This document shows, one piece after another, positions 1 to 64,000 of a stretch of 64,000 nt of DNA. The position numbers and the translations under genes were made by a program. A model generated the notes under the pieces. The model was not told where the DNA came from, made no database searches, and saw only the letters and a list, made by a program, of their open reading frames with translations. Within the stretch, counting starts at the first letter, position 1. The number at the start of each line of letters is the position of its first letter. Source of the stretch: Acidobacteriota bacterium (lineage in GTDB: Bacteria; Acidobacteriota; Terriglobia; Bryobacterales; Bryobacteraceae); assembly GCA_025350695.1 (NCBI GenBank), contig JANXXI010000386.1, positions 1 to 64,000 of the forward strand. The letters are read 5' to 3'.

Positions 1-256
1 GGCCTTGTCCTTGGCCCTGGCCTTGTCCCTGACCTTGCTGGCCCTGTCCTTGCGCTTGCTGACCTTGTCCCTGACCTTGGCCTTGTTTACCTTGCTGATT
101 GCCAGATTGCTGCCCGTTCTGTCCTTGACCTTGGCCTTGGCCTTGCTGGCCCTGTCCTTGCGCTTGCTGACCTTGTCCCTGACCTTGGCCCTGTTTACCT
201 TGCTGATTGCCGGATTGCTGCCCGTTCTGTCCTTGACCTTGCTGACCGTTCTGCCC
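1..256 (-). repeat. Tandem repeat encoding QG/NGQQ low complexity (108-bp unit twice)
   Basis: Inside the DUF4175-like gene, a unit beginning at about 41 recurs at about 149 with few changes. The period of 108 bp equals 36 codons, so the frame is kept. It encodes Gln/Gly/Asn-rich sequence. Shorter CCTTG/CTGGC repeats continue to the left edge. Confidence 0.8.
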
Positions 257-3200
257 CTGGCCTTGACCTTGTTGACCCTGCCGACCGCCTTGAGCCATCC
301 GTTCCATTTGCTCACGCAGCTTTTCCACGCCAGCTAGACCTCTTTCTTTTTCAGACGCTCCCCGCCCTTGGCCGTCGATTGATCTCTCGGCCTGTTGGAT
401 AAGATTCTTCAGCTTGTCCAAATCGTTCGTCACTAGATCCTCAAGCTGACGGACCTGCGGCTGGGCCCCATAGCCGTTCCTAATGTTCCCAGCGTTGTAC
501 TTCATGCGGAGGCCGACTTGGTCCTGTTGCATTAGATTAAGACCTTCCCGGAGCTTGCCAGCCGCATCGCTTCGACCGTTGGTTAGTTCCCGCAAGGCGT
601 CCTGCATGCTTCGCTCAATGCCCTGGAACTTCTCATACATCGCGTCTTTTTCCTGGCCCAGCGCTTGGCTGCTTTGCCCAGATTGCGGGCCTGCATTGGC
701 GTTGGGAAATGCCCGTTTCAGGCGTTCGCTGAAATCCTTCTGCTTGTCGGACAAGTCTGTCGTGCGCTGCGAAAGTTCCCGCACGCGGTCCGACACCTGT
801 TGGCCACGGAGCCCCCCCAGCAAGTCTTTGGCTTCCGAAAGCCGTTCGGCGGCCCGGCGAGCGTCGGCCGCGGATTGCGCAGTCTCAGCCCCTTGCTTTG
901 AATCACCTGCCCGCTGCATATCCCGAGTGGCGGCATCAAGCCGCTCGAGAGCTTGCTTCAATCGAGGGTCAACATCGTTTGCACCGGCCATTTCACGCAG
1001 CCGTTCGCGTTGCGGGGACATCTGCTGCTGCTGACGCTGCTGTTGGCCTCGCGGTCCTTGTTCTTGATTTCGGTTCCCGGCATTCTGCTGATCAGCCTGC
1101 CGCTGCTGTTGCCCACCCTGCTGGCCAGACTGACCTGATTGACCGGATTGTCCAGACTGACCGGATTGTCCTTGCTGGCCTTGCTGGCCTTGCTGCCCCT
1201 GTTGGCCTTGTTGGCCCTGTTGTCCTTGTTGGCCCTGTTGTCCTTGTTGCTGCGAACTTTGCTGGCCTCGGGTAAGCTGCTCCATCTGCTTACGAAGTTC
1301 TTCGGCTTGCCGGCGCAACATGTCTTGCTGCCAGCGCTGTTCGAACGATTGGGGCTGCCGTTGCCTGGCGTCCGCCAACTCTTCTTGCCTTTTGGCAAGC
1401 TGCTTTAGTTTTTCGAGAGCCTCATCCACTTCCTTGGCTTTCTGTTCGGCCGAGGCTTGTTGGCCACTCTCGAATTGATTCTTTTCGGTATCGAGTTCTA
1501 GATCAAAAAGGCTTTCCAACTCGCGGCCGGCTCCGCCACCACCGCCACCTCCACCGCCTTTGCTACCGAAGGCCACCTGGATCTGCTTGAAGATAGCTTC
1601 CGCCCGCATCAGGTATTGCAGCGCTTTCTGCTGATCAGCCAATGAGGGCTGCAGTTGCGCTTCCTTAAGTTTCCCCGAAGCTCCACCCATGGCCTTTACG
1701 GCTTGGTCCATGTTCTTGGCGAACTGCTCGAATTCCGCGCTGCTGCCGCCTGTTTCACGACTTCGCATGCGTTGGGCCAAGCTCTTGGCTTGCTCGCTTA
1801 ACTTGGCCTGCTGTTCGCTCAGGAACTTTGCGCTTTCCTTATTTTGAACCGGTGTGGCGAAACGGTTGCGAAGCTGGTTCCAGGTTGCCGCGATCAGCTC
1901 TTTTTGGCGCTCGGAAACTTTGGCTTCCTGCTCGCCACCACCGCCGCCTCCACCACCGCCCTGCTGCGATTGGGAGTATTCTTTCTCGAAGGGTTGCGCT
2001 TCCAGAAAGTACATATCGGTCTGAGCAGTTGTTTTGGCATCTTTCACCGTCGCGTAAAAACTAACGACATCGCCGGGAACCATATTGAATTCCTCGAGCG
2101 AGAGCATAGTTTTACCCTTGATCTCCTTGCCCCCACCCCCAAGCGCAAGCGTCTTCTCTTCTCCGCCGTTTACGGAGTAGTGCAGTTGCAAATCGCGAAG
2201 CCCGTAATCATCAGTTGCTTCAATTTCAAAAGGAACTTCTTCGATCGGGCTAACCTTCATGTCGCGCCCAGGTCGCTTGACCCGGATCACTGGATCAGCA
2301 TCCTTCCGGGCTTCAATAAAATAGTCGTCGGTAAGACGGACCGGTTGTCCTTCATCCATCGCCGCAATGTAGTACAGCCCATCCTTAGTGATCGGGACAC
2401 GCGCTTCCAACCAGTTGCCTTCCTTGGGCTTCAGTTCGATGCGGGTTCCGTTGTCCAGTACAAGCATTCCCGTAGTAAGGGGCTTGTCGGTTTCAATATT
2501 CAGAATGGCTTGGGTACCTTCAATGGCGCGCAAATCGCCAGCCGGTTCTTCGGTAACCGGCTTCATTCCCAGCGACGAGGGGAACTGGTAGGTGACACGC
2601 ATTTTCTTGACGCTCGGAAGATCGACCGCGGTCAGGGTAAATGTTTCGGACTTGACGCCAGCCCCTTCGACGTAATAGTCGACGCTTTCCGGAAGGCCGG
2701 CAAATAGAAACTCGTAGCCGTTGTTTTGCCCCTGGGAAAGCATGGCCGCTTGTTCCCACTTGCTGCCACTATGGTAGCGGGCGAACATCTTCACGATCGG
2801 AGCATGGAAACCGGTCAACTGCGCGGTAACCATTTGATCCATGCGGCGGCGCACTTTACGACTACCGGGAGTAACTTTGATCGCCTTGTTCAAGCCATTG
2901 ACGCCTGGAGCGTCAATACGGGGCGGGCCGGCCCAAAGCAGATTGGCGCCGTAACCCATGAAGCCCGGGCCGGCGAAAATCAGCCAGGCTAGGATGCCAC
3001 ACAAAGCCAGCGCCGCGGAGGCAAAGCCGGCAATAAAGGAGTTGGGCACAATCGAAGACGGCTCAGCATTGGCAGAAACTTTCAAAGCGTCGGCAGCGAT
3101 GAGTGGCAAAAAGGGATCCTGCTCCTCCTGGTTTTCCTTGTCCGCGAATGTGACCAATCTTTCCCGAAATTCGGGATATTTTTCTTCCATCCGATGCGCC

Positions 3201-3457
3201 GCACGGCGGCGGTTCAAGGCAAGTAGAGGCGCGGCGAGGCCGAAGCACAACGCAACAGCAATCGACAAAAAGAGCACTACTCGCGCGGCGGTGACGAAAC
3301 CGGGAGCGAACTCAAGCGAATTTAAGATGATCACCAGCGCACAAGTCGCCGTGAGGGCCGCGAGCGCTGCGATGGCCAAGCCGCGGGCAGTAGCGCCCCA
3401 ACGGAAACGGCTCTCAATTCTATTCAAATATGCTGCCAATGATTCGCGAGGGTTCAT
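1..3457 (-). CDS. DUF4175-like Gln/Gly-rich membrane protein (3' end outside window)
   Basis: The frame is open from the ATG at 3457 to the left edge, about 1150 codons without a stop. The ORF track misses it because no stop lies in the window. Three hydrophobic segments fall in the first ~170 residues, followed by a beta-rich extracytoplasmic part. A Gly-run linker, a long Gln/Glu/Arg-rich helical part and pure QQG/QG/NGQQ repeats complete the visible protein. Size and layout match DUF4175-type proteins of MoxR/vWA clusters; the family name is from layout, not a search. Its ATG overlaps the upstream stop (ATGA), so it is translationally coupled to the BatA-like gene and is the last visible gene of the operon. 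Confidence 0.75.
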   Translation of the reverse strand, partial: MNPRESLAAYLNRIESRFRWGATARGLAIAALAALTATCALVIILNSLEFAPGFVTAARVVLFLSIAVALCFGLAAPLLALNRRRAAHRMEEKYPEFRERLVTFADKENQEEQDPFLPLIAADALKVSANAEPSSIVPNSFIAGFASAALALCGILAWLIFAGPGFMGYGANLLWAGPPRIDAPGVNGLNKAIKVTPGSRKVRRRMDQMVTAQLTGFHAPIVKMFARYHSGSKWEQAAMLSQGQNNGYEFLFAGLPESVDYYVEGAGVKSETFTLTAVDLPSVKKMRVTYQFPSSLGMKPVTEEPAGDLRAIEGTQAILNIETDKPLTTGMLVLDNGTRIELKPKEGNWLEARVPITKDGLYYIAAMDEGQPVRLTDDYFIEARKDADPVIRVKRPGRDMKVSPIEEVPFEIEATDDYGLRDLQLHYSVNGGEEKTLALGGGGKEIKGKTMLSLEEFNMVPGDVVSFYATVKDAKTTAQTDMYFLEAQPFEKEYSQSQQGGGGGGGGGEQEAKVSERQKELIAATWNQLRNRFATPVQNKESAKFLSEQQAKLSEQAKSLAQRMRSRETGGSSAEFEQFAKNMDQAVKAMGGASGKLKEAQLQPSLADQQKALQYLMRAEAIFKQIQVAFGSKGGGGGGGGGAGRELESLFDLELDTEKNQFESGQQASAEQKAKEVDEALEKLKQLAKRQEELADARQRQPQSFEQRWQQDMLRRQAEELRKQMEQLTRGQQSSQQQGQQGQQGQQGQQGQQGQQGQQGQQGQSGQSGQSGQSGQSGQQGGQQQRQADQQNAGNRNQEQGPRGQQQRQQQQMSPQRERLREMAGANDVDPRLKQALERLDAATRDMQRAGDSKQGAETAQSAADARRAAERLSEAKDLLGGLRGQQVSDRVRELSQRTTDLSDKQKDFSERLKRAFPNANAGPQSGQSSQALGQEKDAMYEKFQGIERSMQDALRELTNGRSDAAGKLREGLNLMQQDQVGLRMKYNAGNIRNGYGAQPQVRQLEDLVTNDLDKLKNLIQQAERSIDGQGRGASEKERGLAGVEKLREQMERMAQGGRQGQQGQGQGQNGQQGQGQNGQQSGNQQGKQGQGQGQGQQAQGQGQQGQGQGQGQNGQQSGNQQGKQGQGQGQGQQAQGQGQQGQGQGQGQGQG
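1130..1256 (-). repeat. Short tandem repeats encoding QQG/QSG runs
   Basis: Repeats of a 9-bp unit (TTGTTGGCC/TTGTTGTCC-like on the plus strand) encode consecutive QQG and SGQ tripeptides in the DUF4175-like protein. This is a second low-complexity block, separate from the one at the left edge. Confidence 0.75.
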
Positions 3458-5508
3458 GCGGCCTCCTTATGTATCTTATCGTCGATTTCATCGTCAACCG
3501 CCTCACCCGTTTCAAGGTGTCGCGACGCGATGAAGCTTTCAGCCAATACGGCCAGTAAAAGTAATGCTAATAGCGGCCGCCAGTAGGTGACAGGTTGCGG
3601 CTTTTCAAAATCGGAAGCGGCGGCTTGTGCGCCGGTGGCGGCGTCAGCCTTGCCCTTATTCTCCCAAAGTGCGAGAGTTTCCGGCGGCACCATGGCAAGG
3701 TTCGATTCAAGCCGCGGCGCATTCACCGCCACCATCGATTGGCGGCCTTGGGCGCGGCGGATTTCGTAGAAACCTTCGCGATCGAGTGAAATGGTTTGGG
3801 CTTTGAGCGATTCTTCAAGCGACAAAACCCGCTTGCCGTCAGGATCTAAAATCTCAATGTTGGTAGCACGCTCCCGTGCCGTGCGAAGTTCAAGGGGTGC
3901 GCCCACAAACATGTTGGTAGCCGATTCCGTTTCGCGCGCCAGCCAGCGAGCCGATTGCTCCACCAAAGGCAGGAAGGTTGGGTGAAGCGGCAGATCGTTC
4001 GCCACGTTATCGAAGGCGGACGCCAACACCATGATGCGGCCTTCCCCCATCTGCTTTTCGGCCATGATCCAGTTGCCGTTCGATACCCGCGCCATGTGAC
4101 GCCAGCCTTGCCCTTGTACGTTTACGATCTGATAGAACTTGACCCGGTCAAGACCGGCGGTTTTAGCAATCACCGGATTCGTGGTGTCCGTCCAGGTGAT
4201 GTTGTAAAAACGCTCCGCACTGCGCGATGCGATGCGGGTTCCGTCAAGCGCATCTCCCGTAACAGGAACTTTGCCGGAGCCGACCGAAGAGCGGCCAAGG
4301 GTAATCAATACCGCGCCGCCGGCGTTGACGTAGCGTTTCAACGAGTCTTCAAAGCTCTGGGCCAGCGGTCCGGGATCGGAGAGAACAATGAAGGCGAACT
4401 TCTCCGGAGATTGGTTGAGGGCTTGTCCGGCGGTAACTACGTCCATCACGAAATTGCCGTTACCGGCGGCCTCCAGCGCGGTGCGATAGTAGAGCGGCGA
4501 ACGGGCGTCGTCGCTGGAGTGAACGAAGAGCACGCGACGGGGGTCGGCGCGTTCGACGGCGAAACGGAAGACGTCGTCGGAAGGAAACTCGTCAGGCGGC
4601 TCGATGCGAATCTCGCATTTATTGAAACCATAGCTGCTATCGAGGGACACGAATTCGACCGAAGCGCGACCGTCAGCGGCGAGGTCAATCGATTTTGAAT
4701 CAAGCGTTTTACCGTTGGCGATAAGCTTCACTTGCTTCTTCGCGGCTGGCGTTGCATAACCAACGATGGTCGCTTGGACGCGAGCCTTCTTTGTGTCAAA
4801 TATGCGGCCCGACGCGGTGACGGTTTCAACCGTCCAATTGGGCTTGGCTGACTCCCGGGTGCGGTGGACGGTCAGTTTCGCGTCGGCAGGCATGGCCAGA
4901 TCGCTAAAGTTAGCGGGCATCGAAGTCTGCTGCGCGTCGGTAAAAAAGTGAACTTCCAGAGGGACGCGTTCGGCTTCGGCGATGCCACGGATCGCCCGGC
5001 CAAGTTCGGAATAATCGCTACGTTCATCGGAAGGGGCGATAGCCTCGACGGAGGCGCGTAGTTGGCCCGGATCGGAAATCATCTGCGACATGGCGCGGGA
5101 GTGCATGCCGACTGCGAGCACTTCAGCGCGGGCGCCGTTGCCAATGCCGGCCGCGAGAGCCGCCGCCTCGCGCTTTGCCTTTTCCAGTTGAGCGCCCTGG
5201 CGCATGCTGAACGAATGATCGACCGCGATGACCACGTTGCGCTTTCCGCTATTGGCGCTGGAAGGCTTCTGGAGGATATATGGTCCGGCAAATAGCAAGG
5301 CCAGTAAGATTAGCAGAAGCAAACGCAGAACGAACAGAAGGATATGCTTCAGCCGCTTATGCTTTACCGAGCTTTGCGTTCGCTTTTCAAAGAACATCAG
5401 CGAGCTGAAGGGCACGGGAATTTGTTTGTGCTGCTTCAGCAAATGAAGATAGATCGGCAGTCCGACGGCCAGTAGGCCACCGAGGAACCATGGAGAGAGG
5501 AATCCCAT
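3454..5508 (-). CDS. BatA-type membrane protein with vWA domain
   Basis: 684 aa. The N-terminus (MGFLSPWFLGGLLAVGLPI) and a second hydrophobic helix at ~58-76 form the double-TM BatA signature. A vWA domain follows from ~87 with the MIDAS motif DHSFS. Residues ~335-480 look like a glutamine-amidotransferase-type Rossmann domain. A last TM helix lies at ~650-665, so most of the protein should face the periplasm. The stop overlaps the next ATG (ATGA), and the upstream DUF58 gene ends 1 bp before its start. In known Bat-type clusters such proteins work with MoxR ATPases; the exact role here is unknown. Confidence 0.88.
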   Translation of the reverse strand: MGFLSPWFLGGLLAVGLPIYLHLLKQHKQIPVPFSSLMFFEKRTQSSVKHKRLKHILLFVLRLLLLILLALLFAGPYILQKPSSANSGKRNVVIAVDHSFSMRQGAQLEKAKREAAALAAGIGNGARAEVLAVGMHSRAMSQMISDPGQLRASVEAIAPSDERSDYSELGRAIRGIAEAERVPLEVHFFTDAQQTSMPANFSDLAMPADAKLTVHRTRESAKPNWTVETVTASGRIFDTKKARVQATIVGYATPAAKKQVKLIANGKTLDSKSIDLAADGRASVEFVSLDSSYGFNKCEIRIEPPDEFPSDDVFRFAVERADPRRVLFVHSSDDARSPLYYRTALEAAGNGNFVMDVVTAGQALNQSPEKFAFIVLSDPGPLAQSFEDSLKRYVNAGGAVLITLGRSSVGSGKVPVTGDALDGTRIASRSAERFYNITWTDTTNPVIAKTAGLDRVKFYQIVNVQGQGWRHMARVSNGNWIMAEKQMGEGRIMVLASAFDNVANDLPLHPTFLPLVEQSARWLARETESATNMFVGAPLELRTARERATNIEILDPDGKRVLSLEESLKAQTISLDREGFYEIRRAQGRQSMVAVNAPRLESNLAMVPPETLALWENKGKADAATGAQAAASDFEKPQPVTYWRPLLALLLLAVLAESFIASRHLETGEAVDDEIDDKIHKEAA

Positions 5509-5509
5509 T

Positions 5510-6397
5510 TTAGTTCCTCCCCTTGCGAAGCGTTAGATATTCGCGCAGTGCGGCGTCGAGCGGGGCGTCTGTCATGATTTGGCAATAATCGAGGCCGTTC
5601 GACTCGGCTTCCGATTTAAGCTCCGCTATGTGAGCGTCGATTTTTGGGCCGTATTCGTTGCGCGCGTAATCGGGCGTCACCTCCACGGTACGATTGGTTT
5701 CGGAATCGACTAGAAGAACGGAATCGCGAAACTTGGGGCGGAGCTCTTGCGGATCAAGCAAGTGGAACAGTACGACATCGTTGCCATGGAACCGCAACGG
5801 CTTGATGGTGTCGACAATTTTCTTGGGAGATTCCCAGAAGTCGGAAACAACGGCGGTGATGCCTCGGCGGCGATGGAATTGCTGGAAATGAAAGAACGGC
5901 TTGGCGTAATCGGTGCGAGCGGCTGGAACGGCTTTGTCCAAGGCATGCAACACCCGGTGAAGTTGCCCTTGGCGCGAGGACGGCTGCACATAGTGGCGGA
6001 TCTCATCGTCGAAAACAAGGACGCCGTAAGCATCCCGCTGAAGGTTCGCCATGTACAACATGCTGGCTGTGAGAAAGCGGCCGTAGTCTATCTTGCTGAC
6101 GCCCGTTGAGGAGAAGCCCATGGAGGCGCTGGCGTCCAGAATGACGGTGACTTGTGAGTTGGTTTCGCCGCGAAAACGCTTCAGGACAATTTTCTCGGTT
6201 CGAGCGAAGACATTCCAATCGACGTGTCGCAGATCATCCCCTTCGGTGTAGGCGCGGTACTCGGCGAACTCCTGACTGAAACCAAAGTCGGGAGAACGAT
6301 GAAGCCCGGAGACGAAGCCGTCAACCACGGTCTTCGCCACAAGTTCGAGGTTGGAGATACTAGCCAACACCGACGGATTGAGAAAGCGCTCGAGCAT
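5510..6397 (-). CDS. DUF58 domain protein (vWA-like MoxR partner)
   Basis: 295 aa with the DUF58 hallmark LRHVDWNVFARTEKI at ~56-70 and a vWA-like part with DASASM at ~88-93. No TM segment is evident, so it is probably cytosolic or peripheral. It lies 5 bp after moxR and 1 bp before the BatA-like gene. DUF58 proteins are the standard companions of MoxR ATPases and are thought to link the ATPase to vWA membrane proteins; that role is from family knowledge. Confidence 0.92.
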   Translation of the reverse strand: MLERFLNPSVLASISNLELVAKTVVDGFVSGLHRSPDFGFSQEFAEYRAYTEGDDLRHVDWNVFARTEKIVLKRFRGETNSQVTVILDASASMGFSSTGVSKIDYGRFLTASMLYMANLQRDAYGVLVFDDEIRHYVQPSSRQGQLHRVLHALDKAVPAARTDYAKPFFHFQQFHRRRGITAVVSDFWESPKKIVDTIKPLRFHGNDVVLFHLLDPQELRPKFRDSVLLVDSETNRTVEVTPDYARNEYGPKIDAHIAELKSEAESNGLDYCQIMTDAPLDAALREYLTLRKGRN

Positions 6398-6402
6398 TCG
6401 TG

Positions 6403-7419
6403 TTAAGCCCTGGGTACGGGAATTGCCTCAAAAATTTTCTTGACCACGGCGTCGGCTTCCACCTTATCGGACTCGGCGTGAAAGTTGAGCAACAGGCGAT
6501 GGCGCAAGATCGGCGCTGCAAGCGCAAGGATGTCTTCGTTCGACACGTTGTAGCGGCGCTTCACCAGCGCCCGAGCCTTGGCGGCAAGCACCAGGAATTG
6601 AGCTCCACGGACGGAGGCGCCAAAGTTCACATACTTCTTAACGAAGTCGGGAGCCAGCACGTCGGTGGGGCGAGTGGCGCGAACGATGGAGATAGCGTAA
6701 TTGGCTACAGAATCGGCGATTGGCACCATGCGAACGAGCTGCTGCATGGCGATGATTTCCTCCGCGTTAGTCACAGGTTGGGCCGTGACATTGGCGGTTG
6801 TTGTTGTGCGCGACAGGACTTCAAACTCTTCTTGGGGCGACAAGTAGCCCATGAGCGTGTTGAACAGGAAGCGATCCAGTTGCGCTTCCGGCAACGGGTA
6901 GGTGCCTTCCATTTCGATCGGGTTCTGGGTGGCCAACACAAAGAATGGTTTCGGCAAAACGTAATTATTGCCGCGCACGGTACAGCATTTTTCCTGCATG
7001 GCTTCGAGCAACGCCGATTGGGTTTTCGGAGGCGTTCGGTTGACTTCGTCGGCCAGCAGCACGTTAGTGAAGATTGGGCCCGGGACAAAGGTCCACTTAC
7101 GCCGGCCGTTAGTCTCATCCTCTTCAATGATGTCGGTGCCGGTGATATCGGTCGGCATCAGATCGGGTGTGAATTGAATGCGCTTGAAGGTCAGGCCAAG
7201 CGCGTCTGAAATAGTGCGGACCAAGAGGGTTTTAGCCGTACCAGGCATACCAGTAATCAAACAATGTCCGCCGACGAACAAGCTGATGAGCACTTGTTCG
7301 ACGACTTCTTCCTGTCCGACGATGACGCCTCGCACTTGGCGGAGAATGTTCTGTTCAATCTCCTGGAAGCGCGAAACGCGCGACTGGATATCGGTAGTAT
7401 CAATTGTGGTGGATGCCAT
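6403..7419 (-). CDS. moxR: MoxR family AAA+ ATPase
   Basis: 338 aa. Walker A GMPGTAKT at 57-64, Walker B LLADEVNR at ~121-128 and a sensor region (LATQNP) are intact, as in active MoxR proteins. This is the only ATPase of the operon and so the likely chaperone motor acting on the vWA proteins around it. It lies 3 bp after the TPR/peptidase gene and 5 bp before DUF58. What it assembles or activates cannot be told from sequence. Confidence 0.95.
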   Translation of the reverse strand: MASTTIDTTDIQSRVSRFQEIEQNILRQVRGVIVGQEEVVEQVLISLFVGGHCLITGMPGTAKTLLVRTISDALGLTFKRIQFTPDLMPTDITGTDIIEEDETNGRRKWTFVPGPIFTNVLLADEVNRTPPKTQSALLEAMQEKCCTVRGNNYVLPKPFFVLATQNPIEMEGTYPLPEAQLDRFLFNTLMGYLSPQEEFEVLSRTTTTANVTAQPVTNAEEIIAMQQLVRMVPIADSVANYAISIVRATRPTDVLAPDFVKKYVNFGASVRGAQFLVLAAKARALVKRRYNVSNEDILALAAPILRHRLLLNFHAESDKVEADAVVKKIFEAIPVPRA

Positions 7420-7422
7420 TTT

Positions 7423-9621
7423 CTATTTATCCGTAAGCTCCAAAAGCAATTTCTGCGCGGGCCTGAAGCCTGGCGCGGTTTCAAGCGCACTTACTAAACT
7501 CTCTTTGGCCGCGGCTGTGTTGCCGGAGGCGCGCTGGGCGCGAGCCAAATTGTACCAGGAGGCTGCCGCGTCAACCGGCTTGGAGTTGACGGCCGCGGTG
7601 AATTCGCGCACGGCTCCAGCGTTGTTATTTTGTTCCAGCCACAATTCACCCAACTTGCGGTGCAGATCTTCATCCTGCATGGGGTAGAAGTAATTGATAC
7701 GGTCGTAGACGGCCGCGGCTTCCTTCTTGTTACCCTTCTCTTCGAGAAGCTTTCCTAGTTTCTTTAGTACTTCCCTGTCTCGTCCGCCGATTTTGGCGTA
7801 CTTGTTCAGTTCGGTAATAGCCGATTCCTTGTCGTTCTTTGCTAGATAGCTGTCGGCCAACATTTCGTATGTGTTCCCGGCTTCGACGTATTCGGGGTAG
7901 AGGTCTTGGATAGCCAGAGCTTGCTTGATTACTTCGTCGTATTTCTTTTCCTTAAACAGCGTGACAGTTTGTTTCAGTTTGCCGCGCCACTCTTCAAAGT
8001 TCTTAACAGTTTTACCGACTTGCTTATCCAGCCAAGCGAGGAACTCTTTGTCGAAATCTTCCGGCTTCATGCCCAGCTTCTTTTCGACGATCTGTTCGGT
8101 TGTAAGTTTTTCGTTGAAACCGTTCATCATTTCAAGCAGCTTGTCAAAGCCCCAACGCTCGTTGATGTAGTCGCAAATCTTGCCCGCCTGGAAGTAGCTG
8201 ACGGAGACTTGCGCGGGATACTTGGGGCGGACAAAGCCGGAGTTTAGCGTGGCGATGGGCAGAAGTTTTTTATCGCGAATTGCCGTAATTCCTTCGACCG
8301 AGAATCGGTCACCCCATTCCGGGTTGTTGGCGGTTTCTTCGTGCATCGCCATGCCTTCGGCAAACCAGCGGTCCACGCGGTGATGCGTGGCCGTGAGAAC
8401 GAAAACGTGATCGAGCTCATGCCATAACGTGCTGGCCCAGTGGAACGTGCCGGGCTTTCGTCCGGAGGGGGAGTCCATGGCGACTACCGAACCGAAGGTG
8501 ACGCCTAAGGCGCCAAGGCCCGGAAGACCCATGGTGCGCACGGCGAAATCGTCATGATCGGGGTAAACCTCCAAGCGCACTGGGCCGGGCAGTTTCATCT
8601 TGTACTTCTTTTCGTAAGTGGCGATGGCCCGTTCAAGCTCCGGTTGAAAGTAGAGCAGGAGCAGCGCGGATTCCTTTTTATGGAGGCGAATGTCGGTAGC
8701 CGGCGTGGTGTACTTTTCAAAGTTCTTGTAGCTATCCAACAGCGTGAGGGTGTTGACCGTGGCAGCATTCTTATACTCGCGTTCGTAGCATTCTTCCAGT
8801 AGCTTCTTGGCTTCAACGTCGTGGCCGAGGCGCATGAGGTTCACGGCAAGTTCCGATTTTGCCTCGAGCAGATCGGGGTCGAGTTCGATTGCTTTGCGAT
8901 AGAGCTTGATGCCTTCTTCGTAGCGGCGGTTGATGACAAAAAAGTGCGCGGCGATGGACCAGGCTTTGCCGTATGTGGGATTGATTTTTAGAATTTTGTC
9001 GATGAACTGCGCCGGATCGCGATCATTCAACATGAAGACGGTGGCCTCAATGGCAAGCGCGTCCAGCGATTCCGGATCCAGTTTTTCGGCGCGTGCAGCT
9101 TCTTCTCCGGCCAGGATTTCGTTGCCTTCGTCAAGAGCAAGACGAGCGAGCAGCTCCTGAGCTTCCACCAAAGTTGGGTCTAGCTTAAGAGCCTCGTTGG
9201 CTTGTTGCACAGCCTTGGACTCAAATGAATCGGCGGCTACCAACGCCAAGCCGAGGTGGGCGGGCGCGTAATCCTTGTTGATTTCGAGTGCTTCGGCGAA
9301 CAAGTCCGCGGCATCTGATTTTTGGAAATGCTCAAGGTACATGCGGCCCCAACGGACGCGAATTTCCGGGTCCTTTGGTTTCGCATCGACGGCCTTTCTA
9401 AAAAGGTCGTTGGCGGCCTTGTAATTCTTCAGGCCCCAGAAACCTTCAGCGATTAGGGCGGCATCCTTCGATTCCACTAGCTTGTTGTAGCAGGCGGTAG
9501 CTTGCTCGCGACGTCCGTGCTTGCGGTGATCTTCACAAGTTGCTACTGGCCCACGAACAGGCGGGGTTGCCGCGTAGTTGCAGGACGAAAGGAAGAGGAG
9601 GGCAGCCGTGAGGAATCTCAT
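7423..9621 (-). CDS. TPR lipoprotein with HExxH (gluzincin-type) peptidase domain
   Basis: 732 aa. The N-terminus ends in a lipobox-like LSSC at ~11-14, so it is probably a lipoprotein. TPR-like helices fill ~40-300. A metallopeptidase domain follows with HELDH at 401-405 and a downstream EGMAMHEE at ~422-429, the gluzincin pattern of two His plus Glu. TPRs resume at ~560-732. Its ATG overlaps the stop of the caspase-like gene (ATGA). It carries the only intact peptidase signature in the operon. Substrate unknown. Confidence 0.85.
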   Translation of the reverse strand: MRFLTAALLFLSSCNYAATPPVRGPVATCEDHRKHGRREQATACYNKLVESKDAALIAEGFWGLKNYKAANDLFRKAVDAKPKDPEIRVRWGRMYLEHFQKSDAADLFAEALEINKDYAPAHLGLALVAADSFESKAVQQANEALKLDPTLVEAQELLARLALDEGNEILAGEEAARAEKLDPESLDALAIEATVFMLNDRDPAQFIDKILKINPTYGKAWSIAAHFFVINRRYEEGIKLYRKAIELDPDLLEAKSELAVNLMRLGHDVEAKKLLEECYEREYKNAATVNTLTLLDSYKNFEKYTTPATDIRLHKKESALLLLYFQPELERAIATYEKKYKMKLPGPVRLEVYPDHDDFAVRTMGLPGLGALGVTFGSVVAMDSPSGRKPGTFHWASTLWHELDHVFVLTATHHRVDRWFAEGMAMHEETANNPEWGDRFSVEGITAIRDKKLLPIATLNSGFVRPKYPAQVSVSYFQAGKICDYINERWGFDKLLEMMNGFNEKLTTEQIVEKKLGMKPEDFDKEFLAWLDKQVGKTVKNFEEWRGKLKQTVTLFKEKKYDEVIKQALAIQDLYPEYVEAGNTYEMLADSYLAKNDKESAITELNKYAKIGGRDREVLKKLGKLLEEKGNKKEAAAVYDRINYFYPMQDEDLHRKLGELWLEQNNNAGAVREFTAAVNSKPVDAAASWYNLARAQRASGNTAAAKESLVSALETAPGFRPAQKLLLELTDK

Positions 9622-10691
9622 TTTTCGAGTTCCTCTTGGATTTTGGCGAGTTGGACCAGCAATTGGGCCAGCCTCTTACGATATTCGTCAACGGGGGTCG
9701 CTGCTTTTTCGTATTTCAGCTTGTCGATCTGGCCTTCAAATTCTTGCTTCTGCTCTACTAGTTTCTGTTTTTCAGCCGAGAATTTTTGGACGTTGCCAAG
9801 AGACATCAACGGGAAGCGGGCGGCGGCAAGGCCCTTGCCGTTTTCGGCGGAAGGGGCGCGGACGGCTTCGCCTTTACCGGTGTCTTCCATCACGGCGTGC
9901 TCGGTGGCCAGCCGCTTTTGTGTTTCGAAGAACTTCACGGTTTTCTGGTCGGCGTATTTAAAAGCCTCGAGGGCGCTGAGAGTTTCGTTCTTGTCGGTGT
10001 CTGCGCCCGGGTCGCGGAAGGCTTCCACAAAGTAGCGGGCAAACAGCGTGGCGTTCTTTTCGGTACCGTTACGCGTGGCGGCGATGATGGTGCGATTGGC
10101 CTTCTGCAGCGCACTGATTGAGGCGCCCGCGGCGGAGGTCGTGTTTACGACCAGTTGCCGCGTGGCTGGAATCTTATCGAGCCAGCCGGCGAGTTCCGTG
10201 GCGGAAAGGTCGGGGCCGGGGATGTTGAACTTGTATTCACTATTGTCAAACGTGCCGTGGCCGATTAGGATGACGGCGAAGTTGTCGTCGGGCTTTACCT
10301 TCGTTGTAAATTCGGCGAAGGCCTTGCGCAGCGTTTCTTTGGTGGCTTGCTTGCCGGAGTAGGTGTTGACTTGGGCTCCGGGGATGGCGCGCAGGGATTT
10401 GTCTAGGTCGGTGGCCCAACCGGCGAAGCGGACTTCGTATTCGGGTTCTCCGCCTAGGCCGGCGATGGTGACGTACCAGGTGTCGGCTTGGGCGGCTGTG
10501 AGGCTGAAGAGAGCTAGAATTGTTAAAGTTCCGAGAGTTTTTGCGAGACCTGAGCAGGCTGACCAGGGGGTCAGCCGCAGACCAGGGGGTCCGCCCCACT
10601 TCTGCATTTGCACACTTAGAGATTCTTGCTTTGAATTTAGAGATTTCTGCTTTGAAAGATTCTTCTGTTTTGATGGATTCAACAGGTTCAT
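9618..10691 (-). CDS. Secreted caspase-fold (C13-like) protein, catalytic Cys missing
   Basis: I prefer the ATG at 10691 over the track start at 10856: it overlaps the upstream stop as ATGA, and the longer version lies wholly in the upstream gene. This gives 357 aa. A signal-like segment (~50-69, ending AQA) is preceded by an odd polar leader. The body resembles peptidase C13/caspase folds: GHG at 144-146, then a strand ending NTTSAAG at ~183-189 where a Cys would be expected, then ATRNGTEKN and DTDKNETLS. No Cys lies near the expected position, so it is probably catalytically dead or uses another residue. The C-terminus (~310-357) is coiled coil. Confidence 0.72.
   Translation of the reverse strand: MNLLNPSKQKNLSKQKSLNSKQESLSVQMQKWGGPPGLRLTPWSACSGLAKTLGTLTILALFSLTAAQADTWYVTIAGLGGEPEYEVRFAGWATDLDKSLRAIPGAQVNTYSGKQATKETLRKAFAEFTTKVKPDDNFAVILIGHGTFDNSEYKFNIPGPDLSATELAGWLDKIPATRQLVVNTTSAAGASISALQKANRTIIAATRNGTEKNATLFARYFVEAFRDPGADTDKNETLSALEAFKYADQKTVKFFETQKRLATEHAVMEDTGKGEAVRAPSAENGKGLAAARFPLMSLGNVQKFSAEKQKLVEQKQEFEGQIDKLKYEKAATPVDEYRKRLAQLLVQLAKIQEELEK
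10560..10600. repeat. Short direct repeat GACCAGGGGGTC x2 inside a coding N-terminus
   Basis: The plus strand reads GACCAGGGGGTC twice with a short spacer. It encodes the unusual GPPGLRLTPWSA stretch before the signal peptide of the caspase-like protein. Next to it AAGATTCT-like and TTTGAA-like motifs recur, giving the NLSKQKSLNSKQ leader. It looks like intergenic repeat sequence captured in frame. Confidence 0.6.
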
Positions 10692-12934
10692 ACGGCTCCC
10701 CATTTCCGGCGCAATAGCCATTCCGTGGCTCGTAATGCCAGAAGCATCAAGAAAAAGATCGGCATGTTCCATAAATCGTAAGTCTCGCGCGTTGTGATGC
10801 CGGCTTCCGAGAAAGTGATTTCGGTGGGGATCTTGCCGGCCATATCCGGCTTCCAATATCTCCCTCCCGTTTCTTCAGAGAGTTTTTCGAGCAGTTCTTT
10901 GTTCTGCTCGGAGTAGAAATTTTCGGTGACTCCGTCCTCGCGGCGGAACAGAAGCGAATCCGCTCCTACTTTTTGTCCGTTGCGAGTGGCTTCAATTTCA
11001 GCCACGTAATCGCCGGCAACAGGGGCGTTCCATTGCGCGGTGTAGACGCCGGGTGTAACGGGGTCGGGAGCAAGCTTGATTTGCGCGGCTACACTTTGCG
11101 GTCCTAGAATGCGGGCGGTGACATCGGCGTCAGCTACAGCGAGGTAGTTTTTCTCGCGGACTTCAACGCGAATCGGCAGCTTACCATCGTCGGAAAGCAG
11201 CGGATTGGGAGTTGAGGCGATGACCTGGCCCTGGGTTGCGGAACTGAGCCAGCGAAGCAACTGCTGCCAGAACATTTCATGGGTCATGTCTTCCTTGGGC
11301 TGAGTCATCTGCCAGCGCCAGCTACCTGAAGTAGCGAACACGCCGACTCGGCCGCGCCCGTAGTTTTGAATCGCCAGTAGAGGAAAGACGCCTTTCGGCG
11401 TGGACATTTCGGCCAACACCACGGCGCCAGGCTTTGCCCTGCCCACGGCCTGGTAATCGGCAAGTTTTGGCATGGTCTTCCAGCGTTCCAAATTCTTATC
11501 AGGATCCTCCACCAACCGAAGGATCATGCTTTCCTTGCCGGATGGCGTGACTATCGGGATAGCCAGTTCCCGTTCGAAGGTTCCCTTGGCGCTAGGAAGA
11601 GCGACGGGAAGCATGTCGATGAGGCCAGTTTTGTCATAGCCGCCGTCAGAGAGCGACGCGCGCCCGCCCAGGAACAGAACGCCGCCGCCGCGCCGATCGG
11701 CAAACTGCTTGATCATCTCCTGTTGCGTCAAACTGAAGTAACCGGAATCGACACTGCCTATAATCAGACCGTCGTATTGAAACAACTCTTCCGGGGTGAG
11801 AGGAAATCCATTTTCCAATTCCTTGGGACTGGATGCGCCTTGACGCAAAATCTTGTTCTGTGTGACGCGCAACATGGAAACCAGTTGAATGCTGCGATCA
11901 TCCTCAACGCCTCGGCGGATGAACTTGAACTCCCAGCGTGGTTCGCCTTCGATGTAAAGGATGCGGGGTTTGCGGCCTTCAACCACCACGAAACGGCTCA
12001 TGGAATTGTTGGATTGATTTTCTTCACCGTCCATCAATTTCAGGGAAACGGCAAGGCGGCGAGCGCCGGCAAGGCCCGCACTAAACATTAGCGATTCCGT
12101 TTGCTCTTCGCCGTCTTTGGCCAACGTCACATCTTTGGCCGCCAGGGTTTTCGCGCCATCCTTGATTTCGATTCGCGACTTTTGACCAGCGTATCCGCGA
12201 TTGCGGAAACGAACTGCCGCGCTGAGGCGGGCGTCGGACAGGGCGCGAATCGGCACGTCGACATTGCGAATTTCCAAGTCCTTAGTGAGTTGTTCCTTGC
12301 CGAAGCCGATGGTGTGAACGGGAATGCGCTGGCTGCGAATGTCGGTAATGGTTTGGCGATCAATGCCACCGGCGCTATCAGCCCCGTCGCTAAGCAGCAA
12401 CACTGCTCCAACGGGCAAGCCGGAAGATTCGGCCGTGAGTTGTTTCAGGCCATCGCCGAGTTTACTCACCGTGGCGTTACCGGTTAGCGCATCTGTATTG
12501 GCAATGCGGTGGAGCCCCTGATCAATGCTGTAGAGACGAACCTGGAAGCGCTTTTCAAGATCCTTGAGCAGCGCCGAATCGAGAATTTTCCTGGCGGCAT
12601 CAAGGCGCGTTCCGTCGGAATCATTACGCTTCATGCTGCTGGAATTGTCGACTACGACGGCAACGATATTTTGTTGGGGCTTCAAGGCTGAGACGCTGAG
12701 CGCTGGTTGCCAAAGCATTAGTAACAGCAAACAGACGACGGTGGCTTGCAGGGCGGTAAGTATCGCCGAACGCAGATTGTTCCAGACCGGCTTACTACGC
12801 CACATGACTAGTGACAAAGCAGCAATGGCGGCGACCGTCAACAGGATCAAAAGCCACTCCGGCCAGCCGGAGAGCAGCACCAATTTGCCCTTGGAGTAAA
12901 CCGTCGACGGATATTTGAAGAAGAATTCGAACAT
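10688..12934 (-). CDS. Membrane vWA protein with amidotransferase-like domain
   Basis: 748 aa. TM helices at ~25-45 and ~58-78 precede a vWA domain with DNSSS at 96-100. A CARDB-like beta domain follows (~215-325), then a Rossmann/glutamine-amidotransferase-like domain from ~335 (ILYIEGEPRWEF, GGGVLFLGGR), an Ig-like part and a terminal TM helix. This is the second membrane vWA protein of the operon; it is larger than the BatA-like one and lacks the BatA N-terminus. It starts 1 bp after the DUF4159 gene and overlaps the caspase-like gene by ATGA. Confidence 0.88.
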   Translation of the reverse strand: MFEFFFKYPSTVYSKGKLVLLSGWPEWLLILLTVAAIAALSLVMWRSKPVWNNLRSAILTALQATVVCLLLLMLWQPALSVSALKPQQNIVAVVVDNSSSMKRNDSDGTRLDAARKILDSALLKDLEKRFQVRLYSIDQGLHRIANTDALTGNATVSKLGDGLKQLTAESSGLPVGAVLLLSDGADSAGGIDRQTITDIRSQRIPVHTIGFGKEQLTKDLEIRNVDVPIRALSDARLSAAVRFRNRGYAGQKSRIEIKDGAKTLAAKDVTLAKDGEEQTESLMFSAGLAGARRLAVSLKLMDGEENQSNNSMSRFVVVEGRKPRILYIEGEPRWEFKFIRRGVEDDRSIQLVSMLRVTQNKILRQGASSPKELENGFPLTPEELFQYDGLIIGSVDSGYFSLTQQEMIKQFADRRGGGVLFLGGRASLSDGGYDKTGLIDMLPVALPSAKGTFERELAIPIVTPSGKESMILRLVEDPDKNLERWKTMPKLADYQAVGRAKPGAVVLAEMSTPKGVFPLLAIQNYGRGRVGVFATSGSWRWQMTQPKEDMTHEMFWQQLLRWLSSATQGQVIASTPNPLLSDDGKLPIRVEVREKNYLAVADADVTARILGPQSVAAQIKLAPDPVTPGVYTAQWNAPVAGDYVAEIEATRNGQKVGADSLLFRREDGVTENFYSEQNKELLEKLSEETGGRYWKPDMAGKIPTEITFSEAGITTRETYDLWNMPIFFLMLLALRATEWLLRRKWGAV

Positions 12935-12935
12935 G

Positions 12936-13745
12936 CTAATGGCTCATGGCGTACATGATGTAATTGATGCCTATTCGGTAGGCCAAGCCGGTGAATTTTT
13001 CGGGATAGTAGGGGCTATCGGCATGCTCCCAGGCGTCGCCGAGGTCCATGTTGTGGCAGATGGCTACCATGAGTCGGCCCTTGTTGTCATAGATGCCTTT
13101 CCATTCCGCTTCATAGCCGTCGTACTCGTAGGTTTTGTTGAACGGATAGTTGACCGTGCCAGGGACTTGGAATCGATCATCAAGATCGTAGAGAACGTGA
13201 AAGATTTGATCGTTGTTAGGGATGTCCACAACGGGGCGATCCGGGAAGACGCGGCTCATGGAGGCCATCATGACGTCCCATTCGTAGGTGCCGTGGAAAT
13301 CGTCAGTCATCAAGAAGCCGCCGCGGAGCAGGTACTCGCGGAGTTTGGCGCATTGAGCGTCGGGCAGGTCCCAGTGGCCGGATTCGACCGCATAGATCCA
13401 AGGCCAATTAAAGATGTCATCGGATTCGAGATTCACAACTTGCTCGACGGAGCGAACATGAAGTCGAGTGAGGCGGCGAACACCAGAGGCGAATTGACGG
13501 TCGGCCTTGGGATAATCAATTGTCCAGTGGCCGCGGGCCATCCACGCCCGGTTATTGGACTGCAGAGACGGATACTGCAAGCGGGCGAAGGCCCACTCTG
13601 TCTTTTCGTTGGCGTCCGGTGGGGTGACGAGTGGGGCATTGTCGTCAAAGGGGTAGTCGTTCACGCTCAAACTTCGGCGTTGAGCCAAAGCGGCGGCGAC
13701 AAACGAGATGACCAGCGCCGAAACAGCAAGTCTCCGACGAATCAC
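12936..13745 (-). CDS. DUF4159 domain protein, first gene of the MoxR/vWA operon
   Basis: 269 aa from a GTG start with a strong Shine-Dalgarno (GGAGGG) about 4 bases upstream. A signal peptide (~1-21, ending ALA) precedes a DUF4159 domain: EWAFARLQYP, LREYLLRGGFLMTDDFHG and a C-terminal FTGLAYRIGINYIMYAM. DUF4159 is related to the amidotransferase-like domains of the two vWA proteins downstream. No gene precedes it closely, so the operon promoter should lie in 13746-14087. Confidence 0.88.
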   Translation of the reverse strand: MIRRRLAVSALVISFVAAALAQRRSLSVNDYPFDDNAPLVTPPDANEKTEWAFARLQYPSLQSNNRAWMARGHWTIDYPKADRQFASGVRRLTRLHVRSVEQVVNLESDDIFNWPWIYAVESGHWDLPDAQCAKLREYLLRGGFLMTDDFHGTYEWDVMMASMSRVFPDRPVVDIPNNDQIFHVLYDLDDRFQVPGTVNYPFNKTYEYDGYEAEWKGIYDNKGRLMVAICHNMDLGDAWEHADSPYYPEKFTGLAYRIGINYIMYAMSH

Positions 13746-13791
13746 GCACCCTCCAATTTAATGCCAACTTCACGACAAGTGAAAGCAGTTA

Positions 13792-13844
13792 GGGGTACGA
13801 TCCCGGCGGTCATTGCATCGGCAATTTCCGCCGGACCGTACCCC
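13792..13844. repeat. Long imperfect hairpin
   Basis: The arms GGGGTACGATCCCGGCGG and CCGCCGGACCGTACCCC pair almost perfectly around a ~18-nt loop. No T-run follows on either strand, so it is not a classical terminator. It could be a REP-like element or a regulatory structure 5' of the operon. Confidence 0.75.
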
Positions 13845-13910
13845 AAAATTCATTCACTACCGCCCGGAGGCAATCTACTGAAACTTCTTTGCTACACAGC
13901 CTCTCGCAGA

Positions 13911-13943
13911 ATTCCGAATTCCGGCTCCCATACGGTCGCGCTC
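13911..13943 (+). repeat. Dispersed repeat, copy A
   Basis: ATTCCGAATT followed by CCGGCTCCC and ACGGTCGCG. The same ATTCCGAATT-plus-CTCCC-plus-CGGTCGCG order occurs in copy B at 25961-25995. Confidence 0.7.
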
Positions 13944-14023
13944 ATAAAACTCGGATATAAGATACTGACGCGGAACGTTTCAATTTCGCTTCACCGATAA
14001 CACGAAATTTATCACATTATTAG

Positions 14024-14044
14024 GGCGGTTAGGGAACGTCCCCG
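14024..14044 (-). repeat. Dispersed repeat, partial copy E
   Basis: On the minus strand it reads GGGGACGTTCCCTAACCGCC, close to copies C and D (GACGCTCCC, CGCTCCCTAACGG). It lies directly beside the hairpin at 14044-14076. Confidence 0.5.
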
Positions 14045-14076
14045 GCCAAGCTTTACGAAGCTTTACAAGTTTGGCC
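14044..14076 (-). terminator. Hairpin just past the isomerase-like gene
   Basis: GGCCAAGCTT pairs with AAGTTTGGCC (9 of 10), and the loop contains AAGCTTTAC twice. It sits 12 bp beyond the stop of the minus-strand isomerase-like gene. No T-run follows, so a terminator role is only suggested by position. Confidence 0.4.
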
Positions 14077-14087
14077 GAATCAGGGCC

Positions 14088-14948
14088 TTACATGGAAGCC
14101 AGGCCGCGAAGGTTCCAGCCACATATGGTGGAAGCTTCCATCTTGTTGCCGCCAGGCCCGGGCCAGTGGGTTTCAAGACTTAACCAACCGCGATACCCAT
14201 CATTCCAAAGTGCATCGATTTGACCTTTCCAGTCTACGTTTCGTGTGCCGAGGGGACCCCAAATGGGCTTGTGATCTTCCATGTGGCAATCTTTGGCGTG
14301 TACGTGGACGATGCGGTCCTTGGGCAATAGGCTGTAGCCGCCCGGGAAGGGGCTTTCGCCAGAACAAAGTGCGTTTGCTGGATCCCATACCAGTTTCACG
14401 AACGGGTGCTGAACCATGGAGAGCATTTTGGCGCTATGGGCGGCGGTGGCTACGTTGCAGGCGTGCTCGTTTTCCAGTCCGACGGTTAGGCCGCGGGGAG
14501 CAGCTTTATCACCGAGAGAGTGCAGGGCCGAGGCCACAGCGTCGTAAGTTTTTTCGGGCTCCACGGTGCGCCAATAACTGAAGACGCGGACGATTTTGGC
14601 TCCGAAAAACTCGGCGACTTTGAAGGCGTGGTCGGTGAGACGGGGTTGATCCTCAAAGGTGTGCTTGGCGGCGAAAACGTCTTGCTGAAAGCGGCCGTCG
14701 ATTTCCGGGGCGTTGGGGAGAACGCATTTCAGCAGCGGCGAGGCGATGGAGATTACTTCCATTTCGTGCTCGGCGAGAAGCGCTTTGGCCTTGGACAATT
14801 CGTCGTCTGAGAGGTCCATGATGTTCTTGCCCCACAACACTCGCAATTCGGCGCCCGTCATGCCGGTGGCGGTCATGGCGCTGAGGGCAAGAGCAAGGTC
14901 GGGGGAATATTCGTCGGTGATGGCTGCGATGCGGAGTTTGGGTTGCAT
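14088..14948 (-). CDS. Sugar phosphate isomerase/epimerase family TIM-barrel protein
   Basis: 286 aa, cytosolic, no signal peptide. The pattern is that of the xylose isomerase-like/AP-endonuclease-2 TIM barrel: ITDEYSP near the start, a metal-binding VGLENEH, LVWDPANA, VHVHAKD and a C-terminal WLSLETHW. The acidic and His residues that bind a divalent metal are present. The substrate cannot be named from sequence. No Shine-Dalgarno is obvious, and a TATAAT-like box (14958-14963, minus strand) lies about 10 bases upstream, so the mRNA may be nearly leaderless. It stands alone. Confidence 0.85.
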   Translation of the reverse strand: MQPKLRIAAITDEYSPDLALALSAMTATGMTGAELRVLWGKNIMDLSDDELSKAKALLAEHEMEVISIASPLLKCVLPNAPEIDGRFQQDVFAAKHTFEDQPRLTDHAFKVAEFFGAKIVRVFSYWRTVEPEKTYDAVASALHSLGDKAAPRGLTVGLENEHACNVATAAHSAKMLSMVQHPFVKLVWDPANALCSGESPFPGGYSLLPKDRIVHVHAKDCHMEDHKPIWGPLGTRNVDWKGQIDALWNDGYRGWLSLETHWPGPGGNKMEASTICGWNLRGLASM

Positions 14949-15252
14949 GAATTTTTAATTATATCAACTCAAAATCGGGCGTTGGGCACTAACGTTCTGT
15001 CCCCATGAGGTAGGGCTCCCAATTATCATTCGGTGTAACTAAAACTAGGCGATAACACAGTTGGATTCCTCTAGTAGACAATCGTTTCAAAAGAATAAAA
15101 GAATTTACGGATTGCCTTTCTTTTTGATCCGCAGGAATTTATTTGCTATCCAGTCTAATCCAATAAGCGTTCGTTTACCGTAGTGCCAAGTAAGTGATGT
15201 TAGTTCTGAAACTAACTTTGCAAACAACTGAACGAAGTAAGAGAGGAAAACA
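14949..15252. other. Divergent intergenic region
   Basis: 304 bp between the isomerase-like gene and the TIGR03437-type gene. It is AT-richer than its surroundings and contains one clean dyad (15199-15216) just before the plus-strand gene. Nothing else was recognised. Confidence 0.6.
15199..15216. promoter_or_regulatory. Perfect dyad GTTAGTT-CTGA-AACTAAC
   Basis: Seven-base arms with a 4-base spacer, 37 bp upstream of the GTG of the next gene. It could be an operator or a 5'-UTR hairpin. No other copy was noticed. Confidence 0.4.
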
Positions 15253-15903
15253 GTGAAAAGGACTAATCGAATGCCAAGTATGCGGCCGCACATAATTTTT
15301 ACGTGCCTGCTTAGCGCAGGCACGCTGACTTTCGGCCAAGCCCCGACAGTGACCAACGCTTCAGGGGCAAACTCAAGACTTGTAGTGTCGCCCGATTCCA
15401 TCGTCTCCGCTTGGGGGACCGGCCTTTCCACGCAAACGGTGGCCGCCAACATTACCGGGACGGGTTCTTCGACGCTACCAAACACGCTTGGAGGCCTGCA
15501 GCTAAGCCTCAAAGACAGCGCCAACGCCACGTTCCAACCGGCTCTTTACATGGTGTCTCCAACCCAGATTAATTATGTTCTTCCGGCAAACACCGCGCTT
15601 GGGACTGCGGTGCTAAGCGTTTCCACTTCCGCCGGATTGACTGGACCTGTTTATGTTTCGAACGTTGCCCCGGCCATTTTTACAGTAAATGGAACCATGG
15701 CCACTATCCCCGCAGCGCAGCTGGTCAGATTCAATTCGGGTGCAGTCACGGCGGTAGATCTTGTTTATCAGCTCAATTCCGGTGATGTAGTGGCCAGGCA
15801 GCTGAATGTTTCCGGATCGTCCGGTGACAGCTTTTATCTAATGGTTTTTAAGTTGGGGGAGGGGGCGAACAGACATCTGTTCGCCCCTGAATTTGTCTTG
15901 TAG
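15253..15903 (+). CDS. Secreted TIGR03437-type protein, truncated C-terminus
   Basis: 216 aa from a GTG preceded by AGAGAGG. The signal peptide ends near FGQA (~28). The rest is the Solibacter-type TIGR03437 domain: VVSPDSIVSAWGTGLS, PTQINYVLPANTALG and VSNVAPAIFTVNG. Family members usually continue after SFYLMVF with GTGIR and a second half. Here the frame runs instead into the hairpin at 15862-15887 and ends 16 bp after it (KLGEGANRHLFAPEFVL). The gene therefore looks cut short, and function is doubtful. Confidence 0.75.
   Translation: MKRTNRMPSMRPHIIFTCLLSAGTLTFGQAPTVTNASGANSRLVVSPDSIVSAWGTGLSTQTVAANITGTGSSTLPNTLGGLQLSLKDSANATFQPALYMVSPTQINYVLPANTALGTAVLSVSTSAGLTGPVYVSNVAPAIFTVNGTMATIPAAQLVRFNSGAVTAVDLVYQLNSGDVVARQLNVSGSSGDSFYLMVFKLGEGANRHLFAPEFVL
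15862..15887. repeat. Perfect 12-bp hairpin at a gene 3' end
   Basis: GGGGCGAACAGA-CA-TCTGTTCGCCCC, perfect arms with a 2-nt spacer. It lies inside the last codons of the truncated TIGR03437-type gene and before the convergent CRTAC1 gene. It could terminate transcription from both sides or be a REP-like insertion. Confidence 0.8.
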
Positions 15904-15982
15904 TTTCGAAGCTGTTTCCGGTTCCTGAGCCGTCGGGCCAGGGGCCCTCCGCCGACCTCGGCTCGGCCCAACTCATGATTGG

Positions 15983-17599
15983 TCAATTTTCTTTTATGCG
16001 GATCGTTTGCCTTGCTTTTACGTTTTCGAGGATTTGTCGGCCGCCGCTTGGCCATTCAATTTGAATGTGCTTAACAAGGGTATCTTGGCCAACGCCGAAC
16101 GTCAGGGCCAAATCGCTTTGGGAACAGTAACTGGAGCCGCTATGCACCATGCGCCACTGCTGGCCTGAGGCGGATTCAATTCTGACTACCGCGCCTATCG
16201 CGCTTCGATTTGATTTCGTCCCTTCGAGTTTTACTTGGAGCCAATTATTCTTATTGCCACTGTCGTTGCGATAAAGGTAAGCGGGTCCGTGGTTGGTTGA
16301 AATCAGGACATCGAGGTCGCCGTCGTGATCGAAGTCGGCGTAGGCTGCGCCCCGGGCAACTATCGGGCGTTGCAGGTCGGGGCCGGCGAGCTTTGAGACA
16401 TCGGTAAATTTACCCTTGCCCAGATTGCGAAAAAGTAGCGGGGCTTGCCGGAATTGCACCTTGGGTTGAACGCGGCCGATCTCTTCGTCGATGTGGCCGT
16501 TGGCCGTGAAGATGTCGAGCCAGCCATCGAGGTCGAAATCGAAGAAGAAGGCGCCGAAGGTTAAGCTAAGCAAACTGCCGCGTCCCACTGCTGAGCGCGG
16601 CGCCTCGTCTACAAACAGACCGTTCCCTTCGTTGTGATACAAGCCCAGCATCTGGTTGGAGAAATTTCCGATTAAGAGATGCGGGCGGCCGGTACGATCG
16701 TAGTCGCCAACATCAACTCCCATGGCGCCACGGGCCACACCATCCTCACCGAAAGCGATACCGGCGCTGAGGCCTTTTTCGGTGAACGTGCCGTTGTGGT
16801 TGTTGCGGTACAACTTGTTTGGTTGGGTGTCGTTGGCTACGAAGAGGTCGGGCCAGCCGTCGGCGTCGAAATCGAGCACGGCGGCGGCGAGTGATTTGCT
16901 GGATTTATCGGCTAAACCAGAAGCCTCGCTTACGTCGGCAAACTTTCCGTTCCCAAGATTGTGATAGAGCTTCGACGGCAAACCTTTATACGATTCCGGA
17001 GTGCAGTAGGATTTCGTGCTGCCGTCAAGCGAACACCAAAGATCTCCCTTCGCGGTCCATTGCACGTAGTTGGCTACGAACAAGTCCACTTTGCCATCGC
17101 GATCATAATCGAAAAACACAGCGCTGGCGGGGAAGCCTGCGTTGCGGATTCCGGCGGCGGCTGTAACGTCGCGAAATTTTCCGTTGCCTTCGTTGTGGAA
17201 GAGACGGTCTCCTTCGAGGGCGGTGATGTATAGGTCTTCTCGACCGTCGTTGTCGTAGTCGGCCGAAGCTACGCCCATGCCGAATATTTCTACGTCCAGG
17301 CCACTGCCGGCAGTTGTGTTGGTGAAGGTTCCGTTGCCGTTGTTGTGGTACAGCGCCCCGATTGATTTGCGGCCCTTGGGGATCCAGTCTTTGGAGTTGA
17401 CTAGAAAAATGTCGGGCCAGCCATCGCCGTCGTAATCGAAGAAGATGCAACCTGAGCCCATGGTTTCCGGGAGCCAGCGCTTCCCTGCCCTGCCACTGTT
17501 GTGTGTGAACTGAATGCCGGCGGCTTTGGTGACGTCGGTGAACTGCACCTGCGCGAGGCTGATGGAAGCGGATAGAAGGATTAAGATTGCCCGCTTCAT
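15983..17599 (-). CDS. CRTAC1 family protein (FG-GAP repeats, ASPIC/UnbV)
   Basis: 538 aa with a signal peptide (~1-16, ending SLA). Several FG-GAP/VCBS blades carry the Ca-binding pattern D-x-D-x-D (FFDYDGDGWPDIFL, DYDRDGKVDLFVANY, DFDADGWPDLFVAND). The ASPIC/UnbV domain closes the protein (AIGAVVRIESASG, IQIEWPSGGRQILENV). It is a predicted secreted or periplasmic beta-propeller of unknown activity. It overlaps the cytochrome gene by ATGA and is the last gene of a three-gene operon. Confidence 0.9.
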   Translation of the reverse strand: MKRAILILLSASISLAQVQFTDVTKAAGIQFTHNSGRAGKRWLPETMGSGCIFFDYDGDGWPDIFLVNSKDWIPKGRKSIGALYHNNGNGTFTNTTAGSGLDVEIFGMGVASADYDNDGREDLYITALEGDRLFHNEGNGKFRDVTAAAGIRNAGFPASAVFFDYDRDGKVDLFVANYVQWTAKGDLWCSLDGSTKSYCTPESYKGLPSKLYHNLGNGKFADVSEASGLADKSSKSLAAAVLDFDADGWPDLFVANDTQPNKLYRNNHNGTFTEKGLSAGIAFGEDGVARGAMGVDVGDYDRTGRPHLLIGNFSNQMLGLYHNEGNGLFVDEAPRSAVGRGSLLSLTFGAFFFDFDLDGWLDIFTANGHIDEEIGRVQPKVQFRQAPLLFRNLGKGKFTDVSKLAGPDLQRPIVARGAAYADFDHDGDLDVLISTNHGPAYLYRNDSGNKNNWLQVKLEGTKSNRSAIGAVVRIESASGQQWRMVHSGSSYCSQSDLALTFGVGQDTLVKHIQIEWPSGGRQILENVKARQTIRIKEN

Positions 17600-20286
17600 C
17601 GTAAGGGGACGCTCCCGTGGTCGTGGATCATTTGGCGTTCGTTATTATCTTCGGGGCTTACTTGGCGGCGGATTTGAGTTATGGTTTGCGAGGACTCGTC
17701 GGCCTTGAAGCGGCGGAACAGTATTTCTTCGCGGGCGGCAGCCTCAGCGTTGCCAAAGCCGCGATGGGCCAGCATTAGAGTATAGTGCGCTTGGACATCT
17801 TCGGTATCCACCTTCAGGACGGCTTGAGCCGCCTTAACGGCTTCGGCATAGTTGCGTTGGAGGAAACGAACGCGGGCCAGTTGGTTGAGCACGACTCGAT
17901 CACGGGGATATTTGTCTATGACTTTTTGCAAATTCTGGAATGCGGAATCGTAGTTGCCGTCTGTTTTGTCTACCAATGCTTGAAAGAAGTAGATGCGGCT
18001 TAGAGAAGGATCGAGTGACTGGGCCTTGGCAAGATAGGGTTTGGCTGCCTCGGTTTCGCCTTCCTGGATAAGGGCTCGGGCCACATTCAGCCATCCGTCG
18101 GCATAGCCGGGCTCAGCTTCGATCACTTTCTTGAAGGCGTATTCGGCGCCTTTCAAATCGCCTTGCAGCAACATGCCGATGCCCCAGTCGTTCCATCGTT
18201 CGCGATCCTGGAGCGTCACTTTGGGCTGCCAATCCGTGGGGGCCGTGGAACCGATTTGCAGTTCCGACTTGGCAGTAGCTAGCACTACAACGGGGGCCTG
18301 CGGGATGGAATCCTTCACGGCCCCAGAAACATTTTTGGGAATATTTGCTTTGCCGAAACTATAGGCGCGGCTATCGTGATCGAGGCCTTTACTACCTTCG
18401 CCCGCTTTACCTGCGTAGGCGTATTCGGTGTAGTAATGGGCGAACTTACGGTAGTTCAGTTTGGCTTCCAGCTTCAGCGGACCCTTCAAGCCTTTGGGCA
18501 CCTTCATGCGGAAATGGGCCACGTCGGCCGCGCCTGGAGGGATCAGCCTGGCATAGAGAACGCTTCGCAATTGCCAGGCGTTCCGCTTGTTGATGGGGTT
18601 GCCCTCGCCATCAAGTCCGAAGGCGCGATAGAAGTGGGCTCCCTGTTCGACGGGGCCGCCGGAGCTATCCAAAGCGCCACTCCAGAAAACTGGTTTGCCA
18701 TCAGCATCCTTGGCGCACAGTTCAAGCCAGACGTCGAAGGAATCGACGGTGCCACCAGGGAAGAAGTGGCCGATCTTGCGGGTTCGCACTACGACGTCAA
18801 CGCGGACGGTGTCGCCCGGTTGGATGATGGCTCCGACTTTTTCGATGGGGGCCGCCACCTTGCCGACTTCGCGTACGAACACTTGCCCGGTTTGCTCTGA
18901 CTCTTCGCCCACGGCGTTGAAGGACATCAGCTGCTGCGGGTCGGAAGCTCGGCGGCGCATTTGAACGCCACTGTTTGCGTCCACTGGGGAGACGGCGAAA
19001 ATGTCGACGGTGACGAATCCGGACTTTAGGAACTTTTCCGTTTCGGCGAGTTGGGTTTGGTCACGGTTTGCGTTCGCGACGGCGGTGTTGGCAGCGCTGA
19101 AGCGATGGGAATGAATTTTTCCATGGCGATTGCCGGGGTCTTTGGAATCGACCAGCGCCATGTGGCAGTCCGAACAGGTTGAGGATTTCGGAGGGTAATA
19201 AAAACTGCGGGCGCCTTGGCCACTGACGCCGCTGGCTTGCCAATTATCGTAGTCGTTGAAGCCTCGGATCCAGCGGTAGTTATTTACCGGAATATCTAAA
19301 TGCACCTTGTGGCAGGTGGCGCAGAATTCCGATTCCTTCATGAATGGCTTAAGGAACGTGCGGCGATGCGGTTCGGGGTTTAGGTACGTAAGAAAGCGAT
19401 CCAGTTGACGGATTACGGGTTGCCGGCTCGAGGCCAAATCGTGCAGCGGCGGATATTCAATGGTGAATGCTCCGTTGCCGATGGAGCCTTCGACGTGCGT
19501 TATGGAGTGGCAGGAGACGCAACCCAAACCATTCTGGGCTTCGGGCGTGTCGATTTGATCCTTGACCGGCTGATCGAAACGGCCATTGAAGAACAGAGCA
19601 TGGTCGTGACATCCGGCGCACCACTTGCTGCCTTTCGCGCCACTGAGTTCCTGCATCTGTTCAATGGACTTGCGGTAGAACTGATTGTTGAACGAAGCAA
19701 AGTGATGCATGGAGCTTTCCCATTGCTGGTAGATATCCTTGTGGCATTCGCCGCAAAGTTTCGAATCCATGAAGAAGTTGGAGGGGATGGTTCCGCCAAC
19801 ATTTGTTTTGGATGCAGATGGCCAGAAAGGCGACTTTGGGCCGCCGCCTTCTTCTTCCATCGAGGTGGGAACGAGGATGGAGTTTTCAATTTTCGTGGGC
19901 CCCGGGCCGATCAGGCGAACGCTGAGTGGCGCGATTGCAAGCATGGCCGCGGCGCCAGCGAACCACGGGACGAAGCTTCGGTGATGCTTCAATATCCATA
20001 CGCCAAGCAGCAAGAGGCCAGCGGCGGCGACGGCAATGTGGGCGATGAGAACCGGGCGATTGGCGTAGGTAGAGCCTTGCCAGGCGAGAAACAATCCTGT
20101 TAGCAGGGAACCGCCGAGGAGGGCGCGTGCACCTGTGGGCAGCATTCTTGCGGCGCTTAGGAAAAGCACTGCGCCAAGCCCGAGGTGTAGCAGCACGTTC
20201 GACATGTAGAAAATTGTGGGCGAAGCAAAAGCGGCGAGGTATGCCGTGCTTACCAGGAAAACGAGGAGAGCAACGGCGCGCTTCAT
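17596..20286 (-). CDS. Membrane five-heme cytochrome c with C-terminal TPRs
   Basis: 896 aa. About five hydrophobic helices fill residues 1-125. Five CxxCH heme sites follow at 178-182 (CGECH), 223-227 (CAGCH), 256-260 (CVSCH), 322-326 (CATCH) and 371-375 (CSDCH). A beta-rich part and TPRs (~715-880) complete it. The arrangement resembles cytochrome c554/NrfB-like multihemes fused to TPRs and predicts a membrane-anchored periplasmic electron carrier. The last codons (HDHGSVPLR) lie in dispersed repeat copy D, and the stop overlaps the next gene. Partner oxidoreductase not seen. Confidence 0.88.
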   Translation of the reverse strand: MKRAVALLVFLVSTAYLAAFASPTIFYMSNVLLHLGLGAVLFLSAARMLPTGARALLGGSLLTGLFLAWQGSTYANRPVLIAHIAVAAAGLLLLGVWILKHHRSFVPWFAGAAAMLAIAPLSVRLIGPGPTKIENSILVPTSMEEEGGGPKSPFWPSASKTNVGGTIPSNFFMDSKLCGECHKDIYQQWESSMHHFASFNNQFYRKSIEQMQELSGAKGSKWCAGCHDHALFFNGRFDQPVKDQIDTPEAQNGLGCVSCHSITHVEGSIGNGAFTIEYPPLHDLASSRQPVIRQLDRFLTYLNPEPHRRTFLKPFMKESEFCATCHKVHLDIPVNNYRWIRGFNDYDNWQASGVSGQGARSFYYPPKSSTCSDCHMALVDSKDPGNRHGKIHSHRFSAANTAVANANRDQTQLAETEKFLKSGFVTVDIFAVSPVDANSGVQMRRRASDPQQLMSFNAVGEESEQTGQVFVREVGKVAAPIEKVGAIIQPGDTVRVDVVVRTRKIGHFFPGGTVDSFDVWLELCAKDADGKPVFWSGALDSSGGPVEQGAHFYRAFGLDGEGNPINKRNAWQLRSVLYARLIPPGAADVAHFRMKVPKGLKGPLKLEAKLNYRKFAHYYTEYAYAGKAGEGSKGLDHDSRAYSFGKANIPKNVSGAVKDSIPQAPVVVLATAKSELQIGSTAPTDWQPKVTLQDRERWNDWGIGMLLQGDLKGAEYAFKKVIEAEPGYADGWLNVARALIQEGETEAAKPYLAKAQSLDPSLSRIYFFQALVDKTDGNYDSAFQNLQKVIDKYPRDRVVLNQLARVRFLQRNYAEAVKAAQAVLKVDTEDVQAHYTLMLAHRGFGNAEAAAREEILFRRFKADESSQTITQIRRQVSPEDNNERQMIHDHGSVPLR
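17603..17628 (+). repeat. Dispersed repeat, copy D, at the cytochrome 3' end
   Basis: The plus strand reads AAGGGGACGCTCCC then GTGGTCGTGGATC, similar to copy B (ACTCCCTCACGGTCGCGGATC). It forms the final coding bases of the cytochrome gene and the 5' border of the CRTAC1 gene. Confidence 0.5.
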
Positions 20287-23264
20287 CGGGAGGTCACCAT
20301 GGGTCTTAGCGTGCGAAGCGCTGGACGGGTGTTGTAATCCTTACGCCACTTGGTGTGCGATTCGGTGCTTGGGAACTTTTCGGATTCGGGGTATGGGTAA
20401 CGGCTCATTTCATGGAAAGGGAGCGGCTCTACAGACTGTGAAAATGCTGTGTTGGCGTCGCGGTCCTTGGCCCAGCCATCGACCTTCAACAAGAAGCTTC
20501 TGTTCCAACCTTTGGGGAGTGGAGGCAGCCCGGCGGCGTCAAATTCCAGCTGTACTTCGTCCCCTGAACCCATGATCAGGAAACGGTCATCAGGCGTGTG
20601 TAGCAGGTCGCGCACGTCGCCGTAGCGCGTGTAAAGGCCCGGGGTTTGGTTCCACATGGAGACGGGGTTTGATGGGGTGTAGAGAAAGCGCTCGGGCTGC
20701 AGGCGGTCCGGGTGGATGATTGCTTTTGAAAAACCGCGGAACCTTGTGGAGGCGGTGGCGGCATGCATGGGCGTAATGCGGCCTTGAAAATCACTGGCGC
20801 GAGAGGTGAAGATTTCATCCCAGTACAGGCTGAGGTTCGTGACTATGCGGACCGTGGCCCCTTGACGGGAGACGGACTTTGGCAATTCAACGACAATGGT
20901 TTTCGGCTTGCCGGCCGGGAGGCCCATATCTTCAATTGCGATTTGCCACCTGTCGTCGGTGAAGACTTCAAGGCGAGGGAAAACCAGGCCATTTTTCAAT
21001 TCCTGCGCGGCGCCGAGGAAGGTGCTGCCATCGGCCCAATCTACCCAACCGTTTAGGACAAGCAGATCGGAGCCGGGTGCGAGTTTCAGTTCGAGGGTGT
21101 GCATTTCAGCCACGCCGGCTGGGTTGCGGTTGAAGGACTTGGGGTAAATCTGATCTCGCTTGGTGAGTGCGGCGAGGGCGTCTTTCCGTCCGTCTTCCCG
21201 TGCGCTGATGAGTGGCAGGCGCTGGGTTACGGGGTAAACTTTGAAATCAGGAAATGGTGGCGCTTTGAAGCGATCGGCAATGAAAATCTCTTGAGACGCG
21301 GGATGGTCAACGGCGGTTAGCGCCACTTCATCAAGATAGGCCACTTCGCTCAGCTCTTCGGTGATCCGAACTTGGTATTTGCCGTTTTCTGATTTCAGCG
21401 CCGCGCCGGGGATTTGGATGTATTCATCGTGATCGACGGGGAAATATTCTCCGTCGCCAGAGGAAGCGCCTAGTGGAGCTACGCCAAGAATATCGGTGAT
21501 GAACTCGAATTCGCGGCCATTCCAGGTCCAGATCATTGGACAGGAACCGGAAAGGCGCTGGGCTTCCTTCACTTTCAAAGGCGTGGCGGTAGGTACATTC
21601 ACTTCGTTCTGAATTAAGCCGTTCGGCCAAGTGATGCGGACCACCTCTGCCTTCTTGTTCGCGCCAAGGTTGAAGGATATGGCATCGCCGTTGTAAATTT
21701 GCTTTTCGTAGAAGCGTCCGGCTTTCACCTCGACCTCGCTGCCTTGCGCGAGTTTTAAGTTTTTGACGCCAGTGAGTTGAACCCGCAGCCAATTTGCGCC
21801 GGGAGTTTTGTTCGATGCCCATATCAGCTTTTTGTCGGACGTTATTGCGGCAGTGTCCTCGCCGACGGTGACCGACGCCTCGAAGCCGGCTGGCAGTTCG
21901 CCTGAAACCCAGGAGCGCTTACCGCGAAGCACGCGGTTGTAAAGCAAGTCTTTGCCCGATCGAAGATCGATTTCCCCGTCGTGATCAAAGTCGATGGCTT
22001 CCACACCCGTGCGCCCTTTTAAACCTGGTAGGGATTCTGCTTTGAACACGCCTCCTAGTTGGTCGCGATAGAGAACGCTCTCGTGGTCTGCGTAGGTTAC
22101 GGCAAGATCCCAGCCCTTTGTTTCAGCTTCGTATCGGAACGCGACAGCATCGACCGCAGACGCTTTAATGAAAGGAAAGGCCGAGGTTTTGTCAACCCAT
22201 CTGGCGGGACCTTGATTTCGCAGTAGTTTGTTGTCGTCGCCCAGCAGGATCAGGTCGAGGTCGTAGTCGTGATCGTAATCGATCCAGATGGCTTTGCGGA
22301 ATTTGCCTTTGGCGACGATTGGTCCTTTGACAAAATTCTTCGACAGGAAAACTTCGGTGGTAGTGACGACGCAAAGATCGGGCGCCCCGTCGTTGTCGTA
22401 ATCGCCGACGCCGACTGCAATTGCTTCGGCCAGCGCCGGCAGTGGCTTTGGCGGTTGTTTCGCTTGCACCAACCAGGCAGATTTACCAGTGAGTGCGATC
22501 GCGCCGTTGCCAAACCGGACCAGAGATAACACGGGGTCAGTGCCTGGTATGCGGATTTCCCTCATTTCAAATGTCGCCGGAAGCCGATCAGACTTCTGAG
22601 CCGGTTCAATTTCGTCCAGAACTTCGGCGTACCGGTTCCATTCCATGTCTTCGGGAATGGCGGCCCCTTCCTGCTCTTTCTTCAATCGCTGGAATTCAGC
22701 AAGGTGCTTTTGCGAGTCGGCGGGCTTCTCCATTTGCCGGTAGAGATTGAATAGCTGGAAGTGAGGAGCGGCCAGATTCCCGTCCAGGAGGACCGCCGCT
22801 TCAAACCGCATGGCAGCTTCGTCCATGTGGCTATCCATCTTCTCGATGACGCCGAGATTGTACTGCGTGATGGGATCGTTTTGTACAAGTTCGGCCATCC
22901 TGACCAATTGCACTTTTGCCTTATCAGGCTCGCCCTTTCGCTTGTACTGAATCCCGAGGTTGAACCAGGTATGAGGGATTGCCGCGTCCTGCTTTTGCGT
23001 CTTTTCGAGTTCGGCAATTCCCTGCTCCGTCTGCCCTGCGCGAAGCAGCGCTAAGCCATAGTTCAAGCGCTCACGGGCAGAGGTGGGTTGCAACGCGAGA
23101 GCTTTGCGAAACTCTTCGACAGCTTGAGCTTGGGTGGTGGGATTTTCGTAGAAGGCTTTGCCAAGATTGCGGTGAGTAGCCAAACGTTCAGAAACAGAAG
23201 GGCCAACTTGGCTGGCGGAAAAAAGTAAGAGGAAGGCTCCTAGGCCGGCTGCGTTACGCATCAC
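20283..23264 (-). CDS. Secreted TPR + FG-GAP + ASPIC/UnbV protein
   Basis: 993 aa. A signal peptide (~1-20) is followed by TPRs (~30-190), FG-GAP blades with D-x-D-x-D motifs (VGDYDNDGAPDLCVV, DYDHDYDLDLILLG, DFDHDGEIDL) and an ASPIC/UnbV-like part (NWLRVQLTGVKN, VVRITWPNGLIQNEV). A long C-terminal domain (~590-993) opens with SCPMIWTWNGREFEFITD. It is the first gene of the operon with the cytochrome and the CRTAC1 protein. No enzyme motif was recognised. The same TPR and propeller modules recur in all three proteins, which suggests one extracytoplasmic assembly. Confidence 0.85.
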   Translation of the reverse strand: MMRNAAGLGAFLLLFSASQVGPSVSERLATHRNLGKAFYENPTTQAQAVEEFRKALALQPTSARERLNYGLALLRAGQTEQGIAELEKTQKQDAAIPHTWFNLGIQYKRKGEPDKAKVQLVRMAELVQNDPITQYNLGVIEKMDSHMDEAAMRFEAAVLLDGNLAAPHFQLFNLYRQMEKPADSQKHLAEFQRLKKEQEGAAIPEDMEWNRYAEVLDEIEPAQKSDRLPATFEMREIRIPGTDPVLSLVRFGNGAIALTGKSAWLVQAKQPPKPLPALAEAIAVGVGDYDNDGAPDLCVVTTTEVFLSKNFVKGPIVAKGKFRKAIWIDYDHDYDLDLILLGDDNKLLRNQGPARWVDKTSAFPFIKASAVDAVAFRYEAETKGWDLAVTYADHESVLYRDQLGGVFKAESLPGLKGRTGVEAIDFDHDGEIDLRSGKDLLYNRVLRGKRSWVSGELPAGFEASVTVGEDTAAITSDKKLIWASNKTPGANWLRVQLTGVKNLKLAQGSEVEVKAGRFYEKQIYNGDAISFNLGANKKAEVVRITWPNGLIQNEVNVPTATPLKVKEAQRLSGSCPMIWTWNGREFEFITDILGVAPLGASSGDGEYFPVDHDEYIQIPGAALKSENGKYQVRITEELSEVAYLDEVALTAVDHPASQEIFIADRFKAPPFPDFKVYPVTQRLPLISAREDGRKDALAALTKRDQIYPKSFNRNPAGVAEMHTLELKLAPGSDLLVLNGWVDWADGSTFLGAAQELKNGLVFPRLEVFTDDRWQIAIEDMGLPAGKPKTIVVELPKSVSRQGATVRIVTNLSLYWDEIFTSRASDFQGRITPMHAATASTRFRGFSKAIIHPDRLQPERFLYTPSNPVSMWNQTPGLYTRYGDVRDLLHTPDDRFLIMGSGDEVQLEFDAAGLPPLPKGWNRSFLLKVDGWAKDRDANTAFSQSVEPLPFHEMSRYPYPESEKFPSTESHTKWRKDYNTRPALRTLRPMVTSR

Positions 23265-23315
23265 TGATTAAATGATTGTACCCGCAGCCGGATCTAAGAA
23301 GATAGCAACAACTAT

Positions 23316-25400
23316 TTAACGAACTGGCATGGACGTTGTATTGGAAGTGGCGGTACCCACTTTCACCACAACATTTGCCTTACCCGCCGGGACCCCGGTA
23401 GGCATTGTGGCCAGAACCATATAGTAACCAGGCTGACCGGCAAGCGTTGTCGCGCGGCTCACGACCGCATTGACGCCGCCGATTGTCGCAGTCACAGTTC
23501 CCGAAACAACAGCCGGGGCTTGCGAGACTTGACCAGTTGCCAGCGCCGGAGTAGTTTGACCCAGCCCGGTGCAGATGATTGCGAGAACATCCCCGGCCCG
23601 AGCCTGATTGTCAGCACGGATTAAGCTAAAGTCGCTGGTCTTGATTGCTATGGTGCTGTCAGAATCGAAGAAAACCCCGGGGGCCACCGCGGCTACATCG
23701 ACATTCATTGAGTTTGACATGCCGTTGGCCGTCTTCACGACTACCGATTGAGAACCAACCGCGGTTTCAAAAGGCACCTGAGCGACGATGAAGGATGGTG
23801 TGCTCTTGGCCGGATCCGTATCCGCCCACATAAGTGGAGCGGCAACGCCTCCGATGGTGACACTGGTTCCATCGAGAGATTTGGGCAACGACGTATCGTC
23901 CAAACCTTCAACAAGCGATCCAACTTTCACCAGGTCGTTTCCAAAGATTGTCACCAAGCCACCTTGCGCCACGGTCTTCAATGTGACATCACTGACGCCA
24001 TTGATGACAGCGCGAATGACGGGAGCCCTTGCGTTGTCCACCGCTAATTGCGAACGAAGCACGCCGCCGGGATTGACAACGGTATGCATGTTGACGTAGT
24101 GGTTTTCAGGATTGGTCACCACGCTGTTGAGGGAGGTCAGCGCCTGCCCGGTAAACACGTTTAAGGTTCGGGACACATTGCCAAAGCCGGTATCGGTTTT
24201 AACAGATGTTGCCGCGCTGATTCCAGTGTTGATGGTCACCGGCCCGGCAACGGTGGAGTTACCGTCGTGAATGTGCAGGCCAGTGACTTCGGCAGCCGCC
24301 GGAAAACGATGGTTGAAATCGAAATTGACGCGGGCTGCGGTAATTGCGCCAGTGCGGTCACGAAGGGCGCGGATGTCAATCAAGCCAACGCCCGTAGCGG
24401 CGATGCCGGTAACAGCAGGTACTTCGTTAGCAGGCGAAGCAACGAAGGGAAACTTTATGCTTTCCGTGCGGCTCAATTGTGAACGAATCACGCCGCCGCC
24501 GAATACGGTGGTATGCATGTTGACGTAAAAATCACCAGGCGAATCGAAGATTCCGTTTAAGGCTCCCAGAGTGGCTGCGGGGCTGTTCGCCGGAACTTCC
24601 ACGCCAATGGTGACATTTCCCGCGCCGGATGGCGCTGTGGTTATGGAAGCCGCGCCTGCGCCGAGACCTGTGTTGATGGTGACAGGGCCTGCGATCGTTG
24701 GTCCGCCAGTGTGAATATGAAGGCCGGTGATTGTAGCTTGGGCACCCATGTTGTAATCGATTTCAAAGCCGACCCAGCCGACGGAGAAGCCAGTGGGGTC
24801 GTATGCGCGAAGGGCAACGATGGAGCCTATGCCGGAAGCGGTCGAGTCAATCACGGGCACTTCCTTTTTAGGGCTCATTACTCCCATCAGGTAGGTCACT
24901 TCAGCGCGGCGCAATTGTCCACGAATCACTCCGCCCGGGTTATCCGTGGTGTGAATATTTACGTAAGCTACCGATGGATTGTCGAGGATGCGTTTGATTA
25001 GTGCGAGGGCGGTCGTGTCAGTCGGCAAGACTTGTGCTTGGCGGCTGATGACGCCTCGGCCATTTTCGGCGCTGGCAACCGAAGCGGCGCCAGCTCCGAT
25101 ACCCGTATTGATGACAACGGGACCGGCCACGGTAGCGCCGCCATCGTGAATGTGCAGTCCGGTGAAAGTTACGGCTGCCGGCATATTGTAATGAATCGTG
25201 AAATCGACCGAACCGGATGTGATAACGCCGGAAGCATCTCGAAGTAAGTGGAACCAAAGTACGCCTGTGCCGCTGGCCTGGATGTTCACAGCGGGAACTT
25301 CGCTGGCTGGCGACATTGGGGCGATGAACGCGATAGTCTCCGCTTTCTGTGCGAAAACGGTGGCAGTGAGTAAACAAAATAGACTTAGAATTTTTTTCAT
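23316..25400 (-). CDS. Secreted protein with three CHRD domains and a TIGR03437-type domain
   Basis: 694 aa, signal peptide ending VFA (~17). Three consecutive CHRD domains cover ~20-170, 170-315 and 315-465. Each has a GLHIHDGG/GLHIHTGG-type motif, a PVTINTG motif and a closing YVNMHT-x-GGVIRSQL motif. The rest (~470-694) is a TIGR03437-type domain (GLVTIFGNDLV, PSFIVAQVPFE, AIICTGLGQTTPALATG, GKANVVVKVG). CHRD domains are thought to bind or stabilise the cell surface; the role here is unknown. Divergent from the small hypothetical gene at 25509. Confidence 0.9.
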   Translation of the reverse strand: MKKILSLFCLLTATVFAQKAETIAFIAPMSPASEVPAVNIQASGTGVLWFHLLRDASGVITSGSVDFTIHYNMPAAVTFTGLHIHDGGATVAGPVVINTGIGAGAASVASAENGRGVISRQAQVLPTDTTALALIKRILDNPSVAYVNIHTTDNPGGVIRGQLRRAEVTYLMGVMSPKKEVPVIDSTASGIGSIVALRAYDPTGFSVGWVGFEIDYNMGAQATITGLHIHTGGPTIAGPVTINTGLGAGAASITTAPSGAGNVTIGVEVPANSPAATLGALNGIFDSPGDFYVNMHTTVFGGGVIRSQLSRTESIKFPFVASPANEVPAVTGIAATGVGLIDIRALRDRTGAITAARVNFDFNHRFPAAAEVTGLHIHDGNSTVAGPVTINTGISAATSVKTDTGFGNVSRTLNVFTGQALTSLNSVVTNPENHYVNMHTVVNPGGVLRSQLAVDNARAPVIRAVINGVSDVTLKTVAQGGLVTIFGNDLVKVGSLVEGLDDTSLPKSLDGTSVTIGGVAAPLMWADTDPAKSTPSFIVAQVPFETAVGSQSVVVKTANGMSNSMNVDVAAVAPGVFFDSDSTIAIKTSDFSLIRADNQARAGDVLAIICTGLGQTTPALATGQVSQAPAVVSGTVTATIGGVNAVVSRATTLAGQPGYYMVLATMPTGVPAGKANVVVKVGTATSNTTSMPVR

Positions 25401-25467
25401 GTTTGGGGCTCTCCCGTGTTCACTTTACACCAGATTTGAGTGCCAATCCCAACCTGCCTCTAATGAA

Positions 25468-25498
25468 TTAACAAATAGACTCGCGCGATGGCTATAAT
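25468..25498 (+). promoter_or_regulatory. Predicted sigma-70 promoter of the 25509 gene
   Basis: TATAAT at 25493-25498 with TTAACA at 25468-25473 (19-bp spacer). The -10 box lies 10 bases before the ATG, so the transcript would be almost leaderless. Confidence 0.5.
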
Positions 25499-25508
25499 GT
25501 AAGCAGTT

Positions 25509-25937
25509 ATGTTCTTTCGCCGGGAAACCCCACGCATCCTTTCTTTTGATGACAAAATTGGCGCATTGCGCAATCTCGGATTTGAGACCGCAAAGGCCCC
25601 GAACGGAGCCAGAATCAGCCGCAAAGGCTTTGGCGCTTTTGTGAAAGAAGGTCCTGCGGGCGCGCCTGAACCTGGCGAACCTGGCCTATTGATGGGTGAG
25701 CACATTGCCGGGCTGGTGGACGGCGGATATCAGAAGTTTTTCCTCACCCACGACAATCACAAGGTGCCGGCTTTGGCTGAGCATCTTAAGGCGATTCACA
25801 CCTTCCAGGAAGATTTGTATGAAGGGTTAGGACTGCCTAGTCTTTACAACTTGTCGCTTGGCTCCGTCTGTAAGGATCACTTATATGACCGGGTGAAGGA
25901 TCGCGACAAGGGCGTTCCGACTCGCGCCTGGGAATAG
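25509..25937 (+). CDS. Conserved hypothetical protein
   Basis: 142 aa, soluble, no signal or TM segment. I do not recognise the family. The sequence is coherent and not low complexity (FDDKIGALRNLGFETAKAP, HDNHKVPALAEHLKAIHTFQ, LYNLSLGSVCKDHLYDRVKD), has a promoter-like box upstream and is followed by TTTTTTTT at 25941-25948. It therefore looks like a real, single-gene unit. Function unknown. Confidence 0.75.
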   Translation: MFFRRETPRILSFDDKIGALRNLGFETAKAPNGARISRKGFGAFVKEGPAGAPEPGEPGLLMGEHIAGLVDGGYQKFFLTHDNHKVPALAEHLKAIHTFQEDLYEGLGLPSLYNLSLGSVCKDHLYDRVKDRDKGVPTRAWE

Positions 25938-25960
25938 CCCTTTTTTTTGGATTTGGGGAA

Positions 25961-25995
25961 ATTCCGAATTACCGACTCCCTCACGGTCGCGGATC
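25961..25995 (+). repeat. Dispersed repeat, copy B
   Basis: ATTCCGAATTACCGACTCCC then TCACGGTCGCGGATC. It shares the whole 5' part with copy A and the 3' part with copies C and D. On the minus strand it supplies the last codons and TGA stop of the ArsC-like selenoprotein gene. Confidence 0.75.
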
Positions 25996-26343
25996 GCATT
26001 TAGAAAACAATTCCGAAAACGTTTGTTCGTCGAAACCAACTATTAGCGTCTTGCCCTTGATGACGGTTGGAGCCCGCAGATTTCCTGAGGGGCCAATCAT
26101 CAGCGCCAGCAATTCTTCCTTTGCAGGCTTATCCTTTTTCAAATCCAAGCGAACTACTTTTTTGCCTTTGGTGGCATAAAGAATATCGGCATTCGCGGCA
26201 AGAGCCAACGCCTCTTCCGGACCCTTTTTCTGTTTCTTGGCGTCGGCTACCTGTGCGGTTTCAATCTTGTTTTTCGCAAGAAACTCTTGCGTTCGAGCGC
26301 AGGTCATTCAACCGTTGCGATGGTAGATCCAATCAAGCTTCAT
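25981..26343 (-). CDS. ArsC/Spx-like thioredoxin-fold protein, probable selenoprotein (in-frame UGA = Sec12)
   Basis: The track starts at 26307, after a TGA. The same frame is open upstream to an ATG at 26343 (MKLDWIYHRNG), and TGA at 26308-26310 falls exactly where ArsC-like proteins have their first Cys, giving U-M-T-C, a UxxC redox motif. The rest fits the ArsC/Spx fold (ARTQEFLAKNKIE, NLRAPTVIKGKTLIVGFDE). Read through, it has 120 residues. A 7-bp hairpin with a G-starting loop lies 16 nt after the TGA (see 26275-26291), as expected for a bacterial SECIS. The C-terminus CDPRP and the stop come from dispersed repeat copy B. Sec machinery is not in the window. Confidence 0.75.
26275..26291 (-). 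promoter_or_regulatory. SECIS-like hairpin after the in-frame UGA
   Basis: The minus strand reads CGCAAGA-GTT-TCTTGCG: a perfect 7-bp stem with loop GTT. The stem starts 16 nt after the TGA, and the loop G lies 23 nt after it. Bacterial SECIS models ask for a stem-loop shortly after UGA with a G among the first loop bases; both hold here. Confidence 0.65.
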
Positions 26344-26349
26344 TAGGCG

Positions 26350-28860
26350 CTAGTGTACCCTAATCAACATGACGCCGGTTTGCTTGCGGTCAGCTCCGTA
26401 CGTAACCGCTTCGATCGTGTTGGACTTGCCGTTGATGCTTTGAAGCACAGGATTCTGCTGCGCGCCACCACCACCGCCGGGCTGTCCGGGCGCCGGAGCT
26501 TGCGCCGGGACCGTTCCGACGAAGGCAACGCCCGGAGGATTGTCGATGATGCGCAGGTCGCCCGTAGTCAAATCGTAGATTAAGTAATTAGTTCCTGCAT
26601 TGTTGGCCTTGGTTCCGCGCGCGATTAGTTTCCTGGTGGCGGGCAAAACCGTGGATATAGTAACGGTGGCGAAACCTTCCGGCGTCGGCATGAGGCGCGA
26701 CGAGGCAAGTTCCATATCGAAGTAGACGATTCCCGCGTCGCCGGCTACACGATTGGTTGCTAAGCCGACTACCGCGTTCAAATCGGAGATGGGAGCCAGG
26801 TTGGTAAACGAGGCCACTTCCGGCGGCAGGTCGAAGCGGAAGGTGGAACTGGTGACGCCGTCGAAAACGTAGAGTGTATCGGAACGGTTGGCCGTCGACG
26901 TGTTCGCGCCGTAAACGTAATCGTTCAATTCATTTTCAGAATTTCCCGATGCGTTAAAGGATCCGGATCCCGGCAAAGCCACGAATTCCACGCCTGGGGT
27001 GGCCAGATCATAGGTTGCGAAACCTTGCGCCGGGCAAGGGTTCTTGATCGCGATTTCAGAACTGGCTCCAGCGGAAAAAGCGATCTTGCGCGATAAGTCC
27101 AGTTGGAAGTTTCGCAACTGAGGGGAGCAAACTGCGAAGAACTTGCCCTCCGGCAGCGGAAATGCGCGAATGTTGCCGGCGGCCAAGGGGAATACGACAA
27201 AGCCATGAGCCGATCCATCAGCTTTCGTGGAAACGACGATATAACTTCGCGAGGTGGCATCTAATACGGTGACAGCGCGGAAATTGGCTAAGTTTGCGAT
27301 CCCGCCTGGTAGACCGGGGATTCCCGGGATTCCGGGAATGCCACCGGGTAGACCTGGGATTCCGCCTCCGCCCACTGCTGCTGGTTGCGCCGGCGGAATA
27401 ATCGGCAGATAGTCGGCCGGAAAGTCTCTAGTAGCCGTCACTTTCCCCGTCGCGTCAACTATGGCAAGCTTCGCTTTTGTTGGTTTGTCCACGTTATCCG
27501 CAACCAACACGCCAAAGCTGTTGGCCGCTATGGCTACCGGGGCCCCAATTGCTTTTGTAATGCCGTCGCCCAAATCATAAGTGGCCGTAAGGAGAGCAAC
27601 AGGGACATTGCCGATACCACCACCACCGCCGCCAATCCCTGGGATGCCGCCGCCAGCCCCGACCGCCGCATCTTTTACTTCGCCCGTTTCCGGATCAATC
27701 GTTTTCGCCGACGGAGTTTGTCCGCCAATGAGTACGGTGAAATCCCCCCGGCCAGCCGATCCTATGTTTACGCCGTTAGCGGGTAAGTCTATCGACATCG
27801 CTTCTTGTCTGGCTGGATTGTACAAAGCCACCTTACTTGAAACTCCCGCGGTTGCGTCGGCGGCGGGGGGACCCACAAACGCGGCTAGTGCATTTCCATC
27901 GTTAGCCGCCGTGAACGGAGACGCCTGGTTCCGGTTGGCCGTGGTCAGGCAGCCGTCGACCTTGTTCCACTTCTTGTTGAGCAGATCCGCGACAAAAGAA
28001 GGGTAGCAGCCGTCGTCTGCTCTGGCGGCGGCCAAGCCGATGTAGCCCGGGCGCAAATCGCTGGCCGTGAAGCCCCGCAAGTCAGGAGTACCGGCGGGTA
28101 TGGGAAGGTAGCTTACCGCAGGCTCTGGGATGCGTTGGTAAAGGGTGCGGTTCGCACTGTTGTTGGCAACTTGAAGAATGATGACATCGCCGGGCTGCGC
28201 GGTTCCGGGAAGGTCGATCGTGACATCAAATTCGCCCACTCTATCGGGGGATGCCGTAGCTTTTGCCTCAGCTGGAAATCCGCCGACTACCGCCCGAATT
28301 GCTCCACGTGGTGTGGCCAGGTTGTCCTTATTACCTGCTGCTCCCGTCGCTAAGGCCGGAGCCGCGGGGCCAAGCCCGCTTGCCCGAAGAGTCAACATGT
28401 TTCCTTCAACCTTGAAGTCAGCGGCGCCGAAACCCGCGTCATCGACGGTCTTCACGCTGCTAAAAATATTCAGCACATTGAACCGAACAGGCCTGCTGGT
28501 GACATCTCCACGCTTAACTGTGAGCACGGCTTGTCCGTTCGGGACTTCGTAGGGGACTTGAGCGACTATGAGGCTGGGGCTTGCGGAGTAAATCGGAGCG
28601 GGCCGGTTGTTGATGGTCACCGTAATGGCGGGATCGCTGATAGTGGTTGGCCAGGGCGTGTCCTTGGCCGTGACAGGTTCCGCCGGACCAAGATTGAGAC
28701 CCTTGATCCAGATCAAGCCTCCAGCGCCAACGGTTGTGGGAGCCGGCGCCTGCGTGAATGCATTAATGACCCCACGGGGGCTGACCACTGGCGCATTGGG
28801 AACCTGCGCCCAAACCGCTGAACCCACGAACAAACCAACGAGAATCGGAAATTGCCGCAT
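26350..28860 (-). CDS. Secreted TIGR03437/IPT-type protein with collagen-like GIP/GLP stretch
   Basis: I choose the ATG at 28860 (MRQFPILVGLFVGSAVWAQ), which gives a standard signal peptide; the track start at 28908 adds 16 residues. It then has 836 aa. N-terminal IPT/TIGR03437-like domains show GGLIWIKGLNLGPAEP, PSLIVAQVPYEVPNG and LTLRASGLGPAAPALATG. The middle and C-terminus look like a propeller-type part of unknown role, broken by Gly-rich loops (GGGIPGIGGGGGGIG) and a GIPGIPGIPGLPGG stretch. Such proteins are typical of Solibacter-like genomes. Probably surface or secreted; no enzyme motif. Confidence 0.85.
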   Translation of the reverse strand: MRQFPILVGLFVGSAVWAQVPNAPVVSPRGVINAFTQAPAPTTVGAGGLIWIKGLNLGPAEPVTAKDTPWPTTISDPAITVTINNRPAPIYSASPSLIVAQVPYEVPNGQAVLTVKRGDVTSRPVRFNVLNIFSSVKTVDDAGFGAADFKVEGNMLTLRASGLGPAAPALATGAAGNKDNLATPRGAIRAVVGGFPAEAKATASPDRVGEFDVTIDLPGTAQPGDVIILQVANNSANRTLYQRIPEPAVSYLPIPAGTPDLRGFTASDLRPGYIGLAAARADDGCYPSFVADLLNKKWNKVDGCLTTANRNQASPFTAANDGNALAAFVGPPAADATAGVSSKVALYNPARQEAMSIDLPANGVNIGSAGRGDFTVLIGGQTPSAKTIDPETGEVKDAAVGAGGGIPGIGGGGGGIGNVPVALLTATYDLGDGITKAIGAPVAIAANSFGVLVADNVDKPTKAKLAIVDATGKVTATRDFPADYLPIIPPAQPAAVGGGGIPGLPGGIPGIPGIPGLPGGIANLANFRAVTVLDATSRSYIVVSTKADGSAHGFVVFPLAAGNIRAFPLPEGKFFAVCSPQLRNFQLDLSRKIAFSAGASSEIAIKNPCPAQGFATYDLATPGVEFVALPGSGSFNASGNSENELNDYVYGANTSTANRSDTLYVFDGVTSSTFRFDLPPEVASFTNLAPISDLNAVVGLATNRVAGDAGIVYFDMELASSRLMPTPEGFATVTISTVLPATRKLIARGTKANNAGTNYLIYDLTTGDLRIIDNPPGVAFVGTVPAQAPAPGQPGGGGGAQQNPVLQSINGKSNTIEAVTYGADRKQTGVMLIRVH

Positions 28861-28899
28861 AACCTGATATAACACAAATAACATCATGAAGTTGCGCGG

Positions 28900-28905
28900 T
28901 ATAAT
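28900..28905 (+). promoter_or_regulatory. -10-like box before the MFS/queC operon
   Basis: TATAAT, 33 bases upstream of the MFS start. No good -35 lies at the right distance, so this is a weak call. Confidence 0.35.
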
Positions 28906-28938
28906 CAATGTTTAACCAGTCATTCTTGAATCGTCACG

Positions 28939-30135
28939 ATGAGCACCACAGTCACCAATCCAATTGCCCCCGTGGCCTCGTCGCCTCCCACCGTCACAAC
29001 CAATTACGTACCCCTGATCTTGTTGTGCCTAGGGCACTTTTTTATTGACCTCTACTCCAGCGCGCTGGGAGCCTTCCAACCACTACTTGTGGCAAAACAC
29101 GGCATGAGTTTGGCGCAGGCAGGTATCTTGGGCGGCGCGCTGGTTTTCTCAGCTTCTCTGGCGCAACCACTTTACGGATATCTTTCTGACCGCTACCGAA
29201 GTAAGTTGTTTTCGTGCCTGGCGCCTGCGGTTGCGGGAGTGTTCATTTGCGCTTTGGGGGTTGCCCCAGGGTACTCTTATCTTTTGCTGGCGGTTTTGTT
29301 GGGTGGCATCGGCATCGCCAGTTTTCATCCGCAGGGTTCGGCCTGGGCTACCTTGGGTATTGAATCTAACAGACAACGATGGTTTGCAGTCTTCATTTCT
29401 TCCGGCACCTTGGGCTATGCATTGGGTCCCACGTTCTTTTCGTTCTTTCTGCCGAGAATCGGGATGGAAAACAGCCTGTGGTTGGCCGCCCCAGGAATTC
29501 TTATCACTCTGTTTTTGATGATGCGTTTGGTCCCGCCGTCCTTCGTGGGCGTAGCAAAAAGCACTTTCGATTGGGACGAATTGTGGCAGGTCCGGCGAAC
29601 CCTATTTCTCCTATACATGTTGGTGTTCATCCGTAGTATCGTACAAGTCACTTATGCCCAAATGCTGCCCCTGTACCTGACCAAGGAACGGGGCTTTTCT
29701 TACCTCGAAGCCACCACCACTCTGAGCCTGTACCTGGCCGCCGGAGCGCTCGGCGGATTTATTGGAGGCAGTCTGGCAGACCGCTGGGGCGGCCGCAGAG
29801 TCATTATTCTCTCCATGTCCCTCTGCATCGTCCCGCTAAGTGTATTCTTCCTAACTAGCGGTTGGATTTCGATCGCGTCCCTAACCTTGGCGGGACTATT
29901 GCTTCTGTTCACCATTCCGGTCAACGTTGTGATGGCGCAGCAACTAGCGCCCAATCAATCAGGGGTGATCTCGGCGTTGATGATGGGGTTCGCCTGGGGC
30001 TTGGCGGGGTTGATCTTCATTCCGCTCACCGGTTGGATTGGAGATCATTATTCGCTCGGCGCGGCTATGGCGTTGCTCGCGGCGTTCCCCGCAATCGGAA
30101 CCGTGCTCGCCTGGATGCTGCCCAAGGATAACTGA
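28939..30135 (+). CDS. MFS transporter, fosmidomycin-resistance (Fsr) type
   Basis: 398 aa with about 12 TM helices. The N-terminal [22 protein letters not shown] and [28 protein letters not shown] fit the Fsr branch of MFS drug exporters; a second cytoplasmic loop has ADRWGGRR. Substrate unknown. It is the first gene of a plus-strand run, and queC starts 1 bp after its stop. The link to queuosine genes may only be shared transcription. Confidence 0.88.
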
Positions 30136-30136
30136 G

Positions 30137-30826
30137 ATGAAGCCAAAAGCAATTTGCCTGTTGAGCGGCGGTCTTGATTCTACAACCGTTCTTGCCTTGG
30201 CGCGCAGCCTGGACTTTGACTGCTACGCCCTTTCGTTCGACTACGGCCAGCGCCATAAAGTGGAGTTACAAGCAGCGGCGCGCATCGCCAAGGTTCTGGG
30301 CGCAACAGATCACCGAGTGGCTAACATCGATCTGCGCATGTTCGGCGGATCTGCCTTGACCGGCGATATTGACGTGCCCAAGCATCGTTCCGCCGGGGAA
30401 ATGTCCCACGGAATACCCATCACCTACGTACCGGCGCGGAACACGGTTTTCCTGTCCTTCGCGCTCGCCTGGGCGGAAGTGCTGGAGGCGTCCGACATTT
30501 TCATTGGCGTCAATGCCATGGATTATTCCGGCTACCCCGATTGCCGGCCGGAGTTCACCGCGGCTTTCGAAACGATGGCAAATCTCGCCACCAAGGCGGG
30601 TGTTGAGGGCCGCACCAAAATCAAGATTCATTCCCCGTTGATGGAGTTGGATAAGGCCGGAATCATCCGCTTGGCCCGTAAGTTGAACGTCGATCTAGGC
30701 CTCACCCACAGCTGCTACGATCCAGATCCAACGGGACGCGCCTGTGGTTATTGTGATTCTTGTCTGCTACGCAAAAAAGGATTCGCCGAGGCAGGGATGG
30801 TAGATCCAGTGGAGTGCGCCGTTTGA
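30137..30826 (+). CDS. queC: 7-cyano-7-deazaguanine synthase
   Basis: Starts at the ATG at 30137, 1 bp after the MFS stop; the longer track ORF runs back into the MFS gene. 229 aa. The ATP-pyrophosphatase P-loop SGGLDST is at ~9-15 and the zinc site is CYDPD...CGYCDSC near the C-terminus. It makes preQ0 from 7-carboxy-7-deazaguanine for queuosine or archaeosine-type modification. It is next to queE, which makes its substrate; queD is not in the window. Confidence 0.96.
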
Positions 30827-31491
30827 AGATCGCCGAAATCTTCTACTCAGTTCAGGGCGAGGGAGCCTTGATCGGAGTCCCCAGCGTTTTCGTTCGCACA
30901 AGTGGATGTAATTTACGTTGCTCCTGGTGCGATACGCCCTATACATCCTGGCAGCCGGAAGGTGTGGAGATGAGCGTGGCGGATATCTCGGATCAAGTTC
31001 AGGCGTTTCACGCGAAGCACGTTGTCTTAACTGGCGGCGAACCCATGATCGCGCCACAAACGCCGGAGCTTCTCGCGGCATTCAAAGCGCGCGGACTGCA
31101 CATCACGATTGAAACGGCCGGTACTGTGGACGCAAACATCGAATGCGACCTGATGTCGATCAGTCCGAAACTGTCGAACTCCACCCCCGAAGGTCCGTTT
31201 CAAGCCCAACATGAGCGCCTCCGCATCAACCAAGCCGTGTTGCGCTCTCTGATGCGTTTCCCTCACCAATTGAAATTCGTCATTGCCGCGCCTGCCGATT
31301 TGGACGAAGTACAGCAACTTGTCAAGGAAATCGAAGCAAAGCCTTCGTCGGTGATGCTTATGCCCGAAGGCGTGGAACAATCCCTCCTTCGCGAGCGTAG
31401 CCTTTGGTTGGTGGAAGAAGCCAAACGACACGGCTACCGCTTCTCCCCCAGACTGCACGTGGATTTGTATGGAAACAAGCGCGGAGTATAA
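30823..31491 (+). CDS. queE: 7-carboxy-7-deazaguanine synthase (radical SAM)
   Basis: The family begins at [13 protein letters not shown], so I place the start at the TTG at 30823, which overlaps the queC stop (TTGA). A GTG at 30814 is the alternative; the track start at 30760 is too early. 222 aa. The radical-SAM cluster is CNLRCSWC, and a GGE motif (LTGGEPM) follows. It converts 6-carboxytetrahydropterin to 7-carboxy-7-deazaguanine upstream of QueC. Confidence 0.94.
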
Positions 31492-31493
31492 CG

Positions 31494-32099
31494 ATGCACC
31501 TTGACCTTGACATGCTAATGCAGTGGGTCTCTATGTACGGCCCCATAGCGTTGTTCGTTCTACTGGTTCTTGGAATCGTCGGCCTGCCTGTGCCTGACGA
31601 AACATTAATGGTTTTCTGCGGCGCGTTGATCGGGAAAGGCACGCTAAACCCAGAGGCGACCTTCGCCGCGGCGTTCTTTGGGAGCGCGACCGGCATCACC
31701 ATGAGCTACTTCATTGGAAGAACCGCGGGCAAACCATTCCTCGACAAATTCGGGCCCTGGATGCACTTGACGCCCGCCCGTTTGGAGCAAGTCCACAAAT
31801 GGTTTGAGGGTTATGGGCACTGGAGCCTCACGTTCGGCTACTTTGTGCCTGGGGTTCGCCACTTTACGGCGGTTGTAGCCGGCATGACTAATCTTGAGTA
31901 TCCTGTATTTGCCCGCTTCGCTTATATCGGCGCCCTGCTCTGGGTTACAACGTTTCTTACGCTCGGCTACATTATTGGCGACACTTGGCGGACTGCGGCG
32001 GAGAATGCACACCAGGTAGTGGGCATAGGGGCCACACTCATCGCCGCCGGCATCGCGATATTCTTGTTTGTGCGCGGCAAGCGCGGCAAGAAACTATGA
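31494..32099 (+). CDS. DedA family membrane protein
   Basis: 201 aa from the ATG at 31494, 2 bp after queE. DedA/SNARE-associated features: GLPVPDETLMVFCGALIG, the glycine-rich FFGSATGITMSYFIGRTAG and FVPGVRHFTAVVAGMT, with about five hydrophobic segments. DedA proteins act in membrane lipid (polyprenyl-phosphate/phospholipid) flipping and envelope homeostasis. It overlaps the next gene by ATGA. Confidence 0.92.
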   Translation: MHLDLDMLMQWVSMYGPIALFVLLVLGIVGLPVPDETLMVFCGALIGKGTLNPEATFAAAFFGSATGITMSYFIGRTAGKPFLDKFGPWMHLTPARLEQVHKWFEGYGHWSLTFGYFVPGVRHFTAVVAGMTNLEYPVFARFAYIGALLWVTTFLTLGYIIGDTWRTAAENAHQVVGIGATLIAAGIAIFLFVRGKRGKKL

Positions 32100-32758
32100 A
32101 ATTCATTCTCGTTTTTCTAACGACGTCCTGTTTGGCGGCTCAACCACTTCGGGTGCAGTTGGTGACAGGCGGCCACGATCATGAGCCGTCTATCTATGCA
32201 CTATTCGACAATCAGGCAGGATTTCATACCAACGTAAAGCCCCACCCCCAAGCGTTCGCTGCTGATTTCCGCCGCAATACCGATGTGCTTGTGCTTTACG
32301 ATATGGTCAAGACCGGCCTGGCTGAAGACAAGCGCGCGCGGCTCCGCGACTTCGCTCAAGCGGGAAAAGGCATCGTGATTTTGCATCACGCCATTTGCAG
32401 CCATACCGATTGGCCCTGGTGGTTTGAGGAAGTGTCCGGCGGGGTTTACAACGAAAAATCCACGTTCCTTCATGGCCAAACCATGCCCGTCAAAATCAAA
32501 AAGGAGCATCCCATCACTAAAGGCCTGCGCGATTTCGTCATCAACGATGAGACATACCAACACCTTTGGATTTCCCCGAAGGTGGATGTGCTGTTGACCA
32601 CCACCGATCCAACCAGCGACGGGCCTGTTGCTTGGATCAGCCCTTATTCAAAATCGAGAGTCGTATTCATTCAATTGGGCCACGGCCCGGAAGCGCATCG
32701 CAATCCCAACTATCAACGCCTTGTCCAGCAAGCGATTCTGTGGGCAGGTGGCAGGTGA
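32096..32758 (+). CDS. Secreted ThuA domain protein
   Basis: 220 aa from the ATG overlapping the dedA stop (ATGA). The signal peptide ends near CLAA (~15). The ThuA (trehalose-utilisation, amidotransferase-like) fold is seen in VLVLYDMVKTGLAEDKRARL, GKGIVILHHAICSHTDWPWW, HPITKGLRDF and VVFIQLGHGPEAHRNP. Probably a periplasmic carbohydrate-related protein; substrate unknown. Its TGA overlaps the GTG of the next gene. Confidence 0.88.
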   Translation: MKFILVFLTTSCLAAQPLRVQLVTGGHDHEPSIYALFDNQAGFHTNVKPHPQAFAADFRRNTDVLVLYDMVKTGLAEDKRARLRDFAQAGKGIVILHHAICSHTDWPWWFEEVSGGVYNEKSTFLHGQTMPVKIKKEHPITKGLRDFVINDETYQHLWISPKVDVLLTTTDPTSDGPVAWISPYSKSRVVFIQLGHGPEAHRNPNYQRLVQQAILWAGGR

Positions 32759-33717
32759 CGAAAAAACTCGCTGTAATCTTCGCTCTGTTCGTCGTCCTAA
32801 GCGTGAGCATCTTCGTCATCAACCAGACGGCGCAAATAGTGATACTGGCAAACACGATTAGCCCGGTGTTTGGCCGCGTTGTATTGTTGACGCTGATCGT
32901 CTGTTACGGCGCAATTTTAGCCACGCCAGTGTTGATGATCCTGCGTCTTCCAAAAGCCCTTCAAGATCCACCGGCCGACGAAACTTCAGCGGAGTACGCC
33001 AGCTACTTGACGCAGTTGGGGCAGCGGCTGAAGTCGAACTCGCGCCTGCGGAATTCGACCGGCGCCCTGACAGACCGCCCCAGCATCGAATCGGCGCTTG
33101 CCATCTTGGACGAAGACGCCAACGCGATCATCAAGAAGACAGCCTCAAGCCTATTCGTTAGCACGGCCATTTCGCAAAACGGACGACTAGACACTTTCAT
33201 GGTGCTGGCGGCCCAGACTCGAATGATATGGCAACTGGCCCACGTCTACAATCAACGGCCGGCGCTATCGGAAGTGACGAAACTGTACGCGCACGTGGGA
33301 GCGGCCGTGTTCCTGGCAAGCGAACTGGAAGACTTGGACATTTCGCACCAAATTGAGCCGGTTGTGAAAGCGGCAATCGGTAGTTCGCTGGTTGGCCTGG
33401 TGCCGGGTATCTCCTCGGTGGCGGCCGTCGTCACGCATTCCATTTTGGACGGGACCGCTAATGCCTACCTCACCCTGCGCGTCGGAGTGATCACGCAGAC
33501 TTATTCTAAATCGGTAACGGCGGTGGACCAAAAACGAATCCGTCGCAAGGCAAGCTTGGTAGCCGCTTCCATGCTGGGCTCTATAGTCAGCGAATCCGCA
33601 TCCAAAGTAGTGAAATTGATTCTAGCGGCGGCGAAGGATACAGGCTCAACCGCCGTGCAATCGGCAACCAGCGGAATTCGTCAAATTTTTGCGCCGCCCA
33701 CGAGCCGTGACCGTTAG
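32755..33717 (+). CDS. DUF697 (YcjF-like) membrane protein
   Basis: 320 aa from the GTG at 32755 (GTGA overlap with thuA). Two TM helices lie at ~5-25 and ~38-60. A DUF697-like part with hydrophobic glycine-rich helices follows (LVGLVPGISSVAAVVTHSILDGTANAYLTLRVGVIT). DUF697 proteins are often paired with Era-like GTPases, but none is present here. The last residues (SRDR) and the TAG stop lie in dispersed repeat copy C. It ends the six-gene run. Confidence 0.8.
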   Translation: MTKKLAVIFALFVVLSVSIFVINQTAQIVILANTISPVFGRVVLLTLIVCYGAILATPVLMILRLPKALQDPPADETSAEYASYLTQLGQRLKSNSRLRNSTGALTDRPSIESALAILDEDANAIIKKTASSLFVSTAISQNGRLDTFMVLAAQTRMIWQLAHVYNQRPALSEVTKLYAHVGAAVFLASELEDLDISHQIEPVVKAAIGSSLVGLVPGISSVAAVVTHSILDGTANAYLTLRVGVITQTYSKSVTAVDQKRIRRKASLVAASMLGSIVSESASKVVKLILAAAKDTGSTAVQSATSGIRQIFAPPTSRDR

Positions 33718-33726
33718 GGAGCGGTC
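33702..33726 (-). repeat. Dispersed repeat, copy C, at the DUF697 3' end
   Basis: On the minus strand it reads GACCGCTCCCTAACGGTCACGGCTC, matching copy B (ACCGACTCCCTCACGGTCGCGGATC) at most positions. On the plus strand it forms the last codons and stop of the DUF697 gene. Confidence 0.65.
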
Positions 33727-34539
33727 TTACCCCTTGATCCAAGCATGCTTCGGATCATCAGCCCAAGCGCCATAAGTCCGCCCTTCTCCGCCCAGCACCC
33801 ACGTATAATTCAGCGTGTAACCGGGACAAGCCACCACCGGATGATAGCCACGCGGGATCAAAACCGTATCGCCATGCTCAACCGGATACGCGTGATCAAA
33901 CGGTTCGGGATCGGAAGGATCGGTATACACACGCATGAAGCCAAAACCTTGCTTAGGCTCGCACTGGAAATAATAAATCTCCTCCATCGGCACTTCCGAC
34001 GGCGGGTTAAAACGGTCATGCTTGTGAGGCGGGCACGAAGACCAACCGCCGGGGCGATTAATCGTCTCGCCACAAATCAAATGGGCCGCTGCAATGTTAT
34101 CGGCAACATGCGTATGAACGTCGCGCACCCAATTATCCTTGCCCACCGATTTGGACATCACCGCCGCCCCATCCACATACGCCGGAGCCACGCCAGCCTT
34201 ACCCTCGGCGCCGCCTACAGTCACCCGAGCGCTCGCGCTCAACGCCTGCACTTTTATTTTCGATTCCTTGGGCGCATACAGCATTGAGTGCGTCTGGCCA
34301 ATTGAAGCCCGAGCCGGAACGTCTTCCGCTAACGCGCCAGACGGACCGGAAACCTCCACCCGCACCGGACCCGTATAGAAATCCAGCGAAACTTCCTCAT
34401 CACCGGTCTCGAACGTGTGCTCTCTCAACGAACCACCTAACTCAATAATTGAGAAGGAAAGGTATTTCATATCGCGGCCCCGCCGCGCAATTTCATAAAC
34501 GCCCGGGGCTTCGCCTGGCGACTTGATATGCAGATTCAT
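33727..34539 (-). CDS. iolB: 5-deoxy-glucuronate isomerase (IolB)
   Basis: I use the ATG at 34539 (MNLHIKSPGEAPG); the track start at 34617 would overlap the divergent thiE gene. 270 aa. The cupin metal site is SSCPPHKHDRFNPPSEVPMEEIYYF, and HAYPVEHGDTVLIPRGYHPV completes the barrel. IolB isomerises 5-deoxy-glucuronate in myo-inositol breakdown. No other iol gene is in the window, so it may work with genes elsewhere. The stop is 9 bp from the convergent DUF697 gene. Confidence 0.92.
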   Translation of the reverse strand: MNLHIKSPGEAPGVYEIARRGRDMKYLSFSIIELGGSLREHTFETGDEEVSLDFYTGPVRVEVSGPSGALAEDVPARASIGQTHSMLYAPKESKIKVQALSASARVTVGGAEGKAGVAPAYVDGAAVMSKSVGKDNWVRDVHTHVADNIAAAHLICGETINRPGGWSSCPPHKHDRFNPPSEVPMEEIYYFQCEPKQGFGFMRVYTDPSDPEPFDHAYPVEHGDTVLIPRGYHPVVACPGYTLNYTWVLGGEGRTYGAWADDPKHAWIKG

Positions 34540-34582
34540 CACCTTTAACGTTATCATGACGTTTAACCGCCACAACTCAATT

Positions 34583-35224
34583 ATGTTGCTACCCCGCCTA
34601 TATCCAATCCTTTCCACCGATGCGCTAGAACAGGCCGGTCTTCACTTTGAACATACCGCCGAGGCGATGCTCGAAGCCGGCGTGCGAATCATTCAGCTCC
34701 GCCACAAGGGCCACTGGGGCCACCGCCTCTTCGACCAGGCGAAATGGCTGAACCAGCTCTGCCTCGCCGCCGGCATTGAATTTGTAATCAACGACCGCGC
34801 CGACATTGCCCGCATGCTGGGAGCAGCGCTCCACATCGGTCAAGACGACTTACTTCCGGCCGATGCACGAAAGGTCCTTGGCCCTGACCTCATCCTCGGC
34901 TACAGCACTCACAACGAAGCCCAAATGACGCGAGCGCAGTCCGAACCCATCGACTACCTTGTGTTGGGCCCCATCTTCGGCACCGCATCGAAGGCTAACC
35001 CCGACCCCGTCGTTGGATTGAGCGAACTCGCCCGCCTTCGCCCGTTAACACCAAAGCCACTAGTTGCCATCGGCGGCATCACGCTCGACAACGCGCCATC
35101 GGTCATCGCAGCCGGCGCCGATTCTGTTGCTATCATCAGTGGATTGCTTTCCGACCCCAACCAAATTCGACACACAACTGAACAATGGCTAAAAACACTC
35201 AACAGCCTTCCACCACGCAGCTAG
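34583..35224 (+). CDS. thiE: Thiamine phosphate synthase (ThiE)
   Basis: 213 aa from the ATG at 34583 (MLLPRLYPILS); the longer track start lies in iolB. The TIM-barrel ThiE motifs are AGVRIIQLRHKG, FVINDRADIARMLGA, LHIGQDDLLPADARK, YLVLGPIFGTASK, LVAIGGITLDNAPSVIAAGADSVAII. It joins the thiazole and pyrimidine phosphates to give thiamine monophosphate. The 3' end overlaps the permease gene by 40 bp in another frame. Confidence 0.92.
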   Translation: MLLPRLYPILSTDALEQAGLHFEHTAEAMLEAGVRIIQLRHKGHWGHRLFDQAKWLNQLCLAAGIEFVINDRADIARMLGAALHIGQDDLLPADARKVLGPDLILGYSTHNEAQMTRAQSEPIDYLVLGPIFGTASKANPDPVVGLSELARLRPLTPKPLVAIGGITLDNAPSVIAAGADSVAIISGLLSDPNQIRHTTEQWLKTLNSLPPRS

Positions 35225-36576
35225 TCCAAGGTCTTGGCCTGCTCGATGCCACCACGCTGATCATGGGCTCCATGATCGGTTCTGGCGTGTTTATCGTCGC
35301 TGCCGACATCAGCCGCCAAGTGGGCTCGCCCGGTGTGATGATGATGACCTGGGTCGTGACGGCCCTAATGTGCATGGCCGGCGCTCTCAGCTATGGGGAA
35401 CTCGCCGCATCCATGCCGCATGCCGGTGGACAATATGTCTACTTGCGGGAAGCCTTCGGCCCACTTAGCGGCTTTCTATATGGATGGACGCTAGTGTCCG
35501 TCATTCAAACTGGAACCATCGCCGCGGTGGGCGTAGCCTTCGCTAAATTCGCCAACGTCTTTTTCCCGTGGATTTCACCAACCAATGAATTGCTTCCCTA
35601 CTTAACCTCGCAACGTTTGGTGGCCATCGGTCTAATTCTATTACTAACCTGGGTCAACACGCGTGGCATCCGCGCCGGCGCCATGGTGCAAAACGTTTTT
35701 ACATTCGCCAAAACCAGCGCGCTGTTGGGGCTGATCATCGCTGCCTTCACCGTTGGCCGCAACCCACAAGCCATCACCGCCAACTTCACCAACTTCTGGG
35801 GCAATGCCGGATGGAATTACGAAACGTTTCGGTTGGCAGGCGTCGCGATGGTGGGCTCACTGTTCTCCGCCGATTCCTGGAACAACGTCACCTTCACGGC
35901 CGGCGAAACACGCAATCCGAAACGCAACCTTCCGCTCTCACTCGTCATCGGTGTTGGGGCCGTGTCGCTCTTATACCTCGCCTGCAATTACGGTTACTTA
36001 CTTGTGCTAACGTTCGACGGGATCAAAAACGCGCCGCAAGATCGAGTGGGAACCGCAGCCGCTTCGGCAATTTTCGGGGAAGCGGGCGTTTCGTTCATGG
36101 CCGCCGCCATCATGATTTCCACCGCCGGGTGTGTCAATGGGCTAATCCTATCCTGCGCCCGCGTCCTCTACGCCATGTCCAAAGACAACTTGTTTTTCGC
36201 AACCGCCAGCCAACTTGATTCCAAAACCGCCGCCCCTGTTAACGCTCTCTGGATGCAGTGCGCCTGGGCCTGCGCTCTAACCCTGTCCGGCAGCTACGGC
36301 GACCTGCTTGATTACGTAATCTTCGCCAATCTCCTGTTCTACATCCTCACAATTTCCGCCGTGATGGTACTGCGCACCACCCAGCCCAATTTGGAAAGGC
36401 CGTACAAAACTTTCGGGTACCCTGTGCTGCCTCTCTTTTACATCGTGTGCGCCAGCTTCATTGAGGTAATGTTGCTGATGTACAAACCAAACTACACGTG
36501 GCCGGGACTAGGACTTGTACTCCTGGGAATTCCTATTTACTACCTCTGGAAACGCGGACAAAACGCCACTGCATAG
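35185..36576 (+). CDS. APC family amino acid permease
   Basis: 463 aa, about 12 TM helices. The N-terminal LLDATTLIMGSMIGSGVFIVAADISRQVGSPG is the APC signature, and FSADSWNNVTFTAGETRNPKRNLPLSL is conserved in LAT/SteT-type exchangers. Substrate not predictable. The ATG lies 40 bp inside thiE, so the two are coupled; a later start is possible but would remove part of the first helix region. Confidence 0.92.
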   Translation: MAKNTQQPSTTQLVQGLGLLDATTLIMGSMIGSGVFIVAADISRQVGSPGVMMMTWVVTALMCMAGALSYGELAASMPHAGGQYVYLREAFGPLSGFLYGWTLVSVIQTGTIAAVGVAFAKFANVFFPWISPTNELLPYLTSQRLVAIGLILLLTWVNTRGIRAGAMVQNVFTFAKTSALLGLIIAAFTVGRNPQAITANFTNFWGNAGWNYETFRLAGVAMVGSLFSADSWNNVTFTAGETRNPKRNLPLSLVIGVGAVSLLYLACNYGYLLVLTFDGIKNAPQDRVGTAAASAIFGEAGVSFMAAAIMISTAGCVNGLILSCARVLYAMSKDNLFFATASQLDSKTAAPVNALWMQCAWACALTLSGSYGDLLDYVIFANLLFYILTISAVMVLRTTQPNLERPYKTFGYPVLPLFYIVCASFIEVMLLMYKPNYTWPGLGLVLLGIPIYYLWKRGQNATA

Positions 36577-36591
36577 CGTATTCTGACAGAT

Positions 36592-36915
36592 GTGAGTACT
36601 TCTCCCAAGTCGGTTTTGACGGACGCCCATCTCGTCCGAGCCACCGGCAAGACTTGGGAGCAGTGGATAGAAATCATAGCGAACAATCCAGAAAACGATG
36701 CTCGTTTCCTGCGGAGTACCTACCAATTGGATTTCTGGTGGAGTATGGCCATCGCTACAACGTTGAACCCTACGCCAACCAAAAATAGGCGAAGCAATCA
36801 CCCGGCGCAAACTTCTCTTTCAAACCTGATCAAAGCCAGCCGCCCCACTCGCGCCAGAGAGTTTACCGAACGCGGCGCTCCGGCTGCGGTATACTCATCA
36901 GAACCCCTACCATAG
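36592..36915 (+). CDS. Small hypothetical ORF, DUF4287-like start, possibly decayed
   Basis: 107 aa from a GTG, 15 bp after the permease. Residues ~17-50 (ATGKTWEQWIEII...DFWW) resemble the TGKSWEEW...WW pattern of small DUF4287-type proteins. After DFWW the similarity stops, while a neighbouring frame continues as VEYGHRYNVEPYAN, so a frameshift is possible. The C-terminal half looks random. Weak call. Confidence 0.35.
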   Translation: MSTSPKSVLTDAHLVRATGKTWEQWIEIIANNPENDARFLRSTYQLDFWWSMAIATTLNPTPTKNRRSNHPAQTSLSNLIKASRPTRAREFTERGAPAAVYSSEPLP

Positions 36916-36936
36916 CTATTTGAAAAGAAAACTATT

Positions 36937-37395
36937 ATGAAAATTACCCGTGCCCTGCTAGGCTGCCTGTTGTTCACCGCTACCGTTTTCGCCGGCCCCA
37001 ACTTTTCTGGCGATTGGAAATTAAACGTGTCCAAGAGCGACTTTGGACCCATGCCCGCCCCGGACAAGCTCACGATGAAGATCGACCACAAGGATCCCGC
37101 GTTGAAGGTTGAATCTGTCCAAAGCGGCCAACAGGGCGAAAACAAATCCGAATCAAACTACACCACCGACGGTAAGGATTCGAAGAACAAGTTTCGCAAC
37201 AACGAAATGGTTTCAAAAGTTAAGTGGGACGGCGATGCTTTGACGTTCGACTCCAAGCTAGACTTCCAGGGCAACGAAGTTATCCTGAAAGACAACTGGA
37301 CGGTTTCCGCCGATGGCAAGACACTTACTATCAAACGGAAATTCAACGCGCCTCAAGGCGAGTTTGAATCCCTACAGGTTCTCGAAAAGCAGTAA
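36937..37395 (+). CDS. Small secreted protein, lipocalin-like
   Basis: 152 aa. The signal peptide ends VFA (~19). The mature part starts GPNFSGDWKLNVSKSDFGP and is beta-rich with alternating charged strands (LTFDSKLDFQGNEVILKDNWTVSADGKTLTIKRKF). This pattern is common in small secreted proteins of Solibacter-like bacteria and suggests a lipocalin-like barrel; no ligand can be named. It has its own terminator at 37420-37446. Confidence 0.8.
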   Translation: MKITRALLGCLLFTATVFAGPNFSGDWKLNVSKSDFGPMPAPDKLTMKIDHKDPALKVESVQSGQQGENKSESNYTTDGKDSKNKFRNNEMVSKVKWDGDALTFDSKLDFQGNEVILKDNWTVSADGKTLTIKRKFNAPQGEFESLQVLEKQ

Positions 37396-37419
37396 CGCAA
37401 ATCGAAATGCCGACGACGA

Positions 37420-37446
37420 CCCCGGGCTTCACAGTCCGGGGTTTTT
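37420..37446 (+). terminator. Rho-independent terminator
   Basis: CCCCGGGCTTCACAGTCCGGGG followed by TTTTT: GC stem, short loop, T-run. It follows the small secreted protein gene by 24 bp. Confidence 0.85.
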
Positions 37447-37529
37447 CATTTTAGCGTCGTACTTACGCGATAAACTAACTTTTATGACGCACGAAATAAC
37501 CGTCGTGGATTTCTGATCGCAGGCGGCTC

Positions 37530-38125
37530 CTTGCTAGCCCTCACGCGGCCGGAACCGGGACACAGCATGTTTCTGGCTCAACCGGCATCCCAGTCGAATC
37601 TCTTCGTTCCGGTATCCCTTCTGGCGACCAATACATGAGAACCGCCGTGCTGACTCCTTTTGGGATGAATTCATCCGGATACCTTTGGAAGGAAGCGTTT
37701 TCCGGGGTTATAGCCCGCCCACATGATAGTCAAGGAATACCAATGACTCCCGGAAAGTACACCCCGCCCGGTGTTGCGCGATATGGTTCAATGGGTGGAC
37801 TCTTGACGACGGCGACCGACTACGCGAAGTTTCTTATGGAAGTGATGGATCCCAAACCGACCGATGCGTTTCGCCTGAATCAAGCCAGCCTCAAGGAAAT
37901 GCTGCGTCCGCAGGTGAAGGTGGAGGACGGCCAAGGCTACGCGATTTCGTGGGCGCTGGGCTGGAAGATCGCGCAGACTGCGGATGTTGCGGAGTTGGTA
38001 AGCCATGGGGGCGATCAGGCCGGGTTTCACTCGTTTGCGGAATTCTCGCCAACAAGAAAGTCAGGATAAGTGATTCTGACCAATGCTGATACCGGTTGGA
38101 AGCTAATTCAAGAGCTGGCGAGGAC
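37530..38125 (+). pseudogene. Decayed serine beta-lactamase/esterase-like gene
   Basis: The track ORF 37635-38069 (PFGMNSSGYLWK, YGSMGGLLTTATDYAKFLME, GYAISWALGWK, LVSHGGDQAGFHSFAEFSP) is the C-terminal half of a class C beta-lactamase-type hydrolase. Similarity continues upstream of its ATG in frame (SGSTGIPVESLRSGIPSGDQY), but the N-terminal half with the SxxK serine is absent. After FSPTRKSG the frame stops, and the expected continuation VILTNADTGWKLIQELA is found in the +1 frame, so a frameshift is also present. It is not functional as it stands. Confidence 0.8.
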
Positions 38126-38128
38126 GCG

Positions 38129-39715
38129 TCACTTCTTAGCCGGCCCATATAAAACGCGCCCGCTTCGCACTCCCGTCAACTTTTCGTCCCGCATCACGAG
38201 TTGCCCATTCACCACAACATGCCGGAACCCGACCGCGTATTGATGAGGTTTAGCGAACTCAGATTTGTCCGCCACCACCGCCGGGTCAAAAATCGCAATA
38301 TCCGCCTTCATGCCAGGTCGCAGAATGCCACGATCCATGATTCGAAAGCGCCCCGCCGGCAAAGACGTCATCCGCCGCACGGCCTCTTCTAGTGTCAGCA
38401 CTTTCCGCTCTCGAACATACCGGCCCAAAACCCGCGCGAACGTCCCATAATTCCGCGGGTGCGGAACGTCCTCGCCAAACATTGGAATGCCACCGTCGGA
38501 GGCGATCATCGTGCCCGGATAGCGCATGATCCGCTCCAGATCCTCTTCATTGATGGCATGATAAATCGCCGAACAGTTCCCTCGAAGCTGTAGTTCAAGC
38601 GCCGTCAATGCCGCGTTCTCTATCGTCACTTCCCTGCCCTTGGCCGCCGTGACCTCCGCCAAATTCTTCCCAGCCAAACTCTTATCGAATCCGCAACTGG
38701 CAAGCACCACATTTTTCGGATCCCCGCCCCCACGATCCTCCCGAAGGTTGTTACCGACCTCCGCCAAGATCCGGGCCCGCTGCTCCGGCGCATTCGCCCG
38801 CTCCCGAAACGCCGCATTGCCGCTTTCGCGCGACCATTGCGGGAATAAGGCCGAAAGGCCTGTGGATGAGGCCGTGTAAGGGTACTGATCCAAGGTGACA
38901 TCCACTCCGCGCACCCGCGCCTCTTCCACCAACCGCAGCGTTTCCACGCTCATGCCCCAATTGTTCTTACCAATAATCTTGTGGTGCGTCACTTGCGTCG
39001 GCAGTCCACCTTCCTCGCCAATCCGGATTGTTTCCCGCACACTATCCAGAATGTTTGCCGATTCGTTCCGCATGTGCGAAGTGTGAATGCCACCCATCCG
39101 TCCAACAACCTTCGCAATCTCAACCACTTCTTCCGTCGGCGAAAAATTCCCTGGAACATAGAACAGACCAGTGGACAGCCCAAACGCTCCGTCCAACATC
39201 GCGTCCCGCGCCAGCGTCTTCATCTTTTCAAGTTCCGCCGCGGTAGCCTTGCGGTCCTTCAGCCCGATGACCTGTTCCCGAATGCTCCCCTGCCCTACCA
39301 TCGATCCGAAGTTGACGGTGCTCCTGGCCCCGGCAATCTGCTTCAAGAACGGCGCAAGTGGCAGGGGCGAGCTGCCGTCGGGCCCTTCAATAATCGTCGT
39401 GACGCCTTGGCGGATCTGGTTTTCGGCCATGGGATTGTTCAGAATTCCCCTTCGGCCATGGCTGTGCGTGTCAATAAGTCCTGGCGTGACGGCTAGGCCC
39501 GCGGCATCTATGGTCACCCGCGCTTGTACCGGGCGCGATGGCCCCACGTAGACAATCGAGTCACCCCGAACACCGACGTCGCCAACATACCAACCGGCGC
39601 TCGTGCCATCAATGATGCGGCCGCCCTGGATTAAAAGGTCGTACTGATTTTGTGGAAACGCGAGCGAGCCGCCCGCCAGGACAAAAAGGACGATAAATAA
39701 CATATGCCGAGCCAT
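38129..39715 (-). CDS. D-aminoacylase-type amidohydrolase, secreted
   Basis: 528 aa, signal peptide ~1-19. Amidohydrolase family of N-acyl-D-amino acid deacylases: DLLIQGGRIIDGT, the metal motif DTHSHG, GPDGSSPLPL, FGLSTGLFYVPGNF, VTHHKIIGKNN and IASDGGIPMFGEDVPHPR, and a C-terminal composite barrel (GRFRIMDRGILRPGMKADIAIFD). It would hydrolyse N-acyl-D-amino acids or a related amide in the periplasm. A small membrane ORF ends 16 bp upstream on the same strand. The 3' end abuts the beta-lactamase relic. Confidence 0.9.
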   Translation of the reverse strand: MARHMLFIVLFVLAGGSLAFPQNQYDLLIQGGRIIDGTSAGWYVGDVGVRGDSIVYVGPSRPVQARVTIDAAGLAVTPGLIDTHSHGRRGILNNPMAENQIRQGVTTIIEGPDGSSPLPLAPFLKQIAGARSTVNFGSMVGQGSIREQVIGLKDRKATAAELEKMKTLARDAMLDGAFGLSTGLFYVPGNFSPTEEVVEIAKVVGRMGGIHTSHMRNESANILDSVRETIRIGEEGGLPTQVTHHKIIGKNNWGMSVETLRLVEEARVRGVDVTLDQYPYTASSTGLSALFPQWSRESGNAAFRERANAPEQRARILAEVGNNLREDRGGGDPKNVVLASCGFDKSLAGKNLAEVTAAKGREVTIENAALTALELQLRGNCSAIYHAINEEDLERIMRYPGTMIASDGGIPMFGEDVPHPRNYGTFARVLGRYVRERKVLTLEEAVRRMTSLPAGRFRIMDRGILRPGMKADIAIFDPAVVADKSEFAKPHQYAVGFRHVVVNGQLVMRDEKLTGVRSGRVLYGPAKK

Positions 39716-39731
39716 TTTGGCACGGTATGAG

Positions 39732-39851
39732 TCACTTTGTCACGGGCAAAGACTCAGGCTCAACTTCCGGCTCCGGACTAGGCGGGGAAGCTAACATGGA
39801 CAAAAACAATCCAAAAATGAACAACATGGCGATGATCCCCCCGATTACCAT
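39732..39851 (-). CDS. Small single-TM membrane protein (39 aa), candidate
   Basis: Too short for the ORF track. The ATG at 39851 gives MVIGGIIAMLFIFGLFLSML followed by a Pro/Glu-rich tail (SPPSPEPEVEPESLPVTK). One TM helix plus an acidic Pro-rich tail is coherent, GGAG lies ~12 bases upstream, and the gene ends 16 bp before the amidohydrolase in the same direction. Function unknown. The overlapping 65-aa track ORF (39778-39975) is less convincing. Confidence 0.5.
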   Translation of the reverse strand: MVIGGIIAMLFIFGLFLSMLASPPSPEPEVEPESLPVTK

Positions 39852-40146
39852 TTCCTAACACTGCTCCTTTTGTTATTTTCCAGAGCAAGAAGATGGCCAA
39901 ACCATTCCCGCTCCCGTTCACTTCATAGTGTTGCTTTAGCGACAATCGTTTCGGATGCGGTTCTACTTTAATCAATCGAACAATCGAATGAAGCCTTTAG
40001 CTTGGAAGAGGATTTTGAGGTTAACGGTAAAGATCGAAACAGCCAACGGCTGTGGAAGCCCCTACACCGGCGACTAACCAGAAGAGGCATCAGGTGAAAT
40101 GCGGATGGGAGTCACGCACAATTTGCACGAGGTACGGAGTTTCTAT
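39852..40146. other. Intergenic stretch with one short hairpin
   Basis: No gene recognised. It holds a perfect ACAGCC-AAC-GGCTGT dyad at 40039-40053 near the 3' end of the DUF6807 gene. That gene is on the minus strand, so the dyad could be its terminator, but no T-run is seen. Confidence 0.5.
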
Positions 40147-41112
40147 TTACTTCGAAAACTCGGCCCACAATTTATCAACGCCCGCATCTTTCACATCACC
40201 CGCATGGATCACAATCAGATAGCGGAAGTGCAGCTTCGCGCCCTTAGCCAGTTCCACTGTCCCATCCTCGGTTTCGGTCTTCGAGAACGTTTTGCGTCCA
40301 AACGGATTAGCGGCAAACAGTCCGTAGCCCCTAACATGCCACCGAGCCCTCTTCGAGTTCGTCGGATGATCCAATATCGTGATGCCCAGCGTTTCGCCAT
40401 CGATAGTTCCGGTGTAGTCCATCCAATTCGATGCCTTGCCCCACACTACGGCTTCCGTCTCCTGGCCTTCGGCATTGCTAATTTTTCCTGTATGCGGTTG
40501 CGTATCCACAATTCCTTTCCCCGAATTCTTGCTTTCCTGCAGCACCGGCGCGAGGCGGATTCCTAATACACCATCCTTCGAGTCGCCAAATGTCACTTTA
40601 TCCGCAACTGCCGTAAGAGTAATATCCAATTCGATTGTCCGTAGCGTTTTGGTCTTGCGGAAAGTCATCACCCGCTTCTCTTCGAGCAACTTCGCGCCAT
40701 CCGGCGATTTCCAATTCATCAGCGCCGTGATCACTCCTGACGACTCACCACCCTTGGCCGACACAATCTTCTCGACCTCAATCAGACCCCGGTTGGGAGT
40801 TTTGTAATTAGATTCGTTGTTCCAAAAATCAAGCCCGTTGACCCGGTCATGGGCAAACCACAGTCCACGTTGATGCTGATGGTCGGTGGGCTCACCGTCC
40901 ACCTTTTCCATCGGGAAATAACGGGTCACAACTTTTCCGGATGCCGACCGCAGCGGGTGCAAGTAGGGCTTCATCGTCTCCCCGCCACGCAGCACAAAGT
41001 CAGTAAAGTGTTTGCCGTCGATAGTCACACTGACTCGGTCGGGTTCAGTCGTGAAATTTACTTGGGCCGGCAGGATTGCAGCGGCAAGAAGAAACAGGAT
41101 TGGAATTCGCAT
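40147..41112 (-). CDS. DUF6807 (PmoA-like) secreted protein
   Basis: 321 aa, signal peptide ~1-16 (ending LPA). The motifs are those of the family annotated as PmoA/DUF6807: FVLRGGETMKPYLHPLRSASGK, DHQHQRGLWFAHDRVNGLDFW and HPTNSKRARWHVRGYGLFAANPFG. Despite the old name it is not a methane monooxygenase; members are linked to sugar and polysaccharide loci in soil bacteria. It follows the sugar-binding protein gene by 27 bp. Confidence 0.85.
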   Translation of the reverse strand: MRIPILFLLAAAILPAQVNFTTEPDRVSVTIDGKHFTDFVLRGGETMKPYLHPLRSASGKVVTRYFPMEKVDGEPTDHQHQRGLWFAHDRVNGLDFWNNESNYKTPNRGLIEVEKIVSAKGGESSGVITALMNWKSPDGAKLLEEKRVMTFRKTKTLRTIELDITLTAVADKVTFGDSKDGVLGIRLAPVLQESKNSGKGIVDTQPHTGKISNAEGQETEAVVWGKASNWMDYTGTIDGETLGITILDHPTNSKRARWHVRGYGLFAANPFGRKTFSKTETEDGTVELAKGAKLHFRYLIVIHAGDVKDAGVDKLWAEFSK

Positions 41113-41139
41113 TGCTTTGTGAATATGATGATACCGCGC

Positions 41140-42105
41140 TCAGTAGGGTTGCTTCCCCGCCTCTCCCTGAGGAAAAAGGAGCTTCCGAATCTCTGGATCT
41201 TCCAGTCCCTTCTTGTCGATCTCCTTCACCGGAAGATCGAGCTGCCTCACCGGGGTCTTCCCGGCCAGTTTATCGGCCAGACTTTTGACCGCTTCATAGC
41301 CGATCCGAACGGTGTCCTGCACCAGCATCAGGTCGATCACCCCATCACGCAGAGCCTCCACATGGGAATCGCTCGTATCAAAGGTAACCAACTTCACCTT
41401 GCCCGTAAGATTGCGGCTACGGATCGCCTGAATGGCCCCCAGCGAGCTGGCCTCACTCGAAGCAAAAAGTCCATCAATGTCAGGGTTCGCTGTCAGGATA
41501 TTCTCGGCGATCGCCCTTGCCTTCGCCCTGTCCGCCATGCCGAACTGCTTGGCCGCAATGATTATCGAAGGGAATTCTTTGGCCATGGTCTGCTCAAAGC
41601 CCTGTTCCCGTAACACCGTGGAGGATCCGCCTGGCTTATGAGCCACCATGCCCACCTTACCCTTACCTTTGATCAGCGCGGCGAGCCTGCGAGCGCCAGT
41701 GCAACCGGCCTCAAAGTTCCCGGTCGCGATGAAGCTAACGTAGTTTTCTACATTCACTCCCGAATCAAATATTGTGACCGGAATCCTCGCATCGATCGCG
41801 CGCTGCACAGAGGCCGCCAAGGCGCGTTCGTCGGTAGCCGAAATCGCAATGGCATCGACATGCTGCACCACCATCGCATCCACAATTTGGATTTGCCGCC
41901 CGTGGTCAGTCTCCTCGTTCGGACCATTCCATAACACGTCAACACCAAATTCCTTCGCAGCTTGATCGACGCCCTTGTGGATCGTCACGAAAAACAGGTG
42001 AGACGTGGCCTTGGGTATAACAGCGATTTGCTTGCGTCCCTGCTTATTGCAGGATTGAGCTAGAGCCAACGATAAGGGCAGCACGGCCCGTCGGGAAATT
42101 GCCAT
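41140..42105 (-). CDS. Sugar ABC-type substrate-binding protein (RbsB/LacI fold), orphan
   Basis: 321 aa. The N-terminus is a short signal with MAISRRAVLPLSLALAQSC, a likely lipoprotein or Tat-like leader. The periplasmic-binding fold of the ribose type follows: IPKATSHLFFVTIHKGVDQAAKEFGVDV, DAIAISATDERALAASVQRA, NPDIDGLFASSEASSLGAIQAI, VKLVTFDTSDSHVEALRDG. No ATPase or permease gene lies nearby, so it must work with a distant transporter or a sensor. Confidence 0.92.
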   Translation of the reverse strand: MAISRRAVLPLSLALAQSCNKQGRKQIAVIPKATSHLFFVTIHKGVDQAAKEFGVDVLWNGPNEETDHGRQIQIVDAMVVQHVDAIAISATDERALAASVQRAIDARIPVTIFDSGVNVENYVSFIATGNFEAGCTGARRLAALIKGKGKVGMVAHKPGGSSTVLREQGFEQTMAKEFPSIIIAAKQFGMADRAKARAIAENILTANPDIDGLFASSEASSLGAIQAIRSRNLTGKVKLVTFDTSDSHVEALRDGVIDLMLVQDTVRIGYEAVKSLADKLAGKTPVRQLDLPVKEIDKKGLEDPEIRKLLFPQGEAGKQPY

Positions 42106-42124
42106 TCAGCTATTTCAGCACGCT

Positions 42125-42817
42125 TTACATCGTCAGCACATCAAAATGAAAACGTTCCGGCGGCAAGCTGGCGGCATCGGCAGCTCCCATGTTGCTCCAT
42201 GCCTGATAGGCCGACTCCGCTACTTTTTGATTCAAATAGAAAAGAAACTGATCCGTGCAACAAGAAAACGGAGGCAAGTGCCGGAACGATAGACGCAGCC
42301 CCACGGCGTTTTGAAAGTTCACATCTTTAGATACGGACTTGTCTTCCAGTAAACGAACGAAGCTGGTGCGGCTCGCATGTGGCCAAACGTCGGGACGCAA
42401 AAGAGACCGCAGACGTGGCGTTGTTTCAAAAGTGGTCTCGCATTGACGGATCCACTCCAGAACGTCATCGCCCCATTGCCATTGATGCTTCATGCCAAGG
42501 TAACGCTCGGAAAGTTGAATCGCCAGGTCCATGCGATTCCGTTCTATTTCCAATTCCATTGCATGATCGGGTGGATGCTGCGGCGCAACCATCAATTCAT
42601 TTTCCACAAATCTTTCGGCCATGCCCACAACCCGGTCCATTCTCTTGATGGCCGTGTGGGCGTGCACTAGAAGCGGCGGCAATTCAACGCGGTTGTCGCC
42701 ACTGACTTCGACGAACTTTCTGGTTCCTACGATATCCATGGCTGCCCTCTTTTTTCTTTTCGGCGCTGTTTGCCGATTCAAGAATGCTTCTGCCACATTG
42801 TACGGCATAGATGGCAT
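42125..42817 (-). CDS. Hypothetical protein
   Basis: I do not recognise it. From the ATG at 42817 it has 230 aa, with no signal peptide, TM or known motif. The sequence is coherent, has long helices (ELEIERNRMDLAIQLSERYLGM, WIRQCETTFETTPRLRSLLRPD) and is followed 19 bp later by the binding-protein gene. The track start at 42880 and an ATG at 42808 are alternatives. It probably shares a transcript with the two genes downstream. Confidence 0.6.
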   Translation of the reverse strand: MPSMPYNVAEAFLNRQTAPKRKKRAAMDIVGTRKFVEVSGDNRVELPPLLVHAHTAIKRMDRVVGMAERFVENELMVAPQHPPDHAMELEIERNRMDLAIQLSERYLGMKHQWQWGDDVLEWIRQCETTFETTPRLRSLLRPDVWPHASRTSFVRLLEDKSVSKDVNFQNAVGLRLSFRHLPPFSCCTDQFLFYLNQKVAESAYQAWSNMGAADAASLPPERFHFDVLTM

Positions 42818-42913
42818 TTTCGTTTCAACGAATATGCGGGAGTGAGGGAGCTTCGGTTCCAGTACGGGTGGTTGCAACACGCCCCTAACTCAAAGGCGCT
42901 ATCCTGTGATGCT

Positions 42914-44374
42914 ATGACTCGCCGCACTTTTCTCGCCACTTCGTCTGCTTCCGCGTTTACCAGCCAGGCAGCCGCACCGCGTCCCAACGTCCTCTTCATC
43001 TCGGTGGACGACATGAACGATTGGATCGGTTGCTTGAAAGGTTACCCCGGCGTCTCCACGCCTAACATCGACCAGCTTGCCAAACGCGGAGCCCTTTTCA
43101 CCGACGCCCACTGTGCGTCGCCACTCTGCAATCCCTCGCGCACGGCCCTGCTCACAGGCAAACGACCGTCCACCACCGGAATCTACAACAACGACCAATG
43201 CTGGCCCGCGGTGTTGCCCGATGTCGTCACTCTCCCCCAATACTTCAAAAGCAACGGCTATTACGTTGCCGGGGCCGGTAAGGTTTTCCATCACACCGCC
43301 GGCAACAACCCGCCCAGCCAATGGGACGATTTTCAATTACAGGTATTCGACGACCCCTGATACCGCCGCGCCGATTGGTATCCATGGAACAAGAAAGAAC
43401 CCACGCCACCGGCCGTCCCCTACAACGGCATCAGCAATTTTCAAGGCGAGTTCGACTGGGGTGTTCTTCCCAAGGAAGAGCAATTGCACGGAGATCAGCG
43501 GGCCATCGACTATGGCATCAAGGTTCTGAACCAGAAGCATGCCAAGCCCTTCTTTCTCGCCATCGGCCTTTGGCATCCGCACATCCCCATGTACTCGCCT
43601 CAAAAGTATTGGGATCTTTACCCGGCCAGCAAAATCACCCTGCCTCCAGTCCTTGAAAATGACCTCGACGACGTACCGAAAGTGGGACAGGAACTCGCGG
43701 CGTTCCGCCGCGACGAGCACGTCCGCATCCTCAAAGAAGGCAAATGGACCGAAGCCGTTCGGGCCTACCTCGCAGCTATCTCTTTCGCCGATGCCATGAT
43801 CGGCCGCCTGCTCACCGCGCTTGATCGCAGTCAGCACGGCAAAAACACCGTCATCGTTTTTTGGTCCGACAACGGATGGCACCTCGGCGAAAAACAGCAT
43901 TGGCACAAATCCACGCTTTGGCAGCGCTCCACTCATGTCCCGCTGATCATCGCCGGCGCGCCGTTAAAGTCGCCTGGTACGCCACGCCGCCAACCTGTAA
44001 GCCTGCTGGACCTTTATCCTACGCTGGTCGACGTTTGCGGTCTTCCCGCAAAGACCGGGCTCGATGGCATTTCGCTCGGACCATTGCTCCGCGATCCAGC
44101 CGCAAAACGCCCGCCAGCCGTCTCCACCTACCTGCCAGGAAATCACGCCACCATCACCGAAAAGTGGCGCTACATCCGGTATCATGACGGAGGAGAGGAA
44201 TTGTATGATCGAAAGGCCGATCCCAACGAATTCAGAAATCTTGCGTCCGAGGCTCAGCACTTGAGCGTCAAGCAGGAATTGGCCGCCGCCATGCCTCCTC
44301 AATCCGCCGCCCCCAAACCCGATCGTAAAGAATTCGATTTCGATTTTAGTTCGTATACATTTAAACGAAAATGA
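42914..44374 (+). pseudogene. Sulfatase gene interrupted by in-frame TGA at codon 149
   Basis: The start is the ATG at 42914 (MTRRTFLATSSASA, Tat-like). The track gives two ORFs (to 43360, and from 43484), but both share one frame, and the region between reads on as a sulfatase (YRRADWYPWNKKEPTPP). The TGA at 43358-43360 is the only interruption. The formylglycine motif CNPSR is at 72-76 and metal residues (SVDD, FWSDNGWHLGE) are intact. Iduronate-sulfatase-like. It may be a nonsense mutation, a sequencing error or a broken gene. No SECIS-like hairpin follows and no Cys is expected there. The stop overlaps the next ATG (ATGA). Confidence 0.85.
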
Positions 44375-45735
44375 CGAAACCACTATTTTCCCGCTTGATA
44401 GCTACAACTGCCCTGATCGTAATTCCCGTGCTGGCCGCCGTGGACGATTGGCCCCGCTGGCGCGGCCCCGCCGATAACGGCATGGCCAAAGGCGGCGCTC
44501 CTACAGAGTGGAGCGAGACTAAAAACATAGCCTGGAAGGTACCGATCCCAGGCCGGGGCTTTTCCTCACCCGTAGTCTGGGGCGACAAGATCTTCCTAAC
44601 GACGGCAGTCGCGGTGGGTCAGCCTAGCGCCGAGGCGCCTCCGCGGGATGGCCAAGGCGAACGCAAAGGCGGCAAGCGCGGACCAGGAGGCCCCGGCGGC
44701 CGCGGCGGCATGAGCGGCGGAGCCGTCGGAGTCGAACACAAATTCGTCGTCATGGCGCTCGATCGTAAAACAGGCAAAATCGTCTGGGAGCAAGTGGCCG
44801 CAACGACAACTCCTCACGAAGGTCACCATCCGCGCTACGGAAGTTTCGCTTCCAACAGCCCCGTCACGGACGGCAAGCACCTGTGGGCCTGGTTCGGTTC
44901 CCGCGGCGTCTATTGCTACGACCTGAACGGCAAATTGATCTGGAAAAAAGACGATTACAAAGAGGCCAAAATGCGCCTCGGATTCGGGGAGGGAACAGCT
45001 GCCGTCATATCAGGCGATACCCTGCTGCTGAATTTCGACATGGAACAGGGTAGCCATTTGCTGGCTCTCGACAAAACTACCGGCAAGCAGTTGTACCGCG
45101 TGGATCGCGACGAAATCAGCGGCTGGTCCGCGCCTCTGGTCATCGATTTCCAAGGGCAAAAGCAGGTCGTCATAACCGCCCAAAACAAGGTCCGTTCCTA
45201 CGATCTGAAAACCGGTAAAGTGATTTGGGAATGCGCGGGCCTGGGTGGCAACGTGATCCCCGCGCCCGTATATTCCGACGGCGTGGTGTACGTCATGAGC
45301 GGCTTCCGCGACCCCAACCTGATGGCCATCAAGCTCGGGCGCACCGGCGACCTCACCGGCACTGACGCCGTTTTATGGACTACCAATCGCGGCACGTCCT
45401 ACACGCCCTCTCCAGTTCTGTACGAAGGTAAATTCTACTTCGTGACCGACGCTGGAATGGTGTCCTGCCTCGATGTGAAGACCGGCAAGCCCTACTACCA
45501 GCAGCAGCGCCTGCCGAAGCCGTACAGCCTGAAATCGTCGCCAGTGGGCGTGAATGGCAACCTGTACCTAGCCACCGAAAATGAAGATGTGGTGGTTCTT
45601 AAGATGGGCGAGAAGTTTGAGGTTCTGGCCACCAATACGTTACCTGACCAGTCGTTCATCTCGACCCCAGCCGTGGTTGAGGGAACCATGTACTTGCGAA
45701 GCGAAACAACGCTCTACGCAATCAAGAACAAATAA
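44371..45735 (+). CDS. PQQ-like beta-propeller protein, secreted
   Basis: 454 aa, signal peptide ~1-22 (ending VLA). Quinoprotein-type blades are seen: DWPRWRGPADNGMA, VVMALDRKTGKIVWEQ, YCYDLNGKLIWKKDDYKE, LLALDKTTGKQLYRV, SYDLKTGKVIWECAG. A Gly/Arg-rich insert (RGPGGPGGRGGMSGG) lies at ~105-125. No catalytic residues of PQQ dehydrogenases are obvious, so it is probably a structural or binding propeller. It sits between two sulfatase genes and may take part in the same carbohydrate-sulfate use. Confidence 0.88.
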   Translation: MTKPLFSRLIATTALIVIPVLAAVDDWPRWRGPADNGMAKGGAPTEWSETKNIAWKVPIPGRGFSSPVVWGDKIFLTTAVAVGQPSAEAPPRDGQGERKGGKRGPGGPGGRGGMSGGAVGVEHKFVVMALDRKTGKIVWEQVAATTTPHEGHHPRYGSFASNSPVTDGKHLWAWFGSRGVYCYDLNGKLIWKKDDYKEAKMRLGFGEGTAAVISGDTLLLNFDMEQGSHLLALDKTTGKQLYRVDRDEISGWSAPLVIDFQGQKQVVITAQNKVRSYDLKTGKVIWECAGLGGNVIPAPVYSDGVVYVMSGFRDPNLMAIKLGRTGDLTGTDAVLWTTNRGTSYTPSPVLYEGKFYFVTDAGMVSCLDVKTGKPYYQQQRLPKPYSLKSSPVGVNGNLYLATENEDVVVLKMGEKFEVLATNTLPDQSFISTPAVVEGTMYLRSETTLYAIKNK

Positions 45736-45756
45736 GGGAACCAAAAGGGAACTGAT

Positions 45757-47061
45757 ATGAACCGCCGGACATTCCTGACCACACTAGCGGCGGCCCCACT
45801 CGCCGCCCAGCCTCAAACACGCAAGCCGAATTTCCTTTTTCTTTTCGCCGATGACTTAGGCTGGGGCGATGTCGGTTTCAATGGCCGCAAAGATTACCGG
45901 ACGCCCAACCTGGACCGCTACGCGGCCCAAGGAACAATCTTCAGGCGGTGGTATACGGCGTGTCCCCTGTGCGCCCCTTCCCGAGCGTGCCTGCTGACCG
46001 GCAAATACATGATCCACAACCGGGTGATCAACAACAATGCGGACCTGCCGGAAAGCGAAGTCACGTTGGCTGAGGCGCTCAAGCCGCTCGGCTACCGATC
46101 GGCATTGGTTGGCAAATGGCATCATGGGGTGCGAGCCGACGGCGGTTTCACTCATCCACTCGATCAAGGCTTCGACGAAACTTTCGGTTATCTCGACGCC
46201 CGCCATGCCTGGGAACATTATCCGAAGGAACTCTACCGCAATCGGGACAAGGTCCCCGTCAAGGGCTATAGTTCCGACCTTTTAGCCGACGAAGGCATCG
46301 CGTTCATGAAGCGCAACAGGGACAATCCCTTCTTCCTGTACCTTGCGTTCATTGAGCCGCACTTCACCATCGAAGCCCCTGAAGAAGACGTCGCAGTCTT
46401 CAAAGGTAAGTTCGCCGAAACTGACCCGAAGGAACCCTACAACGCCCGCTACGCCGCCATGATTTTTCGGCTTGATAAATCCATCGGACGAGTCATCGCC
46501 GCGCTCGATCAACTCGGCCTCGCCAAGGACACCATCGTCATGTTCACTTCGGACAATGGAGCCACCTTCGAGGCGGGCAACAAAGGCGCGTCGCCGTATC
46601 ACGACTCCAATCGCCCGTACCGTGGGCAGAAGCGCAGCCTCGAAGAAGGCGGCATCCGCGAACCGGCGTTCGTTCGCTGGCCTGGCCACGTGCCGGCTGG
46701 CCGCTCAAGCGAAGAAGTGATCCACATGACGGACGTCTTCCCTACCCTGTTATCCGCCGCCGGGGGCGCGCCCGACGCGGCCTGGAAAGTAGATGGGGCG
46801 AACGTGATGGACGCTTGGACCGGCAAAGCCAAGCTGCCGGAGCGTACCGTCTTCTGGTCCTTCACCATCGAGAATGTAAACATGCGCGCAGCGATGCGAG
46901 GCGATTTTAAGTTGCTGGAAATCGGTGGGAATCGGTTCCTCTACAACGTCAAAACCGACCCGCAGGAACGGCGCACGCTGGCGGCTGTCTATCCGCAGAT
47001 CTTCCAATCATTGACCAAGGAGTTGAAAGATTGGCTGGCCACGGATGTGACTAAGGTCTAA
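45757..47061 (+). CDS. Sulfatase, Tat-type leader
   Basis: 434 aa. MNRRTFLTTLAAAPLAA is a Tat-like signal. The sulfatase core is intact: FLFADDLGWGD (metal), CAPSR at 72-76 with the Cys to be oxidised to formylglycine, GKWHHG, and FTSDNGATFEAG. It hydrolyses a sulfate ester, probably in the periplasm; substrate unknown. Unlike its relative at 42914 it has no interruption. The 3' end overlaps the convergent Uma2 gene by 11 bp. Confidence 0.93.
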   Translation: MNRRTFLTTLAAAPLAAQPQTRKPNFLFLFADDLGWGDVGFNGRKDYRTPNLDRYAAQGTIFRRWYTACPLCAPSRACLLTGKYMIHNRVINNNADLPESEVTLAEALKPLGYRSALVGKWHHGVRADGGFTHPLDQGFDETFGYLDARHAWEHYPKELYRNRDKVPVKGYSSDLLADEGIAFMKRNRDNPFFLYLAFIEPHFTIEAPEEDVAVFKGKFAETDPKEPYNARYAAMIFRLDKSIGRVIAALDQLGLAKDTIVMFTSDNGATFEAGNKGASPYHDSNRPYRGQKRSLEEGGIREPAFVRWPGHVPAGRSSEEVIHMTDVFPTLLSAAGGAPDAAWKVDGANVMDAWTGKAKLPERTVFWSFTIENVNMRAAMRGDFKLLEIGGNRFLYNVKTDPQERRTLAAVYPQIFQSLTKELKDWLATDVTKV

Positions 47062-47608
47062 TGAGTTTAGAAAAAACTTCGCTCAACTTGAGGCTTGACC
47101 CGCCGAAAGCGGCGAGTGGGATTTCCTGATCTGGTCCGTAGAAACGGGCCGACTCAGTCTTGGTCGCTACGCGAATCAGCCGTTTCTTAAGATCAACCGT
47201 CCAGAATTGAATACATCCATTTTCGAGACAGAGTTGTTCCCGTTCATACATCTCGGATGCGGTGTTCGAAGGTGAGAGAATTTCAATGACAAGTTCCGGC
47301 GCCCCTAAAAGATCATCCTCGGTTTGAGAATCCCAGCGCTGCCAAGTAACCAGGGCCACATCGGCCGCTCTCAAGTCTCCTTCAGGAACTGCCCTAAAGG
47401 GAATCTCAGTTGATATGAATCCGGTTTCATCCAACTCCCGAATCAAAAGTCTTACAAGCCAGCCCTGCATTCCAACATGAAGTTTTTTTGGGCGAGTCAC
47501 TTGGACGAGTTCTCCATGATGAAGTTCATAATCAAAATCTCCAACTGGTTTCTCCAGTTGAAGGAACTCCTCCACAGACATCTGGCGAACTGGTGCTGAA
47601 ACAGCCAT
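47051..47608 (-). CDS. Uma2 family (DUF820) putative endonuclease
   Basis: 185 aa. Uma2/DUF820 pattern: MSVEEFLQLEK, FDYELHHGELVQVTRP, AADVALVTW and ELVIEILSPSNTASEMYEREQLCLENG. These carry the PD-(D/E)xK-type acidic residues. The family is widespread in cyanobacteria and acidobacteria; its biological target is unclear. Convergent with the sulfatase gene (11-bp overlap). Confidence 0.9.
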   Translation of the reverse strand: MAVSAPVRQMSVEEFLQLEKPVGDFDYELHHGELVQVTRPKKLHVGMQGWLVRLLIRELDETGFISTEIPFRAVPEGDLRAADVALVTWQRWDSQTEDDLLGAPELVIEILSPSNTASEMYEREQLCLENGCIQFWTVDLKKRLIRVATKTESARFYGPDQEIPLAAFGGSSLKLSEVFSKLIRP

Positions 47609-47638
47609 AGCAGGCTCCTACCGAGATGTTACCAAATC

Positions 47639-48241
47639 CTACTGCCAGACCAGGGTATTCAAGCCGCCCAACCGGCCAGCCTCGAATTTCTCAATCGCCG
47701 GCATCTGCTTCAGAATGTAACCAACCTCGTCCACACCTTCCAGCATGCAGGTCTTCGAGAAAGCATCCACGTCAAATGACACACTCTCGCCGTCGGGCAT
47801 GATTAGCATCTGCGAGGCCAAATCGATTTGGAGTTTCATTGCCTGATCCGCAGAGCGGAGTTCCAAAAGCTTTGCATGCACGTCGCGGGAAACCACGATT
47901 GGCAACAGTGAATTCTTAAGCGAATTCTGCTTGAAGATGTCGGCGAAGGAAGTGGAAATCACCGCCTTGAATCCAAACTGCGTCAACGCCCAGGGAGCAT
48001 GTTCGCGGCTCGATCCGCAACCAAAGTTGTCGCCCGCCAACAGAATCTCCGCACCCTTCGATTCAGCCTTGTTCAAAACGAAATCAAGGTTCGGCGACCC
48101 ATCGGCCAAATAGCGCCAATCGTTGAAAAGCTGATCGCCCAAACCAATCTTCGAAATCGTCTTCAAGAAACGGGCCGGGATAATTTGATCGGTGTCCACA
48201 TTATCCATCGGCAGCAAAACTACGCGGCTATCGATCTTCAT
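47639..48241 (-). CDS. leuD: 3-isopropylmalate dehydratase small subunit
   Basis: 200 aa. DNVDTDQIIPARFLK near the start and DNFGCGSSREHAPWAL at ~72-88 are the swivel-domain signatures. With LeuC it isomerises 2- to 3-isopropylmalate. The ATG overlaps the leuC stop (TAATG). Confidence 0.96.
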   Translation of the reverse strand: MKIDSRVVLLPMDNVDTDQIIPARFLKTISKIGLGDQLFNDWRYLADGSPNLDFVLNKAESKGAEILLAGDNFGCGSSREHAPWALTQFGFKAVISTSFADIFKQNSLKNSLLPIVVSRDVHAKLLELRSADQAMKLQIDLASQMLIMPDGESVSFDVDAFSKTCMLEGVDEVGYILKQMPAIEKFEAGRLGGLNTLVWQ

Positions 48242-49662
48242 TACTTGCCTCCCATAAGGGTACGAACGTCAGTTACTACACCATTTATGGCGCTGGCGGC
48301 AGCCGTCATCGGGCTTGCCAGGAATGTCCTGCCGCCCTTTCCTTGCCTACCTTCAAAATTGCGGTTCGATGTGGAAACACTGTATTGACCGGGAGCCAAT
48401 TGGTCGCCGTTCATCGCAATGCACATGGAACAGCCTGCCTCGCGCCATTCCGCTCCGGAGTCGGTAAAGATCTTGTCCAAACCTTCAGCCTGCGCCTGCC
48501 GCTTGATTTGCTGGGAACCAGGGACCACCAGCATGCGCACACCGTCCTTCACTTTGCGGCCCTTCATGACACTGGCAGCCGCGCGTAAATCGCTTATCCG
48601 GGAATTGGTGCAACTACCGACGAACACGACGTTCACCGGATGTCCAGCCAACTTTTGACCGGGTTGCAGGTCCATATACTTCAGCGCCTTTACCAGCGAA
48701 TCGCGCTCGAGCTTGTCACTGATCGAGGCCGGATCGGGAATGTTCCCCGAAATCGCCATGCCCTGACCAGGGTTAGTTCCGAAAGTGATCATCGGCTCCA
48801 GTTCATCGGCGTTGATGGTGATGCTGTGATCGTAAACCGCGCCTTCGTCACTTGGTAATTGCTTCCAGCGGGCAACAGCGGCATCCCAATCGGCTCCCTT
48901 AGGTACAAAACGGCGGCCAGCTAAATACTGATAAGTCGTATCGTCCGGGGCAATCATTCCGGCGCGGGCGCCAGCCTCAATCGCCATGTTGCAAACGGTC
49001 ATCCGTTCTTCCATGGAAAGGGAGCGGATGGCCGAACCGGTAAACTCGAACACGCAACCCGTGCCCCCGCCGATCCCAATGCGGCTGATCAACGCCAGGA
49101 TGATATCCTTCGCCGCCACGCCGGGCTTCAAACTTCCGTCCACGTGAACTTGATAGGTTTTCGATTTGCGCTGCAAAAGCACCTGTGTGGCAAGCACCAT
49201 TTCCACTTCGCTGGTGCCAATGCCGAATGCCAGCGCGCCAAACGCGCCGTGCGTGGCCGTATGCGAATCTCCGCAAACGACGGTCATACCCGGCTGGGTT
49301 AGCCCCTGTTCCGGTCCGATGACATGGCAAATGCCATTATTCTCGTTGTGGAATCCAAAGAACGGAATTCCAAACTCCTCGGCGTTGGTCGCCATTTGTG
49401 CAACTTGCGTGGCTGCAATCTGATCCACAATTGGTAAGTTCTTCGGAGTCGTCGGAGTGGAATGATCTACGGTCGCAAAGGTATTTTGCGGACGGCGAAC
49501 CTTCAGCCCCCGATCGCGAAGGCCGGCGAAGGCCTGGGGCGACGTGACTTCGTGCACCAAATGAAAGTCGATGTAGAGCAGGGTCGGCGCACCGGGCTGC
49601 TCGGCAACTACGTGGGAATCCCAAACTTTTTCTATGATCGTACGGGGCTTAGATTGCTGCAC
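48241..49662 (-). CDS. leuC: 3-isopropylmalate dehydratase large subunit
   Basis: 473 aa, aconitase family. [26 protein letters not shown] and the [4Fe-4S] ligands ([13 protein letters not shown] and CSMCIAMN) are present. Full length for a bacterial LeuC. Overlaps leuB by 14 bp and leuD by 1 bp, so the three are translated together. Confidence 0.97.
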
Positions 49663-50731
49663 AGACGGCTTCTCCTACTTGTACTGTTGTTGCGGGCGTA
49701 CCTTTCGGCTTCAGATCGGCCGTCGTATTTCCGCTGTTCAAAACTGTTTCCATTGCCTTGTAGACGGCCTTGGCTTCGTCCATCAATCCAAAGCTATATT
49801 CAAACATCGCAGCCACGGAGCCAATGGCGCCCAGCGGATTGGCTTTGTTCTGCCCGGCGATATCCGGGGCCGAACCATGCACGGGCTCGTAGAGGCCGAC
49901 CCACGCTCCAGACGGTTTCTTGCCGCCAATCGAAGCCGAAGGCAGCATGCCAATAGAACCGGCAATCACCGCGCCCTCGTCACTCAGGATATCGCCAAAC
50001 ATGTTTTCCATCACCACTACGTCGAACTGCTTGGGCCGGAGGATCAGTTGCATGGCGCAATTGTCGACCAGGATGTGTTCCAGTTCCACATCAGGGAATT
50101 CCGGAGCCACTTCACAAACTACTCGACGCCAGAGCTGAGAAGTTTCGAGCACGTTCGACTTATCCACACTGGTGAGCTTCTTTCGGCGATTCCGAGCCAG
50201 ATTGAAAGCCATCCTCGTCACGCGGGCAATTTCGTCGCGTGTGTAAGTCATGGTGTTGGTTCCGCGTTCTTCTCCACCTTCGCCGGTTATTCCGCGAGGG
50301 GTCCCGTAATAGATACCGCCGGTCAGTTCCCGGACGATAATCATGTCCACGCCGTCCACCAGGTGGTTCTTCAAAGGAGAAGAATCAAGCAGCGAGGGAT
50401 AGCTCTTCACCGGCCGCAGATTTGCGTAAACGCCAAGAGTCTTGCGAATACCCAGCAGCCCCCGTTCGGGACGCTTTTCCGGCGGCCAATTGTCGAATTC
50501 GGGGAGGCCAACCGCACCCATCAAAGTGGCATCCGCCTCAAGGGCCATTTTGCTGGTCTCTTCGGGATACGGGCCACCTGTTTTATGGATGGCAACGCCA
50601 CCTAACAGTGCCTCGGAAAGTCTCAAGTTGTGGTTGAATTTTTTGCAGACATGTTCAAGCACTCGAACAGCTTCGGTGGTTACTTCAACACCAATCCCGT
50701 CGCCGGGAACCGTTAGGATATTCAGATTCAT
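49649..50731 (-). CDS. leuB: 3-isopropylmalate dehydrogenase
   Basis: 360 aa. [20 protein letters not shown] at the N-terminus, the substrate loop [14 protein letters not shown] and [26 protein letters not shown] are typical of NAD-dependent LeuB. It oxidises and decarboxylates 3-isopropylmalate to 2-oxoisocaproate. It begins 18 bp after leuA. Confidence 0.97.
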
Positions 50732-50749
50732 AGATTTCGTTTCGTGTGG

Positions 50750-51910
50750 CTATTTGGCCACTGTTAATTTCAAATCCTGGCAGAGTTGAGCAATCTGCTC
50801 GTTGCGGATGCCTTTGACGCGATCAGCGAGAGAACAGAAGGCTTCGTAAATCTGATCCAATTCCTTCACATCCATCTTGTAACCTAATGTTTCGCAACGA
50901 GATTTTAGAGCATGTCGTCCGCTATGTTTGCCCAAGATCAGTTTACCCTCCGGAACGCCGACCGTATGGGGGTCAATGATCTCATAGGTTGACTTGTCTT
51001 TAAGATAGCCATCCTGGTGAATCCCCGCTTCGTGAGCAAACGCATTGTCCCCGACAATTGCCTTATTGGGTTGCGGGCCGAAGGTGATTATAGACGTTAG
51101 GAGTTGACTGGCTGAATAGAGATGCTCCGTTTGAATTCCAGTTGTGAAAGGCAGCTTGTCCTGACGAGTCTTGAAGCACATCACTACTTCCTCAAGGGAA
51201 GCATTACCCGCCCTTTCGCCAATTCCGTTGATCGTACACTCGACTTGCCGAGCGCCCGCCTGGACGGCAGCAAGGGAGTTAGCGACGGCCAAACCAAGAT
51301 CGTCATGGCAGTGGACGCTGACAATCGCCGAGTCGCCCAAAGCCTTCACGACATGGCTGATCATCTCAGCATATTCGGAAGGAACCGAGTAGCCGACAGT
51401 ATCAGGAAGGTTGACGGTGCGCGCCCCTGCAGCCACCACCGCCTTTGAGACTTCGGTCAAATATCCGATATCCGTGCGCGAGGCGTCTTCGGCGGAAAAC
51501 TCCACATCATCAGCATACTTGCGAGCCAATTCAACAGCCTTAACTGCTGATTCCAGAACCTGTTCCCGTGTTTTATTCAACTTAAACTTAAGGTGAATAT
51601 CGGAGGTTGCAATGAAGGTATGAATTCGCGGATGCTTGGCATTCTCAAGAGCCTTCGCGGCCCGCTCGACGTCTATTGTGTTGGACCGCGCAAGAGCCGC
51701 CACCTGCACCCAAGGAAACTCCTTCGCCACAGCCTTAACCGCTTCAAAGTCGCCTTCGGATGCGATGGGGAATCCCGCCTCCATAATGTCCACACCCAAG
51801 TCCGCGAGCTTTGCAGCCATGCGAAGCTTCTCGGGCACAGTCATGCTACAGCCTGGCGATTGTTCGCCGTCTCGTAACGTCGTATCGAAAATATATACGC
51901 GCTGACTCAT
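50750..51910 (-). CDS. leuA: 2-isopropylmalate synthase without the leucine-binding regulatory domain
   Basis: 386 aa. The catalytic HMGL-type TIM barrel is complete: [52 protein letters not shown] and HSGRHAL. Usual bacterial LeuA is 500 aa or more because of a C-terminal domain that binds leucine. Here the protein ends at ~386, so feedback inhibition may be missing. An isopropylmalate-synthase role rather than homocitrate synthase is supported by the leuBCD genes behind it. GGAGG lies ~6 bases before the ATG. Confidence 0.92.
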
Positions 51911-52055
51911 GGTATTGCCTCCGCGAGTATTGCCAATCAGGTAAGAATCGGGGAAGCCAGTTGCTCCTCCCCGTCCTGCTTATGATCATTATGACTTTGC
52001 CCTTAGGATATAGCAAATTTATAATTTTGCATATCGGAATAAGTACTAGTAATGA

Positions 52056-52072
52056 GATAACGCCAGGTTATC
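52056..52072. promoter_or_regulatory. LysR-type operator GATAAC-N5-GTTATC
   Basis: Perfect 6-bp arms, 5-bp spacer, T-N11-A inside the dyad. The likely main recognition site of the regulator at 52141. Confidence 0.65.
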
Positions 52073-52103
52073 GGGGTCGAGCTTGAATCGATCTCAAAAT
52101 TAC

Positions 52104-52120
52104 AATAAACTATATTTATT
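52104..52120. promoter_or_regulatory. Second LysR-type dyad AATAAA-N5-TTTATT
   Basis: Perfect 6-bp arms with T-N11-A, 20 bp before the lysR ATG. Its AT-rich nature makes chance more likely than for the site at 52056. It could mediate autoregulation. Confidence 0.45.
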
Positions 52121-52140
52121 GGCCTCAACGGATATATAAC

Positions 52141-53040
52141 ATGGAACTGCACGCAATCCGAGTGTTCTTGACCGTTGCCCAGGAGAAGTCATTCTCACGT
52201 GCAGCCGAAAAACTTCTTCGTACTCAGCCGGCAATTTCCCTGGCAGTCCAACGTCTGGAGACTGAACTGGGGGAACGGCTGATAGACCGGTCCGGCAAAG
52301 AGCTCCTTCTGACGGACGCCGGAAAAATTGTATTCGAGTACGCCCGCCGATTCGAGACCCTGGAAGGCGACCTTGGGAATGCCCTGGCCGAGATGCGCGA
52401 CAATTCAGCCGGGCAACTGGTGATCGGCGCCAACGAATCCACCACGCTGTACATGATCCAGCACATCATACAATATCGGACGCTTTATCCAAAAGTTAAG
52501 GTCAAGGTTAGGCGTAGTCTTTCGAGCAAGATTCCGGCCCAACTGATCGACGGGGATTTGGAGCTTGGCGTAGTCAGCTACGATCCCAACGACGATCACC
52601 TTGAAAGCTCCATCATCTATACGGATCATCTGGCATTTGTCGTTAGCCCTCAGCACCGCTTCGCCCAACGTACGGAAGTGTCCATCACCGAACTGGGAAT
52701 GGAGACCTTTATTGCTCATAACGTTCTATCCCCATATCGGGAACTGGTGCTGCGCGAATTCCAACGGCGGAAAGTGGCGTTGAACATGGACGTGGAAATG
52801 CCCACGGTGGAGACGATTCGTATTCTGGTGCAGCGCAATCAAGGGGTGGCGTTCCTTCCGAAGATGTGTGTGGAGCATGAAATCGAAGCTGGGGTTCTGT
52901 GCGAAGTGAAGGTGCCGGAGTTAACGCTTGAGCGGAAGATATACCTGCTGCAACCGGCTCGGCGCGCCTTGAGCCATGCGGCGAGGGCGTTCCTGGAAGT
53001 GATCAAGTCGCGTACTGACAAGACCTCCAGCAAGCTATAG
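52141..53040 (+). CDS. LysR family transcriptional regulator
   Basis: 299 aa. The N-terminal winged HTH is canonical (MELHAIRVFLTVAQEKSFSRAAEKLLRTQPAISLAVQRLE), followed by the periplasmic-binding-like effector domain (GQLVIGANESTTLYMIQHIIQYRTLYPKVKV). It is divergent from leuABCD with paired T-N11-A dyads between them, so it probably controls leucine synthesis, perhaps with 2-isopropylmalate as inducer as in LeuO/IlvY-like cases. The effector is an inference. Confidence 0.93.
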   Translation: MELHAIRVFLTVAQEKSFSRAAEKLLRTQPAISLAVQRLETELGERLIDRSGKELLLTDAGKIVFEYARRFETLEGDLGNALAEMRDNSAGQLVIGANESTTLYMIQHIIQYRTLYPKVKVKVRRSLSSKIPAQLIDGDLELGVVSYDPNDDHLESSIIYTDHLAFVVSPQHRFAQRTEVSITELGMETFIAHNVLSPYRELVLREFQRRKVALNMDVEMPTVETIRILVQRNQGVAFLPKMCVEHEIEAGVLCEVKVPELTLERKIYLLQPARRALSHAARAFLEVIKSRTDKTSSKL

Positions 53041-53722
53041 AATTTCAGGCGTGTAGAGACACTTGTGCCTGGGTGCCGAAGCGCGTGTTTTGAATTTTCC
53101 GCACCAACAGGCTGCATTTGCTTCAATTGAAAGACCGCCACCATAACGGTCCGCCTGATTTGTCAGGCTGACGGCGCCGGTTCCCCGACCAATGCCGTCT
53201 ATTCAATGATTCCGCCCCTGCAACCCGCTGGACACGACTGAAAAACAACAACTCGAACCGATTCGAGATCGTCCACCGTCTAAGGGGCGAACGATTTTGG
53301 TTTGAAGAGTATTCCGGGCCCGGATTCGCTCTCTGGTTATAAGCTACTCCGGCGGGTGGGTGGGGCTGATTTTCCGTGCGTAGCCAAGTGATTGAAGGCG
53401 GGGGAGATATATTTGTTGGGGGCGCGGTGATAGCAAATTGTTTTTGTGAAGAATGGGCGGGATGGAGGTGTTTTCCGTTCAGAATTGTGGAAGCCAAATT
53501 GTTCTGAACCGAACGATCAGCCCTTGGGCCGCTGAGTGCGAAAATCGAATACGATAGGGTCGTTACAGGAATCTCCTTCATTCCTGTACTGTAGGGGGTC
53601 ACGGTTGAACTGGCAAAGAGGTCATTGCTTCCATAGACTGCCCTTGCAGGTTAAGTGAATTGCGCTTTAAAGACTGAACCTAACCAGTGCGGATTTGAAC
53701 TCGGAGGTTCCCATGAACAATT
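53041..53722. other. Gene-poor stretch, probably decayed
   Basis: About 680 bp without a credible gene. The track ORF 53123-53602 (minus, 159 aa) has no recognisable pattern and an odd composition. No repeat family, tRNA or terminator was noticed. It borders the composite pseudogene, so it may be remains of deleted genes. Confidence 0.55.
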
Positions 53723-53905
53723 TCATCGGCGCTTCTGTGATGGCGCCTGCCTAGAACCGATCGCCTCCGCGATAATTGCCGTGACCAAGCTATTGATGCT
53801 GACGCCTTCGTTTTGTGCCTGCCTTGTCAGCTTTGAGTAAAGGGTCCGCGGAAGGCGCTGGCGCCAATCCCGCGAAGGCGACCGTCGTTGCGCGTGTCTG
53901 TCCAA
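53723..53905 (-). pseudogene. Fragment of a ribbon-helix-helix (HicB/Arc-like) protein
   Basis: The frame reads WRQRLPRTLYSKLTRQAQNEGVSINSLVTAIIAEAIG, the pattern of RHH domains at the C-terminus of HicB-like antitoxins. There is no N-terminal domain; the upstream part of the frame overlaps the TIGR03437-type fragment. It looks like the 3' end of a gene joined to another by recombination. Confidence 0.55.
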
Positions 53906-54155
53906 AGAAAATCTGAACCGGTAGGGCCAGCGTGTTACTTTGCTGGACCACTTGACCGGCCGGTATGTTGGGAGTCACCGATCCAAATCCCACACCATAG
54001 AGAACGATAGTATCCCCTGGCTTGGCGCGACGTGACGGCAGTCCCGGAATGGCCCCGGGCGGCAGAACGTACGTTGTATTGTCGGGGAACAAAGCCGCGG
54101 CGTAGCGCCTTCCGTCAAGATCAAACGAAGGCGCCGGTGTAGGTCCTCGGTCCAT
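53790..54155 (-). pseudogene. TIGR03437-type domain fragment
   Basis: 121 aa: VLPPGAIPGLPSRRAKPGDTIVLYGVGFGSVTPNIPAGQVVQQ is a clear TIGR03437-type core, ending FAGLAPAPSADP where the domain should go on. It follows the glycosidase-like frame below but in another frame, so the two were probably one protein split by an indel. The 3' end merges with the RHH fragment. Confidence 0.65.
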
Positions 54156-55705
54156 GCACCAACTGTCTTACGACTTACCGGCAGCACTCCTCGATTCGTG
54201 TTCTCGCTGAGCCACAATACATTCTCATACGTTTCAAAGTAAACTCCGTCGGAGTTGTCCCATTCATTCTGAAAGGCGAGGTCGATGTCGGACGGCGTAT
54301 CCACTCCGCGGTCTTCATTGTTCGGACTGGTAACTTGGAAGCCCGTAATCTGGCCCTCAGCCCCTTCGCGCACCACCCACCGGTTGGGGCATTTGCTGCC
54401 CAGTGGACCTTGGTAATCATCCAGGGGCCGCAATGGTTTGGGGTGCACAGCGTCGAAGGGGCACCCAGAGCCTTTGGCTTGCAATCCATTGTGAGCCACC
54501 ACGTAGCTTAAACCCAGGGATTGTTGTCCCCGGTCAATATTCGTTTGGGTCTGTTCGAAGAAGCCCGGAAGTGGCGAAGAATTGGAAGAAGTTCCGCTGG
54601 ACGTTTGATACCCGCCCGTTTCATTGATCCTTGGAAAGCCGTCCTGAATGAGCATGTAGCTGATCGCTTTACCGGGGAAGAGATCACGCAGAAGTTTCGT
54701 TTGCTCGTCGTAGAACGTGTAGAGCCCGGAAGGACGATACCCATCGGCTGCAAGGATTGCCGGGTTGCAGGCGCAGCCTTGTTCACAGCCTTTGGGCAAG
54801 CGGTTTTCATGAGAGAACAAGTTGGCTCCCGAAACTCGCATGTAGGCCAACGAGCGATACCAGTCGGCCCGAGTCTTGATGAATTTGGCAACTTCGGTGA
54901 GCATTGCCTGGTAAAGTTTTCTGTACGTCGCGTTAGTGGGATTTCCCAAATCCATCTTTACACCACAAGCGGAGCCCTGGGCGTCATCAGTGTCCTGTAG
55001 ATGCAGCCTGGGAACCCCGCCGCCACCGGCACTCCTAGCTGAATTGTCGGGGTTGGTGGAAAAGATCCAGTCCGGAGTTCCCTCGTTACCAGCCTTAATT
55101 CCCAGGCTAAACAGCTTACCGTGTTTCACTGCCTGGTCCATCTCACGCTGCAGAATGCTGAAATCGTAAACACCTTGCCTGGGATTCAAATCGTTCCATA
55201 GCGGGCGAATGAAAACGCCGGTGACGTTTGGGTTGCTTCAGGTAGAATCGAGGGTTGCCTGATAAGCGCCGCCTGTGCAAAATACTTTGCCGTTATCGCC
55301 GGCTAGAATTTGTATTGTACCGGCCGGGCATTTGCCTGCAACTTCGATGTTCCCGCGGTCAAGTGGGCTTAGCGTATACGTGCCTGACGGGGCGAACGGC
55401 ATTGGGCCAGTGAACTCGTTGGGACCGGAAGGATCGTAAGCTTTGCGAGCTGTACACATAGCGGGATAACCTTTCGAGCCATCCACGGGAATAATTGAAT
55501 CGGTGCGTGTGAGCTGTTCCCAACGGATGGTGTCGCCGCTGCGGATGTAGGTCACTTGAGGAGTGAACGACCCGTCGGGATTCACTTTGACAATATTGGT
55601 TCGCGGCTGGGCGAATACGAAAATACCGGTGAAGCAGAAGAGGGTGAGGAGCATCGCTGGGAACGTGAGGCCGCCGAGCTTGTACCAAGTTTTTTCAGAG
55701 CACAT
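53975..55705 (-). pseudogene. Secreted cupredoxin-like plus beta-galactosidase-like protein, broken by TGA and frameshift
   Basis: Two track ORFs (to 55238 and 55189-53975) share one frame and read as one protein. From the ATG at 55705 there is a signal peptide (MCSEKTWYKLGG...FAQPRT), a copper-protein-like part (SFTPQVTYIRSGDTIRWEQ) and then, after TGA at 55238-55240, SNPNVTGVFIRPLWNDLNPRQGVYDFSILQREMDQAVKHGK, which resembles glycoside hydrolase TIM barrels. The frame loses sense after TVGAWTEDL (~54150), and the TIGR03437-type end lies in another frame. At least two lesions, so not functional. Confidence 0.7.
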
Positions 55706-55746
55706 ACAGATAAGGATCTTATCAAGTTTTGGGACAACGGTTGATG

Positions 55747-56653
55747 CTACCGAAACTCTGCTACATTGTCCGCCACCCACTCACGGAACGCGCGCGGGGG
55801 CGTTCCGGTGATCTCTGAAACTGTGGACGTAACAAATGCAGGTTGGCCCGCAGCGGCAGCCCAGGCGTCAAGCAACATTTTCGCTACCAACGGAGGGAAA
55901 GAAGCCGGCAACTCACTGAGCCATTCCTCGGGCGTTATCTCTTCGATGCGCAAGGCCCGACCGAGCCCGTGGCCGATGGTGGCAATCTGGTCGAATTGGT
56001 TCAGGGATTCAGGCCCGGTCAGAACATACTCCGCCCCGGCGTGTCCGACCCCACATAACGTGCGGACAGCGACTGCGGCGATATCCCGCTCGTCGATCGG
56101 GGCTGTGGGAACGGCGAGATACGGCCAACGCACAACATCGCCGGCTTTAATCTGGGGCGCCCACCAACCCAGGGCATTTGACGCCAACATTCCGGGTTGC
56201 AGATACGTCCACTGGAGTCCTGACTTTTCAATCAGCCGCTCGTATTGCTCGGTTCGCGCGCGGGATGGGTTGGGCTGTTGGAACAGGGGATGCGCCGTTT
56301 TGATCGGAGCGGAGAGGAATACAATGCGGCGGGCGTACTTCGCGATGCGGTCTAAAACGGGAGCGAAGGTGTCCGCCCGGCGAGACCCAGACCATGAACA
56401 CCGTATCGATCCCGTCGAGGCACGTATCTAGAGTTTTGGGAATGGTGAGGTCTGCTCTCATCACATCCACTTGCGGCGGCAACGCCGCAGTGCTGGGGTT
56501 ACGTGCAAGCGCCCGGATTTGTACACCGGTAGCCGCTAGTTGAGAGACCACATGGCGGCCGATATTGCCGGTAGCGCCGATGATGAGGATACGATTGTGC
56601 AAGATGTCTTTTGCCGGATTGTCATGGAATTGTATCAAACGGCTCGTCACCAC
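55747..56653 (-). pseudogene. NmrA/SDR-type NAD(P)-binding protein, frameshifted
   Basis: Two track ORFs in different frames make one protein. The first (GTG at 56653) has the Rossmann motif ILIIGATGNIGRHVVSQLAATGVQIRALARNP and runs to DTVFMVWVS. Then the correct continuation (ADTFAPVLDRIAKYARRIVFLSAPIKTAHPLFQ...GLQWTYLQPGMLASNALGWWAPQIKAGD...DERDIAAVAVRTL) is in another frame, ending at 55747. The shift is near 56375. It may be a pseudogene or a sequencing error. Divergent from the PPC gene, 11 bp apart. Confidence 0.82.
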
Positions 56654-56664
56654 ATAATAGTGGA

Positions 56665-57207
56665 ATGCAGAAACTCCTCTTCTTATTGGCGCTGTGCATC
56701 CTTTCGCTCTCAGCCCAGCGCACCCGCGTGGAAATCACGAAGCCAACCACGCCGAAGGACGACGCCAAGCCTAACAGCGTGGACGTGCCCGATGTCTACG
56801 CAGTCACCGGAAAGTTCGACCGTGTTGTAACCCTACGATTCAAGTTCGACACGGACCTGCTTAGTGGTCTTGAGAAGATGGTGAAGGAGCAGAATATCAA
56901 GAACGCCGTTTTTCTTTCCGGCGTCGGATCGTTGCGCGGCTATCACGTTCACTCCGTCAGCAACCGCACCTTTCCATCGAAGAACGTGTTCTGGAAAGAC
57001 CCAACATCGCCCGCGGACATCATTTCCGTTAACGGTTATGTGATTGACGGAAAGATCCATGCCCACATGACTCTGTCCACCGGTGACAAGTCGTTTGGAG
57101 GCCATATCGAACCGGGCAACAGCGTTTTCACTTTTGCGATTTTGACTCTGGGCGTTCTTGATTCCGGCGCGGATCTGAGCCGGATGGATGACAAGACTTA
57201 CCGTTAA
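56665..57207 (+). CDS. Secreted PPC (DUF296) domain protein
   Basis: 180 aa from the ATG at 56665 (MQKLLFLLALCILSLSAQRT), a clear signal peptide; the track start is 54 bp earlier. The rest is a PPC/DUF296 domain: DRVVTLRFKFDTDLLSGLEKMVKEQNIKNAVFLSGVGSLRGYHVH, IHAHMTLSTGDKSFGGHIEPGNSVFTFAIL. The HxH and GGH motifs are kept. Most PPC proteins are cytosolic or DNA-linked (AT-hook proteins in plants), so export is unusual. Function unknown. Confidence 0.85.
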   Translation: MQKLLFLLALCILSLSAQRTRVEITKPTTPKDDAKPNSVDVPDVYAVTGKFDRVVTLRFKFDTDLLSGLEKMVKEQNIKNAVFLSGVGSLRGYHVHSVSNRTFPSKNVFWKDPTSPADIISVNGYVIDGKIHAHMTLSTGDKSFGGHIEPGNSVFTFAILTLGVLDSGADLSRMDDKTYR

Positions 57208-57314
57208 TCGAGCTTATCTTCGTCCTGATACCGGATCGCAAGGATAGAGAGAATAGCCGCAGCCAAAACGGCGGCCGTTACCTTCGAACTTAGGACGGCA
57301 AGTAAGAATGACAC
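57204..57314 (-). CDS. Candidate small membrane ORF (36 aa)
   Basis: A GTG at 57314 (or 57335) gives VLSSKVTAAVLAAAILSILAIRYQDEDKLD, one TM helix with a charged tail. The stop overlaps the stop of the PPC gene on the other strand. No clear ribosome site. A weak call listed because it is the only coherent frame in this gap. Confidence 0.25.
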   Translation of the reverse strand: MSFLLAVLSSKVTAAVLAAAILSILAIRYQDEDKLD

Positions 57315-57438
57315 GACCCGATTCTGTCCTACCACCGTGCAGTGAACATGTGTCGGCCGTATCAAAACTATTTGGTTTAGGACCAGTACCCCTTAATGGC
57401 TGAGAGAATAAAGCACACCTAACGCCACTATCTTTGAA

Positions 57439-57876
57439 GTGGGGCTACTTTCCATAATCGACGATTTCCGGAACAGGGGCCGCCTGCGGAAATGGACTCA
57501 AAGTGCGGCGTTGGGCCGGCATGCCGAAGATCTTACCCATCGCTACCTCCAAGCCAAAGGAATGCAGGTAGTTGCTAGAAATTGGCGAGTGCTGGGGGGG
57601 CGCGGCGAGGTCGATTTGGTCGCTTGGGACAATGGAGTGCTGGTCTTTGTGGAAGTAAAAGCCCTCCGAACGGATGAGTACGGCTCCCCTGATCGCGCCG
57701 TAACCCGTGAAAAAATCTACCGCATCGGCTGCGCCGCTCGGGAGTACTTGCGCCGCGCGGAGCTCGAATCCACCCCTGTCCGTTTCGATGTGGCCAGCAT
57801 TGTGTTATTGCCGGAACCGTTTATGGAATACAACAAAGATGCATTCATGCCATTTCAACGAGGGGCGCATCGCTGA
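57439..57876 (+). CDS. YraN family (UPF0102) nuclease-like protein
   Basis: 145 aa from a GTG. The YraN/UPF0102 signature is complete: ALGRHAEDLTHRYLQAKGMQVVARNWR, GRGEVDLVAWDNGVLVFVEVKALRTDEYG. These are the restriction-endonuclease-like E...D...EVK residues. Role poorly known; often near DNA repair or ribosome genes, but here it precedes galT by 32 bp. Confidence 0.92.
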   Translation: MGLLSIIDDFRNRGRLRKWTQSAALGRHAEDLTHRYLQAKGMQVVARNWRVLGGRGEVDLVAWDNGVLVFVEVKALRTDEYGSPDRAVTREKIYRIGCAAREYLRRAELESTPVRFDVASIVLLPEPFMEYNKDAFMPFQRGAHR

Positions 57877-57908
57877 AATGGAGCCCAGCCCAAGTATAAT
57901 TAAAACTC

Positions 57909-58904
57909 ATGCCCGAGCTTCGCAAGGACCCAATCACTGGACGGTGGGTTATTATTTCCACCGACCGCGCCCGCAGGCCAACCGACTTCCTTAAACAATC
58001 CGTAAAGATTGAAGGCAGTCGCTTTTGCCCGTTTTGTCCCGGCCACGAGGACAAAACGCCGCAAGAAGTCTTAGCTTTCCGTCACGGTGGAGAGCCAAAC
58101 TCCCCAGGCTGGTCCTTCCGCGTTGTTCCAAACAAATTCCCTGCCCTGCGCGTGGAAGGCGAGATGGACCGTCAAGGCGAAGGCCTCTACGACAAAATGA
58201 ACGGCGTCGGAGCGCATGAAGTCCTGATTGAATCGCCTGACCACAACGCCACGCTTGCCACCATGGATGAGCGTCAAGTCGCCAATCTGCTATGGGGTTT
58301 TCGAGACCGCATGTTGGATTTGAAGAAGGATTCACGCCTTCGCTACGTGCTCCTGTTCAAGAATCACGGAGAGCCAGCCGGAGCCTCGCTCGAACATTGC
58401 CATTCCCAGTTGATTGCCCTCCCCATCGTCCCCAAGCGTGTCGAGGAGGAACTGCAAGGAGCCAAGCGCTATTTCGACTTCCGCGAGCGATGCGTCTATT
58501 GCGACATCGTTCAACAGGAGTTGGCCAGCGCCACGCGGATGGTAATTGAAACTCCGGAGTTCGTCTCCATTTGTCCATTCGCCGCCAGATTCCCATTTGA
58601 AACCTGGATCATTCCCCGCAGACATGGTTCACACTTTGAGACGATCCAGGAAAAAGAAATCCACAACCTGGCCTGGGTGTTGAAATCCACGCTGCAAAAG
58701 ATGGATAAGGCTCTGGAAATGCCTGCTTACAATATGATCATCCACACCGCCCCATTGCAGGATGCTCCGATTGATTCCTATCACTGGCACATCGAAGTAA
58801 TTCCTAAACTGACTCGGGTTGCAGGATTCGAATGGGGCAGTGGTTTTTATATCAACCCGACTCCTCCTGAAGAATCAGCGCGGTACTTGCGTGGCAACGT
58901 TTAA
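57909..58904 (+). CDS. galT: Galactose-1-phosphate uridylyltransferase
   Basis: 331 aa. The N-terminus PELRKDPITGRWVIISTDRARRPTDF and the zinc site CPFCPGHE fit GalT, and the HIT-like active site HCHSQ is preceded by NHGEPAGASLEH. Second domain: IVQQE...CPFAARFPFETWIIPRRHGSHFE. It exchanges UDP between UDP-glucose and galactose-1-phosphate (Leloir pathway). galK/galE are not in the window. Confidence 0.94.
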   Translation: MPELRKDPITGRWVIISTDRARRPTDFLKQSVKIEGSRFCPFCPGHEDKTPQEVLAFRHGGEPNSPGWSFRVVPNKFPALRVEGEMDRQGEGLYDKMNGVGAHEVLIESPDHNATLATMDERQVANLLWGFRDRMLDLKKDSRLRYVLLFKNHGEPAGASLEHCHSQLIALPIVPKRVEEELQGAKRYFDFRERCVYCDIVQQELASATRMVIETPEFVSICPFAARFPFETWIIPRRHGSHFETIQEKEIHNLAWVLKSTLQKMDKALEMPAYNMIIHTAPLQDAPIDSYHWHIEVIPKLTRVAGFEWGSGFYINPTPPEESARYLRGNV

Positions 58905-58956
58905 ATTCGAGTTCCAGTACTGCCCAAACGTCACGAAACAGCTACACTAGACCCTT

Positions 58957-59577
58957 ATGGATGTTTTCACCGGCAATATGGGCTGGATTGAGGTCGTATG
59001 CGGCCCCATGTTTTCAGGCAAGAGCGAAGAGCTGATTCGCCGCCTTCGCAGAGCCAGAATTGCCAGGAAGCGGGTTCAGGTTTTTAAGCCTGTCATTGAC
59101 GACCGCTACTCGGAATACGAGATCGTTTCTCATTCGGATACTCGCATTGAGGCCGAAGTGGTTAACAACGCCAAGGAAATTCTAACGAAGCTGGATTGGC
59201 GTACCGAAGTTGTCGGTATCGACGAAGCTAACTTCATGGGCCCGGAGTTGGTTGAGATTGCCCAACAATTGGCCGATACGGGGAAGAAAGTTCTGGTTGC
59301 AGGATTGGATACAGATTATCTTGGCCGCCCGTTTCCTCCCATGCCCGATCTGCTAGCGGTGGCGGAATCGATCACTAAAACGCTTGCCATTTGCATGCGC
59401 TGCGGTAATCCGGCGAAGCATACGCAGCGGTTGAGTGGCAGCGAAGATCTTATCGTTGTGGGTGCGGGTGGGATGTATGAGGCGCGCTGCCGCCGATGTT
59501 TTGAAGCCGGAATTCCGAAGCAGGAAACGTTCGATTTTCTGAGTCCTAAGCAGAGGACAGCAACCGCATCCGCGTAG
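58957..59577 (+). CDS. tdk: Thymidine kinase
   Basis: 206 aa. P-loop GPMFSGKSEELIRRLRR at ~14-30, the lasso/active-site region GIDEANFMGPELVEIAQQL, and a four-Cys zinc site (CMRCG ... CRRCF). Type II Tdk that salvages thymidine. It starts 52 bp after galT. A REPIN-like inverted repeat follows at 59655. Confidence 0.95.
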   Translation: MDVFTGNMGWIEVVCGPMFSGKSEELIRRLRRARIARKRVQVFKPVIDDRYSEYEIVSHSDTRIEAEVVNNAKEILTKLDWRTEVVGIDEANFMGPELVEIAQQLADTGKKVLVAGLDTDYLGRPFPPMPDLLAVAESITKTLAICMRCGNPAKHTQRLSGSEDLIVVGAGGMYEARCRRCFEAGIPKQETFDFLSPKQRTATASA

Positions 59578-59654
59578 TCCCCTAAGCAAGCCCCAACACT
59601 GCTCACTTAGGTTCCAAACGTGACTAGCGCTCCTGTCCAAACGGGCATTTTCGA

Positions 59655-59740
59655 CTAGACCCCGATGCAAATCGGGGGATTGTTCGAAGTCCTACAACAT
59701 GACCTGGTTCGGACAAATCCCCGATTGTCATCGGGGCTAG
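59655..59740. repeat. REPIN-like nested inverted repeat
   Basis: Each half contains a small palindrome (CCCCGAT...ATCGGGG), and the two halves pair with each other over ~33 bp (CTAGACCCCGATGC... with ...CATCGGGGCTAG, TTCGAA with TTCGG). This is the layout of a REP doublet, two palindromes in inverse order. It lies between the convergent tdk and NTF2-like genes and could also stop transcription from both sides. Confidence 0.8.
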
Positions 59741-59748
59741 ATTGATTG

Positions 59749-60171
59749 TTAACTGGTGTGATCCAGAATAATCTTCCACCCCGCCGAAGTCTTCTTGAAG
59801 ATCAAATTGAAGATTCCGTCTTTATCGCCGCCACCGACCTGGCTTCGCGTCAGGAAGAACTTTCCCAGCACGGAAGCGTGCTCGGCCCCGAGCATCCGAA
59901 CTTCTAGAATCTCGAAACGGAGCGTCCCCATGTTCTCCTTCGTGGGATATCGCTTTTTGTAATCAGCGAGAACGGAGGCGTGCCCTCGCGTGACACTCTT
60001 GCCGACAAAAGTGGTCAGTGCACTGGCTTCGTAGCCGTTCATAAATGAATCCACATCGCCCCGATTCCAGTCCACTACCTGCTTGTCCAGTACCTTCTTA
60101 ATGTCATCCACGGCCGGTTGCGCCAACGCCAGCAGACTCATCAAAATGAAGAGGAGAATTCCTTTACCCAT
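59749..60171 (-). CDS. NTF2/SnoaL-like (DUF4440-type) secreted protein
   Basis: 140 aa, signal peptide ~1-18 (ending ALA). A single NTF2-like fold: VDDIKKVLDKQVVDWNRGDVDSFMNGYEAS, FVGKSVTRGHASVLADYKKRYP, GIFNLIFKKTSAGWKIILDHTS. Ligand unknown. Convergent with tdk across the inverted repeat; divergent from glcE, 28 bp apart. Confidence 0.85.
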   Translation of the reverse strand: MGKGILLFILMSLLALAQPAVDDIKKVLDKQVVDWNRGDVDSFMNGYEASALTTFVGKSVTRGHASVLADYKKRYPTKENMGTLRFEILEVRMLGAEHASVLGKFFLTRSQVGGGDKDGIFNLIFKKTSAGWKIILDHTS

Positions 60172-60199
60172 AGTGCTTCAATTATACTGGTGAATCAGC

Positions 60200-61312
60200 T
60201 TGCCAATTCTTCCCCAATCCCCCGAAGACCTTGCTTCCGCCTTGGCCCAGGCTGCCGCGAAGAAGCAATCCATCCGTATTTACGGAGGCGATTCCAAACG
60301 AATCATGGGCGGCCCAATTTCGCCCGCCGATGCCGAGATATCTACCAGCCAGCTGCGACGTGTTCTGGCCTATGAGCCAAGCGACCTGACAATCAGCGTC
60401 GAAGCAGGCATGCCTGTCGGCGAGTTGAATCGTCTATTGGCCGACAAAGAGCAGATGCTTCCGCTTGACCCGCCCTTCACCGATAGCGGCACTATCGCCG
60501 GTACCCTGGCCGCAAGCTTAAGCGGACCACGACGACGACTTTACGGCAGTGCTCGCGATCTTATCATCGGTATGAAGTACGCGACACTCGAAGGGAAAAT
60601 CGTGCAGTCCGGCGGCATGGTTGTGAAGAATGTTGCCGGGCTCGATACAGCGAAATTGATGGTCGGTAGTTGGGGAACCTTGGCCGCAATTGCCGTGATC
60701 AACTTCAAGGTCCTGCCCAAACCAGCTTACTCCAAGACCTTCTTAATGCAATTCGATTCGGCGCAAGCTGCAATCGTCAAACGAAACGGCATCCTGAACA
60801 GCGTGTTGCAACCGGCGGCGATTGACATGTTGAATCCCGCGGGGGCGGCGCGGCTGGGGCTCAGTGGTTTCTTGCTTGCCGTGCAAGCCGTGGGGAGCGC
60901 AACCGTAGTTGCGCGCTATACCGCCGAGTTAACCGGAAGTCAAAGTTTGGATGGGGAACAGGAGCTTGCCTTGTGGGGCAAGATTCGCGAATTCGCACCC
61001 AACTTCATGACCGAAAATCCTCAAGGTCTGGTGGCCAAAATCCCTCGGACTTTGGAAGAAATCGAAGGGATCCTAAGATTGCCGCAACCAGTGTTGGCCC
61101 GTGCCGGGGCTGGCGTCTGCTATGCGGCGTTCAACGACCCTGCCGCTTCCCTGTCCCCCGGCGCAATCATCGAATACTCGGCCGAACAGGCCCGGAACAA
61201 ACTTCCGCTTTGGCCCGCGCCCGGAATCGACTTCAAACTCATGCAGAATCTGAAGGGCCTGTTTGACCCCAACCATCTTCTGAACCAAGGACGACTCTAT
61301 GGCCGTATCTGA
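60200..61312 (+). CDS. glcE: Glycolate oxidase FAD-binding subunit GlcE
   Basis: 370 aa from a TTG start. FAD-binding-4 motifs: SIRIYGGDSKRIMGG, LTISVEAGMPVGELNRLLAD, DSGTIAGTLAASLSGPRRRLYGSARDLIIGMKYATLEGKIVQSGG. A GlcE-like C-terminal part follows. It should form a membrane-linked complex with GlcD and GlcF that oxidises glycolate or a related 2-hydroxyacid. glcD is not next to it. It overlaps glcF by 14 bp. Confidence 0.88.
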   Translation: MPILPQSPEDLASALAQAAAKKQSIRIYGGDSKRIMGGPISPADAEISTSQLRRVLAYEPSDLTISVEAGMPVGELNRLLADKEQMLPLDPPFTDSGTIAGTLAASLSGPRRRLYGSARDLIIGMKYATLEGKIVQSGGMVVKNVAGLDTAKLMVGSWGTLAAIAVINFKVLPKPAYSKTFLMQFDSAQAAIVKRNGILNSVLQPAAIDMLNPAGAARLGLSGFLLAVQAVGSATVVARYTAELTGSQSLDGEQELALWGKIREFAPNFMTENPQGLVAKIPRTLEEIEGILRLPQPVLARAGAGVCYAAFNDPAASLSPGAIIEYSAEQARNKLPLWPAPGIDFKLMQNLKGLFDPNHLLNQGRLYGRI

Positions 61313-62585
61313 GGCTCCAAAACAAGCTGATCTTGACCGCTGTGTTCACTGCGGATTGTGCCTGAACTCCTGCCCTACGTATCGTGAACTGGGCCTGGAA
61401 ATGGATTCGCCGCGAGGACGCATCTATCAAATGGTGCAGGTGACGACGGGCAAAGCGGAGATCACCGAATCATACCAGGAACACATCGAACTTTGCCTTG
61501 CTTGCCGAGCCTGTGAAACGGCCTGCCCTTCCGGCGTCCAGTATGGCCGGTTGGTGGAAGCCGCTCGCGCCCATATCGAACAGAACATAGACCGGCCGTG
61601 GCATGTGAACATGTTGCGCCAGTTTGTGTTCGGCCACTTGCTGCAAACTCCGTTCTTGTTGAAGATCGCTGGATACGGCCTTTATTTTTATCAGGCATCC
61701 GGATTGCAGGGCCTTATCCGGAGCTCGGGATTACTGAAGAGCATGGGCAAGCTGGGAGAGTTGGAATCGTTATCCCCCGGGGCCGAACCTCCATTCTTCT
61801 TCGACCAAATCGGCAAAGTATTTCCCTCCGAAGGCGCCCGCAAACATCGCGTGGCATTTCTGGGCGGTTGCATCGCCAACGTTAGTTTCGCCCGTTTGAA
61901 TGAGGCCACTATTCGCGTGCTGCAGAAGAATGGATGCGAAGTGATCGTTCCCGCCGGGCAGGGATGCTGCGGGGCACTGCACGTCCATTCCGGCTTGAAG
62001 GACATGGCCCGTGAACTGGCCCGCAAAAATATCGACGCCGTTCCGGCCGATAGCTTCGACGCAATCATCACCAACGCCGCGGGCTGCGGTTCCACTCTAA
62101 AAGAGTACGATGAGCTTCTGGAGCACGATTCGGCATATTACGAAAAATCGAAGAAGTTCATAGCGAAGATGAAGGACGTCACTGAATTCCTCGCGGCCAT
62201 CGATTTGAATCCGAACATGGGGAAGCTCGAAACCAGCATCACCTATCAGGATTCCTGCCACTTGGCTCATGGTCAAAAGATCCGCACCGCGCCGCGTAAG
62301 TTGTTAAACGCGGTTCCCGGAGTCACCTTCAAAGAGATGCCGCTATCGGATCTATGCTGCGGAAGCGCCGGAATCTACAACGTGGTCCATTCGGAAATGG
62401 CCAGCCAGCTACTCGAAAACAAGATGGTCTACGTTAATGGGACAAAGGCCGATTGGATCGTCACGGCCAACCCAGGCTGCATGATTCAGTTGCAGGCGGG
62501 GGCGGCGAAGCACGGATCGAATCAGCCAGTGTATCACGTCGTCGAAGTGCTTGACCAGGCTTATCGCCGTTTTGGCGGTAAATAG
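61299..62585 (+). CDS. glcF: Glycolate oxidase iron-sulfur subunit GlcF
   Basis: 428 aa. Two [4Fe-4S] sites (CVHCGLCLNSCPTYRE at ~16-31 and CLACRACETACPSG at ~67-80) and two CCG domains (GCCGALHVHSG, LCCGSAGIYNVV). Typical GlcF that passes electrons from the flavin subunits to quinone. The 3' end overlaps the convergent esterase gene by 25 bp. Confidence 0.93.
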   Translation: MAVSEAPKQADLDRCVHCGLCLNSCPTYRELGLEMDSPRGRIYQMVQVTTGKAEITESYQEHIELCLACRACETACPSGVQYGRLVEAARAHIEQNIDRPWHVNMLRQFVFGHLLQTPFLLKIAGYGLYFYQASGLQGLIRSSGLLKSMGKLGELESLSPGAEPPFFFDQIGKVFPSEGARKHRVAFLGGCIANVSFARLNEATIRVLQKNGCEVIVPAGQGCCGALHVHSGLKDMARELARKNIDAVPADSFDAIITNAAGCGSTLKEYDELLEHDSAYYEKSKKFIAKMKDVTEFLAAIDLNPNMGKLETSITYQDSCHLAHGQKIRTAPRKLLNAVPGVTFKEMPLSDLCCGSAGIYNVVHSEMASQLLENKMVYVNGTKADWIVTANPGCMIQLQAGAAKHGSNQPVYHVVEVLDQAYRRFGGK

Positions 62586-64000
62586 CGGTCGAACTGCTGT
62601 TTCATTTCCTGGTCGATCCGCAACGCCAGCCCGTCTTTGTATGTTTCATAGGGTAGGTACAGGTCTCCGTGGTCGCGACCGGGCACAATCTCACAGGCGT
62701 CTTCCCTGCCCTTCGACTTCAGGAATCCACACAGCATTGTGGCCGCTTCTTCCAAGTGAAAAGTGTCTTGCGATCCGACAACCAAACGAATTTTTCCGCG
62801 TAACTTTGGCCCAAGCGTGGCCCAGTTCTCCTCTACAATTCGACGAATATCGTAGCGCTTCCAATACTCCTGTACAACGGGATCTTGCACGCCAGTCACC
62901 CGATTGAACAACTGCATCGGCCGTCCATCTGGCCCCTTAGGGCTGAACGCCCAATCAAAAGAAGCAAGCTGCCCACCCACGGGGCCCGCCACTTCTTCTT
63001 GGCGTAAAAACTCTTCAAAGGTGGCGACATCCTTGCCCTTGTCGCGCACCAACCAGACCGGTTTGCCGTCCAGCTTTTGAAAGGCGAGCTGAGCTGAACC
63101 AGGAGTAGCGTCAATGCCTGTGAAGCTATGGAAATCAACTGGATCTGGGGCCGTTGGCCATGTGCCTCCAAAGAAATCAGGATACGCAACCTGCAACCAG
63201 AGCGTGGACCAACCACCGGACGAATGCCCCGTCAGGAACCGTGCGCCGGGGTTTGGAACCAGCTTGTACTTCTTTTCGAGGTAAGGAATGAACTCCGTGG
63301 TGAGCGCCGCGCCCCAGGGACCATTGTTTACCGAATCGGCAAAGACGTGATGCCCTGTTGGAAACGAAGCATTCAAAAACACGTGAACCATTTCGGCATA
63401 CTTACCTTCGCCAATCTGTTTGCGAATATTGCCGCCTTGATTCCACGCCGCACGGTGGTTACCGCCGAAGCCGTGAACACGATATACGGTGGGGTAACGA
63501 GTCTTCGGGTTCTTACCATAATCCGGTGGCAACACCACGCCAGCCTGAATCATAATGGGCCGTCCCCAGAATGCAGTCAGCAGGGGGCTCTCGAATTCAA
63601 CGAGTTCGATGCCTTCCACTTCCTTCGGTTGAGACCGCGGCGGGGTAACAATGGAAAGCTTCAACGCAACCGGTTGAACAGTGGCCGGATCCCACTCCTT
63701 AACTCCGACCACTTCGCTTTGAAGATCTCCGGCATCCTGTCCGCCGCTGGCGAAACTGTGATTAGGGTCTAGCAGCGCCATGAACTCCCACGCGCCCGCA
63801 GGAGCCTCCGAAAAGGGTTTAGGATAAGCTTTCAAGTCAGGGTCGAACGTCACTGTCTGCCCAGGCGCGATGTGTTCAAACTCCATTGCCGCAAACCATG
63901 TGGCTCCGGGCACAAAGCTGGTGGATATGCGCGAGCGGTCTTTAACGCCCTTGGCCATCAACACGAACAACCTGCCCGAGGCCCCTTTTGGAGCAATCGC
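62561..64000 (-). CDS. Secreted or cytosolic esterase/alpha-beta hydrolase (5' end outside window)
   Basis: The frame is open past the track start at 63970 to the right edge (APKGASGRLFVLMAKG), so the start lies outside; at least 479 codons are visible. Putative-esterase family (EsterD/Fes-like): PTVYRVHGFGGNHRAAWNQGG, FLNASFPTGHHVFADSVNNGPWG, nucleophile GHSSGGWSTLW and VPGRDHGDLY with the catalytic His. An N-terminal ~150-residue domain precedes the hydrolase. Substrate unknown. Convergent with glcF. Confidence 0.85.
   Translation of the reverse strand, partial: AIAPKGASGRLFVLMAKGVKDRSRISTSFVPGATWFAAMEFEHIAPGQTVTFDPDLKAYPKPFSEAPAGAWEFMALLDPNHSFASGGQDAGDLQSEVVGVKEWDPATVQPVALKLSIVTPPRSQPKEVEGIELVEFESPLLTAFWGRPIMIQAGVVLPPDYGKNPKTRYPTVYRVHGFGGNHRAAWNQGGNIRKQIGEGKYAEMVHVFLNASFPTGHHVFADSVNNGPWGAALTTEFIPYLEKKYKLVPNPGARFLTGHSSGGWSTLWLQVAYPDFFGGTWPTAPDPVDFHSFTGIDATPGSAQLAFQKLDGKPVWLVRDKGKDVATFEEFLRQEEVAGPVGGQLASFDWAFSPKGPDGRPMQLFNRVTGVQDPVVQEYWKRYDIRRIVEENWATLGPKLRGKIRLVVGSQDTFHLEEAATMLCGFLKSKGREDACEIVPGRDHGDLYLPYETYKDGLALRIDQEMKQQFDRYLPPKRR

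Follow-up and report, generated by a model that had tools for sequence, protein, structure and literature searches.

What does a secreted protein do when it retains the fold of a cysteine peptidase without the cysteine? The question is raised by a gene at 9618..10691 on the minus strand of the 64,000-nucleotide stretch of acidobacterial DNA analysed here (the window). A preliminary description had proposed that its product has a caspase/C13 fold and has kept the GHG motif but contains no cysteine. The open reading frame is uninterrupted and real, and its strand, left unstated in that description, is minus. The ATG start codon of this gene, which we call pseudo-C13, shares the bases ATGA with the stop codon (TGA) of the vWA gene upstream, and there is a 4-base overlap with the adjoining frame at each end. 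A lone pseudogene or a sequencing error is excluded, since among 61 genomes from relatives of the window the gene is carried by 54; those that are named belong to the Bryobacterales and other Acidobacteriota. The hydrophobic core of a signal peptide (GLAKTLGTLTILALFSLTAAQA, 10485..10550, minus strand) lies directly N-terminal to a mature domain of ~289 residues, and a hydrophobic stretch precedes the mature domain in all 81 close sequences (the window copy and 80 near relatives). Mature numbering is that of the ORF minus 68. The absence of cysteine holds for the mature domain, including the catalytic site, but not for the ORF as a whole, which has a single cysteine (Cys46) N-terminal to the predicted mature domain.

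The N-terminus of the window copy is unusual in containing a dispersed repeat. Its core, GTGGGGCGGACCCCCTGGTCNGCGGCTG, lies at 10572..10599 (minus strand) within about 10530-10660, in frame between the start codon and the signal peptide. The repeat occupies part of the first ~60 residues of the ORF and adds about 45 codons. Allowing up to 3 mismatches, the core has 52 matches in the same 7.19 Mb genome, and the reversed control has none; translated copies located elsewhere appear as protein matches. The sister ortholog (L068) lacks the repeat, and there a short signal peptide begins right after ATGA. Upstream of the dispersed repeat, at 10600-10670 (minus strand), there is a brief series of near-repeats (AATCTTTCAAAGCAGAAATCTCTAAATTCAAAGCAAGAATCTCTAAG). 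These too seem to be missing from the sister ortholog, and perhaps belong to the same insertion.

The fold was predicted with AlphaFold2 from the alignment of the 81 close sequences, giving a model with a mean pLDDT of 92.4 and a pTM of 0.80. Foldseek comparison with the PDB placed legumain (4n6o) first, with E = 2.5e-8 and a probability of 1.00, followed by further legumains and asparaginyl endopeptidases (AEPs) together with asparaginyl ligases, MALT1, Dronc and GPI transamidase. Each of the best 50 matches listed is either a clan CD enzyme or a complex that contains one. The TM-scores are moderate (0.5-0.6) at about 12% identity, meaning that the model has the core fold in common with clan CD and a different periphery. 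At the level of sequence, 24 of 57 family members match Pfam Peptidase_C13 (PF01650), the best at 4.7e-8 and some above the gathering cut-off, while Peptidase_C14 matches only 6 of the 57, and more weakly. A profile of the family reaches metacaspase-4 and GSU0716 in the PDB weakly (E = 0.006-0.01). By contrast the window copy gave nothing against PF01650 at E up to 1, and searches of Pfam, NCBIfam and the PDB with this protein as a single sequence returned nothing useful; the family is recognised solely via profiles and structure. A weak match of the window copy to PF16036 (chalcone isomerase-like, E = 0.017) is shown by no other member and was disregarded. The prediction thus bears out the fold that had been suggested, and would place the protein in the legumain (C13) branch of the clan CD (caspase/legumain) fold. 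The C14-type p20 domain that characterizes pseudo-orthocaspases is not what we find, as the best fold matches are to legumain.

The GHG motif is confirmed at residues 144-146 (10254..10262, minus strand), with His145 corresponding to His77 of the mature protein. The position of the catalytic cysteine falls in the sequence NTTSAAG, residues 183-189 (10125..10145, minus strand). It was aligned with Cys-bearing C13/C14-like proteins from other Acidobacteriota. Using hhalign, NTTSAAG is paired with LEPCFSG of a Cys-bearing homologue with E = 6e-12, and Ser186 (mature Ser118, codon 10134-10136) stands in the column of the cysteine. Alignments by hmmsearch to further homologues of this kind give the same column, and in one further profile alignment the pairing of Cys and Ser is uncertain by one residue owing to a gap. 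NTTSAAG is therefore located where the preliminary description had placed it. The alternative that a threonine has replaced the cysteine is ruled out, as the alignments put Thr beside the column and not in it. The protein also retains a cleft motif FNxPGPD and the strand end TAT(R/K)xG.

Finding cysteine in the relatives would have meant that the window copy alone had mutated. Instead GHG and Ser are each present in 81 of the 81 close sequences, and among 200 distinct homologues across the Acidobacteriota not one has Cys at the catalytic position. The residues found there are 177 S, 7 E, 4 A, 4 N, 3 G, 2 T and 2 P, with 1 gap, and Ser is retained in 85-89% of members. Within a phylum sample of 143 sequences Gly76, His77, Gly91, Asp93, Glu174 and Glu196 (mature numbering) are all invariant. 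We constructed a fast FastTree phylogeny of 142 rows from which the column of the Cys site was left out. Ser is found in every major clade of this tree and is therefore probably the ancestral residue, and switches between Ser and another state must have occurred at least 12 times, against none for the GHG His. One of the replacements, by Ala, occurs within the same bacterial family as the window (L038). Three further loci (L205, L235 and L240) have TN-C-SG, where Asn occupies the old Cys site and the next residue is Cys, together with EGHG; these may possibly be a variant with a shifted nucleophile.

Might the serine act as a nucleophile in place of the cysteine? Pseudo-C13 would then be an active, serine-using clan CD peptidase (or a transamidase or esterase), in which Ser186 and His145 form a nucleophile-base pair that was secondarily lost in some lineages. 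The serine lies exactly in the cysteine column, is probably ancestral and is invariant in the close sequences, and the His and the residues of the pocket are invariant as well. However, on at least 12 occasions Ser has given way to A, N, T, P, E or G in members that are otherwise intact, including the Ala variant in the same family. Moreover, published clan CD homologues with Ser in place of Cys are regarded as inactive (PMC6657590, and the available text of PMC6426788). Repeated loss of a nucleophile under a fixed His would be unexpected for an enzyme, and is what might be expected of a cleft that binds a ligand. As Ser is repeatedly lost with its partner His fixed, a pseudopeptidase is much likelier than a serine peptidase, and we consider the active variant unlikely. 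A broader version, in which a phylum-wide secreted legumain-like family exchanged Cys-His for Ser-His with retention of chemistry and later lost activity repeatedly, we regard as more doubtful again. If true it would be a serine-type clan CD enzyme whose reaction on a substrate in the envelope is peptide hydrolysis, transamidation or acyl transfer. Nevertheless, against a simple dead site, Ser is retained more often than a drifting position would need, and few parts of the protein are as conserved as the cleft. Of the two possibilities raised originally, a pseudo-protease or a Ser/Thr variant, the former is thus favoured, and the threonine form of the latter is removed.

The gene is part of a minus-strand operon. 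The order is DUF4159 protein (12936..13745, PF13709 E = 5.6e-46), vWA + GATase1-like membrane protein (10688..12934, PF07090 E = 8.9e-9, VWA_2 5.6e-4), pseudo-C13, TPR + HExxH gluzincin (7423..9621, Peptidase_MA_2 E = 3.6e-11), MoxR AAA+ ATPase (6403..7419, PF07726 E = 1.2e-60), DUF58/vWA protein (5510..6397, PF01882 E = 1.6e-38) and BatA-type vWA membrane protein (3454..5508, PF07584 E = 2.6e-17). The adjoining MoxR, DUF58 and BatA-type vWA genes make this a Bat / MoxR-vWA operon. The MoxR protein is also matched by bpMoxR at 3.1e-10, much more weakly than by AAA_3. PADLOC gave only weak matches, and a defence system is not favoured. Operon order is kept in the 80 near loci as far as their contigs extend, and in these the vWA gene precedes pseudo-C13 (one row is printed in reverse owing to ORF overlap). 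Among 53 distinct wider loci the vWA gene is directly upstream in 51; of the remaining two, one is a contig end and one a frameshifted record. The downstream position is more variable, with the TPR peptidase in 38, MoxR in 4, DUF4159 in 3 and no recognised gene in the remaining 8. In 20 wider loci pseudo-C13 always adjoins the vWA/GATase gene, and several of these have no TPR peptidase or none that was recognised. The constant neighbour, wherever the contig permits a check, is the vWA/GATase gene.

There is a second, paralogous type of operon in other Acidobacteriota (L180, L182, L184, L185, L190 and L196), in which MoxR, DUF58 and BatA are followed by vWA and pseudo-C13. Many copies in this clade read NTT[E/A/G]xSF, without the Ser and the Gly that follows, and some genomes carry both operon types. 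Beyond the Acidobacteriota the same cluster was found in one genome, on a megaplasmid of Gemmatirosa kalamazoonensis (Gemmatimonadota). There the gene (L258, 11860-12738) is apparently split across two frames, with the N-terminal part lying within 10223-12139; this appears to be a frameshift or sequencing error.

The proximity of the TPR-HExxH gene, which the preliminary description had remarked upon, raises the possibility that pseudo-C13 is a dedicated regulator or substrate-presenting partner of this metallopeptidase. The peptidase itself is real. HExxH is present in 77 of 81 orthologous ORFs and the downstream E is also conserved; a conserved lipobox is not claimed, the pattern being present in only 1 of 81 orthologs. 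The gene overlaps pseudo-C13 by 4 bases, and follows it in the close loci as well as in most of the wider ones. However, several clusters (L179, L181, L184, L185, L190, L191 and L196) show no TPR-HExxH gene and yet keep pseudo-C13 beside vWA/GATase. A special link between the two is consequently no general rule, and an exclusive partnership with the peptidase seems improbable.

Two further elements of the protein could be important for function. The first is the calcium-binding-like loop noted at the outset, DTDKNE, which is indeed present from residue 231. It begins a 12-residue loop of EF-hand type (DTDKNETLSALE, 9966..10001, minus strand) that conforms to the pattern DxDxNxxxSxxE, from which calcium binding may be anticipated. 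The last Glu of the loop is the invariant Glu174, and Asp163 is conserved at 98.6% in the phylum sample. Over the 57 members analysed with Pfam, EF-hand_5 matches 4 and EF-hand_1 matches 3. The second element is a helical hairpin at the C-terminus, mature residues 238-288 (9624..9776, minus strand), predicted by AlphaFold2 as helices 238-259 and 266-288. A further reading casts the protein as a subunit of the vWA/GATase membrane complex, structural or Ca-sensing, and leaves its old cleft wholly unused. It would agree with the conserved loop and the constant vWA neighbour but is very unlikely. The loop is present in Cys-bearing homologues too and may be inherited, and the cleft residues His77, Asn88, Gly91, Asp93 and Thr138 match the loop in conservation, which pure structure would not need.

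Pseudopeptidases of clan CD are already known, and it is instructive to compare them with pseudo-C13. Legumain (asparaginyl endopeptidase, C13, PF01650) resembles it in predicted fold, GHG, secretion signal and as the best PDB fold match. It differs in having the catalytic Cys, with C-x-S-G where the pseudo-C13 family has S-x-S-G (S-A-A-G in the window copy), and a prodomain where pseudo-C13 has the helical hairpin; the EF-hand-type loop, the Bat-type operon and an identity of about 12% also set pseudo-C13 apart. The pseudo-orthocaspases of Cyanobacteria and Alphaproteobacteria are C14-like proteins in which, according to the available text of PMC6426788, Cys is often changed to Ser and inactivity is presumed; the His is usually altered too, giving mostly YS, YN or FS. 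That text describes a caspase (p20) type with a link to photosynthesis and makes no mention of a Bat-type operon. Pseudo-C13, in contrast, is legumain-like, keeps the His without exception, and has the Ca-type loop and a fixed envelope operon. TbMCA4 (MCA4 of Trypanosoma brucei), also of clan CD, has Ser at the Cys site and is inactive, with a reported non-catalytic function, but is a single eukaryotic metacaspase in another context (reviewed in PMC6657590). In SERA5, with an unrelated papain-like fold, Ser-for-Cys has been shown to be non-enzymatic with peptide binding kept (PMC4671257).

As for the operon, it has been proposed that Bat (Bacteroides aerotolerance) proteins assemble into a periplasmic complex, and what they do is still elusive. 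The likeness extends to MoxR, the BatA-type vWA membrane proteins and the TPR domain, and in its available portion the same source does not mention a clan CD homologue, the vWA/GATase-DUF4159 pair or an HExxH gene (PMC3557215). MoxR-vWA ternary conflict systems combine MoxR and vWA with caspase-like domains, and include inactive enzyme domains. Their third component is VMAP, iSTAND, FtsH or a beta-propeller (PMC7159879), none of which is present among the eight window proteins scanned with Pfam. Unlike those systems, pseudo-C13 is predicted to be exported, and its operon is conserved across most relatives.

We therefore favour, with a probability of roughly 60%, a reading in which pseudo-C13 is an exported pseudopeptidase of the C13 branch that does not cleave and serves a MoxR/vWA envelope system as a binding or adaptor module. 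The Cys nucleophile would have been lost before the family spread through the Acidobacteriota and at least one member of the Gemmatimonadota. The protein, which we infer to be catalytically inactive, would be exported and act outside the inner membrane, where a ligand, either a peptide or a protein, could sit in the old substrate cleft and the C-terminal hairpin might dock to a partner protein. The first candidate for this partner is the vWA/GATase protein of the membrane, whose membrane segments and charges point to a probable outward orientation. In clusters that encode it, the TPR-HExxH peptidase may be another. The Ca-type loop would bind calcium, probably stabilising the protein. The setting would be a Bat-type MoxR/DUF58/BatA envelope system, with the MoxR/DUF58 pair presumably acting from the cytoplasm.

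Among the open-licence papers searched we found none that mentions DUF4159, and none that joins Acidobacteria, caspase and legumain, and the pseudo-C13 family and its operon setting may be undescribed. The family adds a conserved, exported and apparently dead protease to a widespread and unexplained type of MoxR/vWA/Bat operon. That Ser has been lost repeatedly while the His never changes offers a natural test of the role of the active-site His in pseudopeptidases, and the ligand of the dead cleft would provide a handle on what this operon does.
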